A program made the translations under genes and the position numbers. Source: Sphingobacteriales bacterium (GTDB lineage Bacteria; Bacteroidota; Bacteroidia; Chitinophagales; Chitinophagaceae). Taken from it: a stretch of 64,000 bases of DNA. Within the stretch, counting starts at the first letter, position 1; every line of letters starts with the position of its first letter. The DNA is taken from assembly GCA_027484425.1 (NCBI GenBank), contig JAIXSZ010000025.1, forward strand, positions 1-64,000, read 5' to 3'. The notes under the pieces are model-generated. The model saw only the letters and a program-made list of their open reading frames with translations, was not told where the DNA came from and searched no databases. Positions 1 to 64,000 of the stretch are shown here, one piece after another.

Positions 1-500
1 AACTACCGGAAAATGCCTACAAACCGGAAAAGTGAATAGTATTGATAATCAATGAGTTAACCCCAAAAACACATGAAAACACCGGAAACAAACCGGAAAT
101 TAACAATAAACACAATATGACTACAGGAGGACCAATATATCATCCCTAATCAACAGAATCAGATGAATCAGTGGTTCAGACAAAAACTACCGGAAAAAGC
201 CTACAAACCGGAAAAGTGAATAGTAGTGATAATCAATGAGTTAACCCCAAAAACACATGAAAATACCGGAAACATACCGGAAATTAAAAATAAACAAAAT
301 ATGACTACAGAAGACCAGTATATCATCCCTAATCAACAGTGTCAGATGAATCAGTGGTTCAGACAATAACTACCGGAAAATGCCTACAAACCGGAAAAGT
401 GAATAGTATTGATAATCAATGAGTTAACCCCAAAAACACATGAAAACACCGGAAACAAACCGGAAAACCGGAAATGAACAATAAATCCAATATGACCAGA
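1..500. repeat. ~184-bp tandem repeat array (CCGGAAA-rich)
   Basis: Three head-to-tail copies begin at 1, 185 and 368 (periods 184 and 183 bp); the third is cut off near 500. The copies are nearly identical. Each has two pairs of ACCGGAAA-like octamers: one pair at the start, then an AT-rich core with GATAATCAATGAGTTAACCCC, then the second pair near ACATGAAAACACCGGAAAC. No reading frame is conserved, and the short minus-strand frames here have no recognisable domain. The array may extend left of the window. Confidence 0.9.
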
Positions 501-703
501 AATGACCACAAAAAACCAGCCGATAGATATAAGAACGCCCAGCCCTTGATGGTGCCTTTTGATGCCGAAGAAGAAAGCCCAACAGACAAATCGTAGACCC
601 CCAAACCCTAACCCATGACAAAAAGCCAAATAGCAGCAATGCACCAGCAGAAAACCAGCACCAGGTTGCCGCCAGTAGCCGAAGGATAACAGCGTAGAGC
701 TAC

Positions 704-733
704 TTTTTTGTCAGCGGAGCGATTGACAAAAAA
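704..733. repeat. Hairpin with 10-bp perfect stem
   Basis: TTTTTTGTCA (704-713) and TGACAAAAAA (724-733) are exact inverted repeats around a 10-nt GC-rich loop. With T/A runs on both outer edges it could work as a bidirectional terminator or belong to a dispersed element. Only the dyad itself is certain. Confidence 0.7.
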
Positions 734-748
734 TTTCCTTTTCTTTTG

Positions 749-781
749 TTACTTTTCTTTTTGAAATAGAAAGAAAAGTAA
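749..781. repeat. Hairpin with 12-bp perfect stem
   Basis: TTACTTTTCTTT (749-760) and AAAGAAAAGTAA (770-781) pair perfectly around a 9-nt loop, 15 bp after the previous hairpin. Similar TTACTTTTCTTT palindromes are, as I recall, frequent intergenic elements in Bacteroidota genomes. No gene is present from 1 to 936. Confidence 0.7.
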
Positions 782-810
782 TAGCCCACGGTCAGAATAA
801 CACCGAGCAG

Positions 811-930
811 AAAATGACTACATACCGGAAAAATGAATACCATTGATAATCAACGACTTAAGTGCCAAAATGCATGAAAACACCGGAAACAAACCGGAAA
901 TGCCAGAAATGAACAATATACTAAATATGA
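811..930. repeat. Diverged outlying copy of the 184-bp repeat
   Basis: A partial, more diverged copy of the unit at 1-500. It keeps the ACCGGAAA pairs and the TTGATAATCAA core but has several substitutions (for example ACGACTTAAGTGCC for the usual ATGAGTTAACCCC). It is separated from the array by about 310 bp that contain two hairpins. Confidence 0.8.
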
Positions 931-936
931 ATAACC

Positions 937-1131
937 TTACTGCTTCATAGCCTTGATAATGCGTGCTGCTCTTTTATCAGCTCGGGAGTTTTGAAGGCTT
1001 ATCACAGCCCATACAGCGGCAGGTATCCAGCCAACTACAGATATCTGTAATATCAGGCATAGCAGTCCGGTAAGAATGCGCCCCCTGAGGAAAAAGGATA
1101 ACCAAGGCAATAATATAGCTATGAGCGTCAT
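937..1131 (-). CDS. Small YqaE/Pmp3-like membrane protein
   Basis: Predicted 64-aa hydrophobic protein. The N-terminal part AILLPWLSFFLRGR, followed by a second hydrophobic stretch ending GWIPAAVWAV, matches the YqaE/Pmp3 pattern (a LLPP-like motif, then a GWIPG-like motif before the second membrane helix). The C-terminal basic tail (ADKRAARIIKAMK) is longer than in classical ~52-aa Pmp3 proteins, as is common in Bacteroidota versions. The frame stays open upstream to 1299, but I chose the ATG at 1131 because it opens exactly at the family N-terminus and avoids overlap with the divergent DinB gene. Likely a two-helix inner-membrane protein of unknown biochemical role; the family is linked to membrane potential and stress tolerance. 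Confidence 0.6.
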   Translation of the reverse strand: MTLIAILLPWLSFFLRGRILTGLLCLILQISVVGWIPAAVWAVISLQNSRADKRAARIIKAMKQ

Positions 1132-1270
1132 GATATGGCAGATGTGTACCCACAAAAGTAGCAAATAACAAAGTGATTTGAGGGGGGCTTGTGAAAAGGT
1201 ATACTCCGGAAATGTATAGATGGTTTGTGGCAGGTTGCGTAGCTTTATGGCACAAAAAAACAACATTGCC

Positions 1271-1789
1271 ATGCACAGACCACTAGCTACCGAGCACAAT
1301 CCCTACTTTGGCAGATACATAGATCTGGTACCCGAAGGCGACTTTATGGATGCGCTCAACAACAACACTGCCGACACCGCACAACTGTATGCCGAGCTGC
1401 TGGAAGAAAAGCACGACTACCGCTATGCCGATGATAAGTGGACAATAAAGCAAGTGCTGATGCACGTAATAGACACGGAGCGGGTGATGAGCTACCGCGC
1501 CCTAGTGGCTGCCAGAGGCGATAGCCAAACCATACTAAATAGCATGGACGAAAACCAGTATGCCGCCAATGCCGATGTGAGCCACCGCAGCATGGACGAC
1601 CTCATAGCAGAGTTTATAGCCGTGCGCACTGCCACCGAAATGCTGTTGAATAGCCTCACAGAGCAACACTACAGCCTTACCAGCCATGTGGCGGGCTATG
1701 ACACCAGTGTAAGCGCGTGGGCGCACGTTATAGTGGGGCATGCCATACACCACAACAATGTGCTGCTAGATAGATACCTGAATGAATAG
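1271..1789 (+). CDS. DinB-family protein
   Basis: About 172 residues if translation starts at the ATG at 1271; in-frame starts at 1247 and 1220 are possible. The start MHRPLATEHNPYF gives the N-terminus I expect for the family. DinB/YfiT-like four-helix bundles coordinate a metal through three histidines; candidates here lie in QVLMHVIDTER and in GHAIHHNNV near the C-terminus, with a third in the middle helices. The pattern 'YRYADDKWTIKQVLMHVIDTE' is typical of Bacteroidota DinB proteins, some of which act as thiol-dependent S-transferases. The substrate cannot be told from sequence. It is transcribed convergently with the barrel gene ending at 1815. Confidence 0.85.
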   Translation: MHRPLATEHNPYFGRYIDLVPEGDFMDALNNNTADTAQLYAELLEEKHDYRYADDKWTIKQVLMHVIDTERVMSYRALVAARGDSQTILNSMDENQYAANADVSHRSMDDLIAEFIAVRTATEMLLNSLTEQHYSLTSHVAGYDTSVSAWAHVIVGHAIHHNNVLLDRYLNE

Positions 1790-1814
1790 CAGCTGCGAGT
1801 ATACAGTAAAGGAT

Positions 1815-2477
1815 TTAGTATTCTACAAACACCAGCGGATACTTGTGCATAATGCCTATCTGAAAACAGATGTAGGGCGTGCGCATCTCGTTGATGCCCT
1901 TACTAAGGCTGCCAGGCATAATGCCTACCTCTTGCGATAGCGTAATATTCCAGTAGCCGCGAGTGGGTATGCGCTGCGATGCACCAAAGGCTACACGTAC
2001 GATAGACGAGGGCAGATTGTAAGAGGTGTTTACAGCTATAGTGTCGGCGCCATAGGGTGTGCCACCCGGCGGTGTCCAGTAGGGCAGGTGGGTATTGGTG
2101 AACTGGGTGCCACCAGCCAATATGCCCAAGCCAAGTGCAGCATGAAAATGAAAGTATTTGCGGTAGCCTACACCATAATCTACCTTGGGCGAAAAGAACA
2201 AATAACTGCTCTTGTGGTCTATGCTTATCACATCTCCATATTTTACGCTGCTATAGGCAGGCAAGGTATTAAGCATCGAAAATCGCTGATAAAATAACGA
2301 TCCACCTGCATATAGCCGATGTGTTATTTTGTGCAGGTAATAGCCCTCTATAGCGGGTGTCAATCGAGATTTGTAACCAGTAGTGTAGCCGCCGCCTGTC
2401 TGTATACCAAACATACCCTGTGCCGAGGCACATATGCTGCTGAGGCATAAAAGAAGGGTAACGAAAAGTCTGGTCAT
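1815..2477 (-). CDS. Outer-membrane beta-barrel protein, paralogue 2
   Basis: 220 aa with a clear signal peptide (hydrophobic core then ASAQ, cleavage near residue 20). The mature part alternates polar and aromatic/hydrophobic residues with Gly-rich turns (GIQTGGGYTTG, AALGLGILAGG), which suggests a small 8-10-strand outer-membrane barrel. It resembles the gene immediately upstream (2505-3194): both carry a 'GGSLFYQRFS/GVELFYQQFS' segment, an 'APKF/SPKVDYGVG' strand, a PGG turn and a 'GIMPGSL / GFLPGSL' strand. The 27-nt gap suggests co-transcription. Function unknown. Confidence 0.75.
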   Translation of the reverse strand: MTRLFVTLLLCLSSICASAQGMFGIQTGGGYTTGYKSRLTPAIEGYYLHKITHRLYAGGSLFYQRFSMLNTLPAYSSVKYGDVISIDHKSSYLFFSPKVDYGVGYRKYFHFHAALGLGILAGGTQFTNTHLPYWTPPGGTPYGADTIAVNTSYNLPSSIVRVAFGASQRIPTRGYWNITLSQEVGIMPGSLSKGINEMRTPYICFQIGIMHKYPLVFVEY

Positions 2478-2504
2478 AACAGTAAATGGTGTAAAAGTGC
2501 GCTA

Positions 2505-3194
2505 CTATGGAAAGCGAGTGCGAGAAATACCTAAACGTATGGAAACATAAGTAGGATTGAGCTTGTTAGGGCTGTAAGAGGTTCTGCTTACGTCTGTGTA
2601 GTCGCTGGTTTTGGTGAGGCTACCTGGTAGGAAGCCAAAATCTTCGGTAAGTGTAAACCTCCAATGGCGACCAATAGCCATATACTGTGTACAACCAGCA
2701 CCTACGCGTAGCACCATGCTGTTGATGTTCTTAGACTGATCTATAGTAGTATCGGCACGTATAAAACCACCCGGTGTAGGCACACTGCTAAAGCGGCGCA
2801 GTGAGTCGTAGCCGCCCATATTCATACCAATACCTGCATTAAAATAAAAGTGAACATTTTTATGACGGCCAGCACAAAACCTGAATTTAGGAGCTATAAA
2901 AGCATAAGCACTTTTGTGGCGAAGGATTTCGCCAGCAGAGCCGGTAGCATTTTTGGCACCAAGCGCCTCATTGTCATACAGGAGCGAAAACTGCTGGTAG
3001 AAGAGCTCCACGCCCACGAAAGAACGGAGTGCTACACCACGGGCAATATCCAGCCCACCCGACAGAGAAACGTCGTAGTTGCTACTGGTAGCAATGCCAC
3101 CACCAGCAAAAATACCCACTATATTATTCCTCTGAGAATAGCCCCTGAACGCAGTAATGGATAGTAAAAGAGCCAGAAGGATTGATTTCATCAC
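2505..3194 (-). CDS. Outer-membrane beta-barrel protein, paralogue 1
   Basis: 229 aa; begins MMKS with a signal peptide ending near GYSQ (about residue 20). Glycine-rich repeated strands and aromatic girdles suggest an outer-membrane barrel (for example FAGGGIATSS, NAGIGMNMGGY, LRVGAGCTQY). It is paralogous to 1815-2477. Its start is only 6 nt downstream of the stop codon of the 3-hydroxyacyl-CoA dehydrogenase gene, so it probably shares that transcript. A transport or envelope role linked to the catabolic genes is possible but unproven. Confidence 0.75.
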   Translation of the reverse strand: MMKSILLALLLSITAFRGYSQRNNIVGIFAGGGIATSSNYDVSLSGGLDIARGVALRSFVGVELFYQQFSLLYDNEALGAKNATGSAGEILRHKSAYAFIAPKFRFCAGRHKNVHFYFNAGIGMNMGGYDSLRRFSSVPTPGGFIRADTTIDQSKNINSMVLRVGAGCTQYMAIGRHWRFTLTEDFGFLPGSLTKTSDYTDVSRTSYSPNKLNPTYVSIRLGISRTRFP

Positions 3195-3200
3195 CGAAAA

Positions 3201-4367
3201 TTAAACAAAATTTTTATTTTTCATAGCTTGTTTTCTCAATAAAACACTCGCACGGTACCTGTCTTCGTGATATTGGTGATATAAATTGTCTAAAATGCCT
3301 AGCCATTTGCCCGTACCATCATCATTGCACCATGCCAGCAAGCCCTTGGGGTAGTTCACCCCCTTGGTCATTGCTGTCTCCAGATCTTCCATGTTAGCCA
3401 CGCCCAGGTGCAGGGCATCTACAGCCTCGTTGATGAGCATAGCCACTATTCTGTCTACTATCATTTTGCCCAGCTCAGGGTCTTTGTTGGGGGCAGGTGC
3501 AGGGGCAGTAGCAGCATAATCATAAAAACCTCTGCCCGTTTTTCGGCCTAGCCAGCCAGCCTCCAAAAGTCGCTTTTGCGAGAAAGATGGCTTATAACGA
3601 GGGTCGTAAAAGAAGGATTGAAATACAGTTTCAGTAACTACATAGTTCACATCATGACCTATATAATCGGTAAGGGCAAAAGGACCCATTTTAAAACCGC
3701 CTATTTCGGTCATAGCCCAGTCGATGGTGGCTATATCTGCGATACCTTCTTCATATATGCGTATTGCCTCCCCATAAAACGGACGTGCCACCCTGTTTAC
3801 AATGAAACCAGGGGTATCCTTGGCTGTAACAGGTGTTTTGCCCCATGCCTGCATAAGGGCCGTAGCCATAGGTATTAGTGCGGCATCGGTCTGTATAGCG
3901 GGTATCACCTCCACCAGCGCCATTAGTGGTGCTGGATTGAAAAAGTGCAACCCCATCACCCGCGATGGTATGCTACAAGCAGCAGCAATAGAGGTCACCG
4001 AAAGCGAAGAAGTATTAGTAGCCAGTAGACAGGTGCTACTCACTACTTTTTCAGCTTCAGCAAATACTGCTTTTTTTACATCCAGCCGCTCTACAATGGC
4101 CTCTATTACTAGTCCGCACTCCTCAAAAGCTGTGAGATGCTCTGCAAACCTGAAACGACCGAGTACATCAGCCGCAGAAGCAATTTTGCCTTTTTCTTCA
4201 AGCTTTTGCAGCGTAGCAGCCAGCATCGACTGTGCCTTGCTAAGTGCTGCAGTATTGTTATCGTATACTACTATATTGTGCCCTGCCATAGCGGCTACTT
4301 GTGCTATGCCAGCACCCATGGCGCCAGAGCCTATAATGCCTACTGCAGTGTGTTGGTTGATTGTCAT
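3201..4367 (-). CDS. 3-hydroxyacyl-CoA dehydrogenase (PaaH/HbdA-like)
   Basis: 388 aa. An N-terminal Rossmann domain carries the NAD-binding motif GSGAMGAGIAQVAA (residues ~12-25), then TNTSSLSVT and GLHFFNPAPLMALVEVI, signatures of the family that include the catalytic His of the HFFNP motif. The C-terminal helical domain GFIVNRVARPFYGEA and a second, partial repeat of that domain make it longer than a 290-aa hydroxybutyryl-CoA dehydrogenase, as in PaaH. It oxidises (3S)-3-hydroxyacyl-CoA to 3-oxoacyl-CoA with NAD+. It starts 3 nt after the stop of the FAH-family gene. A role in aromatic or fatty-acid catabolism is likely; the exact substrate is not determined. Confidence 0.92.
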   Translation of the reverse strand: MTINQHTAVGIIGSGAMGAGIAQVAAMAGHNIVVYDNNTAALSKAQSMLAATLQKLEEKGKIASAADVLGRFRFAEHLTAFEECGLVIEAIVERLDVKKAVFAEAEKVVSSTCLLATNTSSLSVTSIAAACSIPSRVMGLHFFNPAPLMALVEVIPAIQTDAALIPMATALMQAWGKTPVTAKDTPGFIVNRVARPFYGEAIRIYEEGIADIATIDWAMTEIGGFKMGPFALTDYIGHDVNYVVTETVFQSFFYDPRYKPSFSQKRLLEAGWLGRKTGRGFYDYAATAPAPAPNKDPELGKMIVDRIVAMLINEAVDALHLGVANMEDLETAMTKGVNYPKGLLAWCNDDGTGKWLGILDNLYHQYHEDRYRASVLLRKQAMKNKNFV

Positions 4368-4370
4368 TTG

Positions 4371-5372
4371 TTACTTTTTCAGGTTCAGTATGCTCCAGTC
4401 GGTTTTTTCTGCTACTATGGTGTTGCTCAGGTGTCCCAGACCATCTATGGTCATTTCTACCACATCGCCATCTTGCAGCCATTGTTCTTTGTAGTTAGGG
4501 TCGTTTAGTTTCCCAGTGCCGTTCAGCTCCAGAAAGCAGCCTGTACCCACTGTGCCACTGCCTATTACATCGCCGGGCAGTATGTCTACGCCATAGGCGC
4601 AGCGTTCTACTATTTCGGCAAATGTCCAGTCCATGTCACCCATATTGCCTTCGCTAACTTGTACGCCATTTACGCTGCAGGTCATACGCAGGTTGTAGTT
4701 GTTGCCTGTATGGTTTGGTTTGGCGGGGATTTTGTAGGGTTCCAGTTCGTCGGGGGTTACTAACATAGGGCCAATAACAGTGCTGAAATCTTTGCCTTTA
4801 GCCGGGCCCAGATTGAGCAGCATTTCTTCCATTTGTAGGGTGCGTGCGCTCATGTCGTTCATTATCATGTAGCCACCTATATAATCGTCTGCCTCAGCAG
4901 CGGTAATGTTTCTGCCTTTTTTGCAGATAACGATAGCCGCTTCCAGTTCAAAGTCGAGCCGCTTAAAGTGGTCGGGCATACAAGGTATAGGGCCAGGACC
5001 CTGTATAGCATTGTGATTGGTGAAGTAGAAAATGGGGTATTGATCAAATTCTGCTATCATATCCACTTTACGGTTGCGGCGGGCCGCTGCTACGTGCTGC
5101 CTAAAGGCATAACCATCGCGGCAAGAAGTAGGCTGCGGCACAGGTGCCAACACATGTGCGGTCTCGAAATCGACAGATGGTATACTGATATTGCCGTTTT
5201 TAATGGCAGTATCTGCACTGTGCATTGCGGCTATATGTTGTCCCCAGCCATTGAGTAGTTGTTTCATAGTAGCTGGCAAACCACTGTCGGCAGCAGTAGT
5301 ATTGTACAACTTATTGTTGATGCAAAAGGCAAGCTGTTCCGTGCCGTTTTGAGAATAGGTTACTAATTTCAT
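4371..5372 (-). CDS. Fumarylacetoacetate hydrolase (FAH) family protein
   Basis: 333 aa. The C-terminal FAH fold is recognisable from 'DFELEAAIVICKKGRNI' (metal-binding Glu residues), 'GGYMIMNDMSARTLQ', 'PGDVIGSGTVGTGC' and 'LQDGDVVEMTIDGLG'. Members hydrolyse C-C bonds of beta-diketones or isomerise/decarboxylate oxo-acids in aromatic-compound degradation, using Mg2+ or Ca2+. It is the first gene of a putative minus-strand operon with the hydroxyacyl-CoA dehydrogenase and two barrels, which supports a catabolic role. True fumarylacetoacetase is longer (~420 aa), so I do not assign fahA. Confidence 0.9.
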   Translation of the reverse strand: MKLVTYSQNGTEQLAFCINNKLYNTTAADSGLPATMKQLLNGWGQHIAAMHSADTAIKNGNISIPSVDFETAHVLAPVPQPTSCRDGYAFRQHVAAARRNRKVDMIAEFDQYPIFYFTNHNAIQGPGPIPCMPDHFKRLDFELEAAIVICKKGRNITAAEADDYIGGYMIMNDMSARTLQMEEMLLNLGPAKGKDFSTVIGPMLVTPDELEPYKIPAKPNHTGNNYNLRMTCSVNGVQVSEGNMGDMDWTFAEIVERCAYGVDILPGDVIGSGTVGTGCFLELNGTGKLNDPNYKEQWLQDGDVVEMTIDGLGHLSNTIVAEKTDWSILNLKK

Positions 5373-5496
5373 TGACTGTAGTGTTTTATAACGAGCGTAA
5401 AAATAGCAGATATACGGTGTTTGAGAAACCTTTATTTTAATTAAAATCCTTCAAATATTAGCTTAGCTTCGTTATTACCGATAAAAGTGGGTACAG

Positions 5497-5952
5497 ATGG
5501 GCAGACTTATATTGTTTTTGTTGATAAACTTCGGGGCATTGGCACTGGGCAGTGCCATGATAGGCAGTCCTGCAAGTAATGAATGGTATCTGGCAGTAAA
5601 CAAAGCCCCATGGACACCACCAGGGTGGGTTTTTGGTGCAGCATGGACTACCATAATGGTTTGTTTCAGCATTTTTTTGTGGCAATACACCAAGGGTACT
5701 GTAAATACTAAAGAGTTTTATGGTTTATTTGCGGTTCAGTTTTTGCTGAATGTGCTGTGGAATCCCGTTTTTTTCAGGTGGCATTATGTGCTGCCAGCAC
5801 TAGTGATGATTATACTGTTAACTATACTAGTGGCCATGTTTACAGTGTGGGGATTCAGGAGGGCTACGTTGCAGGGGGTATTGATGCTACCTTACCTATT
5901 GTGGCTTTGTATAGCAGCTTCGCTGAACGGGTATGTGCTTTTGAAGAATTGA
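5497..5952 (+). CDS. tspO: TspO/MBR family protein
   Basis: 151 aa with five predicted transmembrane helices. Conserved family landmarks include 'WYLAVNKAPWTPPGWVFG' after helix 1, the central 'QFLLNVLWNPVFF' helix, and the Trp-rich final helix with LPYLLWLCIAASLN. TspO proteins bind porphyrins and related tetrapyrroles and are involved in stress responses or transport. It lies 53 bp upstream of the carbonic anhydrase gene in the same direction, so co-transcription is possible. Confidence 0.93.
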   Translation: MGRLILFLLINFGALALGSAMIGSPASNEWYLAVNKAPWTPPGWVFGAAWTTIMVCFSIFLWQYTKGTVNTKEFYGLFAVQFLLNVLWNPVFFRWHYVLPALVMIILLTILVAMFTVWGFRRATLQGVLMLPYLLWLCIAASLNGYVLLKN

Positions 5953-6005
5953 TGTAAAGTTTGGGGATTGGGAGGATTAAAAAGATGTTTTGCTAATAAT
6001 TTATA

Positions 6006-6644
6006 ATGACTCCGTACAAACAATTGTTTGAGAATAACAAAACATGGATAGCCTCTATGAAGGCTAAAGATGCTGACTTTTTTGAGAAGTTGGCAACTGA
6101 CCATACTCCTGAATACTTATACATTGGCTGCTCAGACAGTCGTGTACCCGCCAACGAAATAATGGGGCTAGACCCCGGCGAGGTGTTTGTGCACCGCAAT
6201 ATAGCTAACGTAGTGGCTAATAACGACCTGAATGTAATGGCAGTGATTGAGTATGCAGTGGCGCACTTGGGTGTACAACATATAGTAGTGTGTGGTCATT
6301 ACAATTGTGGAGGTGTAAAAGCTGCAATGCAACCCAAAGATATGGGCATAATGAACCCCTGGCTGCGCAACATAAGGGATGTATACAGGTTGCACCAAGC
6401 AGAGCTGGATGGCATAAAAAACGAACACGATAGGTATAACAAGCTAGTGGAGCTGAATGTGCAAGAACAGGCAATAAACGTCATAAAAACTGCTGTGGTG
6501 CAAAAAAGTTATCTGGAGAAAAAGTTCCCATTAGTTCATGGATGGGTGTTTAGTTTAGAGACAGGTGAATTGATAGATCTGGAGATAAATTTTACAGAAA
6601 AGCTAAAAGATATTCAGAAGATATACAACCTGACTGGTGGGTAA
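6006..6644 (+). CDS. Beta-class carbonic anhydrase
   Basis: 212 aa, normal length. The zinc ligands and catalytic dyad are visible: Cys42, Asp44 and Arg46 in GCSDSRVP, then His98 and Cys101 in CGHYNCGG. It interconverts CO2 and bicarbonate in the cytoplasm, supplying bicarbonate for carboxylations and pH balance. The segment GLDPGEVFVHRNIAN is also typical of the family. A hairpin at 6663-6704 follows the stop codon. Confidence 0.96.
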   Translation: MTPYKQLFENNKTWIASMKAKDADFFEKLATDHTPEYLYIGCSDSRVPANEIMGLDPGEVFVHRNIANVVANNDLNVMAVIEYAVAHLGVQHIVVCGHYNCGGVKAAMQPKDMGIMNPWLRNIRDVYRLHQAELDGIKNEHDRYNKLVELNVQEQAINVIKTAVVQKSYLEKKFPLVHGWVFSLETGELIDLEINFTEKLKDIQKIYNLTGG

Positions 6645-6662
6645 GTTGATGTAATAAAAACT

Positions 6663-6704
6663 GAAAAGAGCGTGCGTTTAGTAGTGTGAACACAAGCTCT
6701 TTTC
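6663..6704. terminator. Hairpin between convergent genes
   Basis: GAAAAGAGC (6663-6671) pairs with GCTCTTTTC (6696-6704) around a 24-nt loop, with an extra GTG/CAC inner pairing. It sits between the ends of the carbonic anhydrase (+) and the TPR-like gene (-), so it could end both transcripts. The long loop lowers certainty. Confidence 0.5.
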
Positions 6705-6728
6705 GTTGTAACTAATTGAGATGTTTTG

Positions 6729-9077
6729 TTATTTCTTCCAGATATAATCGTGCAGGTAGCTGCAATTTTCTTCAGCGTTCTTGAAGAAGGCTGTGCTGCT
6801 GTAGCCTTTTTTAAGGCGAGCAAAATAGGGGTTTTTAAGAGCGTTAATGTAGTACACGTTCGGGTCGATACTGTAATATTCCAAAGAGTCATTAACAGGG
6901 CAGTTTTTCTGCCAGCACTTAGCCGCCATAAACAAGCAACGGGCTTTGACCTCTGGGTCAGTGCTGTTTTCGAAAGCCAGTTTGTAATAGCGTTCAGCTT
7001 CGCCCAGCCCAAAGAATTCTTTGTCTTGCTTACTTATGTTTTTTCTTTCCTTGCTTTGGTAGTAACCACGATAATCTGAAGAGGAACGGTAATAGCTGTA
7101 TGCATGTACCGCCTTGCCATAATAGCTGATGTTGTACAAGCCATTGGCGTACTGATAAGCGGCTCTTGCATCATTGGGGTTTTCGTCGAGTTTGGCCTGC
7201 AAATCTGCCATACGGCGTGCTAGTGTTAGTTTGTTGTACAGTACACCACTGTCTGATTTGTTCCACGCGCTGCGCTCAGAAATATGACTCACCAACACAT
7301 CTGGCAGTACCCAAGGGCGAAGCAAAGAGTCTGGTACTTTCTGTAACATCACAGCCGCTTTTGTAAACTGATGTTGCCTTATGTACTTGGTTCCAGCGAT
7401 CTCTTGTAGAATGCCGGCGGTTATTGCTGGCTTGTTAGCAAGCCATTGTTCGTAGGGTGTTTTGGTATTGCTGTTCAGGAAGTTTTCGGTCTGTTGGAGT
7501 TGAGCAATACTCATGTTTTCCATAAGGTTCCAACCTTCAAAGTAAAATGGACCGTATACTCCATAGTTCGTATAGCCTCTAGTGCCAGAGAAGTATTTAG
7601 AAATGCAAAACAGTGCTTTGATGGTATCTTGCTGCTGCAGGTATGCCTTGCTGAGCAAATGAGCCATCATTAGGTAATAATCGGTATTGTTGTAATTCGT
7701 AGTGTTGTTTCGCGTCTCCATTTGTTTCAGGATGGGCAATAACTCAGCTTCGGTAGTAGGGGTTATTTTACCTGATTTGCGTACTAGGTAAAGGGCTGTA
7801 ATGGTGTTGTGTACCAAGCTTTCCCGGGTGGTCATATTTTTTGCAGCGAGGTCTAGTTGTTTTTTACAGTTTTGACCGTCGCCACCCGCTAAATACAAGT
7901 AGCTGGCAGCAAGTCGCCAATATGTGGGAGTACCGTTTTTGCCATCTGTAGCAGCACGCTGTGCAAAGGAGATAAGCTGAGCGTAGAGGGTTTTGTTGGC
8001 AGGGTCTGGCTTCAGTATTTCTTGTATCAAGTGGTACTCCATTTTGTTGATGATGCGGGTCATTAATACATCTATGCCAGTTGTTTTGGGGTCGAGGGTG
8101 TAGGCGTTTTTAAGTGCCGCAAACATTGTTTTGGTGTCGCCATCAAAGTCATACATGCCCTTCATGAGGTGCAGCACCGCTTTTTGGTGGTTGGTGCGGC
8201 AAAGCGGAAGCACTTTTTTCAAGTTGCCGTCGGTAGCCCACCTAAAGCTGATGTGTGCTTCTTCTTTCATTTCGTCGCTGCTATCAAATACATGGCTATA
8301 CAGATAGGCAGCTTCAGCTTTTTTGTTGGTTTTGTACAGTGCACCAGCCCTCAACGACAAGCAACGGTAATAGAGGAAATGGCGTGAGGGAGCCACTAGG
8401 GTATTGAACAGCATTTGGGTTTGGGCATATTCCCCACTGTAGAAAGCCATCCGCATGGATTGGTAGGCATAGCGTAGTTTCAGTTCGCTGTTTTGGGTGT
8501 TCATTACACGTTTTATGCCCTCGTGGACCAGCTCTTGCATAGTAGCAGAGTCGCGCTTTTTGGTGTCGTAACTGTAGGTGCGTTCATTCCATGTATACTC
8601 AGGTTCTGCGGCATGAGGTTCGCAGGTTTTGGCGAAAGTGAGGTACAGTGCTGCCTCGTGGTCTTTGTGGCTGATGAGCCATTTCGTGAACTTGTTGTCA
8701 GCTACTATCGCAGGCACTTTTAAGGAATAACCCTTACGAATATGCTCGTAAATGTTGTGTACATCTGCACCGCTATAGCTGTAAATAAAACTGTCTAAGT
8801 CGGCATCGGGGACAGCGTTGGCAGTATATTTTTTCCAGCTATTTCTGTTTACATTATTTTTAATGTTGGCTACGCTTTGTTCTTCTTCGGGAGAATAGGA
8901 GACATAATAGCCAGAATAATGAAAAGGAATAAAAACAGGTTTGTTGTTCACAGAATTGAGGAAAAATGACGCCTCTTCATAAGGGTCAAAGTAGCCACCA
9001 CAGGCTTCTGCCAATTTTATAATGCCTACTACACCCGCAATACTACAGATAAGAATTGTAAACCGTTTCCAGTTCAT
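6729..9077 (-). CDS. Large TPR-like envelope protein, function unknown
   Basis: 782 aa. An N-terminal hydrophobic segment (residues ~7-25, ending at EACGG) suggests a signal anchor; the 'ACGGYFDPYEE' start of the mature region is distinctive. Most of the protein is helical with TPR/Sel1-like A-x-Y-x3-L spacing, for example 'AGALYKTNKKAEAAYLYSHVF', 'LKLRYAYQSMRMAFYSG' and 'AEYRYKLAFENS'-type segments near the C-terminus. Its first 35 nt overlap the end of the upstream lipoprotein gene, suggesting translational coupling. I recognise no enzyme motif. A scaffold or assembly role with the lipoprotein is inference. Confidence 0.7.
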   Translation of the reverse strand: MNWKRFTILICSIAGVVGIIKLAEACGGYFDPYEEASFFLNSVNNKPVFIPFHYSGYYVSYSPEEEQSVANIKNNVNRNSWKKYTANAVPDADLDSFIYSYSGADVHNIYEHIRKGYSLKVPAIVADNKFTKWLISHKDHEAALYLTFAKTCEPHAAEPEYTWNERTYSYDTKKRDSATMQELVHEGIKRVMNTQNSELKLRYAYQSMRMAFYSGEYAQTQMLFNTLVAPSRHFLYYRCLSLRAGALYKTNKKAEAAYLYSHVFDSSDEMKEEAHISFRWATDGNLKKVLPLCRTNHQKAVLHLMKGMYDFDGDTKTMFAALKNAYTLDPKTTGIDVLMTRIINKMEYHLIQEILKPDPANKTLYAQLISFAQRAATDGKNGTPTYWRLAASYLYLAGGDGQNCKKQLDLAAKNMTTRESLVHNTITALYLVRKSGKITPTTEAELLPILKQMETRNNTTNYNNTDYYLMMAHLLSKAYLQQQDTIKALFCISKYFSGTRGYTNYGVYGPFYFEGWNLMENMSIAQLQQTENFLNSNTKTPYEQWLANKPAITAGILQEIAGTKYIRQHQFTKAAVMLQKVPDSLLRPWVLPDVLVSHISERSAWNKSDSGVLYNKLTLARRMADLQAKLDENPNDARAAYQYANGLYNISYYGKAVHAYSYYRSSSDYRGYYQSKERKNISKQDKEFFGLGEAERYYKLAFENSTDPEVKARCLFMAAKCWQKNCPVNDSLEYYSIDPNVYYINALKNPYFARLKKGYSSTAFFKNAEENCSYLHDYIWKK

Positions 9078-10083
9078 TGGTCAAATATTTTGATAAAGTT
9101 AGACTATCGGATGAAAAAAGTATAATATTTACTTCGGTGTTTTTTAATCGTTTAGCGGTGTATACTGCTATCTTTTGCAGGTCGGTTGGTGTTACTGCTT
9201 CAGTGCGCAGACGGTCGCCGGTTCTTAGTTCATAGCCGCTCCATGTGGTATCTTTTAGGCAGGTATATTCGTTTTTGTTTTTCACCTCAAATAGACTGCT
9301 GTTCTTTACCATCTCGGGTGATACATCGCGTAAAATACCTACAAAACGAGCTTCTCGGAACTGTAATGTCCATGAGAACAAGGGTAGTGCAACATCTAGC
9401 GGTAGCGGGTAGCTGCCTATACCACCTAGGTATTGTTGGGCGGTTTTGGTGTCTAGGATAGAGTTGTGGTTGCCAGGTTTGCGGGTGTTGCCCATGTTGT
9501 AGCACATGAGTAGTCCTTTATCGGCAGGGGGTATGCCGCTGCTAGTAGTGTACTTTATCTGGTGCATGCGTATGGTGCAGGATAGTAGCTTGCCTTCCAT
9601 GTAGGGGTGTTGCTTCAGCGCACGCAGCAGCGCAAAATAGGTGTCTTTGTTGGTGCTGGTCCAGTCGCAGTCTATTTGCACCTCAGTGGGGTTTATGCCT
9701 GCGTCAGCGCATATGGTTTGTACGATGCTGGCTATGCGCAGACTGAGGTCGGTGACTTTGTTTCTGGCCACATTGTTGAGTGTGGCTTGTGTGACAAATA
9801 CTACTGGGATTATTGTAGTAGTGTTGGGTATGGTGCTGGGTATGCGCACCACAGCCAAGGGGTAGGGCTCGCCAGTTTTGTGGTTCCAGTCCATATCGCA
9901 GAGGCGCAGGTAGGTGTGTTGTACTTTTAGTTCGCTGAGTCTTTGCTGCTCGTAGTGGGTGGGTTTGTAGACGGTTTTCCAGTAGTAGAAAGCGCGTGTC
10001 ACCTTGCGGTTGGGTGAATGGGTGCAAGATACCATTGCTGCTATAAGCAACAGAAATACGTATAAAATGCCAACATGCTTCAT
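9043..10083 (-). CDS. Lipoprotein, possible DUF3142-like TIM-barrel
   Basis: 346 aa. A signal peptide ends in a lipobox-like IAAMVSC, with Cys20 the likely lipidation site. In the middle, VQIDCDWTSTNKDTYFALL, then LSCTIRMHQ and LLMCYNMGN, resembles the strand order of DUF3142/GH18-like barrels (QIDxDA..., LSITxL..., PMxYxMG). This is family-level inference by eye. It lies 12 nt downstream of the lipid kinase gene and its last 35 nt overlap the start of the TPR-like gene. Catalytic activity cannot be claimed. Confidence 0.65.
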   Translation of the reverse strand: MKHVGILYVFLLLIAAMVSCTHSPNRKVTRAFYYWKTVYKPTHYEQQRLSELKVQHTYLRLCDMDWNHKTGEPYPLAVVRIPSTIPNTTTIIPVVFVTQATLNNVARNKVTDLSLRIASIVQTICADAGINPTEVQIDCDWTSTNKDTYFALLRALKQHPYMEGKLLSCTIRMHQIKYTTSSGIPPADKGLLMCYNMGNTRKPGNHNSILDTKTAQQYLGGIGSYPLPLDVALPLFSWTLQFREARFVGILRDVSPEMVKNSSLFEVKNKNEYTCLKDTTWSGYELRTGDRLRTEAVTPTDLQKIAVYTAKRLKNTEVNIILFSSDSLTLSKYLTNELETVYNSYL

Positions 10084-10095
10084 GTGATGTGGGCG

Positions 10096-10974
10096 TTAAG
10101 GAACTAGCACCCGCTGCGCTCCGGGCACTACTCTGAAGGTGATGCTATTGCTACAGGGGTGTGCGTCGCCATCGGTTTGCATCAGGCTCAGCGATGGGTG
10201 CGATATGGTGATCTCCTTGCCTGTATGGTGCTGCACATAAGGGCTTTGGGCTATAGTGCCCGTCATGGCTCGGAATGCTATGAGACCACCTAATATTTTG
10301 GGGAATTTGCGAATGATGATAATGTCTAGTATACCATCGTCATAACGAGCCATGGGTGCTATGCGAAAGTTGTACCCAAACTGTGTGCCATTAGCCACAT
10401 TGACCATAAAGGCGTTTTCGTGCAGTTTTTTGCCATCTATGGTTATGTTAAATTTCCAGGTTTTGTAGAGCCACAGATACTTGGTCACTAACCAGCTGTA
10501 TACCATCAATCCCCGCTTTTTGCTTTTTGCAAATTTTTTGGATATTAGGGCATCAAAAGCCACACCAGCATTGCTTACAAACATTCGTTCATTGGCATAG
10601 CCTACATCTATATTACCTACCTTACCACGGTTTATGAGTTGTACAGCTGCAGCTACATCTAGCGGAATGCCCATGGTTCTTGCCATACCATTGCCCGAGC
10701 CCTTGGGTATGATGCCCAGTATGGTGCTGGTGCCTACTAGCCCATGTGCGATATCGTTGACTGAGCCATCGCCACCTACGGCTACTACTGCATAGGCGCC
10801 CTTTGCGGCTGCTTCCCTTGCCAGTTCTGTGCCATGTTTGGCATATTGAGTATTCAGTATTTCGTGGGTATATAGCTGGGTGTCGAGGTGGGCTGTTACT
10901 GCCCTGCTTATTTCTTTTTGTCGCTCTACACCCGATTTTGGGTTTACTATAAACACTATATGTTTGTGGCTCAT
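10096..10974 (-). CDS. Diacylglycerol/lipid kinase family protein (YegS/DagK-like)
   Basis: 292 aa. An N-terminal nucleotide-binding domain has IVNPKSG, the family motif VAVGGDGSVNDIAHGL, and IIPKGSGNGMARTMGIP (residues ~7-112). The C-terminal beta-rich domain contains the 'DDGILDIIII' segment. These kinases phosphorylate diacylglycerol or related lipids at the membrane using ATP and metal. Its ATG overlaps the nadC stop as ATGA, so the two genes are translationally coupled. Confidence 0.92.
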   Translation of the reverse strand: MSHKHIVFIVNPKSGVERQKEISRAVTAHLDTQLYTHEILNTQYAKHGTELAREAAAKGAYAVVAVGGDGSVNDIAHGLVGTSTILGIIPKGSGNGMARTMGIPLDVAAAVQLINRGKVGNIDVGYANERMFVSNAGVAFDALISKKFAKSKKRGLMVYSWLVTKYLWLYKTWKFNITIDGKKLHENAFMVNVANGTQFGYNFRIAPMARYDDGILDIIIIRKFPKILGGLIAFRAMTGTIAQSPYVQHHTGKEITISHPSLSLMQTDGDAHPCSNSITFRVVPGAQRVLVP

Positions 10975-11810
10975 GAAAGCTGTGCTTTGAGGCTTAGATC
11001 CATACTTACCGCATGGTGGGTAATGGCGCCTACCGATATATAATCTACCCCGGTAGCAGCATATTCTTTTATGTTTTCAATAGTTATTCCGCCCGATGCT
11101 TCGGTTTCGTACCTGCCGGCTATCAGTTGCACTGCTTCGGCTATTTGAGCAGGTGTGTAGTTGTCTAGCATTATTCTGCCCACATTGCCCACTGCCAATA
11201 CGCGGCGCACGTCGTCTATGTTGCGGGTTTCTACCTCTATTTTCAGGTCCAATCCGTTTTCGCTCAGGTAGTTATTAGTTTTGGTGATGGCTTTTTCTAT
11301 ACCTCCACAAAAGTCTATGTGGTTGTCTTTGAGCATCACCATATCATATAGCCCCATGCGGTGGTTGCAGCCGCCACCTATTAGCACTGCTTCTTTTTCC
11401 TGCATTCTGAACAGGGGAGTGGTTTTGCGGGTATCGAGTATCTTGGCAGGATATTCTTGTATAGCGTCTACATATTGGCGGGTGAGGGTGGCAATGCCGC
11501 TCATACGTTGCATACAGTTGAGCGTTAGTCGCTCTGCCTGTAAAATGGTGTGTACGCTTGCTGCTATCTCAAATGCTATTTCGCCGTTCTCCACAACGTC
11601 GCCATCGTGCTTGTAAATAGTGAAAGCTGCTGTGGGCTCCAAGTGATGAAAGATTTCCTGAGCCAGTTTGACACCAGCCAATATTCCGTTTTCTTTTATT
11701 TTTAATACAGCCTTGCCTCTGGCATCGGGAGATATGGATGACAATGTAGAGAAGTCGCCATTACCTATGTCTTCGCGGAGTGCTGCTGCTATAAATTCTT
11801 GTGTAGTCAA
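10971..11810 (-). CDS. nadC: Nicotinate-nucleotide pyrophosphorylase (quinolinate phosphoribosyltransferase)
   Basis: 279 aa, standard length. It carries NadC hallmarks: LREDIGNGDFS at the N-terminus, LNCMQRMSGIAT, the PRPP/quinolinate site 'LDTRKTTPLFRMQEKEAV', GGGCNHRMGLYDMVMLKDNHI, and the C-terminal ASGGITIENIKEYA. It converts quinolinate and PRPP to nicotinate mononucleotide, CO2 and PPi in de novo NAD synthesis. It is the first gene of a minus-strand operon with the lipid kinase, lipoprotein and TPR-like protein. No nadA or nadB is present in this window. Confidence 0.97.
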   Translation of the reverse strand: MTTQEFIAAALREDIGNGDFSTLSSISPDARGKAVLKIKENGILAGVKLAQEIFHHLEPTAAFTIYKHDGDVVENGEIAFEIAASVHTILQAERLTLNCMQRMSGIATLTRQYVDAIQEYPAKILDTRKTTPLFRMQEKEAVLIGGGCNHRMGLYDMVMLKDNHIDFCGGIEKAITKTNNYLSENGLDLKIEVETRNIDDVRRVLAVGNVGRIMLDNYTPAQIAEAVQLIAGRYETEASGGITIENIKEYAATGVDYISVGAITHHAVSMDLSLKAQLS

Positions 11811-11914
11811 TGATTCACTTATTTAATGGACGGCAAAGTTAGGGAATGGAGTTGTTGCTTTATGACAATTTATTATTAATGAATGAAGGGGGTGATGTCA
11901 AATAAAAATTTCGC

Positions 11915-11922
11915 TACTTTTG
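11915..11922 (+). promoter_or_regulatory. TAnnTTTG -7 element before mntA
   Basis: TACTTTTG matches the Bacteroidota -7 consensus exactly, ending 5 nt before the ATG at 11928. If it is used, the transcript would be leaderless or nearly so. No convincing -33 TTG is present. Confidence 0.4.
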
Positions 11923-11927
11923 TTGGT

Positions 11928-12230
11928 ATGTCTATACTTGACCAACATAGCAGCATCATTCAAAAACTATGTGCTAGCCACAAAGTAAAACGACTGTATG
12001 CTTTTGGGTCTGTGTTAACTGATAGTTTCAATACAGAAAGTGACATTGATTTGATTGTTGACTTTGACCCGATGGACATAGATCAGTATGCCGACAATTA
12101 TTTTGATTTGAAATTTTTATTACAAGACATTTTCAAAAGACCCATTGATCTTTTGGAGGAAAAGGCTTTGAAGAACCCCTTTTTTATTCAGGCTATAAGT
12201 AAACAACGCAAGGTGGTGTATGAGCATTGA
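11928..12230 (+). CDS. mntA: MntA-like nucleotidyltransferase antitoxin
   Basis: 100 aa from the ATG at 11928; an in-frame ATG at 11883 gives a longer form that lies partly in the promoter. The minimal nucleotidyltransferase motif GSVLTDSFNTESDIDLIVDF gives Gly27-Ser28 and the metal-binding Asp39 and Asp41. It overlaps the following HEPN gene by 11 nt, the standard MntA/HepT arrangement. In characterised systems MntA AMPylates a tyrosine of HepT and so blocks its RNase activity. Local base composition is AT-richer than in the flanking housekeeping genes, consistent with transfer. Confidence 0.88.
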   Translation: MSILDQHSSIIQKLCASHKVKRLYAFGSVLTDSFNTESDIDLIVDFDPMDIDQYADNYFDLKFLLQDIFKRPIDLLEEKALKNPFFIQAISKQRKVVYEH

Positions 12231-12561
12231 AATAAAGACATGCCTCTACGATATGCTGAACGCTATTGAAGAAATAGACAGCTTTTTTATTGATACACCT
12301 AAAGACTTTTTTGAATATCAGCGCAATATTAAAACCAAAAGGGCTATTGAACGTAATATTGAGATTATAGGAGAAGCTATGAATAGGGTTCTAAATCTTG
12401 ATAGTTCAATTAATCTCACCAACTCAAGAAAAATTGTTGATACTCGAAACAGAATTATACATGGTTATGATACTGTTTCTGATGAAATCATGTGGGGTAT
12501 CGTCATCAAACAATTGCCCATACTGAAGTCCGAAATAGGAAGACTATTATCTACAGGATAG
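12220..12561 (+). CDS. hepT: HepT-like HEPN-domain toxin (DUF86)
   Basis: 113 aa, all-helical HEPN fold. The RX4HXY active motif is intact: Arg76 and Asn77, His81, Tyr83 within TRNRIIHGYDTV. In MntA/HepT systems the His/Arg pair cleaves RNA and the Tyr is the AMPylation target. 'RNIEIIGEAMNRV' is another conserved helix. With the intact antitoxin upstream, the module appears functional. Confidence 0.88.
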   Translation: MSIEIKTCLYDMLNAIEEIDSFFIDTPKDFFEYQRNIKTKRAIERNIEIIGEAMNRVLNLDSSINLTNSRKIVDTRNRIIHGYDTVSDEIMWGIVIKQLPILKSEIGRLLSTG

Positions 12562-12746
12562 AGCATTACTTACGCCTCACCCTAATAGTATACGGTGAGA
12601 TGACGGAATATCCCTTTGCAAGCCTTGATGTTGGTGAGTAATCTACAGAAAAGGTGGGGAGAAATACTTGGGACGGATTTGATCCCATGTGCTGATTGTT
12701 GGCGGGGACGCTAACTACAACGAAGGAAGTTGATAGTCGTACAACA

Positions 12747-12769
12747 AAACCCGCTTTGTGGGCGGGTTT
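12747..12769 (-). terminator. Terminator-like hairpin after the VOC gene
   Basis: AAACCCGC (12747-12754) and GCGGGTTT (12762-12769) form a GC-rich 8-bp stem with a 7-nt loop. On the minus strand it is followed by TTTTGTTG, downstream of the VOC gene. It could also end transcription from hepT on the plus strand, though that is ~190 bp away. The rest of 12562-12746 holds no supported gene. Confidence 0.6.
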
Positions 12770-12803
12770 CAATTTCTGTGGTTTTTTTGGTTTTCGGTTA
12801 GAT

Positions 12804-13238
12804 TTATCCAATGTAATTGGGGTCAAATTCTATGATCCATTCAATGCCATATTTGTCTCTGAACATGGCTGCGTATGTACCCCAGGGGCTGTCGCCAATT
12901 GGCCCTTCAACTTCTCCGCCTGCTGATAGTCCGTTGAATATTCTGTCTGCTTCTTCGCGGCTTTCTGCGCTCAGCAGTATTTTGGACCTGTTTTCGTTCT
13001 CGTTTACCCGCCCCATAAATTCGGGGACGTCGTTGGCCATTAACACATTGTGCTTGCCTATGGACAAAGCAATGGTCATGATCTTATTTGCTTCATGTTC
13101 TGGAACTGGGAAATCGTCGCTGGCGAGGTCGCTGAAACGAACGATTTTTGTGAATTCGCCCCCCAAAACAGATTTGTAAAACGTGAATGCTGCTTCAGCA
13201 TTGCCGTTGAAGTTTATCCAAGGGTTGATTGTTCTCAT
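12804..13238 (-). CDS. VOC-family (PhnB/glyoxalase-like) protein
   Basis: 144 aa from the ATG at 13238; the frame is open to 13319, but homologous sequence begins at MRTINPWINFNGNAEAAFTF. Paired beta-alpha-beta-beta-beta modules are suggested by 'EAAFTFYKSVLGGEF' and 'GPIGDSPWGTYAAMFRDKYG', both characteristic of PhnB-type VOC proteins often annotated 3-demethylubiquinone-9 3-methyltransferase-like. Substrate unknown. It lies between the two toxin-antitoxin modules on the opposite strand. Confidence 0.87.
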   Translation of the reverse strand: MRTINPWINFNGNAEAAFTFYKSVLGGEFTKIVRFSDLASDDFPVPEHEANKIMTIALSIGKHNVLMANDVPEFMGRVNENENRSKILLSAESREEADRIFNGLSAGGEVEGPIGDSPWGTYAAMFRDKYGIEWIIEFDPNYIG

Positions 13239-13399
13239 AATTTCTGTTTTGGCTACTAATGTAAAATTTTCTTTTGTTGTTTTATGTGTGAGATTGAGGG
13301 TTTTAGTTGTGGAACTCATGTGGGTGAGTGATTTGGGGAAGTGGGTGGTGCTGCTTATTGACGACTAAGGTGAATAATGTGTAATCTCATGATCAATAT

Positions 13400-13422
13400 G
13401 CATTTCGCGATTTGCGAAATGC
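13400..13422. promoter_or_regulatory. Operator-like palindrome upstream of the AbiEi-like gene
   Basis: GCATTTCGC and GCGAAATGC are perfect 9-bp inverted repeats with a 5-nt spacer, followed directly by another partial GCGAAA. The dyad covers the -33 region of the promoter driving 13447. AbiE-type antitoxins are known to autoregulate by binding inverted repeats, so this is the likely operator. Confidence 0.75.
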
Positions 13423-13441
13423 GAAACAGAATGTATATTTG
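13412..13441 (+). promoter_or_regulatory. Bacteroidota-type promoter of the AbiE-like operon
   Basis: TTG at 13412-13414 and TATATTTG at 13434-13441, with a 19-nt spacer, match the TTG / TAnnTTTG consensus. The ATG of the antitoxin gene follows 5 nt later at 13447, giving a nearly leaderless transcript. The -33 half is inside the palindrome at 13400-13422. Confidence 0.65.
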
Positions 13442-13446
13442 TAATT

Positions 13447-13959
13447 ATGAGAAAACATAATGGCATGCGTCCTCAAGATATTGCAATACTATTGAAAATA
13501 GTTGCTTTAAAAGACGAGCTCTGGCAAATGTCGGGGTTATCGCACTCTCTTTTTATTAGCTTGTCAGAAATCTCGGAATCTTTAAACCGAAGCAGAATAG
13601 CTGGATTAATTGACTACAACAAAAAGAATGTCAATAAATTGAGTTTACTGGAGTTTCTAGAACACGGCATGAAGTACGTCTTTCCGCAAGAGCCAGGTGC
13701 GATGGTAAGAGGAATTGTAACTGCCCATTCACACCCGTTTATGAAAAAAATGTTTGCGTCCGAAAATGACTACGTTTGGCCCGACGGGAATGGTGACATA
13801 TTGGGGTTTATGATTGAACCTTTTTATCCAAAACAAGTGGAAGCAGTGAAACAGGATGAGCTTTATTATAAGTTACTTGCGCTTGTAGATGTTATCAGAG
13901 TAGGTAGAAGACGTGAGGTAAAATATGCAATTGAAGAATTAAAAAGCGAAATAGAATGA
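13447..13959 (+). CDS. AbiEi-like antitoxin / wHTH regulator
   Basis: 170 aa. The N-terminal ~65 residues look like a winged helix-turn-helix: RPQDIAILLKIVAL, SLSEISESLNRSRIAGLID, then KLSLLEFLEHGMKYVFPQ as the wing/linker. The rest is alpha-helical with a conserved-looking RRREVKYAIEELK tail. Its stop overlaps the start of the nucleotidyltransferase gene (ATGA at 13956), the usual antitoxin-first order of AbiEi/AbiEii-type pairs. The upstream palindrome supports autoregulation. Assignment rests on gene order plus the HTH; it is not classical AbiEi. Confidence 0.7.
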   Translation: MRKHNGMRPQDIAILLKIVALKDELWQMSGLSHSLFISLSEISESLNRSRIAGLIDYNKKNVNKLSLLEFLEHGMKYVFPQEPGAMVRGIVTAHSHPFMKKMFASENDYVWPDGNGDILGFMIEPFYPKQVEAVKQDELYYKLLALVDVIRVGRRREVKYAIEELKSEIE

Positions 13960-14639
13960 GCCATCATACAAACATTGTAAGAATAAAGGCTGTCGCAAAT
14001 CTATTAGGAGATTTGAATAAGAAGGTAGTTTTTGTTGGCGGAGCCACATTGTCTTTATAATCGTCGAGAAGGACCTTTGAAGTGAGACCGACAGATGATG
14101 TTGATGTGATAATTGAAATATTGAATTATGCTCAACGTGCGGAATTGGAAGAACAACTAAGGTCAATCGGCTTTGCAAATGATGTTGAATCGGGTATTAT
14201 ATGTAGATGGCATATCGAAAAGATAATCGTGGATATAATGCCGACGGACGATGCTTCGGTGGGGTTTACCAATAAATGGTATCCAGGAGGATATAAAAAC
14301 TCTGTAAATTATATAATTAACGATAGATGTACAGTTAGAATTCTAGACTCTCCGTATTTTCTAGCAACAAAACTTGAAGCTTTCAAAGGTCGCGGGAATA
14401 ACGATGGGAGAACAAGCCATGACTTTGAAGATATTATTTACGTTTTGGAAAACAGATCGGAAATATGGCAGGAAATAGATGCTGCGCCCAATGACGTTAA
14501 AGAATATTTGCTTACCGAATTTAGTAATTTACTAGATAATTCTAATATTTATGAGTGGATTGATTGTAATGTGGAACGAGGTTCTCCACCGGCAACAAAT
14601 TACATACACCAGAAGCTTAGAGATTTTGTGAAAAAGTGA
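13956..14639 (+). pseudogene. AbiEii-like nucleotidyltransferase toxin, interrupted by in-frame TAA
   Basis: Reading from the ATG at 13956 gives 34 residues ending VVFVGGATLSL, then TAA at 14058-14060, and the same frame continues as SSRRTFEVRPTDDVDVII to 14639. The expected AbiEii motif is GGxxLSLY, so the stop sits at the tyrosine codon (TAT/TAC to TAA). The downstream part (185 aa from the GTG at 14082) keeps the DDVDV metal-binding motif and the C-terminal KLEAFKGRG..SHDFEDI region but lacks the GG-S part of the nucleotide site. The toxin is therefore probably inactive unless the stop is suppressed or is a sequence error. No frameshift is needed to restore the gene. Confidence 0.8.
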
Positions 14640-14995
14640 AATATATTCAAGTAAGAATGATGGAGGTTATAAAAAGCCGGAAACATCAGTTCGATGTTCG
14701 AGCAAAGTGATGTGAAAAGGAATAGAAATTGTACTTATTTTGGTTAGCCTAAATATGGAAACAGTATTTAATGATGCAATCGAAATTGATTTAACAATGA
14801 CAATGCAGAAAAACTGAAAACAGCCCCCTTACTGCCCCGCCTGTACAAGGTAGTGACACAAAGCCCGCTGATGGTGTGTTGTGAATGTTACGGGCGTTGC
14901 AAACGCTGCGCCGTAGTGTACTTCCTGAAAAAAATTGGGACAGGCTGTTGCAAACGAGTGAGAGTGGCAAGCTGCGACTTTCCGAGAACGAGAGA
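14640..14995. other. Non-coding gap after the AbiE-like locus
   Basis: No gene is supported. The left half is AT-rich and has only a 20-codon frame starting at 14754. The right half contains one copy of a 54-bp direct repeat (14821-14874) and then GC-richer sequence with a short GCGTT-GCA-AACGC dyad. It lies downstream of the T9SS cargo gene on the minus strand. Confidence 0.6.
14821..14874. repeat. 54-bp direct repeat, copy 1
   Basis: Matches 16614-16667 with two mismatches over 54 bp (CTTACTG/CTCACTG and GCCTGT/GCCCGT). The two copies flank the T9SS type A gene on both sides at a distance of 1793 bp, with sequence outside the 54 bp unrelated. Confidence 0.9.
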
Positions 14996-16549
14996 TTACT
15001 CAATAGTGATTTTGTGTGATTTGCTTATTTGGGAATCGCTGGAAATGCGAACCCAATAAATGCCTTTGGGGAATTGAGCAACATTGATTTCGGCTTGTGA
15101 ATTGCCAGAAGCAAGTATGGTTTGTGTCATTTGTTTTCCCTCAATGCTCATTAATGAAATTTTGGTGTTGGTGTTATTGTTTTGCTTTTCTACGTACAAT
15201 ATTCCTTTTGCGGGATTGGGATATATTTTGAGCGAAAGTTCATCGTTTTCTTTGTCATTAACACCTACACTCCAAGGTGCAAAAACTGCAAGGAAAACAT
15301 CAAGCGAACCGTAATTGTGAAGGGAAGTGAAAAAGCCATTATGATCATAATATGCTCCACCATGCAAAATCAAACCATCTTTTAAAGGGTATACAAATTT
15401 CCCATTGTCTAAATTATAGCTTCCCATCATTTTAGTTTGCAATAAGTTTCCTATACTATCAGTATGTACTAGAAAAATATCTTCATAGTAGTTTTTGTAA
15501 GTCCAGCCAGTTATCCATATACTCCCATCGGTTGCTTTGCATATAGACGATGGGTATTCAGTGTCTCCAGCATCATAACAGTTTTCCCATTTTATGTTTC
15601 CGGCACTGTCTAAGTTAACTACCCAATAATCGGCTTTGTGAATGTGGTTATGTACATCGCCATCTATAGAAGTAGTGGACATTGTAACCAATAATCCACC
15701 TTTACCATCGGAAACTCCATACCCTACCGGGTATGCAGCTTCGTAACCACTACCACCCAGACACCTATGCCAAAGAATATTGCCGGTTGCGTCTAATCGG
15801 GCTACATATCCATCTTGTCCACCAGCATGATAGCCAGTGCAGTCGTAGTCGCTAGACTGTGTTGCACCCACAATATAGTATCCACCGTTGGGCGCAGGTA
15901 CAACATTAAAAGCAGCCTCATCATAACTGCCACCTATTACCTTGCTCCATTGCTTGTAACCATTACTGTCAACCTTTAAAACCCAAATATCGAATGATGA
16001 CCAAGAGCCGTAATGTACAAGAACGTTGGTGTCAATTCTGTGCGATTCGCTCAAAATCAAATAGCCACCATCTTCTGTTTCTATCATTTGGTTAAGTACA
16101 GAACCACCTCCTTTGCTGTAATTTCGTTGCCAGATTACATTTCCATCTGCATCCTGTTTAGCTAACATACACCCCCAACCAGCTGATGAACCAAAACGTC
16201 CTCCCACAACATTAGTACCATCAATGCGAGGAAAAAAATAGACAATACCACTATCTCCATTTGCTCCATAACATTTATACCAATCTAGTACAGTTCCATC
16301 TTCATTGTATTTTAAAAAAATATTCCGTTTGTTAGTGAATGAACAAAACGAATCAACATTGCCTGTATTTGCCGCGGCTGTAGTTCCTAGCCTTATAATG
16401 AATCCTCCGTCAGTAGTTTTCTTTATGTGCGAGGAAAAATCGTCATTTCCTCCGCCTCCAATCCCTTTTATGGAAAGCATGTGCGGCTCTGGTACCTGCG
16501 CCTGTGAGCAGAAAGGTAGGAAAAGGAGGAGGAAAAGGAAGTTTTTCAC
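14996..16549 (-). CDS. T9SS type A sorting-domain protein with beta-propeller-like repeats
   Basis: 517 aa. A signal peptide ends CSQAQ (~residue 18). Residues ~30-420 contain repeated units around 'DGGFII', 'DGGYLILSES', 'NGGYYIVGAT', 'DATGNILWHRCLGGSGYEAA', a W/G-rich repeat seen in many secreted Bacteroidota proteins and likely to form blades. The C-terminus has the type A sorting signal: LKIYPNPAKGILYVE, then GKQMTQTI, FPKGIYWVRI and a Lys-rich strand (~residues 440-517). It is exported by Sec and then by T9SS to the cell surface or medium. It lies between 54-bp direct repeats. Confidence 0.9.
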   Translation of the reverse strand: MKNFLFLLLFLPFCSQAQVPEPHMLSIKGIGGGGNDDFSSHIKKTTDGGFIIRLGTTAAANTGNVDSFCSFTNKRNIFLKYNEDGTVLDWYKCYGANGDSGIVYFFPRIDGTNVVGGRFGSSAGWGCMLAKQDADGNVIWQRNYSKGGGSVLNQMIETEDGGYLILSESHRIDTNVLVHYGSWSSFDIWVLKVDSNGYKQWSKVIGGSYDEAAFNVVPAPNGGYYIVGATQSSDYDCTGYHAGGQDGYVARLDATGNILWHRCLGGSGYEAAYPVGYGVSDGKGGLLVTMSTTSIDGDVHNHIHKADYWVVNLDSAGNIKWENCYDAGDTEYPSSICKATDGSIWITGWTYKNYYEDIFLVHTDSIGNLLQTKMMGSYNLDNGKFVYPLKDGLILHGGAYYDHNGFFTSLHNYGSLDVFLAVFAPWSVGVNDKENDELSLKIYPNPAKGILYVEKQNNNTNTKISLMSIEGKQMTQTILASGNSQAEINVAQFPKGIYWVRISSDSQISKSHKITIE

Positions 16550-16613
16550 GGCAAGGAATGTATGTATGCTAAAATTAGGGTATTTTTTTGCAATTCGTGA
16601 TAAGTAGCTAGCA

Positions 16614-16667
16614 CAGCCCCCTCACTGCCCCGCCCGTACAAGGTAGTGACACAAAGCCCGCTGATGG
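16614..16667. repeat. 54-bp direct repeat, copy 2
   Basis: Second copy of 14821-14874 in the same orientation, here upstream of the start of the T9SS cargo gene. Two mismatches between copies. Confidence 0.9.
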
Positions 16668-16753
16668 GAGTGCTAAGGCTGGGTGCACAAGGAATGAATA
16701 GATAAACAGTGGCATAATGGGTTACAACCCTCCTATCTATGGGGCTAACCTGT

Positions 16754-16761
16754 TACCTTTG
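16754..16761 (+). promoter_or_regulatory. TAnnTTTG -7 element of mutL
   Basis: TACCTTTG fits the -7 consensus, 18 nt before the GTG start of mutL. No clear -33 partner is seen. Confidence 0.45.
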
Positions 16762-16779
16762 CAGCCAAAATGACGTGCT

Positions 16780-18639
16780 GTGGCTGATGTAATACAACTC
16801 TTATCGGAACATATTGCTAACCAGATAGCTGCTGGTGAGGTGGTGCAGCGTCCGGCATCGGCGGTAAAAGAGTTGATGGAGAATGCGATAGATGCGGGTG
16901 CTACGGAGATACAACTGATAATAAAGGATGCAGGCAAGGAATTGATACAGGTGACGGACAATGGCAAGGGTATGAGCCCTACTGATGCGCGTATGAGTTT
17001 TGAGCGACATGCTACGTCTAAGATAAAAAGTATAGAAGACCTGTTTCATATTCGCACGATGGGCTTCAGGGGCGAGGCGCTGGCATCGATAGCGGCGGTG
17101 GCGCAGGTGGAGATGAAAACCAGACAGGCAACGAGTGAAACGGGTACACGAATAGTGATAGAAGGCACGGATGTGAAGCTGCAAGAGCCTTGCGCTATAA
17201 ATCCGGGTACTACGATAATGGTGAAAAACCTGTTTTATAACGTACCTGCAAGGCGCAATTTTTTGAAAAGTGCTACTACTGAGCTGCGTAATATTCTGGA
17301 TGAGTTTACAAGGATAGCTCTGGCACACCCTGCCATCAGTTTCAGATTTTGGAACAATGGTGTGGAGCAATACCGGCTAGATGGCGATAGCCTGAAGGCG
17401 CGTATAGTGGGCCTGCTGGGCAACAATCATGAAAAGAACCTGGTGCCTGTGGAGCAAAACACAGACCTGCTGAATATACATGGGTTTATAGGCAAGCCTC
17501 AAGCCAGCACCCGCACGAGGGGTATGCAGTTCTTCTTTATAAATGGTAGGTACATACGCAATGCTTACCTGAATCATGCTGTGATACAGTCGTATGAAGG
17601 GCTGATAGAAAAGGATGCTTATCCGTTTTACGTACTGTTTTTGGAGGTAGACCCTGCCAAGGTGGATGTGAATGTACACCCTACGAAGCAGGAAGTGAAG
17701 TTTGAGGACGATAGGCTGATGTACTCTTACCTGATGGCGGCGGTGAAACACTCGCTGGCGCGGTACAACATAGCACCGTCGCTAGATTTTACATTGAACC
17801 CTGAGATACAACAGTTGCCGGCAGTGCGCATGCCGTTTACAGAGCGGCAACGAGAGGATACGCAAAAGGGTTATTTGTTCAATACATTTAGCGAGAAAGG
17901 ACAGGCACACGCTATAGAGCGCAATGATAGCCTGAAACACTGGAAAGAACTGTATGAAATAGCCAATACTCCGGCTGCTACACAAATAGTAGATAATGTG
18001 GCTGCGCAACAACCCGACTCAGCGCCGACCCAACTGCAAGGAACTGTGTTGACAGGTGCGGCTACCGAGGGTAAGGGCAAGGGTAGCATGATGCTGGTGC
18101 ATGGGAGTATGCTGGTGGCGACGGTGAAATCGGGGATGATGCTGGTGCATATAAGGCGGGCACAGGAGCGGATTTGCTACGAACGACTGCTGAGGGGCTT
18201 TAATAATGAGTCTGCACCATCGCAACGGATACTGTTTCCATCGTCGTATGAGTTGGCACCGCAAGACGCGCTGCTGCTGCAGGAGGCTATACCTGACCTG
18301 GTGAGGATGGGGTTTGATATAGCACCGTTTGGAAAAAATACCTTTGTGGTGCAGGGGACACCCCCCGGACTACTGGCAGGAGAGGAGAAAAATGTGCTGG
18401 ACGAAGTAGTGGAGCAGCTAAAACACGAATCTGCCGATGCTACTGCCAAACGAGCTGAGACACTGCTGGCAGCTATGGCGCGCCGACTGTCTATGAATAT
18501 ACAAGCTATGGCGCAGCCCGAAGCACAGCAGGCACTGATAGATGAACTGTTTGCCTGCACCATGCCCGAATATGCGCCTGATGGCAAAAAAACCTTTGTG
18601 ATGCTGCGCAAAGAAGAGCTGGAGCAAATGCTGGGTTAA
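16780..18639 (+). CDS. mutL: DNA mismatch repair protein MutL
   Basis: 619 aa, GTG start at 16780. The N-terminal GHKL ATPase is intact: IANQIAAGEVVQRPASAVKEL, ENAIDAGAT (catalytic Glu and Asn), DNGKGMS, TSKI and GFRGEALASIAAV. 'NVHPTKQEVKFE' marks the transducer domain. MutL links MutS mismatch recognition to strand removal. Oddity: in the C-terminal domain, where endonuclease-type MutLs have DQHAxxE (often within IDQHAAHERI), this protein reads VHIRRAQERICYE near residue 455, so the metal-binding Asp-Gln-His is missing. The terminal CTMPEYAPDGKKTF segment remains. Confidence 0.97.
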   Translation: MADVIQLLSEHIANQIAAGEVVQRPASAVKELMENAIDAGATEIQLIIKDAGKELIQVTDNGKGMSPTDARMSFERHATSKIKSIEDLFHIRTMGFRGEALASIAAVAQVEMKTRQATSETGTRIVIEGTDVKLQEPCAINPGTTIMVKNLFYNVPARRNFLKSATTELRNILDEFTRIALAHPAISFRFWNNGVEQYRLDGDSLKARIVGLLGNNHEKNLVPVEQNTDLLNIHGFIGKPQASTRTRGMQFFFINGRYIRNAYLNHAVIQSYEGLIEKDAYPFYVLFLEVDPAKVDVNVHPTKQEVKFEDDRLMYSYLMAAVKHSLARYNIAPSLDFTLNPEIQQLPAVRMPFTERQREDTQKGYLFNTFSEKGQAHAIERNDSLKHWKELYEIANTPAATQIVDNVAAQQPDSAPTQLQGTVLTGAATEGKGKGSMMLVHGSMLVATVKSGMMLVHIRRAQERICYERLLRGFNNESAPSQRILFPSSYELAPQDALLLQEAIPDLVRMGFDIAPFGKNTFVVQGTPPGLLAGEEKNVLDEVVEQLKHESADATAKRAETLLAAMARRLSMNIQAMAQPEAQQALIDELFACTMPEYAPDGKKTFVMLRKEELEQMLG

Positions 18640-18877
18640 TTTATATCGTAGTAAACCTTACCTTTTTTGCTGAGATGATGTCTATGCATGTAGTGAATAC
18701 AATGCATGAAAGATTTATGTATTTGCACTAACAATCATTTGTAGGGATACGCCTATGAATTGTATCTGCAATAGTTACTACTATAAATTATTGTGGTTTA
18801 ATATTTAATCTTTTTTCGGGAAAGCAGAGTTTTTCTGGAAATATTGTTAATTTTAATTACCCAACAATACCTTATTG

Positions 18878-21800
18878 ATGCGTACCTTACTGTTTATACT
18901 ATTGTCAGCTCTTTGTTCTCTGTCCGTTTCGGGTCAGGTGACAGCGGGTTTCACTGTCGACCTAGCCGATGGCTGCGCCCCTCACGTGGCCAGTTTTACC
19001 AATACATCTACAGGCGCCACTAGCTACTCTTGGAATTTGGGCAATGGTACCATTACCCCACTTGTTAATCCGTCTACCAGTTATTTATCAGTCGGTACGT
19101 ACACGGTAGTCCTTACTGCCACCAATGGAACTGTAACGAGCACCTTTACCAGAGTTATAACTGTGCATCCGGCACCTACAGTGGTTTTTACAGCCAGTGA
19201 TACCACTGTATGCCCGGGCACACCAGTAGGATTTACCAACTCTAGCATCAGTGGTGTGCCTGGACCGATGACTTATTTCTGGAACTTTGGGGATGGCACT
19301 ACTGCTACGGGGCCCAGCCCGATACATAGCTACAATACATCGGGTTATTACAATGTAACGCTTACTGTAACGAATAGTGAGGGTTGTTTGCGATCGCTGA
19401 CCCGCTCTGGTTATATTCGTGTATATGCGCGTCCATCGGCCAACTTTGTGGCTTCACCCACGAGTATATGTAGTCCGCCGGGCAATATAAGTTTTATCAA
19501 TTTCAGTACAGGTACACCCACGCTGAGCTATCAGTGGAGTTTTGGTACGGGAGGTACTTCTACTGCCACAGCGCCCACACATACCTATACCTCACCGGGT
19601 TTTTATACGGTGAAGTTGACGGTAATAGATGGTAATGGCTGCCGAGATAGCCTTGTAAGGCCATCGTATATTTTTGTGGGGGTGGTAACTGCCTCTTTTA
19701 CCGCGCCATCGGCAGTATGTGTATATAATAATGTGAACTTCGGTAACACCAGTGTACCTCATAGCACCCGTACATGGAACTATGGAGATGGCACAACGGA
19801 TACAACATTTAATGGATCGCATACCTACTCAGTACCCGGCACCTATACGGTAACACTCACCATTAGCAATGGTTTTTGCACGGATGTAGAAACCCGCACC
19901 ATTATAGTGCGACCACAACCAACAGCAGATTTTTCGTGTGTGCCAGTACATCCGTGTCCTGCGCCAGTAACTATTAGTTATCCGTCTACGGTGCCACCGG
20001 GCAGTACAGTGATGTGGGAGTTTGAAGGAGGCGCAACCGGTACAGGTATAACCGGGTCACACTCCTATGCCACCAACGGCGTGAAGACCATAAAGATGAT
20101 AGTGACAGACCCATCAGGATGTATAGACACGGTGGAGAAAAAAGATACCATTTATGATTTGCACTTAGTAGCGTTTGGTGTGCCTACCTCGGGCTGTGTG
20201 CCGCTGACAGTTAGTTTTCACCAAGATGTCTATACATGGCAACCAGATTCTATATTCAATTTATATCCAAATCCTATTACTGGGTATGTATGGAATTTTG
20301 GTGACGGATCACCCACTACATCAGGTGCCAGCCCTACGCATACTTACACAGCAGTAGGAACTTACGTGGCTACACTGACTGCCACAACTGCCAACGGTTG
20401 CACGGTGGTAGATACGGTAAATATAAGAGTGGGGTCTCCGCCTATAGTGACGTTTACAGCTGCGCCTACTCATATATGCTACGGCGACAGTGTAGTTTTT
20501 ACGGCTACTATTGTAAGCGGTCCGGTGTCTGTGTTCGACTGGCACTTTGGCGATGGTACAATGCTTACCTCCACTACTACAGCTGTATACAGGTATAACT
20601 TGCCAGGTCTGTTTACGGTAACGGTTACCCCTTACTACAATGGCTGTCCGGGCCCGCCTTATTCATTGGTAGATCTTATAAGGGTCGATTCGCCGAAGGC
20701 AATAATCAATGCCAATTTTATCTGCTCCCCACTCACTAGAGTAGCATTTGGCGACAGCTCGCTAGGCGACGATACTCACTTGTGGATTTTCGGGGATGGT
20801 ACTACTTCTACTGCCGACCACCCTGTGCACGATTACCCGACTGTGGGCACTTACACAGTGTCATTAGCAACGTATAACATAGCCAGTGGCTGCAGGGATA
20901 CTGCAACGATGGTCATCAATTTTGCGAGTCCGTTGGTTTCGTTTGTCGCGGATGATACTACGGTGTGTCAGGGAGATATAGTGAACTTTACCACAACGAT
21001 AACTGGGGGAAGTGCATCTAATTTTGTGTGGTTTATAAATGGTGTTACCCGACCGTGGAAAAACACCCAGAATCTGACTGATACGTTTCATGTAGCTGGA
21101 TTGTATACCATAAAGCTGGCATTCAAAAACCAGAATGGATGTTTTGATACCATCACCCGAGAAAACTATATAACAGTAGGTAAGCCTGTAGCCAATTTTA
21201 CCGCAGCACCTGTACCGGGCTGTTGGCCGCTTACAGTAACATTTACAGATATTAGTACGGATGTGCCCGGGGTAACGCTCACCAACTTTAATTGGGATTT
21301 CGGTGATGGCAACACAGCAATAGTGTCTACCCCTGTAACCACACATACTTATACACTAGCGGGCACCTACAATGTGACCGAAATAGTTACAGACAATATA
21401 GGCTGCATGGACACTGTGACCCGACCATCGGCAGTGATTGTGTACAGACCCACAGCATCATTTACAGCCACGGAGACCCACCCCTGCATAGGAGAGGCCA
21501 TAACATTCAATAACACATCGGTAGGTGCTGTAGCTGCTTACTGGCAGTTTGGGGATGGTACTACCTCCACAGCCATGGCACCTACCCATACTTACTATGC
21601 AATAGGCAACTATACAGTAAGGCTGGTAGTGACTGATGTACATGGCTGTACAGATACTGCTACCTATACTGCATTCATCAATATTACCCAGCCTACTGCA
21701 GCATTTACCGTGAGCGATTCGGTATCGGTATGTGCGCCGTTACCGGTTACCTTCACCAATGGCAGTGTGGGTGCATTTTCCTACAGCTGGACCTTTGGGG

Positions 21801-23413
21801 ATGGTAACGTATCGGCATTACTATCGCCCAGCAATAATTATATCAGCCCAGGCTTGTATACCAGTATGCTTATAGCTACCGATTATTGGGGCTGTTCGGA
21901 TACTGCTGTGCGCACTATTAATATATATGGCTATGCTGGCGCACTGACCTATACTCCGCTTACTGGATGTGCACCACTTACAGTTTACTTTCATGCAGAT
22001 ATAAGTAATGTACCACACATTATTTGGGATTTTGGCGATGGTACTACTAGTGTAGCCACTGCCACAGATTCTGCAACGCATGTGTACACGATACCAGGTG
22101 CATATGTGCCCAAGCTTATATTGAGCGATAACACTGGATGTCAGAGCTCTAGTATAGGTACAGACACTATTAAAGTAGATGGTATCACAGCCAAGTTTGG
22201 GGTATGGCCAGCGGCATGTATAGGTTCTGAATTTTATTTTATTGATTCGTCTACCGCATTGTGGTCGCCGGTAAATAGCCGTACCTGGACCTATGGAGGT
22301 ATAACTACGACCGTCGATTCGCCAACGCATATTGTGTTTGCAGCAGGTACCTATCCGGTAATACTTCAGGTATCTAACGCATGGGGCTGCACCGCTACGC
22401 TGAATGGAGAGTTGGTAGTGTTGCCGCTACCGGTGGTTACCACCAGCAAAGACACAGTGGTATGTGTGGGCGATGCTGCATCACTGATGGGTTATGGAGC
22501 GAATACCTATAGTTGGGGACCACCAGGTACACTGGGTTGTATCAATTGTAATCCCGCACCAGCCACACCATTAGTGCCATCGACCTACTCAGTAATAGGT
22601 ACAGATAGTAGGGGTTGTAAGGATACAGCTTTTGTAAGTGTAGGTCATCGAACACACACTATAGCCGCAGCCTGGGGCGATACTGCCATATGCTTTGGGC
22701 AGGAAGTTCCGATTTTCGACACGGGTGGTCATACGTATGTATGGACACCCCCGATGGGGCTAAGCAGTAATACGATATTCAATCCTATGGCATCGCCAGG
22801 CAGCAGTACTACCTACACGGTGGTGGCTCAGTTGGGTACATGTATACCCGATACGGACTATGTGCATGTAGAGGTATATTCACTGCCCAAGGTAAATGCG
22901 GGACCAGACCAGGAAGTACTGGCGGGTACACCAGTACAGCTCAATGCTACGGGCTATAATACAATTACTTATGCATGGTCGCCCAGCACTGGGCTCAGTT
23001 GTTTTAATTGTCCCAATCCAGAGGCAATAATATCTACAACTACCACTTATGTTGTGACTGGGACCTCACAATTTGGGTGTAAGCACTCTGACTCTGTTAC
23101 CATTTATTTGTATTGTAACAATAGTCAGGTTTTTGTGCCAAATACATTTACGCCTAATAACGATGGAGAGAATGATGTGTTTTACCCGAGAGGTGTAGGT
23201 GTAGACGTGGTAAGTACTTTCAGGATATATAATCGATGGGGTGAACTACTGTTTGAACGTAAGAATATAGACCTCAATGATGCCAGTAATGCTTGGGATG
23301 GAAGCTATAATGGTGGCGACGCCAGGCCAGATGTATATGTATACGTTATACAGGCTACCTGTACTAATGGTCAACCGTTGCTAATAAAAGGGGATGTAAC
23401 CATAGTGAGATAG
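18878..23413 (+). CDS. Giant PKD-repeat adhesin with T9SS type B (gliding-type) C-terminal domain, copy A
   Basis: 1511 aa from the ATG at 18878 (a TTG sits immediately before it). Signal peptide to about SVSGQ. I count about 14 consecutive PKD or PKD-like domains of ~75-90 aa, recognisable by W-x-FGDG-T, HTY and G-x-Y-x-V-x-L, mostly with a C-x-D-T at the end. Two or three Ig-like ~70-aa units (VCVGDAASLMGYG, GPDQEVLAGTPVQL) follow, then the type B gliding-motility C-terminal domain: VFVPNTFTPNNDGENDVFYPRG, IYNRWGELLFE, NAWDGSYNGG and PDVYVYVI. Likely a surface or secreted adhesin exported by T9SS. The next gene is a collinear paralogue, and a PorP/SprF gene follows. Confidence 0.95.
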   Translation: MRTLLFILLSALCSLSVSGQVTAGFTVDLADGCAPHVASFTNTSTGATSYSWNLGNGTITPLVNPSTSYLSVGTYTVVLTATNGTVTSTFTRVITVHPAPTVVFTASDTTVCPGTPVGFTNSSISGVPGPMTYFWNFGDGTTATGPSPIHSYNTSGYYNVTLTVTNSEGCLRSLTRSGYIRVYARPSANFVASPTSICSPPGNISFINFSTGTPTLSYQWSFGTGGTSTATAPTHTYTSPGFYTVKLTVIDGNGCRDSLVRPSYIFVGVVTASFTAPSAVCVYNNVNFGNTSVPHSTRTWNYGDGTTDTTFNGSHTYSVPGTYTVTLTISNGFCTDVETRTIIVRPQPTADFSCVPVHPCPAPVTISYPSTVPPGSTVMWEFEGGATGTGITGSHSYATNGVKTIKMIVTDPSGCIDTVEKKDTIYDLHLVAFGVPTSGCVPLTVSFHQDVYTWQPDSIFNLYPNPITGYVWNFGDGSPTTSGASPTHTYTAVGTYVATLTATTANGCTVVDTVNIRVGSPPIVTFTAAPTHICYGDSVVFTATIVSGPVSVFDWHFGDGTMLTSTTTAVYRYNLPGLFTVTVTPYYNGCPGPPYSLVDLIRVDSPKAIINANFICSPLTRVAFGDSSLGDDTHLWIFGDGTTSTADHPVHDYPTVGTYTVSLATYNIASGCRDTATMVINFASPLVSFVADDTTVCQGDIVNFTTTITGGSASNFVWFINGVTRPWKNTQNLTDTFHVAGLYTIKLAFKNQNGCFDTITRENYITVGKPVANFTAAPVPGCWPLTVTFTDISTDVPGVTLTNFNWDFGDGNTAIVSTPVTTHTYTLAGTYNVTEIVTDNIGCMDTVTRPSAVIVYRPTASFTATETHPCIGEAITFNNTSVGAVAAYWQFGDGTTSTAMAPTHTYYAIGNYTVRLVVTDVHGCTDTATYTAFINITQPTAAFTVSDSVSVCAPLPVTFTNGSVGAFSYSWTFGDGNVSALLSPSNNYISPGLYTSMLIATDYWGCSDTAVRTINIYGYAGALTYTPLTGCAPLTVYFHADISNVPHIIWDFGDGTTSVATATDSATHVYTIPGAYVPKLILSDNTGCQSSSIGTDTIKVDGITAKFGVWPAACIGSEFYFIDSSTALWSPVNSRTWTYGGITTTVDSPTHIVFAAGTYPVILQVSNAWGCTATLNGELVVLPLPVVTTSKDTVVCVGDAASLMGYGANTYSWGPPGTLGCINCNPAPATPLVPSTYSVIGTDSRGCKDTAFVSVGHRTHTIAAAWGDTAICFGQEVPIFDTGGHTYVWTPPMGLSSNTIFNPMASPGSSTTYTVVAQLGTCIPDTDYVHVEVYSLPKVNAGPDQEVLAGTPVQLNATGYNTITYAWSPSTGLSCFNCPNPEAIISTTTTYVVTGTSQFGCKHSDSVTIYLYCNNSQVFVPNTFTPNNDGENDVFYPRGVGVDVVSTFRIYNRWGELLFERKNIDLNDASNAWDGSYNGGDARPDVYVYVIQATCTNGQPLLIKGDVTIVR

Positions 23414-23549
23414 TGTAGTTTATTATATTTAATCAACAAACATTTTTTTTACTCTAAAACCAACGAATTAATAAAAACACTCGTCTATTTTAACAAAGGT
23501 TTTATATTTAGGTTTTAGACCCTCTCAACAAATTACATTTTTATTAAAC

Positions 23550-26500
23550 ATGAATATGCTTAGAGCTCTATTTTTACTGTTAATATCTGTCTGTTTGTCC
23601 CCACAATTACAGGCGCAGCTCACTGCTGGTTTTACAGCTAGCCCTACTACAGGTTGTGCGCCATTGGTTGTGAACTTCACAAACACTACCACGCCAATGG
23701 CTGGTAGTACATTTTTGTGGACATTCGGCACTACTGGTACATCGGTGTTCACGAATCCTTCTACCAGTTTTACTACAGAGGGTACGCATACTGTGACACT
23801 GACCGCTACTAACGGTGGTGTGACAAGTACACATAGTGTGGTAATAACAGTATATCCGCAGCCTGTAGTGAGCTTTACTGCAAGTGATACCGCATTTTGT
23901 CCTAATACGCCAGTGACATTTACCAGTACCAGCACTGGTGGTGGTGTGCCAGGGCCATTGACTTATCTGTGGAATTTTGGTGATGGGGGATCAGCCACTA
24001 CAGCTTCACCCACCCATACCTACGCTGTTTCTGGCTACTACAATGTCACATTATTTGTTACAAACGCACAAGGATGTGTAGCCTCTCTTACTAGAACCGC
24101 CTACATACATGTTTACAATAGGCCATCTGTCAACTTTACGGGCAGCCCTGTGGTGATATGTAACCCACCGGGTACTGTTACCTTTACAAATTTCACATCG
24201 GGTGCTGGTCCGTTTAGCTATGCATGGAGTTTTGGTGATGGCGGTACATCTACAGCTACTGCACCCTCGTATATATACACTGCACCTGGCACCTATTCTG
24301 TGAGGCTTATAGCTACAGATGCAAATGGTTGTGTGGATAGTATAACACGCACTGCCTACATATACGTAGATACACTTACTGCAGCTTTCACTGGTCCTAC
24401 CACGGCTTGTGTATACTCAACAGTCACTTTTAATAATACCAGCGGTGGTCATACCTCACGCACATGGAACTTTGGTGATAGTAGCCCTACTACTACCACC
24501 TTCAATGGTGTACATGCCTATTCTGCACCTGGCACCTATACGGTTTCACTTACCATTTATGATGGACCTTGCTCTCATACTGTTACGAGAACAATAGTGA
24601 TCACAGATGGACCCGGCGCCAACTTTTCGATATCCCCTGTCCATCCATGTCCAGCTCCACAAACTATTACTTATACGGGTTTAGGTACCCCCGGCACAGG
24701 CTACACTTGGTTTTTTGAAGGCGGATCTACTACTACCGGTGGCACATCTACCCACACGTACGGTACAAATGGAATTAAATCTGTGACCATGATAGCACAG
24801 GATCCGGTTACAGGCTGTACGGATACTGTAACCAAACTTGATACCCTCTATGACTTATACTACTATGCTACAGCCACTCCTCGTGAAGGTTGTGTGCCAT
24901 TATCTGTAACTTTTGGTTCTTATGCCGAAACAACCCAACCACTTGGCGTTATTTCACCCTATCCACATGCGGTTACTGGTCATGTGTGGAATTTTGGTGA
25001 TGGTTCACCGTCCGTTTCAGGGCCTTCTCCTACCCATGTATACACTGCTGTGGGAGTGTATACGGCTACTGTCACAGCTATTACTGCTAATGGATGTCCG
25101 GTTACTGCTACTGTAATTATAGAGGTGGGTGCACCGCCACAAGTTACGTTTACGGCTACACCTCGTCATGTTTGTTATGGCAGTTACACACCCATTGTTT
25201 TCACGCCCACAGTAGTAGTTGGGCCTGTAGATGAATACTTTTGGGAGTTTGGCGATGGGGGCTCACTAAGAGATTCAACAGGGACAAGTATTTCGCATGT
25301 GTATACACTGCCAGGATTATTTACTGTTACAGTCACACCATCCTATCGTGGTTGTGAAGGTCCAAGATATATACTAACTAATTACATACGAATAGATTCT
25401 CCCAAAGCAATTATTGTACATAGGGTACTTTGTTCACCCCGCAATAGAGTAGAGTTCTTTGATAGTTCGCTAGGCGATAATACCCATTTATGGATTTTTG
25501 GAGATGGGTTTACGTCTACGGCTGACAACCCGGTGCACGACTATCCTTCTCTAACAACATATACTGTAAGGTTGGCAACCTACAACACAGCTAGTGGCTG
25601 TAGAGATACTGCTACAGTAATAGTTAATCTAACACCAGCGGTAGTAAATTTTGTGGCAGATGATACAGATGTGTGCAAAGATGCTACTGTTACGTTCACG
25701 TCATGGTTTGCGAGTGGATCGGGGAGTGTGACACGTTGGTTTATCAATTCTTCGCCGACTGCACCGCCATCACCACTGCCACTGCCTGTGCCAGGTATTT
25801 TGTCTTACACTTTTTATACGCCAGGTAACTACACTGTGAGAATAGAGTCAACCGATCAGAATGGTTGCAGAGATACGGTTACAAAGCCCAATTATGTGCT
25901 GGTGGCCAAGCCCGATGCTAACTTTTTAGGATCACCTGTATCAGGTTGCCGACCACTTACTGTGACGTTTACTAATAGTAGTACACCAACATTAGGGACT
26001 GTTATTTCGAACTATGCATGGACATTTGGCGATGGTGGCACTGCCACTATGCCTGCGCCACTGTCGACCACATCTCACACCTATACCACAGCGGGCAGCT
26101 ATGGTGTGTCGTTGATAGTAACAGATAACCTAGGTTGTAAAGACACATTGGTGAGGCCAGCGCATATAACGGTGTTTCAGCCCACAGCTTCCTTTACTGC
26201 ATCTAATCTTAATCCTTGCGTCAATAGCCCTGTTACATTTACCAATACCTCTATAGGGGGTGTAGTGAGTTCGGTATGGGATTTTGGTGATGGTAATTCT
26301 TCAACTACGATGTCGCCAGTACATTCTTACTCTGCAACGGGTACATATTCTATCAGGCTTACGGTGACAGATGCTAATGGTTGTAGTCATACTGTGTTAC
26401 TACCTGCACATATAAATGTAACCAAGCCTGATGCAAACTTTATAATGAGCGATTCTGTTTCGGTATGCCCTCCTTTGTTTGTCAATTTTACCAATACCAG

Positions 26501-28151
26501 TACAGGTGCAGCCGGTTATAACTGGACTTTTGGTGATGGCAACGTATCATTATTAGCTTCGCCGAGCAATATGTACATAGCCTCAGGCTTATTCACAGTG
26601 ACGCTGATAGCATCCAATTTTTATGGATGTAGAGATACCATGCAACGCACAGTCAATATATTTGGGTATGCAGGTGCCTTTACCTACAGTCCATTGCAAG
26701 GTTGTGTGCCACTATCAGTAAGTTTTGTGGCTACACTTAGCAACATTCCAAGCATCACCTGGGACTTTTCTGATGGTAGCACAAGTATAGTCTCCTTCTC
26801 TGATACCATTACACATATTTATACCACTCCAGGTGCATATGTACCCAAACTACTGCTGAGTGATAATACAGGTTGTCAGACATCTAGTGTGGGATTGGAT
26901 ACTATTAAAGTGGATCAGATCACTCCTAAGTTCAATACTGACCCTAGTCCGGTTTGTATCAATATGGAGTTTACATTTATCGACTCTTCTTCTTCTTACT
27001 GGTCGCCGGTTTCAATATGGGAGTGGACTTATGATGGAATCACCAGCACGATAGCATCTCCTACGCACACTTTCACGGCTGTAGGTTCCTATCCTATAAC
27101 GCTTGAAGTGGAGAATGCATGGGGATGTAAAGCCGCTATAACCAGAAACATTGTTATTGACCCACCACCAGTGGTGACTGCAGGTACTGACACAATAGTA
27201 TGCGTAGGCGACCCTGCCGTGCTTACAGGTTATGGTGCTTTGACCTACACTTGGGCACCACCTGCTACAATAAGCTGTGTGACATGTAACCCCACTAACG
27301 CTACTCCGCTAGTAGAAACAGTATACACAGTAACTGGTGCCGATAGAAATGGATGTACAGACACTGCTACTGTAACTGTAGGGCTACGTACTCATACCAT
27401 CAGTAATGCATGGGGCGATACTGCTGTTTGCTTTGGTGTACCAGTGCAGCTATATGATACTGGTGGGCACACCTATCAGTGGTTGCCACCTACAGGGCTT
27501 AGTAACCCCACTATATCCAACCCTATCGCAACACCTCCCTACACTACCATTTATACGGTTATTGCAAGATTGGGTAGTTGTATACCGGATACAAACAAGG
27601 TTACTGTAGTAATATATCCGTTGCCTACTGTAGATGCAGGGCCGGACCAAAGATTACTGGCAGGGTCTACAGCGCAGTTGCAGGCTACTGGTACAGACAT
27701 TGCAACCTACAGATGGTGGCCATCTGAAACACTAAGTTGTCCAGACTGTCCGAACCCAGTGGCTAGTATGACGGTAAGAACTACGTACACAGTTGATGTA
27801 GAATCGAAATATGGTTGTAAATCTGCCGATTCCGTTACGATACTTCTTTATTGTGATAATAGCATGGTATTCATACCCAATGCATTTACACCTAATAGCG
27901 ATGGTCAGAATGATGTGTTTTATCCAAGAGGAGCAGGCATAGAGATAATTAAAACTTTCAGGATATACAATCGTTGGGGTGAAATGGTGTTTGAGAAGGA
28001 AAATATAGAACTGAATGACGCCAAAAATGCATGGGATGGTAGCTACAAAGGTGGCGACCCTAAGCCGGATGTATATGTGTACATAATGGAAGCTACTTGC
28101 TACACAGGAGAAGACATAAGTGTGAAAGGCGATGTTACCATTATAAAATAA
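23550..28151 (+). CDS. Giant PKD-repeat adhesin with T9SS type B C-terminal domain, copy B
   Basis: 1533 aa. Signal peptide ending LQAQ. It has the same domain order as the upstream gene over the whole length: ~14 PKD-type units, the same odd units (a CPAP-containing unit, a CSPRNRVEFFDSS unit matching copy A's CSPLTRVAFGDSS), Ig-like units, then VFIPNAFTPNSDGQNDVFYPRG and the WDGSYKGGD type B domain. The C-terminal domains are the most similar part. The gap to copy A is 136 bp. A whole-gene tandem duplication is the simplest explanation. Predicted surface protein; ligand unknown. Confidence 0.95.
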   Translation: MNMLRALFLLLISVCLSPQLQAQLTAGFTASPTTGCAPLVVNFTNTTTPMAGSTFLWTFGTTGTSVFTNPSTSFTTEGTHTVTLTATNGGVTSTHSVVITVYPQPVVSFTASDTAFCPNTPVTFTSTSTGGGVPGPLTYLWNFGDGGSATTASPTHTYAVSGYYNVTLFVTNAQGCVASLTRTAYIHVYNRPSVNFTGSPVVICNPPGTVTFTNFTSGAGPFSYAWSFGDGGTSTATAPSYIYTAPGTYSVRLIATDANGCVDSITRTAYIYVDTLTAAFTGPTTACVYSTVTFNNTSGGHTSRTWNFGDSSPTTTTFNGVHAYSAPGTYTVSLTIYDGPCSHTVTRTIVITDGPGANFSISPVHPCPAPQTITYTGLGTPGTGYTWFFEGGSTTTGGTSTHTYGTNGIKSVTMIAQDPVTGCTDTVTKLDTLYDLYYYATATPREGCVPLSVTFGSYAETTQPLGVISPYPHAVTGHVWNFGDGSPSVSGPSPTHVYTAVGVYTATVTAITANGCPVTATVIIEVGAPPQVTFTATPRHVCYGSYTPIVFTPTVVVGPVDEYFWEFGDGGSLRDSTGTSISHVYTLPGLFTVTVTPSYRGCEGPRYILTNYIRIDSPKAIIVHRVLCSPRNRVEFFDSSLGDNTHLWIFGDGFTSTADNPVHDYPSLTTYTVRLATYNTASGCRDTATVIVNLTPAVVNFVADDTDVCKDATVTFTSWFASGSGSVTRWFINSSPTAPPSPLPLPVPGILSYTFYTPGNYTVRIESTDQNGCRDTVTKPNYVLVAKPDANFLGSPVSGCRPLTVTFTNSSTPTLGTVISNYAWTFGDGGTATMPAPLSTTSHTYTTAGSYGVSLIVTDNLGCKDTLVRPAHITVFQPTASFTASNLNPCVNSPVTFTNTSIGGVVSSVWDFGDGNSSTTMSPVHSYSATGTYSIRLTVTDANGCSHTVLLPAHINVTKPDANFIMSDSVSVCPPLFVNFTNTSTGAAGYNWTFGDGNVSLLASPSNMYIASGLFTVTLIASNFYGCRDTMQRTVNIFGYAGAFTYSPLQGCVPLSVSFVATLSNIPSITWDFSDGSTSIVSFSDTITHIYTTPGAYVPKLLLSDNTGCQTSSVGLDTIKVDQITPKFNTDPSPVCINMEFTFIDSSSSYWSPVSIWEWTYDGITSTIASPTHTFTAVGSYPITLEVENAWGCKAAITRNIVIDPPPVVTAGTDTIVCVGDPAVLTGYGALTYTWAPPATISCVTCNPTNATPLVETVYTVTGADRNGCTDTATVTVGLRTHTISNAWGDTAVCFGVPVQLYDTGGHTYQWLPPTGLSNPTISNPIATPPYTTIYTVIARLGSCIPDTNKVTVVIYPLPTVDAGPDQRLLAGSTAQLQATGTDIATYRWWPSETLSCPDCPNPVASMTVRTTYTVDVESKYGCKSADSVTILLYCDNSMVFIPNAFTPNSDGQNDVFYPRGAGIEIIKTFRIYNRWGEMVFEKENIELNDAKNAWDGSYKGGDPKPDVYVYIMEATCYTGEDISVKGDVTIIK

Positions 28152-28164
28152 ACCCTCTTATTCT

Positions 28165-29241
28165 ATGAGTTACAGAAAACAAAGCGATTATATTATAAAT
28201 AGGAACAGACAAACAGCGAATAAAATTTTGCTGTTTGCTCTGCTTTTCTGTGGCATAGCAGGCAAAGCTGCTGCACAGGCCGATATACACTTTTCACAGT
28301 TTTACGAAACGTCTATACTTAGAAACCCGGCATTAACGGGTGTTTTTGCCAGTGACTACAAGGTGGGTGTATACTACCGCAATCAGTGGAGCTCTATCTC
28401 TCAACCATTTGTAACACAACTAGTGAGTGGTGAGGGTAGGGTGCAGTTCAATGAAATGTCTAACGACTTTTTTAGTTTTGGTTTTTTAGGATTTGCCGAC
28501 AAAGCTGGTAGTATAGACCATAAGATTACTGGTATATATCCTGCTGTGAACTACAACAAGGCAATGAATGTAGATCGCAACTCTTACTTATCTGTAGGGT
28601 TTACAGGTGGCTATTTGCAATACAGCTTCGACCCCTCTAAAGCAACCTTCAACAATCAGTTTCAAGGTGGTCGATTTGACCCCAGACTGCCTTCTCTGGA
28701 GAATATAGTTAACAGCAAAATGACGTTTTGGGATTTGGGTGCAGGCATCAACTACAACACCAGTGCCGGACCAGACAATAATGTTACTTATGTAATTGGG
28801 GTATCAGGGTATCACTTTACCCAACCCAAGTTTTCGTATTATGAAATAGAGGGTGTAAAGCAGAACATGAGGTTGAACGCTAATGCTGCTGCTAGTTTTA
28901 ATGCCACTGAAGATGTGATGATACAGATACATGCCAATGCTGCGATTCAGGGCAAGTATAAAGAAATAATAGCAGGTGGATTGATAAGCTGGACACAATC
29001 TCTTGGGGAACGTAAATACTTTATGCTCACTGGTGGTGCTATGTATCGCTTTGCCGATGCTCTGATACCAGTGGTAAGGGTAACCTATAACAAGCTGGCC
29101 ATAGGTGTGAGCTATGATGTAAACGTATCTACCCTAAAGCCTGCAAGTAACATGGCTGGTGGGCTTGAGGTGACTCTATTTCACACTGGTGACTTCAGAG
29201 ACAAAGGAATGGCTAAGAAAATGGTTTGTCCTAAGTTTTGA
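28165..29241 (+). CDS. PorP/SprF-family type IX secretion membrane protein
   Basis: 358 aa. Long N-terminal region, then a signal peptide ending AAAQADIHFSQFYE. 'SILRNPALTGVFASDYKVGVYYRNQWSSI' is the family hallmark, followed by an alternating-strand barrel. PorP/SprF proteins are outer-membrane partners needed for secretion or attachment of type B cargo; SprF next to SprB is the model case. It starts 13 nt after the stop of the second PKD adhesin, so this is very likely an operon serving those two cargos. Confidence 0.95.
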   Translation: MSYRKQSDYIINRNRQTANKILLFALLFCGIAGKAAAQADIHFSQFYETSILRNPALTGVFASDYKVGVYYRNQWSSISQPFVTQLVSGEGRVQFNEMSNDFFSFGFLGFADKAGSIDHKITGIYPAVNYNKAMNVDRNSYLSVGFTGGYLQYSFDPSKATFNNQFQGGRFDPRLPSLENIVNSKMTFWDLGAGINYNTSAGPDNNVTYVIGVSGYHFTQPKFSYYEIEGVKQNMRLNANAAASFNATEDVMIQIHANAAIQGKYKEIIAGGLISWTQSLGERKYFMLTGGAMYRFADALIPVVRVTYNKLAIGVSYDVNVSTLKPASNMAGGLEVTLFHTGDFRDKGMAKKMVCPKF

Positions 29242-29248
29242 TGTTTAG

Positions 29249-30532
29249 CTAATGCCCGCCGCACAGTAGCATGTACACACCTGCACCAGCAAAAAAGCCT
29301 AATAGGGCCAACAGGCTGATTTTGCGCAGGTACCACCCAAAAGTTATAGACTCCATGCCCATAGCTGCTACACCAGCAGCTGTGCCTATGATGAGTGCGC
29401 TGCCGCCAGCACCGGTGCTATACGCCAGAAACTCCCAAAAATAACTATCGGTAGGGTGTATGCTAAGGCTATACATGCCCTGTGCTGCAGCCACCAAAGG
29501 CACATTATCTACCACAGAAGACAACATGCCCATAGCCAACACTATAGCGTTTTCGTTGGCGATGTGTACATCCATCCATGTAGCCAAACCAGTTAGTACA
29601 CCCGTTACTTGTAGTGCGGCCACACTAAGCAGTATACCCAGAAAGAACAGTATGCTAGGTGTGTCTATCTTTTGTAGGGCATAAGCTACAGATAATGCTT
29701 GTCTGTTTTCTTCATCTTTTTTGCCATGTATTAGCTCTGTAATCACCCACAGTATGCCTAGCCCTATGAGTATGCCCATATAGGGGGGTAAGTGTGTAAT
29801 AGTCTTAAACACTGGTACCAGTATAAGGATTAGGATACCCGAGTACAACACTATTTTTTGCTGTGTTATAGTAATATCAGTTCCCTTGCTGCTGTCATCT
29901 TTTACAGGTCTTACTACATTCCCGTGCATGCGGCATGACAGCACCGACAACGGCACCAACATGCACACCAAACTGGGCAAAAACAATGTGCTTATTATTC
30001 TGGCTGCAGTTACTTGTCCGCCGATCCATAACATGGTAGTGGTAACATCTCCTATAGGCGACCATGCCCCACCTGCATTAGCGGCTATGACTATCATACC
30101 CGTAAAGTACATCCTGTCTTCGGGCGACTTTATAAACTTGCGCACCATAGATATCATTACTATGGTAGTAGTAAGATTATCAAGCAAGGGAGACAAAAAG
30201 AAGGTGATAAGCGATACTATCCATAAGAGTTTGCGTTTGTTGGTAGCGGTTATTCTGCTGGTTATGAGCTCAAAGCCATTGTGTGCATCTATAAGTTCGA
30301 CAATGGTCATAGCTCCTAGTAGGAAGAACAGTATCCCCGCTAGTTCGCCCAAATGGTCGGTAAGCTGCTCTGATACCAGGTCTTTGTTTTCTGTGGCAGT
30401 GATGTAAACCACCCAGCACAGCACCCCAGTGATGAGGGCAGTAGCTGCTTTGTTGATTTTGATGGAGTGCTCAGTAGCTATGCATATGTACCCAAATACA
30501 AAGATTATGATCAGTGATGTTATCATCGGCAA
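29249..30532 (-). CDS. nhaD: Sodium:proton antiporter, NhaD family
   Basis: 427 aa with ~11-12 hydrophobic helices. Family landmarks are the start 'FVFGYICIATEHSIKINKAA', 'HLGELAGILFFLLGAMTIVELIDAHNGF', 'FFLSPLLDNLTTTIVMISMVRK', 'AANAGGAWSPIGDVTTTMLWIGG', and SSVVDNVPLVAAAQGMY near the C-terminus. It exports Na+ or Li+ in exchange for H+. It is convergent with the PorP/SprF gene (7-bp gap) and divergent from the third adhesin, so it separates two T9SS cargo loci without obvious functional connection. Confidence 0.93.
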   Translation of the reverse strand: MPMITSLIIIFVFGYICIATEHSIKINKAATALITGVLCWVVYITATENKDLVSEQLTDHLGELAGILFFLLGAMTIVELIDAHNGFELITSRITATNKRKLLWIVSLITFFLSPLLDNLTTTIVMISMVRKFIKSPEDRMYFTGMIVIAANAGGAWSPIGDVTTTMLWIGGQVTAARIISTLFLPSLVCMLVPLSVLSCRMHGNVVRPVKDDSSKGTDITITQQKIVLYSGILILILVPVFKTITHLPPYMGILIGLGILWVITELIHGKKDEENRQALSVAYALQKIDTPSILFFLGILLSVAALQVTGVLTGLATWMDVHIANENAIVLAMGMLSSVVDNVPLVAAAQGMYSLSIHPTDSYFWEFLAYSTGAGGSALIIGTAAGVAAMGMESITFGWYLRKISLLALLGFFAGAGVYMLLCGGH

Positions 30533-30887
30533 GCTATTGACAGGAAGAAATGGAAAATGGTAGGTGGGTAAAAATACAATTTTAGTTGTTTGGTAGTGGG
30601 TTATGGAATGTTAAAGACTATTGCATGTGTGAAGTTTAAATGTGTTCAAGGGAGGTGTTTATTTTATCACCTAAAGTAATTTTGTTTTAACATATTAATG
30701 TATAAAATATTGAAAATCAATGCTTTGATAGTGGAATAATGTGTACTTGTTACTTAATGGCATATTTTTTTTGTATTTTTACTAACTTGAAGCGAAAATC
30801 TGCTGTCTATACTACTATTACTGGCGAATAGGTTACACTATTTGTCGTATTTTATGTTGCAATTGACTAGAAATTATTGATAAGATT
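30533..30887. other. Divergent intergenic region, nhaD / third adhesin
   Basis: 355 bp, AT-rich, no gene found on either strand. It must hold the two divergent promoters. TATTTTTA near 30774-30781 is one mismatch from TAnnTTTG on the plus strand, but it lies ~107 bp before the ATG at 30888, so I do not call it. No strong hairpin seen. Confidence 0.5.
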
Positions 30888-33800
30888 ATGAAACCTAACT
30901 TTAGTTCTTACCGAATTATCCTATTTCTCTCTCTATTCTTTATTCAGTTTCGGGCGTTAGCTCAGGTTACTGTAACTAGCAGCGATTCTCTTTCTTGTAC
31001 AGTGCCTTGCACAGTGCTTTCAGCAACAGTTGTAGGTGACGCACCGACTAACTCAGGCATTACAGTAGATGATATATATTCTGGTGTATTGCCGATTGGG
31101 TTTACATTTAATTTTTACGGCACTAACTATACCAATGTAGTAATAGGGCCTAATGGAACTTTGTGTTTTGATCTTACACTAGCGGGTGCATATGACCCAT
31201 GGCCCATTACCGCGGTACTGCTGGGCAACCCTAGTAAATTTAATAACATTTGTGGTCCATGGTGCGATATCGATATTTCTACACCTGACGGTGGTACTAT
31301 CACTTATTCGCTGACAGGCTCTGCTCCATTCCGCAAATACATTGTTACTTTTTGCAGGGACCGTATGTTCTCTTGCACCACCCAAATTACCAGTACACAA
31401 ATTATACTCTACGAAACTACCAACATCATAGAGTGCCACATAGCTACTAAGCCCGTTTGTGCTACATGGAACAGCGGAAGAGCCATAATAGGTGTACAAA
31501 ATGCTACTGGTACTGCTGCTACTGTGGCGCCAGGGCGTGATTTCCCTGCAGTGTATACCTGCACTAACGAGGCATGGCGATTCACACCAGACGCTACATT
31601 GTCTTCTTATACTGTGGCGTCTATTGGCTATGCCCCAATCCCTTATGCTTCCTCTCTTATATACTGGTACAATGACAATACGGGTGCTTATCTGGGTACA
31701 GGTGCTACACAGACAGTATGCCCGACAGTAACTACTCGTTATAAAGCTGGTGCGTTAGGTTGTGCAGATACTTCGTTTGGTTATTACGTTGTTACACCTT
31801 CGCCTACGTTTACCATCAGCCTTAGTCATACCGATCCTACATTTTGCGATGCATGCGACGGCACCATTACTATCAGTGGTTTCACGCCAGGCATGTCTGA
31901 TACAATTACCTATGATTTAGGTGGTGTACCTCAACCTCCGTTTATTGCTACAGCATCAGCGGCTGGTACGGTCACCATAACTGGTTTGTGTTCAGGTACT
32001 TATTCTAATTTTATAGGAAGGCAGGGTGCATGTGCGTCGCCACCTGCTGGGCCTGTAGTGTTGATAAATCCTTCAATTACGCTTACGTTAGCATCCACCA
32101 ATCCTACACTTTGTGATGCATGTGATGGGACGATAACGATAAGTGGGTTGAATCCTGGTATTGCGGTAACTATAAATTACGATCGAGGCGGTGTTCCACA
32201 ATCACCATTTTTAGGAATAGCATCAGCTGCAGGAACAGTAACGATAACAGGTTTGTGCGCGGCAACTTATTCCAATTTTATAGGTAGGCAGGGTACTTGT
32301 GTGTCGCCACCCGCGGGCCCAGTGGTGCTTACCAATCCACCTATAGCTATCGATAATATAATACCTGTGCCGCAATCGATATGTGGTGCATGCGATGGTT
32401 CGCTCATCATCAATGGCTTGTATCCTAGTCGCATATTCACTATTAATTACAATTTTAATGGTGTAGCTCAGCCTCCTGTTACCACTACTACTGATGCAGC
32501 TGGTAGTATCACATTAGTTGGGTTGTGCGAAGGGGTGTATGATAATATCATAGCTTCTTTTGGGCCATGTATTACCCCGCCAATGGGTCCATACACATTG
32601 GGAGGACCACCACCACCACCGGCAATAATTACATCGATTGTCAATCCTACGGAGTGTGGCTTCTGCAATGGTAGCATCACTATTCGTTCTGTAGTACCCT
32701 ATTCGTCCGATACTATTCGTTATTCCTTCAATGGTTTCCCTCAACCCCCCATTATTACAGTAGCATTGGGCGATAGTTCAATATTCTTGCCAGGTATGTG
32801 TGAAGGTTTGTATTCTGGCATATCTATCAAAATAGGCAACTGTGTTACTAATGTACTCGGTAGTGCCACCTTGGCAGCGCCACCTATAGCGGCTGCATTT
32901 GATACATCAGTGAGCCTAGGTTGTAGTGGCGATACTGTTTTCTTCTATAACAACTCTACATCGCCCGGTCCGCTTCGTTATGTTTGGAACTTTGGCGATG
33001 GCCAAACAGATACTGCCACCAACCCTTACCATGTATATGCAGCAGGGTCTTATACTGTTACGCTGCTTGCTACTAATGGCTTTTGTGCCGATAGTATGAA
33101 GCGTGAAATAGTGTTGGGTCATCCGCTCAATGCTGAGTTTACACGTACGCCTGCTATCCTTTGTCAGAATGAGCCTGTTACTTTTACCAATACTTCAATA
33201 GGAGCTACTAAGTATGCTTGGAGTTTTGGCAATGGTGCTACCAGCACTATGGATGTGCCCGCATATACTTACAAAAACAGTGGTGTATATACAATAAGGC
33301 TGATAGCTGGCAATGACATACCCTGCTACGATACTACTACACAGATTATAGAGGTAGACACCATAAGTGGTATGAAAATAGAGATGACCGACACTGTGCT
33401 CTGTGCAGGTACCTATATAACACTAACAGGTCTGTATGCAGGACTGGGCAATACAGGGGTCACTTGGACGTTTGGTGATGGAGATAGTATTAAAAACGTA
33501 AACCCGGTTTACCATGCGTATGGTGGGCAAAATGTATACACTGTTACTGTCACTGCTAACTATCGTGCTTGTCCTTCAGTATCTAGCTCGCGCTCTGTCA
33601 CAGTAATACCGCAGCCTACTATTAATCTGGGTAGTGATACTTCTATCTGTAAGGGAAGTGAGGCTATATTGCTATCTGACATTAATAACGCTACCAATCC
33701 GTTGGCAAGCTGGCTGTGGAGCACAGGGCAAGTATCTAAATCCATTTATATTGTATCTCCAGGTATGTATTATGCTACCGTCACTATCAACAATTGTTCA

Positions 33801-34115
33801 AATACAGACTCAGTGTACGTTGCTAACGATTGTTATGTGGACATTCCCAATGTATTTACCCCTAATGGCGATGGTATTAACGATTTCTTCTTCCCACGTA
33901 GTTTATTAGCAAGTGGACTGACGTCGTTTAAGATGAATATCTACAATCGTTGGGGTCAGCAGATATTTGAGTCTACGAGCTTAGACGGTTCGGGATGGGA
34001 TGGCAGATTGAATGGTGTGCCGCAGCCTAGTGGTGTGTATGTATACACCATAGATGTGACCTTCAAAGACGGGCAGAAAGAAAACCACAAGGGCAATGTG
34101 ACCCTGATGCGATAA
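30888..34115 (+). CDS. T9SS type B cargo with four Cys-rich repeats and PKD domains
   Basis: 1075 aa; signal peptide ending ALAQ. Residues ~30-230 form a globular domain (GFTFNFYGTNYTNVVIGPNG, WRFTP) of the kind found at the N-terminus of large Bacteroidota surface proteins. From about residue 305 there are four tandem ~80-aa repeats, each with C-x-A/F-C-x-G at the start, a middle P-Q/P-P-P segment and a G-L-C/M-C-x-G-x-Y at the end; the first two are nearly identical. Then come about three PKD-type units (YVWNFGDGQTDTATNP, YAWSFGNGATSTMDVP, VTWTFGDGDSIKNV), an Ig-like unit, and the type B domain (IPNVFTPNGDGINDFF, IYNRWGQQIFE, SGWDGRLNG). A hairpin terminator follows. Confidence 0.93.
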   Translation: MKPNFSSYRIILFLSLFFIQFRALAQVTVTSSDSLSCTVPCTVLSATVVGDAPTNSGITVDDIYSGVLPIGFTFNFYGTNYTNVVIGPNGTLCFDLTLAGAYDPWPITAVLLGNPSKFNNICGPWCDIDISTPDGGTITYSLTGSAPFRKYIVTFCRDRMFSCTTQITSTQIILYETTNIIECHIATKPVCATWNSGRAIIGVQNATGTAATVAPGRDFPAVYTCTNEAWRFTPDATLSSYTVASIGYAPIPYASSLIYWYNDNTGAYLGTGATQTVCPTVTTRYKAGALGCADTSFGYYVVTPSPTFTISLSHTDPTFCDACDGTITISGFTPGMSDTITYDLGGVPQPPFIATASAAGTVTITGLCSGTYSNFIGRQGACASPPAGPVVLINPSITLTLASTNPTLCDACDGTITISGLNPGIAVTINYDRGGVPQSPFLGIASAAGTVTITGLCAATYSNFIGRQGTCVSPPAGPVVLTNPPIAIDNIIPVPQSICGACDGSLIINGLYPSRIFTINYNFNGVAQPPVTTTTDAAGSITLVGLCEGVYDNIIASFGPCITPPMGPYTLGGPPPPPAIITSIVNPTECGFCNGSITIRSVVPYSSDTIRYSFNGFPQPPIITVALGDSSIFLPGMCEGLYSGISIKIGNCVTNVLGSATLAAPPIAAAFDTSVSLGCSGDTVFFYNNSTSPGPLRYVWNFGDGQTDTATNPYHVYAAGSYTVTLLATNGFCADSMKREIVLGHPLNAEFTRTPAILCQNEPVTFTNTSIGATKYAWSFGNGATSTMDVPAYTYKNSGVYTIRLIAGNDIPCYDTTTQIIEVDTISGMKIEMTDTVLCAGTYITLTGLYAGLGNTGVTWTFGDGDSIKNVNPVYHAYGGQNVYTVTVTANYRACPSVSSSRSVTVIPQPTINLGSDTSICKGSEAILLSDINNATNPLASWLWSTGQVSKSIYIVSPGMYYATVTINNCSNTDSVYVANDCYVDIPNVFTPNGDGINDFFFPRSLLASGLTSFKMNIYNRWGQQIFESTSLDGSGWDGRLNGVPQPSGVYVYTIDVTFKDGQKENHKGNVTLMR

Positions 34116-34147
34116 GTGAAGTGCTATTGAAGTACCTATATTATGCT

Positions 34148-34182
34148 AAGCCGCCATACCACTGCAAAGGGTATGGCGGCTT
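34148..34182 (+). terminator. Intrinsic terminator of the third adhesin gene
   Basis: AAGCCGCCATACC and GGTATGGCGGCTT form a perfect 13-bp stem (34148-34160 / 34170-34182) with a 9-nt loop and a following TTATTATA tract, 32 nt after the stop codon. Confidence 0.88.
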
Positions 34183-34243
34183 TATTATAGGTATATAGAC
34201 AGATGGCATGGTACACCACACTATGGGGTAGTGCTAATTGCCC

Positions 34244-34251
34244 TACCTTTG
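34244..34251 (+). promoter_or_regulatory. TAnnTTTG -7 element of the DUF2480 gene
   Basis: TACCTTTG, 15 nt upstream of the ATG at 34267, right after the preceding terminator. No good -33 TTG at standard spacing. Confidence 0.45.
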
Positions 34252-34266
34252 TAGCAGTATATAGTT

Positions 34267-34770
34267 ATGGAAACGATAGTAAACAAAGTAGCAGAAAGCG
34301 GAATAATAACACTGGACCTTGCACCGTATGTAACGGGCATAGATGTGGTGGCGTTTGATCTTACACCTTTCCTATACATGGAGATGATACTGAAGGAAAA
34401 AGACTACCGAGCAGCCCTACAAACCCACGACTGGCAGCAATATGCCGGCAAACATGTAGCAGTACACTGCACTGCCGATGCCATAGTACCTGTGTGGGCG
34501 TACATGCTGGCTGCTACCTACCTGCAACCCGTAGCGGCATCTGTGTATTACGGTACTACACAAGAGCTCAGCAAAAGCCTGCTTATGCAGCATATAATGG
34601 CGATTCCGCTAGAAGAATACACCGACAAACGAGTAGTAATAAAAGGCTGTGGAGATACGCCCATACCAGATGCGGCTTATTTGGCGGTGTCGGCCCATCT
34701 GCGCCCAGTAGTGAAGTCACTGATGTATGGTGAACCCTGCTCTACAGTGCCGATATATAAGAAGCGATAG
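34267..34770 (+). CDS. DUF2480 family protein
   Basis: 167 aa soluble protein. It matches what I recall of DUF2480, a family almost restricted to Bacteroidota: start 'IVNKVAESGIITLDL', 'EMILKEKDYRAALQTHDWQQYAGK', 'VPVWAYMLAATYLQP', 'DKRVVIKGCGDTPIPDAAY' and the end 'RPVVKSLMYGEPCSTVP'. A Cys-rich end (GCGD, GEPCS) and invariant Asp/Trp residues are visible. Biochemical role unknown. Stand-alone gene between two strong terminators. Confidence 0.88.
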   Translation: METIVNKVAESGIITLDLAPYVTGIDVVAFDLTPFLYMEMILKEKDYRAALQTHDWQQYAGKHVAVHCTADAIVPVWAYMLAATYLQPVAASVYYGTTQELSKSLLMQHIMAIPLEEYTDKRVVIKGCGDTPIPDAAYLAVSAHLRPVVKSLMYGEPCSTVPIYKKR

Positions 34771-34789
34771 GAGTTTGTCTGAAAGACAT

Positions 34790-34831
34790 AAAGAAGGGTG
34801 TAAGCATGGCAAAATGCTTACACCCTTCTTT
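34790..34831. terminator. Bidirectional terminator (18-bp stem)
   Basis: AAAGAAGGGTGTAAGCAT (34790-34807) pairs perfectly with 34814-34831 across a 6-nt loop. A GCTTTTTG tail on the plus side and an A/T run on the other suit termination of both the DUF2480 gene (+) and the membrane-protein gene ending at 34853 (-). Confidence 0.92.
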
Positions 34832-34852
34832 GCTTTTTGTTCTTACATTTTA

Positions 34853-35989
34853 TTATCCCTTACTTGCCAGTTGTTGTTCCTTCACCACTACTGCCAGTTG
34901 CAGTTGGGTGACGCTGCTTAGCAGCAGGAGGTTGCTGTAGTCGTAGCCCAGATGGCTAGGGTCGCTTTCCAGGACAGAATAGGTGGTTGGTATGCGGGCT
35001 GATGGGTTGGTTTGTGCAGCATTGTAGCGGCTCACTGCATTGCGCAGTTGCTGCACCAGTTTCACACCAGCTCCATCGCCATAAAAAGCATCACCAGGGC
35101 TTGCTTCCCTTATCATGGGCTTTTTGCCGGCAGGTAGTGATGGTGCATTTATTGCATTTTGTAGCACCATGCTTTTTATAGCCTCGCAAGTACCTATTAT
35201 ATCCTTGCTGAGGCTGTCGGTAGGGGCTGTGCTACCATAGCTGAGGCTATTCAGCAGCGCTTCTGCCTGCAAGTAGTTGTCCATGCGTGCCTGTGCCAGC
35301 GGGATACGTTGCCTTAGGTTAACCATTGCAAACATAAGCCCTATAGCCCCCGTAAGTAATATAGACACCATAATGGTGTTCATCTTGGTTTCGGGGTGAC
35401 GTATGCCCGTAAAGAAGTACAGCGGCAACAGCCCGAATGCAGCTAGCAGAATGGCACTCATACCTAGTACATTGGCTCCTGGCCAATGCATGATAGTAAA
35501 CAGGATGCCCAGTGAAAATACAATACCCGTAAGGCAAGCCATCGCCACTACTGCTTTTTGGCGGTTGTCGGTAGCTTCTCTTGATTTCAGGAAGTAAATG
35601 ATGGGCAAAAACACCAAACTGAAAGTGACGATAGCAAGTAGGATCAGAATACTTGCGCCTGGCCAGTGCATTATTTTAAACACTGTACCAATTATAAATG
35701 CCGTTACAGAGCTGGCACCGCTCATTAGCATTACCTTTTTCATTGCATAATAGTTTTTGAATGTTAACAAATTGATGGTTTCCTCTTCTATCTCCCGCAG
35801 TTCGGTATTGTAAAACCTCCGAACGGTTTTTAGATAGAACTGCTCAAAGTCATCAGTCTCTTTGAGCTCCTGCTCCATAATGCAGCAAATATGATCCAGA
35901 AGGTTCAACTGCAGGTCCTCCATTTCAACTCCATTACGTCTAATATCGTTGAGGATATATTCTATCTGCTCATCAGTGATGCAATACAT
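34853..35989 (-). CDS. PadR-associated membrane protein with GldL-like IMHWPGA motifs
   Basis: 378 aa. The N-terminal ~65 residues are a soluble helical domain (DEQIEYILNDIRRNGVEMED, NLLDHICCIMEQELKE) resembling the HAAS-type domain of proteins paired with PadR regulators. About six hydrophobic helices follow, with the motif I-M-H-W-P-G-A occurring twice, once in each of two similar helix pairs ('GTVFKIMHWPGASILI' and 'GILFTIMHWPGANVLG'). This motif also occurs in GldL. The C-terminal ~130 aa are soluble. It begins 1 nt after the PadR gene's stop codon. Function unknown; a regulated envelope protein is likely. Confidence 0.72.
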   Translation of the reverse strand: MYCITDEQIEYILNDIRRNGVEMEDLQLNLLDHICCIMEQELKETDDFEQFYLKTVRRFYNTELREIEEETINLLTFKNYYAMKKVMLMSGASSVTAFIIGTVFKIMHWPGASILILLAIVTFSLVFLPIIYFLKSREATDNRQKAVVAMACLTGIVFSLGILFTIMHWPGANVLGMSAILLAAFGLLPLYFFTGIRHPETKMNTIMVSILLTGAIGLMFAMVNLRQRIPLAQARMDNYLQAEALLNSLSYGSTAPTDSLSKDIIGTCEAIKSMVLQNAINAPSLPAGKKPMIREASPGDAFYGDGAGVKLVQQLRNAVSRYNAAQTNPSARIPTTYSVLESDPSHLGYDYSNLLLLSSVTQLQLAVVVKEQQLASKG

Positions 35990-35990
35990 T

Positions 35991-36332
35991 TTAAGCTGGT
36001 TTTACTTCTATGTCCAGTAATATTTTCATAGTAGCTACAAAGTCGGCAAACTCATTGACCTTCTCGTCTTTTCTGGTCATACCGGTATCGCTGAGGCGGT
36101 AATATTTGCGCACACGCTTGCCCATGTACTCCACTTCAGTGGTCACCAGTCCTTCTTCTTCCAGTGCATGCAGGGTGGGGTACAGAGCTCCCTCTGTGAG
36201 TTGTATGCGTCCTGCGGTTAGTTCTTTAACTCGTTGGGTTATTTCATATCCATACATTTTATGGTTATCAGCCAGTAGCTTTAGCAGTATGGTTTTTAGT
36301 GTGCCCTTTATCAATTCTGAAGAAAATATCAT
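35991..36332 (-). CDS. PadR-family transcriptional regulator
   Basis: 113 aa. Winged-helix with 'LLADNHKMYGYEITQRVKEL', the recognition-helix region 'QLTEGALYPTLHALEEEGLV' and the wing 'YMGKRVRKYYRLSDTG', all standard for PadR. The short C-terminal helix is the dimerisation part. PadR proteins usually repress their own operon and respond to ligands or stress. A GATACAT-N9-ATGTATC dyad overlaps the probable promoter just upstream, and the membrane-protein gene follows directly, so the pair is probably autoregulated. Confidence 0.93.
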   Translation of the reverse strand: MIFSSELIKGTLKTILLKLLADNHKMYGYEITQRVKELTAGRIQLTEGALYPTLHALEEEGLVTTEVEYMGKRVRKYYRLSDTGMTRKDEKVNEFADFVATMKILLDIEVKPA

Positions 36333-36355
36333 AGTCTTATTTCGTTTGCCTAAGA

Positions 36356-36363
36356 CAAAGATA
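36356..36363 (-). promoter_or_regulatory. TAnnTTTG -7 element of the padR operon
   Basis: On the minus strand this reads TATCTTTG, a perfect -7 match, 23 nt upstream of the PadR ATG. It overlaps the operator-like dyad at 36360-36382. Confidence 0.6.
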
Positions 36364-36382
36364 CATAAGACTTCGATGTATC
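36360..36382. promoter_or_regulatory. Operator-like dyad for PadR
   Basis: GATACAT (36360-36366) and ATGTATC (36376-36382) are perfect 7-bp inverted repeats with a 9-nt spacer, resembling PadR operators of the ATGT-N8-ACAT type in form. Placement over the -7 element suggests repression by the PadR protein encoded just downstream. Confidence 0.6.
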
Positions 36383-36644
36383 ATACACTTATGTAAAAAT
36401 ATTTTTTAGGGAAGGCGGGAAGTATAGATGTAAAAAATAGAATGAAAGGGGTTACAAAGAGTTTTTAGAGCCATTGAAGCAATGCCCTTGTTGAAAGAGC
36501 AAAGCATTAATAATTTACAATTTATGCCAAAATAAAAGGAGCAACAGACAACAAATAGGAATAGAAAAAGCGCATCTGTGTGGATAGAAAAGACCTGTAG
36601 ATAGTAGAAGGAGATTGTAAACCCAAGGGGCTCTTAATTGGTTT
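36383..36644. other. Intergenic region with no recognised feature
   Basis: Lies between the padR promoter and the end of the DUF4956 gene. AT-rich, with stop codons in all frames over useful lengths; no strong hairpin, repeat or RNA gene seen. Confidence 0.5.
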
Positions 36645-37247
36645 TTAGGCGTTTTTGTAATAGGCGTGAATTATTGCCGTGTCGTGCAGGAAGTCGATAC
36701 TAATAACATCTGCCTTGTACACTGCAAGCCCAGTGCGGGTGCTGAGGTCTGCGAGAAGTTCATTTCTTTTGTCGGGTGTAATAAGTTGTATGCGCTCATA
36801 CACTATTTCTTTGTACACCTCTACGCCTGCATACCTGTCCAGCACATATATGGTGGCTATTATCAGTAGATTGGCGACTACTAGCAGCAGGTAGTTGTTG
36901 CTGCTTAGCACCAATGCATTCAGTATACCTATGCTAATAGACACAAACAGATAGCCCATTTCTTTGACAGGTATCATGACTGTGCGGTAGCGCATAATAG
37001 AAAAGACAGCAAACAAACCAAAAGCAAAACCCAGATTGATACCTGCACTACTTAGCAGCAGGCAGGTAACAAAAATGACGATGTTAAACACTGCAAATGA
37101 AAACACATATTGCCGCTGCTGCCCCGATGGATAGTAGATGCCCAGGGTAATAACAGAAATACTTATGAGGTTGATGAGCAGCCTTATGGCAGGCTCTATC
37201 AGCGACATAGTGTCTAGTATACCTGTGTTGTTATCTGGCAGTATCAT
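36645..37247 (-). CDS. DUF4956 membrane protein
   Basis: 200 aa. Four hydrophobic segments in the first ~135 residues, with the family segment 'LGFAFGLFAVFSIMRYRTVMIPVKEMGYLFVSI' after helix 2, then a soluble C-terminal domain of ~65 aa containing YERIQLITPDKRNELLADLSTRTGL and ending with a short beta segment. DUF4956 genes are frequent neighbours of VTC-domain genes, and here the start overlaps the VTC gene by 17 nt. Likely a membrane partner of the polyphosphate-polymerase-like protein. Last gene of a five-gene operon. Confidence 0.88.
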   Translation of the reverse strand: MILPDNNTGILDTMSLIEPAIRLLINLISISVITLGIYYPSGQQRQYVFSFAVFNIVIFVTCLLLSSAGINLGFAFGLFAVFSIMRYRTVMIPVKEMGYLFVSISIGILNALVLSSNNYLLLVVANLLIIATIYVLDRYAGVEVYKEIVYERIQLITPDKRNELLADLSTRTGLAVYKADVISIDFLHDTAIIHAYYKNA

Positions 37248-37992
37248 ACTTGTTTATCTTTAGTAGTGTTGGTTTTATGTTGTTGTATTTCACGGTGTTG
37301 TTGAGCATGGCTATACCAGTAGCATATTTGCTGAATGGCCCACTGTGCAGCCCCATGCGGCGCAATAGTTGCGCAGCAGAACCTATTTGCTGATGGTGCG
37401 TTTGTTTGATCTCTATCAGTGCTGTATTGGGTAGGTGCCACAGTAGCCCATTGTGTGTAGTGCTGATATCAGTGTCTATAGTCACCCGCTCAGGTATCTC
37501 TGTTTGGCTTAAGGTTATCCGTTTGAAGCAGTTGGTAGCCACATGTAGGAGTGGTCCTATTTCTGGTTGCATACTTGTCACTAGTTGCAGCTCTGGTTGG
37601 GTAAGCTTTGGGTGCAGCTGTTCAATGCTCATCCGTTCTTTACGGGTAAGTCCTGTGCCTATTTTTTGCTTTACCTCCAGGTAGCAGGTGCCAGAGTTGT
37701 CATACCGTCTTTGTCTTACCTTCATTCTATGCGCCTTGCCTGTAACGTGCTGGTGATATAGAGATAACTGGGCTGTGTCGTAGTACCAGCTAGTATACCC
37801 AAACCTTCGTTTGCCCTCTATCTCCAGAATATTGTACTGTTTTGTCAGTTCTGCCAATACCTCTTTTAAAGCACTCACATGCAACAGGTACTTGTGCTCT
37901 ACACGGTGGGGCAGATGCGCATAAGCACTAATACCCGCCAGCGACACAGGCGCAAACTCATTTAGCGGTAAATCGTTCTGAGCTATTGGCAT
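37231..37992 (-). CDS. VTC-domain (polyphosphate polymerase-like) protein
   Basis: 253 aa. The triphosphate-tunnel fold is suggested by spaced charged strands: 'HRVEHKYLLH' (E-x-K start), 'YTSWYYDTAQLSLYHQH', 'RMKVRQRRYDN', 'CYLEVKQKI', 'GLTRKERMSI', 'RVTIDTDIS' and 'ALIEIKQTH'. In yeast Vtc4 these basic and acidic residues line the tunnel that polymerises polyphosphate from ATP. No signal peptide, so probably cytoplasmic, next to the membrane protein DUF4956. It starts 3 nt after the dikinase-like gene. Substrate (polyphosphate or another phosphate ester) not proven. Confidence 0.85.
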   Translation of the reverse strand: MPIAQNDLPLNEFAPVSLAGISAYAHLPHRVEHKYLLHVSALKEVLAELTKQYNILEIEGKRRFGYTSWYYDTAQLSLYHQHVTGKAHRMKVRQRRYDNSGTCYLEVKQKIGTGLTRKERMSIEQLHPKLTQPELQLVTSMQPEIGPLLHVATNCFKRITLSQTEIPERVTIDTDISTTHNGLLWHLPNTALIEIKQTHHQQIGSAAQLLRRMGLHSGPFSKYATGIAMLNNTVKYNNIKPTLLKINKYDTAR

Positions 37993-37995
37993 ATA

Positions 37996-39966
37996 CTATC
38001 TGTAAGGGCGCACTTGTTTCAGATACAGGCGGCCACTTTTGTCAAATTTGAATTCTATATCCAACCCATAGTTTTGCTCTTCGGTGGCATCACTATCGGG
38101 TTTGTTGTAGTAAAAATAAGACTTTACGGCCGCCAGCGCCTCATATAGTGTGTTGATCTGTTTTTTAGTAAGGACGGGTTTGTTTTGGTTGATGTTGCTC
38201 ATGGTGAGGTAGTCAACGGTCACATCAAAGTTGAGCGGGTCTATGTTGTACCCCTTCATGCACACAAACTGCTCACAGATCACAGAGTCGGGCGGAGCCA
38301 CTACAGGCACTTCGCCCACTTGAACATTTACAGTAAAGCCTGGAAAATTGTTCCTGTAGATATTGCGTGTAATAGCTACACCATTGGCAGCCTCATCAGG
38401 AAAACTTCTGTGTGCCAGTACACCCATCATCATAGTCCGTTCGTCTATGTTGCAAGCTCTGCGTTCGTGGTAGGCAGCATCGCTGTAGGCGCTGGCCCAT
38501 ACTTTTTTTATGGCTTCATCTATGGGTTTTTCGGGGTCATTCAGCTTGCCTGTTTTGCTGTCATAGAGTCCTGCTCCGCTAAAGCCAGGCGCATCTTCTG
38601 CATTACTGCTACTTCTGAATCTGTATGCGGTCCATTGTCCGTTAGTTTTTATCTGTTGCTCCACCAGCCGTAGCAGTTCGGCGTCTATCGGTTGTTTTTT
38701 TATGGCGGTTCTTACGTTTTTCAGTTGTGTATCTATTGCGGCTTTTGGTGCATTGTGGCGCTCCAGTTGTTGCAGCACACCTAGCTCTTTGTTCACCATT
38801 GGGGACCCTATATGTTGCAGGTAATACCCAAACGGTATTGCGAAGGCTCCTTCTGGTATACTAAATTTGCTATTCCACCTAGTAGCTACTTTGTGCAGCT
38901 CGCCCATGCCAGCAGCTTTGTTGCCCACTACATGTCCCCATTTAGCATTAATCGTTTTTATGGGTAGTATGCCTTTTTGTGTAGTATTATGCTTCAGTAG
39001 TACAGGTGCAGCGACGGCACTCATTTTTGAAAAGCTGTCTACCATTTGCTGGGTAGCTGGTGTTATGCTTACGCCGTGGGTAGTAACAGCAAAACGAACA
39101 GGTTTGTTCAAGTTTTCGGTTATATCTGGGCGGTTGTATAAAGTTACATCTGCCGCGGATGGAATATTACGATTGTGGCATAACACATTGATATGCGATA
39201 GTGGCGACTGAAGTGCGTCGGTTACTATGCCGGCACATACGGGCACATTTACCGGCGATCCTTTCATTAGCACAATGTATATGCGTGTATAATCGGTGTC
39301 GTTAATGGAGGTAACATCTTTTAGTATTCCATAGGTGACGCCAGCATTAAGAAGCTGGTATTTCTGCCCCTTATACAGCTCGGCAGGGTATATGCGTGGC
39401 ATCGTTAGTTTGCCATCATTGTCCATAGCGAGCAGGTAGTCTGAGTTGATAAGAAAGCGCACTGAATCGTGCATACTTATGCGTTTCAGTACAGCATCTG
39501 TAAGGGTGTTTATCATTTTTGCAGTAGCTCTGTCTTCACTCGCTATTTCCAGGGTGTACAAGTGGCTTTGCTCATAATAGTTCAGGTTCGCCAGTACATA
39601 CCTTCGTTGCATAGACTTGCCATAGTTGGTAGTGTTAAACAGTTCTAGTGGCATACCATCTTGCAGTATCAGCCTGCAAAAATCATAGTGAAATCTGTAT
39701 TTGCGGGCATTTATAAAGTAAACAGTACTACTGTTTACATCCTGTACCACCTTCACACTCAGTACATTGTTCATCTTGGCACTTAATGGAGCGCCTTGCA
39801 CTGCCAGGTAGTCGGCGTAAGAGTCTAAACGCAACAGATAATCGTCCTTACTACTCGTTATTGGTTTTGCCCTGTAGCCATACACATTGCTTAGTGAGTA
39901 GTATAGTGTGCCACCACCCAGTAGGCATGTTACCGCAAGCAGCCATATCCATTTTCTGTTGCGCAT
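37996..39966 (-). CDS. Membrane-anchored PEP/pyruvate-binding dikinase-like protein (GWD-like domain order)
   Basis: 656 aa. Residues ~5-25 form a signal anchor (WIWLLAVTCLLGGGTLYY), so the rest may lie outside the cytoplasm. Residues ~40-240 are not recognised. Around His258 is a phosphohistidine swivel motif: GIVTDALQSPLSHINVLCHN, then RNIPSA. From ~340 to the end is a PPDK_N-type ATP-grasp domain: VVGNKAAGMGEL (~347-357), FRSSSNAEDAPGFSGAG (~450-466), and the terminal LYLKQVRPY. The order swivel-then-ATP-grasp is that of glucan water dikinase, the reverse of PPDK/PEP synthase. ATP would phosphorylate the His and then an unknown acceptor. ATP supply outside the cytoplasm is a difficulty, so topology needs testing. 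Confidence 0.85.
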   Translation of the reverse strand: MRNRKWIWLLAVTCLLGGGTLYYSLSNVYGYRAKPITSSKDDYLLRLDSYADYLAVQGAPLSAKMNNVLSVKVVQDVNSSTVYFINARKYRFHYDFCRLILQDGMPLELFNTTNYGKSMQRRYVLANLNYYEQSHLYTLEIASEDRATAKMINTLTDAVLKRISMHDSVRFLINSDYLLAMDNDGKLTMPRIYPAELYKGQKYQLLNAGVTYGILKDVTSINDTDYTRIYIVLMKGSPVNVPVCAGIVTDALQSPLSHINVLCHNRNIPSAADVTLYNRPDITENLNKPVRFAVTTHGVSITPATQQMVDSFSKMSAVAAPVLLKHNTTQKGILPIKTINAKWGHVVGNKAAGMGELHKVATRWNSKFSIPEGAFAIPFGYYLQHIGSPMVNKELGVLQQLERHNAPKAAIDTQLKNVRTAIKKQPIDAELLRLVEQQIKTNGQWTAYRFRSSSNAEDAPGFSGAGLYDSKTGKLNDPEKPIDEAIKKVWASAYSDAAYHERRACNIDERTMMMGVLAHRSFPDEAANGVAITRNIYRNNFPGFTVNVQVGEVPVVAPPDSVICEQFVCMKGYNIDPLNFDVTVDYLTMSNINQNKPVLTKKQINTLYEALAAVKSYFYYNKPDSDATEEQNYGLDIEFKFDKSGRLYLKQVRPYR

Positions 39967-39975
39967 ACCGGTGGG

Positions 39976-40335
39976 TTATTGTATTTGGCTAGGTTTTTCT
40001 TTGCTTTTGTAAATGAAAAATGCCTCCAGTAGCAGTATTACTACCACAAACATAGATACTCCTGAAAGCTCAGGTATCAGTGTATTCAGGTAAACGAGCA
40101 GTAGTACGTTCAGTGCTAGCATAGCTATGCATATAATGCGTAACAATCGCTTTTTCATAAACATATTCAAAAACACCAGCACAAAGTTGATGAGCGAATA
40201 GCCTAGAAAAATCATTGCCAGTACAGCATAAGCATTGCCTACACCATGATTTGCGGCAGCATGCTCTGGTAGCAGTATGGCTAAAATAATACCAATAACT
40301 GCAAATGACCAAGTAGTACAGCGACTTGTACGCAT
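39976..40335 (-). CDS. Small membrane protein, operon partner 2
   Basis: 119 aa, three to four hydrophobic helices; first helix could be a signal peptide (IIGIILAILLP-like region ending AAAN). The segment KKRLLRIICIAMLALN parallels KKNRTLRIVCIVLTAPY in the preceding gene (40339), so the two are paralogues. 9 nt separate it from the dikinase-like gene. Function unknown; co-translation suggests a role with the dikinase/VTC/DUF4956 set. Confidence 0.65.
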   Translation of the reverse strand: MRTSRCTTWSFAVIGIILAILLPEHAAANHGVGNAYAVLAMIFLGYSLINFVLVFLNMFMKKRLLRIICIAMLALNVLLLVYLNTLIPELSGVSMFVVVILLLEAFFIYKSKEKPSQIQ

Positions 40336-40338
40336 TGT

Positions 40339-40734
40339 TTAATCAGGGGTTTCGTTATCGGTTATTGTTTCGGAAGTAGGTGGCGGCGGTGGTGTGGTTT
40401 TGGGAGGAATGCTTTTGTAGATGAGGAATATCATAGCAACAGTAACCACAGCAGGGAACATAGAATAGCCATTTTGGGCTACGAAAAGCGACAATGCAAT
40501 ATAGGGAGCAGTAAGTACTATGCATACTATGCGAAGGGTACGGTTCTTCTTAAACACATTGATGATAGTAAGTATCAGCGTCAGCGCACCCACTAACATT
40601 ATACCTACTAATATGGCAAATAAGGCACCTAAACCTTCCAAACCTTTGTTTGCAGTATTGTGTGCCGAAACTGTAGCAGGTAAAGCCGCAGCGATAAAGG
40701 TGGTAATTATTGCATTTTTATATCTATTATCCAT
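40339..40734 (-). CDS. Small membrane protein, operon partner 1
   Basis: 131 aa. Probable signal peptide ending ATVSAHN, then three hydrophobic helices and a Pro-rich tail (TTPPPPPTSETI) that ends acidic. Similar in layout to the next gene, which begins 3 nt downstream. It is the first gene of the five-gene minus-strand operon; the upstream region has a near-consensus TACCTTAG close to the start. No family recognised. Confidence 0.65.
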   Translation of the reverse strand: MDNRYKNAIITTFIAAALPATVSAHNTANKGLEGLGALFAILVGIMLVGALTLILTIINVFKKNRTLRIVCIVLTAPYIALSLFVAQNGYSMFPAVVTVAMIFLIYKSIPPKTTPPPPPTSETITDNETPD

Positions 40735-40936
40735 TTATGCTAAGGTACGCAGGAGCTTTCACATATACCTAGAAAATTGAGTGTTATTCCATTTGTGTAA
40801 CCGTAAGCAGATTGTTAGTATTTTGTTACACCTAACTCGACACTCACTCCTGTGTTTTTTTGCTATACGTATAATTACTGACGCACATCATCATTGGTTT
40901 TATGCAGGTAGCACTATATAGTTGGGCTATTAAGAT

Positions 40937-40944
40937 TATCTTTG
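40937..40944 (+). promoter_or_regulatory. TAnnTTTG -7 element of serS
   Basis: TATCTTTG, 22 nt before the serS ATG. A GTTG at 40921-40924 is only 12 nt upstream, too close for a normal -33. Confidence 0.45.
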
Positions 40945-40966
40945 TCACCAATTATATTTATTAATT

Positions 40967-42238
40967 ATGTTGCCCATACAATTATTCAGGCAGAACAAGG
41001 AATTGGTACTGCAAGGACTGGCTAAGAAGAACTTTAAAGAAACCGAACTGGTAGACCAGATTATAGAAACTGACGAGCGTAGACGCCAGTATCAGGCAGA
41101 GCACGACAATCTGGCGGCATCGGTGAATGCGATATCTAAACAGATAGGCATGCTGATGGCAAAGGGCGAAAAAGAACAGGCTGAGGCAATGAAAGCCCAA
41201 GTCACTGCACAGAAAGAAAATATAAAAGACCTAATAACCAAAACCAACGAGCTGGAACTACTCCTGCACGATACCCTAGTGCGCCTGCCTAATCTGCCAC
41301 ACGATAGTGTGCCAGCTGGCAAAACACCTGAGGAAAACGAAGTGGTGCGTACAGGGGGCAGCATACCCACCCTCCACGACAAAAATGTGCCCCACTGGGA
41401 CCTGCTGGATCGTTACCAACTGATGAGCCTGGCACTGGGTAACAAAATAACTGGTAGTGGGTTTCCGGTATTTATGGGTAAGGGAGCCCGCCTACAACGA
41501 GCATTGATACAGTTTTTTCTGGATTACAACATAAAGGCTGGCTACAAAGAATACTGCCCACCATTTATGGTGAATGAAGATAGTGCCTATGGTACTGGTC
41601 AGCTGCCCGACAAAGAAGGGCAGATGTACCATGCCACAGCCGACAATTACTATCTAATACCCACTGCTGAGGTACCTGTAACCAACATTTACCGCGATGA
41701 GGTAGTGGCGGAAAATGATTTGCCAATAAAAATGACCGCCTACTCACCTTGTTTCCGCCGAGAGGCTGGCTCATATGGCAAGGATGTAAGAGGGTTAAAC
41801 AGGGTGCATCAGTTTGACAAAGTGGAAATAGTGCAGCTAGTAGATCCAGCCAAAAGTTATGAGGTGCTAGAGGAGATGGTAGCCCATGTAGAGCAATTGT
41901 TGCAGCTACTGGAGCTCCCGTATCGCATACTGCGCCTATGCGGTGGTGATATGAGTTTCACCTCTGCCCTTACTTACGATTTTGAAGTGTATAGTGCTGC
42001 TCAGGAGCGTTGGTTGGAGGTAAGTTCAGTATCAAACTTTGAGAACTTTCAGGCAAACCGTATGAAGATACGCTATAAGGATGCTGGAGGTAAACCACAA
42101 TTGCTCCATACCCTCAATGGAAGTTCACTGGCGTTGCCCCGTATCATAGCTTGCCTGCTGGAAAACAATCAGACACCAGATGGAATAAACATTCCAGTGG
42201 CATTGCAGCCTTATTTTGGTAGTGATAGCATCAATTAA
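40967..42238 (+). CDS. serS: Seryl-tRNA synthetase
   Basis: 423 aa. The N-terminal ~110 residues form the antiparallel coiled coil that binds the long arm of tRNA-Ser (RQYQAEHDNLAASVNAISKQIGML and the following Glu/Lys-rich stretch). The catalytic class II core shows TGQLPDKEGQMYHA, 'YYLIPTAEVPVTNIYRDEV', 'SPCFRREAGSYGKDVRGLNRVHQFDKVE' (motif 2), and 'LNGSSLALPRIIACLLENNQ' (motif 3). It charges tRNA-Ser with serine using ATP. The DUF4293 gene follows after 58 bp. Confidence 0.98.
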   Translation: MLPIQLFRQNKELVLQGLAKKNFKETELVDQIIETDERRRQYQAEHDNLAASVNAISKQIGMLMAKGEKEQAEAMKAQVTAQKENIKDLITKTNELELLLHDTLVRLPNLPHDSVPAGKTPEENEVVRTGGSIPTLHDKNVPHWDLLDRYQLMSLALGNKITGSGFPVFMGKGARLQRALIQFFLDYNIKAGYKEYCPPFMVNEDSAYGTGQLPDKEGQMYHATADNYYLIPTAEVPVTNIYRDEVVAENDLPIKMTAYSPCFRREAGSYGKDVRGLNRVHQFDKVEIVQLVDPAKSYEVLEEMVAHVEQLLQLLELPYRILRLCGGDMSFTSALTYDFEVYSAAQERWLEVSSVSNFENFQANRMKIRYKDAGGKPQLLHTLNGSSLALPRIIACLLENNQTPDGINIPVALQPYFGSDSIN

Positions 42239-42296
42239 TGGTTAATAAAAGGAACAGAAGAAATAAACGTTATTCATAATAACAAAATCACTTGGA

Positions 42297-42734
42297 ATGA
42301 TACAAAGAAAACAAAGTATATGGTTGCTGCTAGCTGCGCTGCTAAGTGCAGGTGTGCTGCTCTTTGACCTATATAGAGGCCAGATAAACATAGGGGAAAT
42401 AACTGAACACAAGGCATTGAGAGTGGCAGACCATTACCCGTCATTGCTGATAGCATTAGTCATGTCTATACTGCCATTTGTAACGATATTCATGTTTGCA
42501 AATCGCAAACGCCAAATAACGATGTCGGCGGTTAGTATAGTTTCTACGATATCTTTTTTGGCTATGATGCTGAATAGAGTAACTAATTTGAGTAAACAAA
42601 CACCACCAGTTACCGAGGGTAGTTACTGGGTAGGTGCTGTATTGCCTGTATTGTCAATTTTATTTTTGGTATTGGCGATATCGGGTATCCGGCGCGATGA
42701 AAAGCTGGTGCGCTCTACTGATAGGCTTAGGTAA
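42297..42734 (+). CDS. DUF4293 family membrane protein
   Basis: 145 aa, four predicted transmembrane helices. Start 'MIQRKQSIWLLLAALLSAGVLLF' and end 'ISGIRRDEKLVRSTDRLR' are, as I recall, the conserved ends of DUF4293, a Bacteroidota family. The conserved charged C-terminal tail lies after the last helix and should be cytoplasmic. Function unknown. Downstream of serS, probably with a terminator at 42742-42772. Confidence 0.88.
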   Translation: MIQRKQSIWLLLAALLSAGVLLFDLYRGQINIGEITEHKALRVADHYPSLLIALVMSILPFVTIFMFANRKRQITMSAVSIVSTISFLAMMLNRVTNLSKQTPPVTEGSYWVGAVLPVLSILFLVLAISGIRRDEKLVRSTDRLR

Positions 42735-42741
42735 TATTGTG

Positions 42742-42772
42742 GTTTTATTACTGCTATGAGTAGCAATAAAAC
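42742..42772 (+). terminator. Terminator-like hairpin after the DUF4293 gene
   Basis: GTTTTATT (42742-42749) pairs with AATAAAAC (42765-42772); inside, GCTA pairs with TAGC around a TGAG loop, with a 3-nt bulge. The tail TTTATTTTTG follows. It begins 8 nt after the stop codon. Confidence 0.6.
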
Positions 42773-42774
42773 TT

Positions 42775-42782
42775 TATTTTTG
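42775..42782 (+). promoter_or_regulatory. TAnnTTTG -7 element for the DUF6089 gene
   Basis: TATTTTTG matches the consensus and overlaps the T-rich tail of the preceding hairpin, 61 nt before the ATG at 42844. No -33 element identified. Confidence 0.35.
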
Positions 42783-42843
42783 ACGTTATACCAAATTGTC
42801 TCTGACAGAAGTTTCAGGGATATCATTAACTATTAGTTGCTCC

Positions 42844-43707
42844 ATGAGTCGCATTTACAAACTTTTAGTGTTGTTATGTACATTACTTGCAGGTATGCAG
42901 GTAAGGGCTCAGACCTATTTTACTTCTACCGAAATTGGTATCTCTGTAGGTGGGTCGCAGTACTTTGGAGATCTCAATGACCGGTATGGTTTCAAAACTA
43001 TAGGTTTGGCAGGTGGACTGTATGCTCGAAAGCACCTCAACAATTATATATCCCTAAAACTAGGCGCCTACTACACACAACTCAGCTACGCCGACAAACT
43101 AAATGATGACCTCTTTCAGCAGCAGCGCAACCTAGACTTCACCAGCAATGTGGTGGAGATGTCGTTTCAGGCAGAATTCAATTTTTTTAAGTTTGTAACA
43201 GGCGACCCATACCATAGATTCACACCTTACCTCACCGGAGGTTTGGGTGCGTTTATGTTCGATCCGTACACTACCTATCTGGGTACGAAGTATAATTTGC
43301 GACCATTAGGTACTGAGGGTCAGAATTTGGGCTTCGACGACCGTAAGTACAGTAATGTAAGCGCATGTGTGCCGATAGGTGCAGGTGCCAAAATGTGGCT
43401 AAAAGGAGGCGTAAACCTCACGCTGGAAATAGCTAGCCGCCTCACCTTTACTGACTATCTGGACGATGTGAGCAGCACTTATGTGGGCATAGACCGTTTT
43501 CCAGTTACCCCCAAAAATCCGGCCTATGCATTACAGGACCGCTCGGTGGAGCTAGACCCCCTGAACCCACTAGGCAGAAAGGGCAAACAGCGCGGTAACT
43601 CCAGCACGCGAGACCAATACCTTATGTGTCTGTTTAGTGTATCGTGGCACTTTACCACCTACCGCTGCCCCGAGTTTATGCGGAAGGATCTTATCAGTAC
43701 GTATTAG
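42844..43707 (+). CDS. DUF6089 family outer-membrane protein, copy 1
   Basis: 287 aa from the ATG at 42844 (a TTG at 42796 would extend it and spoil the signal peptide). Signal peptide ends VRAQ (~residue 20). The mature part starts with the strand 'TEIGISVGGSQYFGDLND', has 'RHLNNYISLKLGAYY'-type strands, LTGGLGAFMFDPYTTY, 'LRPLGTEGQNLG', 'PIGAGAKMWLKGGVNLTLEI', TFTDYLDDVSSTYV, and ends with a Cys-containing strand (TTYRCPEFMRK). It is paralogous to 61624-62484. Predicted outer-membrane barrel of unknown function, frequent in Bacteroidota. Confidence 0.88.
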   Translation: MSRIYKLLVLLCTLLAGMQVRAQTYFTSTEIGISVGGSQYFGDLNDRYGFKTIGLAGGLYARKHLNNYISLKLGAYYTQLSYADKLNDDLFQQQRNLDFTSNVVEMSFQAEFNFFKFVTGDPYHRFTPYLTGGLGAFMFDPYTTYLGTKYNLRPLGTEGQNLGFDDRKYSNVSACVPIGAGAKMWLKGGVNLTLEIASRLTFTDYLDDVSSTYVGIDRFPVTPKNPAYALQDRSVELDPLNPLGRKGKQRGNSSTRDQYLMCLFSVSWHFTTYRCPEFMRKDLISTY

Positions 43708-43719
43708 AAGTGGGGGGGA

Positions 43720-44259
43720 TTAGCTGCAAGATTTTATTGTAGGATTTGGTAACATAGGTTCTATGTACAAGTGTTTGCCAAAATGCATTGGAATACGCAT
43801 GGACAGTAAGTTTTCGAGTTTTAATCCTCTGTCTTTATTCTGTTTTTCAGGGTGTTTTTTGTAGCCATAAGGATCTGTAACAAACAGCAATTTTATGCTC
43901 CTATACGTATATCTGTCATCATGAAACAACAAGCCAAAACGTTCGCTCATAAAATCGCCTAGGCATGTTTCAAATTTCTCAACTATCTCTTCTTTACTAA
44001 ACCCGTCAGGTCTTTTTATATCCCGTAGCTCGGCAATGTAGATGCTGTAGGTGTTTTCTTCACATTGCTGCACTATGAGGCAATCGGGAGATTTGGGTTG
44101 AGGATGCACATTGGCATGGTAGTAGTCATCTACTTTTATAATAAGTAGTTTATCAGCCAGAATATTAGGGTCTATGCCCACTCCTATGCCGTTTTCGGTA
44201 CAGTGGGCACAAAGGTGTGGCATAATAGTGGGTTCGTTTCGAAGGGCATCAAGCAGCAT
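43720..44259 (-). CDS. Small protein paired with AAA ATPase; possible PD-(D/E)XK-like nuclease
   Basis: 179 aa; start overlaps the end of the ATPase gene by 11 nt. The middle has SPDCLIVQQCEENTYSIYIAELRDI: an Asp on one strand, then a hairpin, then an E-L-R on the next, resembling the D-x(n)-E-x-K core of PD-(D/E)XK nucleases but with Arg where Lys is usual. A following helix (VEKFETCLGDFMSERFG) also fits that fold. N-terminal 'CAHCTENG' could bind metal with later residues. The family is not recognised; the nuclease reading is inference from pattern and gene pairing. Confidence 0.55.
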   Translation of the reverse strand: MLLDALRNEPTIMPHLCAHCTENGIGVGIDPNILADKLLIIKVDDYYHANVHPQPKSPDCLIVQQCEENTYSIYIAELRDIKRPDGFSKEEIVEKFETCLGDFMSERFGLLFHDDRYTYRSIKLLFVTDPYGYKKHPEKQNKDRGLKLENLLSMRIPMHFGKHLYIEPMLPNPTIKSCS

Positions 44260-45676
44260 TACCGGCTTCGTTGTTTAGCTGGTCATAAATTTTCAATCGC
44301 TCTTCATATAACATTTCAGATGTATCGGCAAAGTTATCATCATTCATGCCATCAGCCTCTGCCTTCATAGCTAGCATGTCTGTTGCGCTGCCCACATCAG
44401 TAGCTCGCATAAGGTAAGAGGCTACTCTTTCGGCGTTTACTTTGCCTTCCAATAGCAGGTTACTCAATTTGTTGAACATATAATTGCTATGACTGGTCAT
44501 GACTATTTTCACTCTGTTACCCGCCAGTAACGCAAACAACTCCATCAGTTTCACCTGCACCTCTGGGTGCAGATGTGCTTCTGGTTCTTCTATAAACAGC
44601 AAGCTGCAATTGGGTGATGTTCCGAAGTAATCTATTCCAGCAAAAAAAGGAGAATAGACAATGATATTATTATTTACAATGTATTTCAGATAAGCAACAA
44701 TAGGCGCAATCTCAGAAACCATAGATGAAGAGAATCCCATTTCAAGCTCCTCAGCCATTTCATTGCTTTTAAACATGATTCTTTTGGTTTCATTGTTAAA
44801 GAGTACAGTGCCTTTAAGTATTTCATTTTCTAATACTGATATTGCTTCATTGAATGAATGGTTTTCAGAAACATTAATGTTTCCCAAGGAAAGAAAATAA
44901 TCTGAAACTGGCTCAGAAAGGTTGGGTATTTCTAGCTTGTTTCTTAGGAAGTTCCTGCTTTTAGACAACTCTACAATTATAGAACTGAGACTACCCAACG
45001 CCTGATATAGTCCAGATCTAGAAGTTGGCAAGAAATGTACATTACTGATTTTGGTAAGAAATTCTTTTCTTGAGTTATGCAAAAAATGATCAATCGTAGA
45101 TTGCAGGTCATGCAGAGAATTTTCTTTTGTAAAAAAGAAGAAAGCGTTTTCTTGGTTAACTTCTTTACTTAGAAATTCGGGAGAATTAGCCGCAAGTACT
45201 TTCTGAGATAGGCTTACGCTTTCTAAAAAAAGCTGTGATTCATTGTTTCTAATTACAATATTAAAGCTTGAAAAATTGATTTCAATTTTCAATAATTCCT
45301 TAGCCTTAGTGTTAGAAAGTGAGGCAATAGGGGGGAACGAATTCTTGAAGGAATTTTCAATTCCTTTCAGCATGGTGTAAAAATAAGCAAGAATAACCTC
45401 CTCAATTCTGTGGGTGACATTTATTTCTTTGCCATCATTTTCAGAAACCAATAATGGAATTTCTCCATGTGCTTTTGTATAAGTGGCGTTGTATTTATGA
45501 TTTTGTGCATCGTATATGCTTGGCAAATACTCCAGAAGGTTCTTTAGGATGAGGTATACCGCAGTGATAGCATACGACTTGCCAATGTTGTTTTTGCCAA
45601 ATATCACATGCATATCCTTGTCCACATCAAACTCGAAGTGAGCTATAGGGCCAAAGTTTTTAAGTGTGATTTTCAT
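44249..45676 (-). CDS. AAA-family ATPase (AAA_15/OLD-like, SMC-type head)
   Basis: 475 aa. Walker A: FGKNNIGKS (~residues 27-35) right after the start MKITLKNFGPIAHFEFDVDKD. 'FLPTSRSGLYQAL' is the mid-domain motif of this family. Signature-like 'GFSSSMVSEIAPIVAYL', Walker B with catalytic Glu 'LLFIEEPEAHLHPEVQ', and H-loop MTSHSNYMF follow. The middle (~90-340) is the variable insert, AT-rich in DNA and with low similarity to anything I know. Such ATPases drive effector nucleases in several phage-defence systems, and here a small gene overlaps its 3' end. The C-terminal tail ~440-475 is acidic. Confidence 0.85.
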   Translation of the reverse strand: MKITLKNFGPIAHFEFDVDKDMHVIFGKNNIGKSYAITAVYLILKNLLEYLPSIYDAQNHKYNATYTKAHGEIPLLVSENDGKEINVTHRIEEVILAYFYTMLKGIENSFKNSFPPIASLSNTKAKELLKIEINFSSFNIVIRNNESQLFLESVSLSQKVLAANSPEFLSKEVNQENAFFFFTKENSLHDLQSTIDHFLHNSRKEFLTKISNVHFLPTSRSGLYQALGSLSSIIVELSKSRNFLRNKLEIPNLSEPVSDYFLSLGNINVSENHSFNEAISVLENEILKGTVLFNNETKRIMFKSNEMAEELEMGFSSSMVSEIAPIVAYLKYIVNNNIIVYSPFFAGIDYFGTSPNCSLLFIEEPEAHLHPEVQVKLMELFALLAGNRVKIVMTSHSNYMFNKLSNLLLEGKVNAERVASYLMRATDVGSATDMLAMKAEADGMNDDNFADTSEMLYEERLKIYDQLNNEAGNAA

Positions 45677-45714
45677 ATGTCTGATTTGTTGTGGTTATTG
45701 CCCGAAGTTACTGC

Positions 45715-46182
45715 TTATTTCTTTTCTCCTATTTCCAATATCCCGTTCACCCATTCATTATCAAAGCGCACATCAAATTTTCGGTAAAAGTTGAGGGCGG
45801 GTTCGTTCCAGTTCAGTACTTGCCAGGTTATACCATTCAGGTTTCGCTCTCTTGCTTCGGCTATTAGTCCATTCATGAGTAGTGCGCCTATGCCATTGCC
45901 ACGGGCTGCTTCGGTTACTATCAGGTCTTCGAGGTACATGCGTTGCCCTTTCCAGGAAGAGTAGCGTATATAGTACAGCGCAAAGCCTTGAATAAGGCCG
46001 TCTTGCTCTGCTACTAGTGCCCACCATACAGGAGTGGTACCAAAACCGCTTTCTACAAAGTGAGCCAGTGTTACGGTCACCTCATCTGGTGCACGCTCAT
46101 ATACTGCCAGTTCGTGTATCAGTTCCATCATTCTGGGGCAGTCGGTAGCAGTGGCTTTGCGGATATGTATAGGAGTACTCAT
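45715..46182 (-). CDS. GNAT-family N-acetyltransferase
   Basis: 155 aa from the ATG at 46182; the frame is open to 46455 but homologous sequence starts at MSTPIHIRKATATDCPRM. Acetyl-CoA site VTEAARGNGIGALLMNGLI (Q/R-x-x-G-x-G/A motif), preceded by 'QRMYLEDLIV' and followed by 'WQVLNWNEPALNFYRKF'. This pattern is that of diamine/thialysine acetyltransferases (SAT1-like), which acetylate small amines. Substrate inferred from family only. Confidence 0.92.
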   Translation of the reverse strand: MSTPIHIRKATATDCPRMMELIHELAVYERAPDEVTVTLAHFVESGFGTTPVWWALVAEQDGLIQGFALYYIRYSSWKGQRMYLEDLIVTEAARGNGIGALLMNGLIAEARERNLNGITWQVLNWNEPALNFYRKFDVRFDNEWVNGILEIGEKK

Positions 46183-46355
46183 GATGTTTAACTTTTTGTT
46201 GTGCAATACTAAAGGCTTAACAACGTTATTCCAAATACAGTTCCGAATTGTAAGTGCATCCCAATTTTGCGTTAAACTGACGAATGCATATACCAAGCCG
46301 AATTTATTTGTAATAATTTTATCTCCGTTCTCACAAAACCAACACCACAACAAGT

Positions 46356-47915
46356 ATGAATACACAGGCCGACATATTATGGGTAGATGATGAAATAGAC
46401 TCGCTGAAATCTCAAATCCTTTTCCTGAAAAACAAAGGATATCATGTAACACCACTCAGCAATGGCTATGATGCACTAGAATTGCTGAAAGAGAAAACTG
46501 TAGATGTAGTGCTGCTGGATGAAAGTATGCCAGGCCTTACAGGGTTGGAAACGCTGTCGAAAATAAAAGAGTTATACCCACAGCTACCGGTAGTAATGAT
46601 AACCAAAAACGAAGCTGAAAATATAATGGAAGATGCGCTGGGAGCGCAGATAACAGACTACCTGATAAAACCAGTAAACCCCAATCAGGTATTGTTGTCG
46701 CTGAAGAAAATAATGGAAGGTAAGCGACTGGTATCTGAAAAAACAACCATTGCTTATCAGCAGGATTTCAGGAACCTGTTTATGGCGCTGAGCAGTAATC
46801 CCGACCACAATGAATGGAAAGAACTGTATAAAAAACTGGTGTATTGGGAGCTGGAAATGGGCAAGAGCGATAGCGAAGAAATGATGGAGGTGCTGCAAAC
46901 CCAGAAAGCCGAGGCAAATACAGAGTTCTTCAAGTACGTATCTAAAAACTATGCTGACTGGATAAAGGATACTAACAAAACAGCACCGCTACTATCGCAC
47001 AGGGTATTTGAGCGTAAAATAGCGCCACATTTGCAGCAGGGCAAACCTACGTTTCTGGTAGTGATAGACAATCTGCGACTAGACCATTGGAAGGCTTTTC
47101 AGCCCATTATTACAGAGTCGTTCAGGCTGATAGAGGATGATTTGTTTTATAGTATACTGCCTACTGCTACACAGTATTGCCGCAATGCAATGTTTGCTGG
47201 TATGCTGCCAGTAGATATAGAAAAACACTTTCCGCTGGAGTGGAAAAATGATGATGAAGAAGGTGGCAAAAATCTGTATGAAGAAACTTTCTTGCGCAAT
47301 CAGCTGAAGCACCTGAACCTAGACCATCTGAAAACCCAATACATAAAAATCACCAACAACGACCATGCCAAGGCAATGGAAGACAACATACACAACTGTC
47401 TGAATAACGACCTTACCGTTATTGTGTACAACTTTGTAGATATGTTGTCGCATGCCCGCACGGAGATGGAGGTACTGAAGGAACTGGCTGGCGATGAAGT
47501 GTCGTACAGGTCGCTGGCGGTAAGCTGGTTTGAGCATTCGCCGCTGTACCGTGCCCTGCGCCGTATAGCAGATAAAGGTATACAGGTATTGCTGACTACA
47601 GACCACGGTAGTGTGCGTGTAAAAACACCCAGCAAGTGTGTGGGCGATAGAGCCACTACAGCTAATTTGCGCTACAAACACGGCAGAAATTTACAGTTTG
47701 AAAGCCGTGATGTACTATCGTTTCGCGAGCCTAAGCATGCAGGGCTACCAGTGCCCAATGTAAGCTCGACCTTCATTTTTGCTAAGGGAGATGTGTTTCT
47801 CTGTTATCCTAACAACTACAACCATTTTGTGAACTACTACAAAAACACATTTCAGCATGGCGGGGTATCGCTAGAGGAAATGATAGTGCCTGTGGTGCGA
47901 ATGGAAAGTAAATAA
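46356..47915 (+). CDS. porX: T9SS response regulator PorX (receiver + PglZ domain)
   Basis: 519 aa. Residues ~5-120 form a receiver domain: acidic ILWVDDEID, phospho-acceptor Asp55 in VVLLDESMPG, and the conserved Lys in YLIKPVNP. A helical linker follows, then a PglZ/alkaline-phosphatase-like domain (~200-519): FLVVIDNLRLDHW (Thr replaced by Asn at the nucleophile region), PTATQYCRNAMFAG, LLTTDHGSVRVKTP and 'HGGVSLEEMIVPV'. This combination and length define PorX, which with PorY and SigP controls T9SS genes and has phosphodiesterase activity. No porY is present here. Confidence 0.94.
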   Translation: MNTQADILWVDDEIDSLKSQILFLKNKGYHVTPLSNGYDALELLKEKTVDVVLLDESMPGLTGLETLSKIKELYPQLPVVMITKNEAENIMEDALGAQITDYLIKPVNPNQVLLSLKKIMEGKRLVSEKTTIAYQQDFRNLFMALSSNPDHNEWKELYKKLVYWELEMGKSDSEEMMEVLQTQKAEANTEFFKYVSKNYADWIKDTNKTAPLLSHRVFERKIAPHLQQGKPTFLVVIDNLRLDHWKAFQPIITESFRLIEDDLFYSILPTATQYCRNAMFAGMLPVDIEKHFPLEWKNDDEEGGKNLYEETFLRNQLKHLNLDHLKTQYIKITNNDHAKAMEDNIHNCLNNDLTVIVYNFVDMLSHARTEMEVLKELAGDEVSYRSLAVSWFEHSPLYRALRRIADKGIQVLLTTDHGSVRVKTPSKCVGDRATTANLRYKHGRNLQFESRDVLSFREPKHAGLPVPNVSSTFIFAKGDVFLCYPNNYNHFVNYYKNTFQHGGVSLEEMIVPVVRMESK

Positions 47916-47925
47916 AAATTCAAAT

Positions 47926-47950
47926 AACGGCTGCCCCGAAGGCAGCCGTT
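47926..47950. terminator. Bidirectional terminator between porX and dgt
   Basis: AACGGCTGCC (47926-47935) and GGCAGCCGTT (47941-47950) with a 5-nt CCGAA loop. It lies between the convergent stop codons of porX and dgt and overlaps the last base of the dgt stop. Confidence 0.85.
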
Positions 47951-49344
47951 TATCGTATCTCTGGTATGGTGATGCCGGTGATTTTGCGGTAGAGGTCTAT
48001 AGCATACAGGTCGGTCATCCCAGCTATAAAATCTACCAGCGACTGCACATCGTGGTACACACTATCTGGTTTTCCGAGCACTGGAAACTGTGCTGGCACT
48101 AGCTTCAGCACCTTGCCCGATTTGCTGAGATTGGGGTGAAGCACTGCACGCACAAATTCTTTTAGTAGTCCGCCTATTACGTTGTAGCCAGCTATTTCTA
48201 TTTCTGCTACAGCTTTATAGTTGTAGATGTTTTTTACGGAGTATTTATTGATCTCATCTATCAATGCAGCATACTGAGGTGGAAGGCATTTCAGCAGGTC
48301 ATGCTCTAGTGTGCCCTCCAGTAGTTTGTCTTCGTTTTCTATAAATATTTCTGCTAGTTTTTCGGTCATTATACCTATCCATCGAGCCCGCACATACTGT
48401 ACTTTTTGATTGTCGTCGTTAATATTGGCCAGTTTACGTTCTATATACTCTCGGCAAGTGTAGGGGTTTGTTTCGTGCTCAAAGAAGGGCAGAAACAGTT
48501 GCATAAAGGTATCTATCGTCACTATATCTAGCCGGTGCGCATCTTCTAAGTCTATCACTCGGTAACAAATATCATCTGCAGCCTCAGTTAAGTATACAAA
48601 AGGATGGCGAGCAAAAACCTGCTGATACCCTTCTTTTCGGGGTATGCCCAGAACAGCAGCTATATCTTCATAGGTGCGTATCTCGCTATCGAAGAAGCCA
48701 GATTTTTTGGTAGAGATGAGACCAGATTTTTTATCAAATCCCTCGGCTGAGCAACAGGGATATTTTACTAGTGATGCAAGTGTAGTGTAGGTAAGACGGT
48801 AGCCACCTTGTTCGGGTTCGTTGTAGTTGTGGGTGAGTATGCGCAGGGCATTAGAATTGCCCTCAAAGTATTCGAAATCTCGGATCTGATTTGTGGTGAG
48901 TGCTGCATGTATTATTTCTCTATCTTCACCACCGAGCTCGTTGAAGAATGAACGTATAGCATCTTCGCCAGAGTGGCCAAAGGGTGGGTTGCCAATGTCA
49001 TGAGCCAAACAAGCCGATGCAATAACTGACGCGAGTTCGTGCTTGTAAAACTCTATGAATTGCTCACCCTCATTACTGTATTTTGCTGCTATCTTCTCGC
49101 CAGCAGCCTTGCCTAGCGACCTACCAACTGAGGCTACCTCTAGGCTATGTGTGAGGCGGTTGTGTACGAATATGGAGCCGGGCAGTGGAAAGACCTGAGT
49201 TTTGTTTTGGAGTCGGCGAAAGGCTGATGAAAAGATGATACGGTCATAGTCGCGCAAGAAAGAATTGCGTACAGGGTCGGGGTTAGCTTCCGTGCGTTCT
49301 TTAGTGCCTGTGCGTTTTGTGCTGTATAATTGTGACCATTTCAT
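47950..49344 (-). CDS. dgt: Deoxyguanosinetriphosphate triphosphohydrolase (dGTPase)
   Basis: 464 aa from the ATG at 49344; the frame extends to 49437 but conserved sequence starts at MKWSQLYSTKRTG. HD-domain metal residues: 'HNRLTHSLEVASVGRSLG' and 'ACLAHDIGNPPFGHSGEDAI', then a third Asp in 'YLTEAADDICYRVIDLED'. Also 'RRLQNKTQVFPLP' near the N-terminus. It hydrolyses dGTP to deoxyguanosine and triphosphate, shaping the dNTP pool; some relatives act in phage resistance. Housekeeping version by length. Confidence 0.95.
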   Translation of the reverse strand: MKWSQLYSTKRTGTKERTEANPDPVRNSFLRDYDRIIFSSAFRRLQNKTQVFPLPGSIFVHNRLTHSLEVASVGRSLGKAAGEKIAAKYSNEGEQFIEFYKHELASVIASACLAHDIGNPPFGHSGEDAIRSFFNELGGEDREIIHAALTTNQIRDFEYFEGNSNALRILTHNYNEPEQGGYRLTYTTLASLVKYPCCSAEGFDKKSGLISTKKSGFFDSEIRTYEDIAAVLGIPRKEGYQQVFARHPFVYLTEAADDICYRVIDLEDAHRLDIVTIDTFMQLFLPFFEHETNPYTCREYIERKLANINDDNQKVQYVRARWIGIMTEKLAEIFIENEDKLLEGTLEHDLLKCLPPQYAALIDEINKYSVKNIYNYKAVAEIEIAGYNVIGGLLKEFVRAVLHPNLSKSGKVLKLVPAQFPVLGKPDSVYHDVQSLVDFIAGMTDLYAIDLYRKITGITIPEIR

Positions 49345-49419
49345 GCTGTAAATATAATGGCTATCTTCCTCATGTAGGTTTTCTGTACTTAATACACTGT
49401 TTGGTATCGGCAAAAGTAA

Positions 49420-49454
49420 AAAGCAGGATACAACCAATGGTCATATCCTGCTTT
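49420..49454 (-). terminator. Terminator after the TonB-receptor operon
   Basis: AAAGCAGGATA (49420-49430) and TATCCTGCTTT (49444-49454) pair with a 13-nt loop. On the minus strand the stem is followed by TTACTTTTG, downstream of the gene ending at 49473. Confidence 0.78.
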
Positions 49455-49472
49455 GTGAGGTGTGAGTAATGT

Positions 49473-50126
49473 TTATTCTTTGTCTTCTACCTTGCACAAG
49501 CCTATGAAGTAGTTGTTGGCTCCTTTGCCCCAGTGTGGCGTAGCTATATCGGTTACATTTGCTTCTTTCTCGAAGAGGGTACTGGCTTTCTCAAAGTAAG
49601 GTAATGCTACCTTTTTGCCACCACCAAACTGTTTTGGGGTGAAGAACTTACTCACCGCCAAAAGGTAGTACATACGTGGGTTGTCGGGGTTTATACCTTT
49701 GGCGCTTTCCAAGTTTTCAGAGAATATAGGCCCGTACTTCTGCCAGCGGTTCATGGGGTCTACACCCATTCTTGCATTAGCTATCATTGCTGCTAGTACA
49801 TATGTTTCGTCATTTTCTTTTTTCAGCAGGCTTACTGCATCTTCTCTTTCTTTGTCAGCCTCGTCCAGATAAGCATCTTTCTTTTTAGGATCCTGTTCGT
49901 TGTAAGCGAGATTAACCTTGCTGTAAGAAAGATAATAGTGTGTTACCCACTCGCTGTCCCATTTTTTGGTTATCAGAGCCAGTTTGTTGCTTTGCTCTAC
50001 TTTAGTATTCTGGTTTTGGGTAGTGTCAAAAGCCAGAAATGTTTTCTCCAATACTGGTTTGTAGTCTTGTGCATCTGCTGTAGTAGCACCCAGTGCTATA
50101 GCAGCCATTAGTACTAAATTTTTCAT
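49473..50126 (-). CDS. Periplasmic TPR-like protein, partner of TonB receptor
   Basis: 217 aa. Signal peptide ends TADAQ (~residue 20). All-helical mature part with weak TPR spacing, e.g. 'WVTHYYLSYSKVNLAYNEQDPKKKDAYLDEADKER' and 'RMYYLLAVSKFFTP' and 'ALPYFEKASTLFEKE'. 35 nt after the TonB-dependent receptor gene in the same direction, so they form a two-gene operon. A role in substrate capture or receptor assembly is plausible but not shown. Confidence 0.75.
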   Translation of the reverse strand: MKNLVLMAAIALGATTADAQDYKPVLEKTFLAFDTTQNQNTKVEQSNKLALITKKWDSEWVTHYYLSYSKVNLAYNEQDPKKKDAYLDEADKEREDAVSLLKKENDETYVLAAMIANARMGVDPMNRWQKYGPIFSENLESAKGINPDNPRMYYLLAVSKFFTPKQFGGGKKVALPYFEKASTLFEKEANVTDIATPHWGKGANNYFIGLCKVEDKE

Positions 50127-50161
50127 TGTTCTAAGTTGATTTTATGGTTGATGATGAATGA

Positions 50162-52399
50162 TTATAATTCGTCTTTTTTAAACTCGCTCAGCGACATATT
50201 TACCCCAAAGAATAGTGTACGATAGAGTGCAGGTACTATTTCGTTCTTCACTATTTTGCCACTGGCATCGGCTCCATATCTGTAGCCAAACACATTGCGC
50301 TGCTTGGTCACGTTGTCAATACTGATGTAAAACACCGTGAACCACTTGCCGAAGCTATGCAGGTATGCAGCAGAAAGTGCCAGATTGTGAAATTCGGGCG
50401 TTAGGTCGCTCATAAACTTCTCTGGGTTTTTTGCATAATCATACTCGGGGTTGTAGTAAGGACGACCTGTGGCAAAGCTGTAAGTGGCACTGATGCTGGT
50501 TTTTAGTTTATCTACAAAGTACTTGCCTACCAAGTTTGCATTATGCTGCGCTATAAATGTGGGGGTGGCGCTGGTGAGGAAGTTGGCATATTTTCTGCGT
50601 GTGTCTATAAAGCTGTAAGATACCCAGTAGTCCAGGTTTTTCACCGTTTGCTTGTCTCTCCAAAACAGTTCTGCACCCTGAGCATACCCATAGCCATCAT
50701 TGTTGAAAACAGTAGAAGGGTTGATGTTGCGGTAAGCGTTGGGGTCAAAGAAAGTGACTTGCTCGAGTACTAGATTTTTGTAGTCTTTGCGGTATGCTTC
50801 TAGCCTTAATGTGCGGTTGTCGTGGCTCCATTGCCAGTTGGCTATGTAATGTATGGCTTGTTGCATTTGGGGTTTCAGTCCAGCCATCAGATAAATATTG
50901 GCTGCATTTTGGTAAAACATACCACCTGCAAGCGATGCCTGACTATGCACACCAGTTTTTATGGCCATAGACAGTCTTGGAGCTATCTGACCAGTATTGA
51001 GCAAGGTGCTGTGCTCATAACGTAAGCCAGGTTTTACAGCTATTCTGTTCACTGGTGTCCACTCTAGTTCTGTATAAGCACCTGCCAGTACTTCATCAAA
51101 TTGTTGCGTCCATACCTTGTTGAATTCTCTCTTTTGTCCAAAGCTTTGTACATCTGTACCTACCATGACGTTGAGGCGGCTATTGAGGTAGTCTTTTACC
51201 TCAAAGCGGGCTTGTCGGCGGTATTCGTTTTGGTCGAGCGGTATTTCTCCAAAAGAGTTTTTGGTGGTGTTGTGGCTCGCAGATGCTGCGGCATATATTT
51301 GGTATTTGTTTTTGATGTAGTTTTTGTAAGAAATGTTGCTGTATATGTTTAGGTCATTAGTCAGGAAGTTGACGGTGTCGGGTTGTCCTGCAAATGGATT
51401 GAAAGTGCTGCTATCGCCTGAAGATGGATTGGGGACACCCACACCGGTGGTGTTTTGGGTCATGTTAGCACTGGCTTTCAGTATGCTGGTTTTGGTTGGT
51501 TTCCATACATAGCGCACATTGCCACTGCCGCCCTGAGGCACTTTGTAAAATTTGAAATTGGTATTCACTAGGCTGAAAAACGGCGTTAGGTTATTGTAGC
51601 CGCCGCCACCCTCAATGCTGCTTTTCTTCCACTTTTTGATGCCCGATGCATATATGCCCCCCATATTTGCACCTAGGTTCACATTGCTTTTTTCGGGAAG
51701 GTCTACTGTGTTCAGTTCCAGTACACCCGATAATGCCTGACCATAGCGAGCACTATATCCACCGCTGCTAAATGATACCCCCTGATACTGAAAAGCCCCA
51801 AACCTGCTGCGAGTTGCCACACCCGGTGCGCCGCTAAAGAATGCATTTTGCACTATCATGCCGTCTACTATCACAGCTGCCTCGTTGGCATCTCCACCCC
51901 TCACAAACAGTCCGTTATCGGGTCCGGTTTGCTGTGTGCCGGGCAGTGTTTGCAGGGCTTTTACTACATCGGCATTGGCTCCTGCGGTAGTTACTATATC
52001 TAGTGGTTTCAGTACTGTTTTGCCTTTATCGTTGCTGGCATCAAATGCACCAGCTGTTATCACCACCGCATCTAGGTCTTTCGCTTTGTTGGCCTTCAGC
52101 ACCAGCACAATATCTTTTATATCGCCTATTATTACCAGCGGCATACCAGCGGTAGTATGTGTAAGTTCGCTAGCTACTATTGTTTGGTTGCCCTGCTCAG
52201 TGGTCGTGAAGCTGAAGTAGCCCATGCTGTCTGCCGTGGCTCCGTCTATAGTATTGTCCAGGTATACGCTTGCGCCTCTTACAGGTTTTTGTTTGTCGTC
52301 TATTACCCTGCCGCTTATTCGGTATTGGGCACTAGCATGTATGCCTTGCAGCAGCAGTATACTCAGTATTAGTAAGGTTGCGTGTAGTGTTTTAAGCAT
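50162..52399 (-). CDS. TonB-dependent outer-membrane receptor
   Basis: 745 aa. Signal peptide ends HASAQ (~residue 24). Residues ~25-105 form a carboxypeptidase-regulatory-like beta-sandwich (RISGRVIDDKQKPVRGASVYLD). The plug covers ~125-230 (GANADVVKALQTLPGTQQ, LFVRGGDANEAAVIVDGM). The remainder is a 22-strand-type barrel ending FFGVNMSLSEFKKDEL. It probably imports a ligand across the outer membrane with TonB energy. No SusD gene is adjacent, so it is not a PUL-type SusC. Ligand unknown. Confidence 0.92.
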   Translation of the reverse strand: MLKTLHATLLILSILLLQGIHASAQYRISGRVIDDKQKPVRGASVYLDNTIDGATADSMGYFSFTTTEQGNQTIVASELTHTTAGMPLVIIGDIKDIVLVLKANKAKDLDAVVITAGAFDASNDKGKTVLKPLDIVTTAGANADVVKALQTLPGTQQTGPDNGLFVRGGDANEAAVIVDGMIVQNAFFSGAPGVATRSRFGAFQYQGVSFSSGGYSARYGQALSGVLELNTVDLPEKSNVNLGANMGGIYASGIKKWKKSSIEGGGGYNNLTPFFSLVNTNFKFYKVPQGGSGNVRYVWKPTKTSILKASANMTQNTTGVGVPNPSSGDSSTFNPFAGQPDTVNFLTNDLNIYSNISYKNYIKNKYQIYAAASASHNTTKNSFGEIPLDQNEYRRQARFEVKDYLNSRLNVMVGTDVQSFGQKREFNKVWTQQFDEVLAGAYTELEWTPVNRIAVKPGLRYEHSTLLNTGQIAPRLSMAIKTGVHSQASLAGGMFYQNAANIYLMAGLKPQMQQAIHYIANWQWSHDNRTLRLEAYRKDYKNLVLEQVTFFDPNAYRNINPSTVFNNDGYGYAQGAELFWRDKQTVKNLDYWVSYSFIDTRRKYANFLTSATPTFIAQHNANLVGKYFVDKLKTSISATYSFATGRPYYNPEYDYAKNPEKFMSDLTPEFHNLALSAAYLHSFGKWFTVFYISIDNVTKQRNVFGYRYGADASGKIVKNEIVPALYRTLFFGVNMSLSEFKKDEL

Positions 52400-52418
52400 T
52401 CCAATCTTAATTATTTCA

Positions 52419-52426
52419 CAAAACTA
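52419..52426 (-). promoter_or_regulatory. TAnnTTTG -7 element of the TonB-receptor operon
   Basis: On the minus strand this reads TAGTTTTG, 19 nt before the receptor ATG. No -33 TTG at standard spacing. Confidence 0.4.
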
Positions 52427-52539
52427 TATACTGCTACATTAAAAGCATCTACAGTGTCGGCTAATAAATGAGGCAAGTCGGTAAATGTGGATATTTAAGC
52501 GGTAAGGGACAGTTAAAATATAGTTATCTAGCAATTAAA

Positions 52540-52844
52540 CTATTGCACTTTCCGATGTTTGTGTTTGGGGTTTCTGCTATTATGGTATATCGATGAAATG
52601 AAAACCAATTTTCGTTTTGGGAAAAAGCAGTATACTATTACAAAGGGGAAATCTTCCACTTTCACTTGTCGATAGTTGCGTAATGTTTTACTGTAGCATT
52701 CAGGGTTTGTTTTATTTGTTGAATCTTGTCGTCAACTGCATTCATGAATCTTTTGCCCAGATCAGCTTTCTCCTTCTAGTACCAGAAATAGGCATTAATG
52801 TATTCTTCATAAGCCTCATGGTGAAGCAAAATGTCAATATTCAT
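52540..52844 (-). pseudogene. Decayed RelE/ParE-family toxin gene
   Basis: From the ATG at 52844 the frame reads MNIDILLHHEAYEEYINAY and FWY, then TAG (52776-52778), then KEKADLGKRFMNAVDDKIQQI in the same frame, typical of RelE/ParE N-termini. Near 52710 the frame must shift by one base (about one nucleotide lost) to continue as PECYSKTLRNYRQVKVEDF, PFVIVYCFFPKRKLVFI and SSIYHNSRNP, the C-terminal RelE/ParE strands, ending at TAG 52540-52542. So there is a nonsense mutation plus a frameshift in a ~101-aa toxin gene. It starts 4 nt after the antitoxin stop codon. Confidence 0.85.
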
Positions 52845-52848
52845 CGGT

Positions 52849-53085
52849 TTATTTGGCTTTGGATTTTTCTAAAGCAGCATTTTTGGTTTCCTCCCAAGTA
52901 TAGGTAATGGCAGTTTCATTCAAAAAAGATGCTTGTCTGCGGTCTAATTCTGAGATAAAATCCTCCTCCATATTACTATACTCATTTATGTTCTCTTCCA
53001 GTATAGTAAATATTGCTTTTACCTTTTTTATATCGCCATTCATGCAAAATTTTGCAAGTTTTTCTCTTAGCATTACCTCAGTCAT
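52849..53085 (-). CDS. Putative antitoxin (addiction-module component-like)
   Basis: 78 aa from the ATG at 53085; the frame extends to 53121. The C-terminal segment 'FISELDRRQASFLNETAIT' followed by YTWEETK resembles the W-x-x-E-I-x-R-R ... W-E-E-V segment of 'putative addiction module component' antitoxins that pair with RelE/ParE toxins. It lies directly upstream of a broken toxin gene, which strongly supports this reading. It is still an intact frame although its toxin is dead. Confidence 0.68.
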   Translation of the reverse strand: MTEVMLREKLAKFCMNGDIKKVKAIFTILEENINEYSNMEEDFISELDRRQASFLNETAITYTWEETKNAALEKSKAK

Positions 53086-53170
53086 GGTACGGATGTTTGT
53101 ACAAAAATAGCCAAATTTCACATTGAGCTTTACTTCAAAACTAAGATTGCTGCTTTATTCAAACAAAAAT

Positions 53171-53204
53171 TAAGCCCCCTGCCATTAACACGACAGAGGG
53201 CTTA
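53171..53204 (-). terminator. Terminator after the DUF4476 gene
   Basis: TAAGCCCCCTG and CAGAGGGCTTA (53171-53181 / 53194-53204) pair with one mismatch around a 12-nt loop. On the minus strand it is followed by ATTTTTGTTT, 22 nt after the stop of the DUF4476 gene. Confidence 0.75.
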
Positions 53205-53226
53205 TTTTTATAGGTCAATATTAATA

Positions 53227-54192
53227 TTAGTGACCGCTTATAAATTCATTGAGCTCGGTACGGCTGGCATCGAAGCTGAAAATGTTACCTATCTTGAAAT
53301 AGTTACCTGGGTCTGTGCAACGAGCGTGTGCAAATTTTGCAAAATCGAGTTTTGATTCTTCGAAAGAGAACTGCTTGCATATCTGTGTGATTTGGTCAGT
53401 AGACATACAGTTTGACGACAAAACAGTTTTAGCAGTAGATAATTTTGTGTCTTCGAAGCTAGCTTTTTTTATCGTTTCTAGAGCAGATCTGAAGTCGGTA
53501 GGGTTCATAGCAAAGTTGCAACCACCGCCGCGTGATGGAGGAGGTGGAGGAGCATTATTGTATTGGTTGTCGTGGTAGCCCATATCTGTAGCTGTTGTCG
53601 TGGTGGTGGTGCGGGTAACAGTAGTACCACCTCCCATACCCATCGTAGGGTCGCTGATGTTTATGTTCATGTTTACACCTGCACCACCTACGTTGATATT
53701 GGCACCCACACCACCTACTGGTGCGCTGGTAGTTTGAGTAACTGTGGTTTGTGTAACCGTAGTGCCGCCGCCCATTACAGGAGGAGGAGGAGGTGCTGGC
53801 TGGCCATAGTGCATTACATACACATCAGGAGGCGCTACGTAGTTTGGCATAACCGGAGTAGCAGAGAAATAGCGCATCTTCAGTTCACCATTGTTAGTGG
53901 TTTTTATCTTGTACGTCACATCCGCAAATTCGCTATTCTCAGGATTTAGAGTAGGGATGTTTTTTGAAATTTCAGGTTTCGTTTTGTCTTCGAATATTAT
54001 TTTCACTGCATACTGCGGTTGCGATAAACCGTCGATACGCACATTGGTCATGGCTACATTGTTTTGACGCTGACCATTCAGTACCAGAAAAAACTTATAC
54101 CCATCTTCAGAGAAAATTGTAAGGCTGCTTTGAGCAAATGTTACAAACGGACACAATGCCACTAGCAATAGTAGTAACGACTTCAGTTTCAT
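53227..54192 (-). CDS. Secreted protein with DUF4476 C-terminal domain
   Basis: 321 aa from the ATG at 54192 (an in-frame ATG at 54213 would add 7 residues before the signal peptide). Signal peptide ends VTFAQ. Residues ~22-110 form a beta-rich domain ('LTIFSEDGYKFFLVLNGQRQN'). The middle (~120-225) is low complexity: QPAPPPPPV, TTVTQTTVTQTT, MNINISDP, TTVTRTTTTTTA, NNAPPPPPSRGGG. The C-terminal ~90 residues are helical with F-D/S-x2-K/R-L repeats typical of DUF4476. Function unknown; probably periplasmic or on the surface. Confidence 0.85.
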   Translation of the reverse strand: MKLKSLLLLLVALCPFVTFAQSSLTIFSEDGYKFFLVLNGQRQNNVAMTNVRIDGLSQPQYAVKIIFEDKTKPEISKNIPTLNPENSEFADVTYKIKTTNNGELKMRYFSATPVMPNYVAPPDVYVMHYGQPAPPPPPVMGGGTTVTQTTVTQTTSAPVGGVGANINVGGAGVNMNINISDPTMGMGGGTTVTRTTTTTTATDMGYHDNQYNNAPPPPPSRGGGCNFAMNPTDFRSALETIKKASFEDTKLSTAKTVLSSNCMSTDQITQICKQFSFEESKLDFAKFAHARCTDPGNYFKIGNIFSFDASRTELNEFISGH

Positions 54193-54210
54193 AATTTTTT
54201 GATTTGATTG

Positions 54211-54218
54211 CAAAATTA
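54211..54218 (-). promoter_or_regulatory. TAnnTTTG -7 element of the DUF4476 gene
   Basis: On the minus strand this reads TAATTTTG, 18 nt before the ATG at 54192. No -33 TTG seen. Confidence 0.4.
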
Positions 54219-54421
54219 GTAGTTTTTTTACTTATGTTGTTCTACACTTCAATTCCTGCGCCAAAATTTAATACTTCTACTGTTTTTTACAATATTTAAC
54301 AGTTTCACACCCTGGCTCATGCGTTATAAGCAACTAATAGTTTGCACATTGCAGCAGATACTTTGCTGTACACGCTACTCACAAAATAATAGTTAATTTA
54401 CACTGCAATCACATACCATCC

Positions 54422-55327
54422 ATGATCAGTATTCGTCACATTGTCAAGCAGTATTCAGGTTATCGCGCACTCAGCGATGTTAGTTTAGAGGTAGAGCAAG
54501 GTACCGTTTTTGGTTTGCTGGGCCCTAATGGCGCCGGCAAAACATCGCTCATCCGTATCATCAATCAGATTACTGCCCCTGACTCGGGCGAAATCTTGTT
54601 TAATGGGGAGCCACTGAGCCGCATACATACTGAGCGTATCGGCTATATGCCTGAGGAGCGAGGGCTATACAAAAAGATGGAGATAGGTGAGCAAATAATA
54701 TACCTTGCCCGTCTGAAGGGACTATCTAGAGCCGAGGCGCTAAAACGCAGTAAGTATTGGTTTGAGAAACTGGAAATACAGGCTTGGTGGAATAAAAGCA
54801 TAGAGGAACTATCGAAGGGTATGCAGCAGAAAGCACAGTTTGTAGCTACAGTGCTGCACCAGCCAGAGTTGCTGATACTTGATGAGCCATTTTCGGGCTT
54901 CGACCCTGTAAATGCTGAGCTCATCAAAAACGAAATACTAGAACTTAACAGAAATGGTGCTACCATCATTTTTTCCACCCATCGCATGGACTCAGTAGAG
55001 GAGCTATGCGACTCTATAGCGCTCATCAACTTGTCGCACAAAATACTGGATGGTAAAGTAAAGGATATCAAAAACAGCTTCAGGAGCGGCACTTACCGTT
55101 TAGATTATGAGGGATCGAAAGCCAGTATAGGAGATGATGCGCCTTTTGCAGTAGTAAACGATACGAGCTCAGAATCACACCATTCGCTAACACTGCGCAC
55201 CCAAGAAGGAAAAGGACCTAACGATGCGCTGCGCTACATGCTGCCGTTAGTATCTGTTTCCAGATTTGAAGAGATTATACCCACCATGAACGAAATATTT
55301 ATTCGCACCGTAAACAAACAGGCATAA
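54422..55327 (+). CDS. ABC transporter ATP-binding protein (NatA-like)
   Basis: 301 aa. Walker A GLLGPNGAGKTS (~residues 33-44), Q-loop region 'IGYMPEERGLY', signature 'ELSKGMQQKAQFVATVLH', Walker B LLILDEPFSGFDP and H-loop IFSTHRMDSVEEL. The C-terminal ~80 aa extend beyond the ATPase, as in ABC-2 exporters with a regulatory tail. 4 nt upstream of the permease gene; the pair should form an exporter of the NatAB type. Substrate (Na+ or other) not determined. Confidence 0.92.
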   Translation: MISIRHIVKQYSGYRALSDVSLEVEQGTVFGLLGPNGAGKTSLIRIINQITAPDSGEILFNGEPLSRIHTERIGYMPEERGLYKKMEIGEQIIYLARLKGLSRAEALKRSKYWFEKLEIQAWWNKSIEELSKGMQQKAQFVATVLHQPELLILDEPFSGFDPVNAELIKNEILELNRNGATIIFSTHRMDSVEELCDSIALINLSHKILDGKVKDIKNSFRSGTYRLDYEGSKASIGDDAPFAVVNDTSSESHHSLTLRTQEGKGPNDALRYMLPLVSVSRFEEIIPTMNEIFIRTVNKQA

Positions 55328-55331
55328 GACT

Positions 55332-56657
55332 ATGAACAAGATACTCCTCATCATTCAGCGCGAATACCTATCAAGGGTTAAAAAGAAATCGTTTTTGGTG
55401 CTTACCTTTTTGGTGCCCGTACTTTTTATAGGCATGTTTGCTATACTTGGCTATCTGGCTGTGAAAGGTGATGACCTAGGTGACGATAAAAAAGTTCAGG
55501 TTATAGACATGTCGGGCGAGTTTGCGGGCAAGTTTGTCAATTCTCCCACTATTACCTATGTGTACTCTACCGACAACTATGATAGTGCCAAGGCGCACTT
55601 TATAGACAATGGCTACAACTTTCTGCTACACATACCGCCAGCGTCATCAGGCGCAGAGATAGAGCTACTAAGCGAGAAAAAGCCCAGTGCTACCACGATA
55701 GATGCTGTGGAGAATAACCTAAGCCGGATAGCGGAGTCGCGCAGGCTGAAGCTGGCAGGTATAGATACTGCAGTGCTGGCGCAAGCGCAGAAACGTATAA
55801 CAGTAAAGGCAAAACAGATAACAGCAGCAGGTGAAAAAGATGCACAAACCTATACTGCCTATGCCATAGGGTTTCTCTCAGCATTTCTCATTTACATGTG
55901 CTTGTTTATCTATGGCACTCAGGTAATGAGAGGGGTAATAGAAGAAAAAGTGAGCAGAATAGTAGAGGTAATCATATCTTCTGTAAAACCATTTCAGCTC
56001 ATGCTAGGCAAGATAATTGGGGTAGGCATGGTAGGTCTTACCCAGTTTTTGTTGTGGATAGTAATATCTGTAGCATTGTCTATGGTAGGTGGTTCGATGA
56101 TGGCCAGCAAGATGTCTCAATCTGGGCAGGTGCAGCAGGTGCAGCAATCAATGGCAGCAGCAAAGGGAGCTAACAATGTAAAAACGCCTGATAAAGGGAT
56201 GTCGGCTATTATGGAGTCGATAGAGAGTATACCGGTAGTGTATACCATCAGCTGTTTTTTGTTTTATTTCCTGTTTGGGTATCTGCTTTACAGTGCCATT
56301 TTTGCTGCAGTTGGCTCGGCAGTAGACAATGAGACCGAAACTCAGCAATTTATGATACCCGTTACACTGCCGCTCATATTTACCTTTGCGCTAGCACAGA
56401 GTTTTATCATCAACAATCCCGATAGTTCTCTGTCGGTGTGGCTGTCTATGATACCCTTTACCTCACCTATAGCTATGATGATACGTATACCCTTTGGTGT
56501 ACCAGCATGGCAGTTGGCATTGTCTATGCTGTTGCTAGTATTAGGCTTTGTTTTCACCACCTGGGTAGCAGCACGCATATACAGGGTGGGCATACTGATG
56601 TATGGCAAGAAGGCGAGCTACAAAGAGCTGGCTAGATGGTTTATGTATAAAGAGTAA
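55332..56657 (+). CDS. ABC-2 type transporter permease (NatB-like)
   Basis: 441 aa. First helix (LVLTFLVPVLFIGMFAILGYLAV) followed by a large extracytoplasmic domain (~residues 45-180) and then five to six helices from 'YTAYAIGFLSAFLIYMCLFIYG' to 'LSMLLLVLGFVFTTWVAARIYRVGILMYGK'. 'EEKVSRIVEVIISSVKPFQLMLGKIIG' is characteristic of NatB/YhaP permeases. Forms the membrane half of the exporter with the upstream ATPase. Confidence 0.92.
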   Translation: MNKILLIIQREYLSRVKKKSFLVLTFLVPVLFIGMFAILGYLAVKGDDLGDDKKVQVIDMSGEFAGKFVNSPTITYVYSTDNYDSAKAHFIDNGYNFLLHIPPASSGAEIELLSEKKPSATTIDAVENNLSRIAESRRLKLAGIDTAVLAQAQKRITVKAKQITAAGEKDAQTYTAYAIGFLSAFLIYMCLFIYGTQVMRGVIEEKVSRIVEVIISSVKPFQLMLGKIIGVGMVGLTQFLLWIVISVALSMVGGSMMASKMSQSGQVQQVQQSMAAAKGANNVKTPDKGMSAIMESIESIPVVYTISCFLFYFLFGYLLYSAIFAAVGSAVDNETETQQFMIPVTLPLIFTFALAQSFIINNPDSSLSVWLSMIPFTSPIAMMIRIPFGVPAWQLALSMLLLVLGFVFTTWVAARIYRVGILMYGKKASYKELARWFMYKE

Positions 56658-56717
56658 CAGAGATTACTTTAACACTACATGTAACAGTAGGATAGTGATA
56701 ATGCCACCGATAATGGT

Positions 56718-56725
56718 TAAATTTG
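56718..56725 (+). promoter_or_regulatory. TAnnTTTG -7 element of the ferritin gene
   Basis: TAAATTTG, 17 nt before the ferritin ATG. Confidence 0.45.
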
Positions 56726-56742
56726 ACTAAACGCAATTTACT

Positions 56743-57267
56743 ATGTTGAGCAAAAACTTACAAGAAGCACTAAACAAACAACTTAAGCACGAAGCTATGT
56801 CTTCGCAGATATACCTTGCTATGGCATCGTGGGCAGATATACAACCTGGATTGCAAGGCGTTACAGAATTCTTTTACGAGCAATCGGAAGAAGAGCGGCA
56901 GCACATGCTCAAGCTGATGATGTACATCAATGAGCGTGGAGGTTTTGGTATAGTACCTGCTCTGGAGCAACCTATCGTTACCTTTCAGTCGCTGACGCGA
57001 GTATTCGAAGAGTTTTTGAAAAACGAAATGGGTGTATCTGAAAGTATCAACGAAGTAGTGCATCTGGCATTGCAGGAAAAGGACTATGCCACGCACAACT
57101 TCTTGCAGTGGTATGTAGCAGAGCAGATAGAAGAAGAACGCCTTGCCCGTACCCTTAACGACAAACTGGAAATGATAGGATCTGATAAAAGTGGTCTTTA
57201 CTTGTTTGATAGAGATATAGTATCCTACCGCAATAGTTTGAGTAAGGGATCAAGTAGCAAAAAATAA
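56743..57267 (+). CDS. Bacterial non-haem ferritin
   Basis: 174 aa four-helix bundle. Ferroxidase-centre residues are visible: first Glu in helix A (QLKHEAMSSQIYLAMASW), E-x-x-x-H in helix B ('EQSEEERQHMLKLMMYI'), and further Glu and Gln residues in 'HNFLQWYVAEQIEEERLARTL'. Stores iron as ferric mineral inside a 24-subunit shell and limits Fenton chemistry. Normal family length. Confidence 0.96.
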   Translation: MLSKNLQEALNKQLKHEAMSSQIYLAMASWADIQPGLQGVTEFFYEQSEEERQHMLKLMMYINERGGFGIVPALEQPIVTFQSLTRVFEEFLKNEMGVSESINEVVHLALQEKDYATHNFLQWYVAEQIEEERLARTLNDKLEMIGSDKSGLYLFDRDIVSYRNSLSKGSSSKK

Positions 57268-57393
57268 CACACGAATGAATAGTAAGCCTTCGACAGGCAT
57301 TGCATTAGCTTAGTGTTTGTCGTATATTCAGAAGGGTTAGTGCAGTAACTAGTATGGTATAAAAAATAGGATGTGCATCATTTTGTAAAATAT

Positions 57394-57425
57394 TTTGCAC
57401 ACTTCAGATATTTGTTCTACATTTG
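57394..57425 (+). promoter_or_regulatory. Promoter of rpmH-rnpA-yidD
   Basis: TTTG (57394-57397), 20-nt spacer, TACATTTG (57418-57425): the best match to the Bacteroidota -33/-7 consensus in the window. A short CCCTTT-CCGA-AAAGGG hairpin (57430-57445) falls at the expected start of the leader. Confidence 0.75.
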
Positions 57426-57463
57426 CACTCCCTTTCCGAAAAGGGCTTTAAAAACATATAGTT

Positions 57464-57619
57464 ATGAAACGTACATATCAACCGCACCGTCGCAGCCGTA
57501 AAACAGTACATGGATTCCGTAAACGTATGGAGTCTGCTAATGGTCGCAAAGTATTGGCTTCTCGCCGTGCTAAAGGTCGCCACAAACTCACAGTATCAGA
57601 CGAGCGTCGCCTGAAATAA
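57464..57619 (+). CDS. rpmH: 50S ribosomal protein L34
   Basis: 51 aa, highly basic. Starts [20 protein letters not shown] and continues [20 protein letters not shown], the full L34 signature; the small C-terminal tail ([11 protein letters not shown]) is usual for Bacteroidota. Part of the large ribosomal subunit. It shares a promoter with rnpA and yidD, the conserved bacterial order. Confidence 0.98.
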
Positions 57620-57643
57620 TATTCATACGTAATACTTCTCGCC

Positions 57644-58120
57644 ATTCGTAATACTTTCACAGTATATGAGCGGCTCAAGCGAGAGCAGCATATTAAGACG
57701 CTTTTCCAATCTGGGAAAGCGTTTTCTGTTTTTCCGCTCAGAGTCGTCTACCGCATCCTACCAGCTACTACACAGCCCTGTGCTCCGGTTCAGGCTGGGT
57801 TTTCGGTGCCCAAAAAGAAGTTTCGTAGTTCTGTAGACCGACATAGAGTGCGCAGACTGATGGTAGAAGCATTGCGGCTCAATAAGCAACCTCTTTATGA
57901 GGCTATACCTGCAGGCACACAGATGCACTTGTTTTTCCTGTTTACCGGCAGCAAAATGCCCGCATACCAAGAAGTACAATCGGTAGTGTTGCGCGCCGTT
58001 AATAAGCTTATAAGCGTAGACAAGCAGCCACCTGCACCGCCTACTATTGAGCAGGGTGCTATGATACCCTCAACCCCAGCTACTCTGCCCCCATCCACCC
58101 CTGATATATCTAGTCAGTAG
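57644..58120 (+). CDS. rnpA: Ribonuclease P protein component, apparent ATT start
   Basis: ~158 aa. Conserved RnpA segments: 'ERLKREQHIKTLFQSGKAFSVFPLRVVYRI', 'GFSVPKKKFRSSVDRHRVRRLMVEALRL' (the RNR-like basic motif). The frame upstream of ERLK contains no ATG, GTG or TTG back to the stop codon of rpmH (same frame, TAA 57617-57619). ATT at 57644 would give (M)RNTFTVYERLK, a good RnpA N-terminus. The first in-frame GTG is at 57803, too late. Binds RNase P RNA and precursor tRNA. The Pro/Thr-rich tail (PPAPPTIEQ to DISSQ) is an extra extension. Confidence 0.85.
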   Translation: MRNTFTVYERLKREQHIKTLFQSGKAFSVFPLRVVYRILPATTQPCAPVQAGFSVPKKKFRSSVDRHRVRRLMVEALRLNKQPLYEAIPAGTQMHLFFLFTGSKMPAYQEVQSVVLRAVNKLISVDKQPPAPPTIEQGAMIPSTPATLPPSTPDISSQ

Positions 58121-58162
58121 TAAAGCCATACCTTTGTGCTAGACTGTTATAGGGAAAGCTAC

Positions 58163-58384
58163 ATGCGTCAATTTCTGTCCATATTGTTTACAGCACTTAT
58201 CCGCTTTTATCAAGGTGCTATATCGCCGTTTCTGGGTGCCCGATGCCGCTATACCCCCACCTGTAGCGCATATGGCTTAGAAGCCATTCGCAAACACGGA
58301 CCACTGCGAGGTGGTTGGCTCACGCTACGCCGTTTTGGTAGGTGCCACCCTTGGGGTGGTCATGGTCATGACCCTGTGCCATAA
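58163..58384 (+). CDS. yidD: Membrane protein insertion efficiency factor YidD
   Basis: 73 aa from the ATG at 58163 (an upstream ATG at 58136 is possible). Family motif '[35 protein letters not shown]', including the conserved Cys pair region C-R-Y-x-P-T-C-S, then '[24 protein letters not shown]'. Peripheral membrane protein that assists YidC-dependent insertion. It follows rnpA by 42 nt; yidC, its usual neighbour, is absent here. Confidence 0.96.
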
Positions 58385-58437
58385 GCCTCTAGGTTCGTGT
58401 TCAACTTTAATAATTGACTAATTCACTTCCTCTAAAT

Positions 58438-58472
58438 AAAACTGGCTGCCTCATCAATGGGCAGCCAGTTTT
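58438..58472. terminator. Bidirectional terminator between yidD and gcvP
   Basis: AAAACTGGCTGCC (58438-58450) and GGCAGCCAGTTTT (58460-58472) pair perfectly with a 9-nt loop. It serves the two convergent genes. Confidence 0.88.
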
Positions 58473-58496
58473 AGATATAGTCTGTATTGTTATCGC

Positions 58497-61376
58497 TTAT
58501 GCATACGACTCGGTAGGCTCGCAGGTGCATACCAGGTTGCGGTCGCCGTAGGTGTTGTTTACACGCGCTACGCTCGGCCAGAATTTGTTATTCTTAACAT
58601 AAGGAAGCGGGTAAGCAGCAGTTTGGCGGCTGTAGCTGTGATTCCACTCATCGGCAGTTATTACAAACTGTGTATGTGGCGCATTCTTCAGCGGGTTGTC
58701 GTGTTTGTCCATTTTGCCTTCTTCTATGGCGCGGATTTCGGCACGTATACCTATTAGCGCATCGCAGAATCTGTCTAGCTCAGCTTTATCTTCGCTTTCA
58801 GTAGGCTCTATCATTATAGTACCTGCAACTGGGAAGCTCATAGTAGGCGCGTGGAAGCCGTAGTCTATGAGGCGTTTTGCCACATCTTCTGCTTCTATCT
58901 CAGCCGTTTTCTTGAACGGGCGAAGGTCTACGATAAACTCGTGGGCACAAGTGCCACCAGTGCCGGTATATAATATGTCGAAGTCGTTTTGGAGGCGCGC
59001 ACGCATGTAGTTGGCATTGAGTATGGCATACTCAGTAGCAGAACGTACACCAGTAGAGCCCAACATACGAATATAGGCATACGATATAAGCAATATGCTA
59101 GCCGAGCCAAATGGAGCAGCAGATACCGCATTATGACCCGTACTCATGGTATTGGCATCTGCATTAAATACGTGTCCTGGCAAGAAAGGAGCCAGATGCT
59201 CTTTAACGCAGATAGGGCCCATGCCTGGTCCACCACCACCATGTGGTATAGCAAAGGTTTTATGCAGGTTGAGGTGGCACACATCAGCACCTATCAGGCC
59301 CGGAGCAGTAAGCCCTACCTGAGCATTCATGTTGGCGCCATCCATATATACCTGTCCACCGTGTTGGTGCACTATTTCGGTTATATCTTTCACAGTTTCT
59401 TCATACACACCGTACGTAGATGGGTAGGTGATCATGATGCCTGCTAGGTTGTCGGCATGCAGTGTTGCTTTTGCTTTCAGGTCTTCTATGTCTATGTATC
59501 CGTTTTCGAGTGCTTTTACTACTACTACTTTGTAACCCACCATTACCGCACTAGCAGGGTTGGTACCGTGTGCCGATATGGGTATCAGTATCACATTGCG
59601 ATGGCTGTCGCCGCGGCTTTCGTGGTAACCACGTATAGAAAGCAGACCAGCATACTCGCCCTGCGCACCACTATTAGGTTGCAGACTACAAGCATCAAAC
59701 GCGGTTATTTCGCACAGGTAAGCAGAAAGTTCTTTAGCTATTTGCAAATAGCCTTCAGTTTGGTTGGCTGGTGCAAATGGGTGCACCTTACTCCAGTGAG
59801 GCCAGCTTAGCGGCATCATCTCTGTGGCAGCATTCAACTTCATGGTGCAGCTACCTAGCGATATCATACTGGTGTTGAGGCTCAGGTCCTTGTTTTCCAG
59901 CATTTTTATGTAACGCATCATCTGCGACTCGCTATGGTGCGAGTTGAAGACCTGATGTGTCAAAAACGCACTAGTACGTGTAAGCGTAGTAGGTATGTGC
60001 GACAATGATGTATGTTCATCTATAGAGAAAGATACTGGCATATCGCTGTTCAGTACAGCTCTTATGATATCCAGAACGTCTGTAGATGTGGTAGTTTCAT
60101 CGAGCGATATGCCTATTATATTGTTGCCATGGTAGCGGAAGTTGATACCCATGGCTTCAGCGTTAGCTTTTACAGCATCGCTGTCTGCTACGGTGATAGT
60201 TATGGTATCAAAGAAGCTATTGTTGTGCAAAGTCACACCAGCTTCAGCCAAGGTTTCACCCAATACCTGTGTTAGCAATGCTACACGTTTAGCTATATCT
60301 TTTAATCCGTCTGGTCCATGATACACAGCATACATTGCTGCCATGTTGGCCAGCAGCGCTTGTGCTGTACAAATGTTAGAGGTTGCTTTTTCTCTTTTTA
60401 TATGCTGTTCCCTAGTGCCTAGCGCCATACGTAAAGCGCGGTTGCCGTGGGCATCAATACTTATACCTATTATTCTACCGGGTATTTGACGTTTGAAGTC
60501 TTCTTTTGTAGAGAAGAACGCAGCATGTGGTCCACCGAAGCCCAATGGTACTCCAAATCTCTGTGCAGAACCTACAGCAGCATCAGCGCCCATTTCGCCG
60601 GGAGGGGTGAGTAGTGTAAGTGCTAGCAGATCAGTGGCCATTACTACATAACCACCTGCGTCATGCATTTTGTTGATGAAATCACGATAGTCTTCTACAC
60701 TTCCTTTATCGTTGGGGTATTGCACCAGTGCACCAAAGAAAGTAGCATCTGGAGTCATGGTTCTATAGTCGCCGTATACTACTTCTATACCTATTGGAGT
60801 AGCTCTGGTAACAACTACATCCTTAGTCTGTGGGAAGACATCGTTGTCGACAAAAAACTTTGGTCTGTCAGGATTTTGAGAATCTTTGTTGGCTGAGTGA
60901 AAGAACATGTTCATAGCCTCTGCAGCAGCAGTAGCTTCATCAAGCAGTGAAGCATTAGTAATAGGTAACCCAGTTAGGTCGCTTACTACTGTTTGGTAGT
61001 TGATGAGGCTTTCCAGTCTTCCCTGGCTTATTTCGGCCTGATAGGGAGTATATTGTGTATACCATCCTGGGTTTTCAAAGATGTTGCGCAATATCACACT
61101 TGGTGTGTGCGTGTCGTAGTATCCTTGGCCTATGTAGTTTCTTGACAGTTTGTTCTTCAGCGATGTTTCTTTTAGTTGTGCTAGGTATTCTGCCTCGCTC
61201 ACTCCTGTGGGTATACGCAATGAATGATCCATTCGTATAGCCGCAGGCACCGTACGCCCCGTCAGCTCATCCATACTCCCCACGCCTATCACATCGAGCA
61301 TCGTTTGGGTGTCACGTTCATTTGGCCCTATGTGACGGCCAATAAATTCAGCATTCTGTTTGGAAAACAAATTCAT
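58497..61376 (-). CDS. gcvP: Glycine dehydrogenase (decarboxylating), P protein
   Basis: 959 aa from the ATG at 61376; the frame extends to 61472 through a hydrophobic stretch that does not belong. N-terminal [12 protein letters not shown], middle '[14 protein letters not shown]', and the pyridoxal-phosphate lysine in '[22 protein letters not shown]', then '[15 protein letters not shown]'. Single-chain form (not split gcvPA/gcvPB). Decarboxylates glycine and transfers the methylamine group to lipoyl-GcvH. gcvT and gcvH are not in this window. Confidence 0.98.
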
Positions 61377-61623
61377 GATTTCGAAATTAAGATTGAAGCA
61401 GAAAAAGATAATAAAGGCTGCAAAGATAAAATATATTGCTGTATTTGTTGAAAATACATCGTTCAGCATCATTTATAATCACCTCTTAAAGGTTCATACC
61501 CAGTAGTTTATATTCCATTCAGTTGTTTGGTTTTTATTATGTGTCAATTATTCTTTTTGCATTACTTTATTATTCCGATATTTGTTTTTATCTTTCCCAG
61601 CTACTTAACAAAATCTTTAAGCG

Positions 61624-62484
61624 TTGAAACGAGTACTACTCTCACTGGCTTTGTTGCTTCCTATGTTCCTGAGGGCACAGGGTACGCACCATGAAATTGG
61701 TTTGGGCCTTGGTTTGGCCAACTATTACGGCGATATTCAACCTAAGTTTTTCGCTTCCGATGGTTATCGCCCTATGACCACAGCTGTCTATAAGTTTTTT
61801 ATGACTCCTCATATTGGGTTGCGCACAGGTGTGTCTTATGCGCAGGTCACTGCTGCCGACAGCTTGGGTAGAATACCTATTAATCAGAAGCGTAATCTTA
61901 GTTTTACTTCCAATGTATTTGAATTTCACGGTGCTGTAGAGTTCAACTTCTTGCCTATTGATATTCTGCGTCGCAAGGTAACGCCTTACATTTTTGGCGG
62001 TGTAGCTGCTTTCTACTTTAATCCGTTTGCCGAAGATGATGGTGGCAATAAACAATACTTGCGTCCGTTGAGTACAGAAGGACAAGGATTGCCGATGTAT
62101 CCAGACCGTAAGCAATATAGCCTTGTCAATTTAGCCTTCCCATTTGGGGGTGGTTTTAAGTTTTTTGTAGGCAAAACCATACTCATTACTCCTGAAATAG
62201 GCTTTAGGTATACCAATACAGATTATCTTGATGACGTTAGTAAGTCTTATGTAAACATGGATACCTTACAGGCATACAAAGGACAACTAGCTAGGGCTAT
62301 GTCTTTCCGTGGCAATAAAGTGGCAGATTGGGATAACAACAATCCTAATTATGGTTACCAACGTGGCGACAGTAAGGCTAATGACTGGTATTGGTTTGGT
62401 AATATCACTGTCACGGTTTATTTCCGTTCTTTTGGTAACGATCGCCCTTATACCAAAACCCGCTGTCCCGGTTTTTACAGATAA
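61624..62484 (+). CDS. DUF6089 family outer-membrane protein, copy 2 (TTG start)
   Basis: 286 aa; TTG at 61624 is the only start just before a good signal peptide (VLLSLALLLPMFLRAQ); no in-frame ATG exists upstream of it near the signal. Mature part starts HEIGLGLGLANYYGDIQ and shares with 42844-43707 the segments 'NQKRNLSFTSNVFEF', 'TPYIFGGVAAFYFNPFAED', 'LRPLSTEGQGLP', 'LVNLAFPFGGGFKFFVG', TNTDYLDDVSKSYV, and a terminal 'TKTRCPGFYR'. Predicted outer-membrane barrel of the same family. A terminator follows. Confidence 0.87.
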   Translation: MKRVLLSLALLLPMFLRAQGTHHEIGLGLGLANYYGDIQPKFFASDGYRPMTTAVYKFFMTPHIGLRTGVSYAQVTAADSLGRIPINQKRNLSFTSNVFEFHGAVEFNFLPIDILRRKVTPYIFGGVAAFYFNPFAEDDGGNKQYLRPLSTEGQGLPMYPDRKQYSLVNLAFPFGGGFKFFVGKTILITPEIGFRYTNTDYLDDVSKSYVNMDTLQAYKGQLARAMSFRGNKVADWDNNNPNYGYQRGDSKANDWYWFGNITVTVYFRSFGNDRPYTKTRCPGFYR

Positions 62485-62511
62485 TTTTCATCTTAGTACA
62501 TATCATAGTTC

Positions 62512-62535
62512 AGGCCCCGATACTTCTCGGGGTCT
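62512..62535 (+). terminator. Terminator after the second DUF6089 gene
   Basis: AGGCCCCGA and TCGGGGTCT (62512-62520 / 62527-62535) pair with a G-T and a 6-nt loop, followed by TTTTG. The interval 62536-62735 holds no gene I can support. Confidence 0.8.
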
Positions 62536-62735
62536 TTTTGTGCCTGTAATACTGGTGTCTTTGCTTAGGGGTTTGAGGCACAGTTTATGTGTTATTATTG
62601 CCCTGCAAACAGCTGAATAAAAGTGCAATAATTAGTAGAAGTATTTGAATTTAGAAGTGCGATCGTGCTAGTTATAGGTTTATTCAATGTAGTAGTGTAA
62701 GGAGAAGGCAGTGCAAATAACCCAGATAAACGAAA

Positions 62736-62763
62736 ACAGACATACCTTTCTGGGTATGTCTGT
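62736..62763 (-). terminator. Terminator after lepB
   Basis: ACAGACATACC (62736-62746) and GGTATGTCTGT (62753-62763) form a perfect 11-bp stem with a 6-nt loop; on the minus strand it is followed by TTTTCG. It lies 24 nt after the lepB stop. Confidence 0.82.
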
Positions 62764-62787
62764 AAAACATTAATGAATCAGATTGGC

Positions 62788-63996
62788 TTATTTCTCCAGC
62801 GAGGATATACCTCTTAGTAGACGTTTCCAGCGTATACCACCTTCGCCATAGCTGAGCCACACAAACCATGCCTTGCCCACCACGTGGTCTACAGGCACAA
62901 AACCCCAATAACGGGAGTCGAGCGAGTTGTGACGGTTGTCGCCCATCATCCAGTAGTAGTCCATCTTAAAGGTGTATGCCGTGCTTTCTTTACCGTTGAT
63001 GAGTATTTTGCCCCCAGTTTCTTCCAATGTATTGCCCTCATAATTCTTTATTATTCTGCGATAGAGTGCTATGTTCTGAGGGGTAAGTGCTACGGTAGCA
63101 CCTGCTTTCGGAACAGTTATAGGACCAAAATTATCTCTATTCCACTTATAGTTCACTGTATCGTGCGGGAATACCCAGTTGCCGGGGTCAACTTCGGTCA
63201 CTCCAGCAGTAAGTCTGATATAAGGTTTTACAGAAAGAACATTAGGTGCTTTTGCTACTTCGGCTACCTGACAGTTTTCGAGGTTGTATATATATAAGTT
63301 GTTGTTCAGCCTTTCTGACAATTCTATGTTGTCTTCCACTCCTGGTGCGCTACCATTGGTAGTTACCACATAGTTAAGCTTTGAGTGTGGAAACAAAGGA
63401 GCGATTGTACCGTTAATATAGATACGGGCATCTTTTATTTCTAGCATATCGCCGGGTACCCCCACGCATCGTTTGATGTAGTTTTCTTTTTTGTCTACTG
63501 GCCGGGTGATGATGTGGAAGTTGTTATTGATATACTCTCTGCCCGATGCTCTACACAGCGTAAAGTAATCCTGATCGGGATATTCCGCTATTACAGTGTC
63601 ACCAGATGGGAAGTTGAAAACTACTACATCATTGCGCTTCACATCTCCAAATCCAGGAATCCTTCTGTATTTCCATTGCACAGACTCAGTGTAAGATTTA
63701 CCTCCAGTAATTGGCATTGTGTTGTGAACCAATGGCAATCCTACGGGTGTCATTGGTACGCGAGGCCCATATGCCAATTTACTCACGAACAAGTAATCGT
63801 TCACAAGCATTGTACCCTCCATAGAGCCAGTAGGTATGGTATACGCCTCGAAAAAGAATGTACGGATAAGAGTAGCTGCTACTATTGCAAAAAGTGCAGC
63901 ATCCAGCCATTCTCTTCCCACCGATTTTCTTTTCTTAACCGGTGTTTCACCAGTAGCCCCAGGGGCTGCTTTTGCCTTATTGTTCCAAAATGCCAT
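62788..63996 (-). CDS. lepB: Signal peptidase I
   Basis: 402 aa. One N-terminal membrane helix (LDAALFAIVAATLIRTFFFEAY), catalytic Ser58 in IPTGSMEGTML, catalytic Lys175 in 'ENYIKRCVGVPGD', and the C-terminal 'MMGDNRHNSLDSRYWGFVP'. Between Ser and Lys, and again between Lys and the terminal box, are large insertions that make it about 100-150 aa longer than many signal peptidases, as is usual for Bacteroidota. Releases secreted proteins (including T9SS cargo after Sec export) from the membrane. The promoter lies outside the window. Confidence 0.96.
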   Translation of the reverse strand: MAFWNNKAKAAPGATGETPVKKRKSVGREWLDAALFAIVAATLIRTFFFEAYTIPTGSMEGTMLVNDYLFVSKLAYGPRVPMTPVGLPLVHNTMPITGGKSYTESVQWKYRRIPGFGDVKRNDVVVFNFPSGDTVIAEYPDQDYFTLCRASGREYINNNFHIITRPVDKKENYIKRCVGVPGDMLEIKDARIYINGTIAPLFPHSKLNYVVTTNGSAPGVEDNIELSERLNNNLYIYNLENCQVAEVAKAPNVLSVKPYIRLTAGVTEVDPGNWVFPHDTVNYKWNRDNFGPITVPKAGATVALTPQNIALYRRIIKNYEGNTLEETGGKILINGKESTAYTFKMDYYWMMGDNRHNSLDSRYWGFVPVDHVVGKAWFVWLSYGEGGIRWKRLLRGISSLEK

Positions 63997-64000
63997 GCGG

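Follow-up and report, generated by a model that had tools for sequence, protein, structure and literature searches.

A dikinase-like protein that accompanies DUF4956 in Bacteroidota, and a rare five-gene operon of Chitinophagaceae that contains both

The five-gene operon

We analysed a window of 64,000 nucleotides from a Sphingobacteriales bacterium (contig JAIXSZ010000025.1), which carries five closely packed genes on the minus strand. Two of them encode small membrane proteins, SM1 (40339..40734, 131 aa), with a signal-like N-terminus and hydrophobic segments, and its paralogue SM2 (39976..40335, 119 aa; 33% identity in the alignment). They are followed by DIK (37996..39966, 656 aa), an anchored swivel-histidine/ATP-grasp dikinase-like protein, by a VTC domain protein (37231..37992, 253 aa), and by a membrane protein with a Pfam match to DUF4956 (36645..37247, 200 aa). 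The gaps are 3 nt between SM1 and SM2, 9 nt between SM2 and DIK and 3 nt between DIK and VTC, and the VTC and DUF4956 genes overlap by 17 nt. This packing agrees with the preliminary description of the locus, and the single transcription unit that it proposed is likely.

Judged by eye and from hydropathy, the N-terminus of both SM proteins is signal-like and about three more hydrophobic segments follow it; their Pfam matches all stayed below cut-off. A profile made from ten SM copies matched 5 of the 244 genomes of our family sample, each time beside DIK. The largest array that we saw comprised five tandem SM genes ahead of DIK (L054:25-1576). At another locus (L288), the gene ahead of DIK encodes a membrane protein of 109 aa that resembled an SM analogue; it was negative with the SM profile and was counted as absent.

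The VTC protein is a member of PF09359 (93.4 bits; Pfam cut-off 23), and the last protein of the operon is a member of PF16316 (DUF4956; 157.3 bits; cut-off 30.6). R93, R95 and E194 of the window VTC aligned with R264, R266 and E426 of yeast Vtc4, numbered by our own count, and were invariant in 19 rows; according to PMC9911596, mutating these three Vtc4 residues together impairs the yeast enzyme. The window VTC thus shares the VTC/TTM domain and the aligned catalytic residues with the yeast VTC complex as described there, but it has neither an SPX match nor a transmembrane segment, and no test that we applied related DUF4956 to Vtc1. Two arginines of DUF4956 were kept in the alignment (R86 in 60/61 and R88 in 61/61 rows, 59 of the rows being different) and may possibly line a path for a polyanion. 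The structural model of DUF4956 (pLDDT 76, pTM 0.54) had no PDB match at E values up to 0.001; a presumed MgtC-like resemblance was also considered.

The SM-SM-DIK-VTC-DUF4956 order was found again in L053 and in L282, the latter from the genus of the window, and L054 has SM-DIK-VTC-DUF4956 with its five SM copies. As the order recurs in these three other Chitinophagaceae, the arrangement is more than chance, and the dikinase and the small proteins are not accidental neighbours of VTC and DUF4956. Among the Bacteroidota genomes sampled, the five-protein neighbourhood does recur, but the full set is rare, with four genomes found (the window and these three), all of them Chitinophagaceae. The five-gene operon is a rare form, and our main result is the more widespread pairing of DIK with DUF4956. 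In the window genome, DUF4956, DIK and VTC were each matched once.

Some neighbouring features were also recorded. The operon is immediately followed, on its own strand (34853-36332), by the gene of a PadR-family regulator and then by that of a membrane protein matching GldL_N. In L282, a second, partial DUF4956 match (G577:C16:85412-85630; profile positions 98-169) was found downstream of the intact operon copy. Elsewhere in the window (11883-12561), two small adjoining ORFs resembled, by eye, a nucleotidyltransferase/HEPN pair.

Domains and N-termini of the dikinase-like protein

All parts of DIK are encoded on the minus strand. A hydrophobic anchor of 21 residues (residues 6-26; 39889..39951) is followed by an alpha/beta domain without a family match (approximately residues 45-205, boundaries set by eye; 39352..39834), by the candidate swivel phosphohistidine His258 in a PLSH motif (39193..39195), and by a C-terminal ATP-grasp domain (approximately residues 335-656; 37999..38964), in which PPDK_N matched residues 346-654 with 66.9 bits (Pfam cut-off 27). 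PPDK_N was matched by all 27 DIK orthologs scanned. In the structural model of DIK (pLDDT 87.1, pTM 0.85), the ATP-grasp domain had structural matches in rifampin phosphotransferase and in PEP synthase (TM-score by target 0.77 for 5hv6_A).

H258, K350, R451, E638, Q651 and R653 were identical in 78 out of 78 full-length DIK orthologs. This set consists of the window protein and 77 of 80 loci, which were themselves the best 80 of 113; L055, L071 and L085 lack a full-length DIK ORF and were left out. The swivel histidine domain had no Pfam match in the window DIK and was assigned from the PLSH motif, its conservation and the model. With PPDK_N, its conserved K, R, E, Q and R, and H258, DIK falls into the class of swivel-histidine/ATP-grasp dikinases. 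Peptide scans in which the window protein alone served as query gave no relatives.

In glucan water dikinases the swivel histidine comes before a C-terminal ATP-grasp domain. DIK has the same order, but it differs in its export-type N-terminus and in its histidine domain: 8 out of 27 orthologs gave a GWD1_pHisD match, below cut-off and with an E value of 0.0079 at best, and the window DIK gave none, so a phosphohistidine domain above cut-off, as expected of a glucan water dikinase, is lacking. The label "GWD-like" given in the preliminary description holds for domain order and expected chemistry. The ATP-grasp domain is homologous to that of PEP synthase and rifampin phosphotransferase, whereas the domain order of DIK is opposite to theirs (ATP-grasp, swivel and then, in PEP synthase/PPDK, a PEP-binding barrel), and no family match to a PEP-binding or other acceptor barrel was obtained. 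No carbohydrate-binding domain was found among the 27 orthologs at E values up to 0.1.

The N-termini of the 78 orthologs were 61 signal-peptidase-I-like, 7 lipobox-like and 10 of another hydrophobic type, according to rules made for this analysis in place of a trained predictor (the lipobox labels of L063 and L107 are doubtful). Such export-type starts are absent from the preliminary description. We also compared anchors in 84 rows, 6 with and 78 without a detected upstream SM gene. The anchor had 19-21 residues in all 6 DIKs with an SM gene (window, L052, L053, L054, L282 and L283), and a hydrophobic core of 12-16 residues, signal-peptide-like, was present in 78/78 of those without, directly followed by Q in 65 of the 78. 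These 78 rows represent 77 or fewer distinct genomes, as L289 and L059 are probably one genome; SM genes could be missed in L056 and L287, where almost no sequence precedes DIK, and the sequence of L072 stops right after DIK. The coincidence of SM genes with a long anchor suggests that the SM proteins and the long-anchor DIK would share a membrane complex.

In 5 of the 6 anchored DIKs, basic residues after the anchor were at least as many as those before it, so an outward orientation of the anchored form draws mainly on kinship with the other DIK forms. Judged from these sequences, the window DIK probably faces outward. The density of O-glycosylation motifs (3.81 per 1000 residues in DIK, versus 3.01 in shuffled sequences and 2.63 in further ORFs selected for their size) was too weak to serve as a mark of export.

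DUF4956, VTC and CotH in genomes with DIK

We sampled 395 genomes of Bacteroidota, 85 of which had DUF4956 above cut-off. DUF4956 lay within 1 kb of DIK in 8/8 genomes with a close ortholog (DIK E < 1e-100), and it was found anywhere in the genome in 77 of the other 387 (Fisher p 3.5e-6, uncorrected for kinship, six of the 8 belonging to one genus). G045, with a longer subtype (E 2e-37) and a DUF4956 gene that lies on a different contig, is not among the 8; its inclusion gives 9/9. In the family sample of 244 genomes (DIK E < 1e-90; G473, with E 9e-22, left out), DUF4956 was present in 11 of 13 genomes with DIK versus 11 of the 231 others (p 1.4e-11), or, when three genomes with the divergent longer subtype were no longer counted as DIK genomes, in 8/10 versus 14/234 (p 4.7e-8), again without correction for kinship. 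Counted by genus, the same sample gave 7/8 versus 8/93, and 6/7 versus 9/94 without the divergent subtype. Within the genus of the window, two genomes have both DIK and DUF4956 and two have neither. Among 25 DIK genomes chosen by hand from the 80 to cover lineages, 23 have DUF4956. The DIK genomes in which it was not found, over these samples, are G418, G541 and G572 (also sampled as G395).

Across the 80 loci, DUF4956 was convergent to DIK in 65, co-directional in 2 and not seen in 13; in 11 of the 13 genomes whose DIK locus shows none, it was present elsewhere in the genome. The convergent pairs had a median gap of 0 and overlapped in 29 of the 65 cases. Most belong to Flavobacterium (57/65), and the remainder to other Flavobacteriaceae, Epilithonimonas, Chryseobacterium, Frigoriflavimonas, Taibaiella and Edaphocola. 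The pair is also present in a strain of F. johnsoniae (L097). Flanking genes of the pair differed between the two genomes compared. Taken together, DIK very probably works with DUF4956. The DUF4956 tree separates the groups, though the AU test leaves one clade unrejected (p 0.356), and two independent origins of the link are thus not retained.

A second, longer family of dikinases (965-1040 aa) was found at L040-L050 (e.g. L041:5291-8203), with a signal-like N-terminus in 10 out of 11; the gene is often followed by one of approximately 415-440 aa, with a gene of approximately 940 aa nearby. Used as a control, this exported family is not tied to DUF4956, which was present in 3/11 of its genomes.

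VTC and DUF4956 form a standard pair, as already recognised in the preliminary description: in the 80 of 88 DUF4956 genomes covered, 59 of 63 VTC places had a DUF4956 match no more than 1 kb away, and 62 had one within 3 kb. VTC had no match, however, in any of the 16 distinct genomes with a convergent DIK-DUF4956 pair. There are 17 VTC-free rows, counted as 16 because the sets share genomes (overlapping labels are G396/G497, G395/G572, G402/G533 and G415/G202). DUF4956, and not VTC, is therefore the constant partner of DIK. A membrane phosphoryl-transfer system, as the preliminary description suggested, is a fair class for the operon, whereas its alternative of a polyphosphate system as such does not agree with these VTC-free genomes, and polyphosphate storage as the whole story is disfavoured.

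VTC and DUF4956 also occur together with the kinase CotH. A frequent order starts with CotH, which a small lipoprotein follows in some cases, and continues with VTC, DUF4956 and a DUF2490 protein, the last with weak similarity to an outer-membrane barrel in some cases. PMC7112168 places genes for CotH, a polyphosphate polymerase and DUF4956 beside Pel clusters in Gram-positives, and in Bacteroides thetaiotaomicron DUF4956 and DUF2490 are neighbours in an iron stimulon table (PMC10434189). CotH ORFs started with a signal peptide or lipobox in 11 of 17 cases in the fetched loci, judged by eye. L201, from the family of the window, has CotH-VTC-DUF4956 with CotH at the position of DIK. The window resembles the module of PMC7112168 in that VTC adjoins DUF4956 and relatives such as L201 have an export-type kinase gene upstream; it differs in having a dikinase and small membrane proteins instead of CotH, so that its operon has no CotH gene, and it lacks a DUF2490 gene after DUF4956.

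CotH had no match anywhere in the window genome; counted over the genomes with the five-gene operon that were searched for it (G000, G396 and G397), it was missing from all three. In the 80 genomes searched it was missing from 7 of 8 with DIK versus 2 of 72 others. It was present, however, in 16 of the 25 chosen DIK genomes, 5 of the 10 convergent ones among them, so substitution of CotH by DIK is not strict and the idea of a strict replacement is weakened. In L202:3876-6078 and L201:4080-6137, VTC-DUF4956 is followed by the DUF2490 protein, and the module would reach the outer membrane if this is a barrel. A lipoprotein-like gene of approximately 130 aa, with at most weak SdrD_B-like similarity, lies just before VTC in L292:4150-4554, L295:2807-3199 and L297:4751-5134.

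A possible envelope phosphoryl-transfer module

We tentatively interpret the operon as an envelope phosphoryl-transfer module in which DIK takes the place of CotH in a variant of CotH-VTC-DUF4956, a reading to which we give somewhat less than even weight. VTC would use ATP at the cytoplasmic face to make a phosphate polymer, and DUF4956 would presumably be its partner in the membrane. A single N-terminal helix would hold DIK, whose catalytic domains most likely lie outside the cytoplasm, and phosphate would pass from the ATP-grasp domain to His258 and on to an acceptor in the envelope, which the N-terminal alpha/beta domain of approximately 160 residues, our proposed acceptor domain, might hold. 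DIK stands where the exported CotH kinase stands in relatives, just upstream of VTC-DUF4956, and its job is probably comparable; the SM proteins would be membrane subunits of the anchored form. DIK would be the kinase head and DUF4956 the constant membrane partner, perhaps within one complex, with VTC and SM as additions in the lineage of the window. The donor step, in which supply would come through DUF4956, and the acceptor step are doubtful as drawn. ATP should be scarce outside the cytoplasm, and this scarcity counts against an outward-facing DIK. It would be a speculative and improbable extension that the dikinase works outside the cytoplasm on a phosphoryl donor, polyphosphate or nucleotide, which DUF4956 hands over from the other side of the inner membrane, and that CotH and DIK are alternative kinase heads.

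The need of an ATP-grasp domain for ATP could instead be met if the anchored form had its catalytic domains inside, where ATP is plentiful, and fed or regulated polyphosphate made by VTC. The basic residues on both sides of the anchor in the operon clade and the retention in VTC of residues that correspond, in the alignment, to catalytic ones of Vtc4 agree with such an arrangement, but the short, signal-peptide-like or lipobox-like N-termini of the other orthologs and the 16 convergent genomes without VTC do not, and we consider it unlikely. DIK might also be an extracellular analogue of glucan dikinases that phosphorylates a surface or exported polysaccharide, VTC and polyphosphate mattering in the lineage of the window only. 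The histidine-then-ATP-grasp order, the weak GWD1_pHisD matches and the Pel clusters adjoining the CotH module of Gram-positives (PMC7112168) would fit, but this too is rather unlikely given the lack of carbohydrate-binding matches in the 27 orthologs scanned, and no polysaccharide genes were seen in the two neighbourhoods annotated with Pfam.

Finally, DIK and DUF4956 could travel together by ancestry or transfer and have no joint function. Convergent genes are not co-transcribed, and the predominance of Flavobacterium among the convergent loci would be expected in such a case. The pair nevertheless stays together despite different flanks in the two genomes compared, recurs co-directionally in the operon, and is mostly retained at genome level where the DIK locus itself shows no DUF4956, which makes a neighbourhood by descent distinctly unlikely.

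In the open-access literature, most subscription journals lying outside it, we found no paper linking a dikinase to VTC or to DUF4956. That DIK follows DUF4956 across relatives may point to a phosphate-transfer step in the envelope that has gone unrecognised. If the envelope phosphoryl-transfer reading holds, DUF4956 would have, next to CotH, another export-type kinase as partner, unrelated to the first; its role would become testable as envelope phosphorylation versus polyphosphate storage, and the problem of ATP supply to enzymes that work outside the cytoplasm would become sharper.
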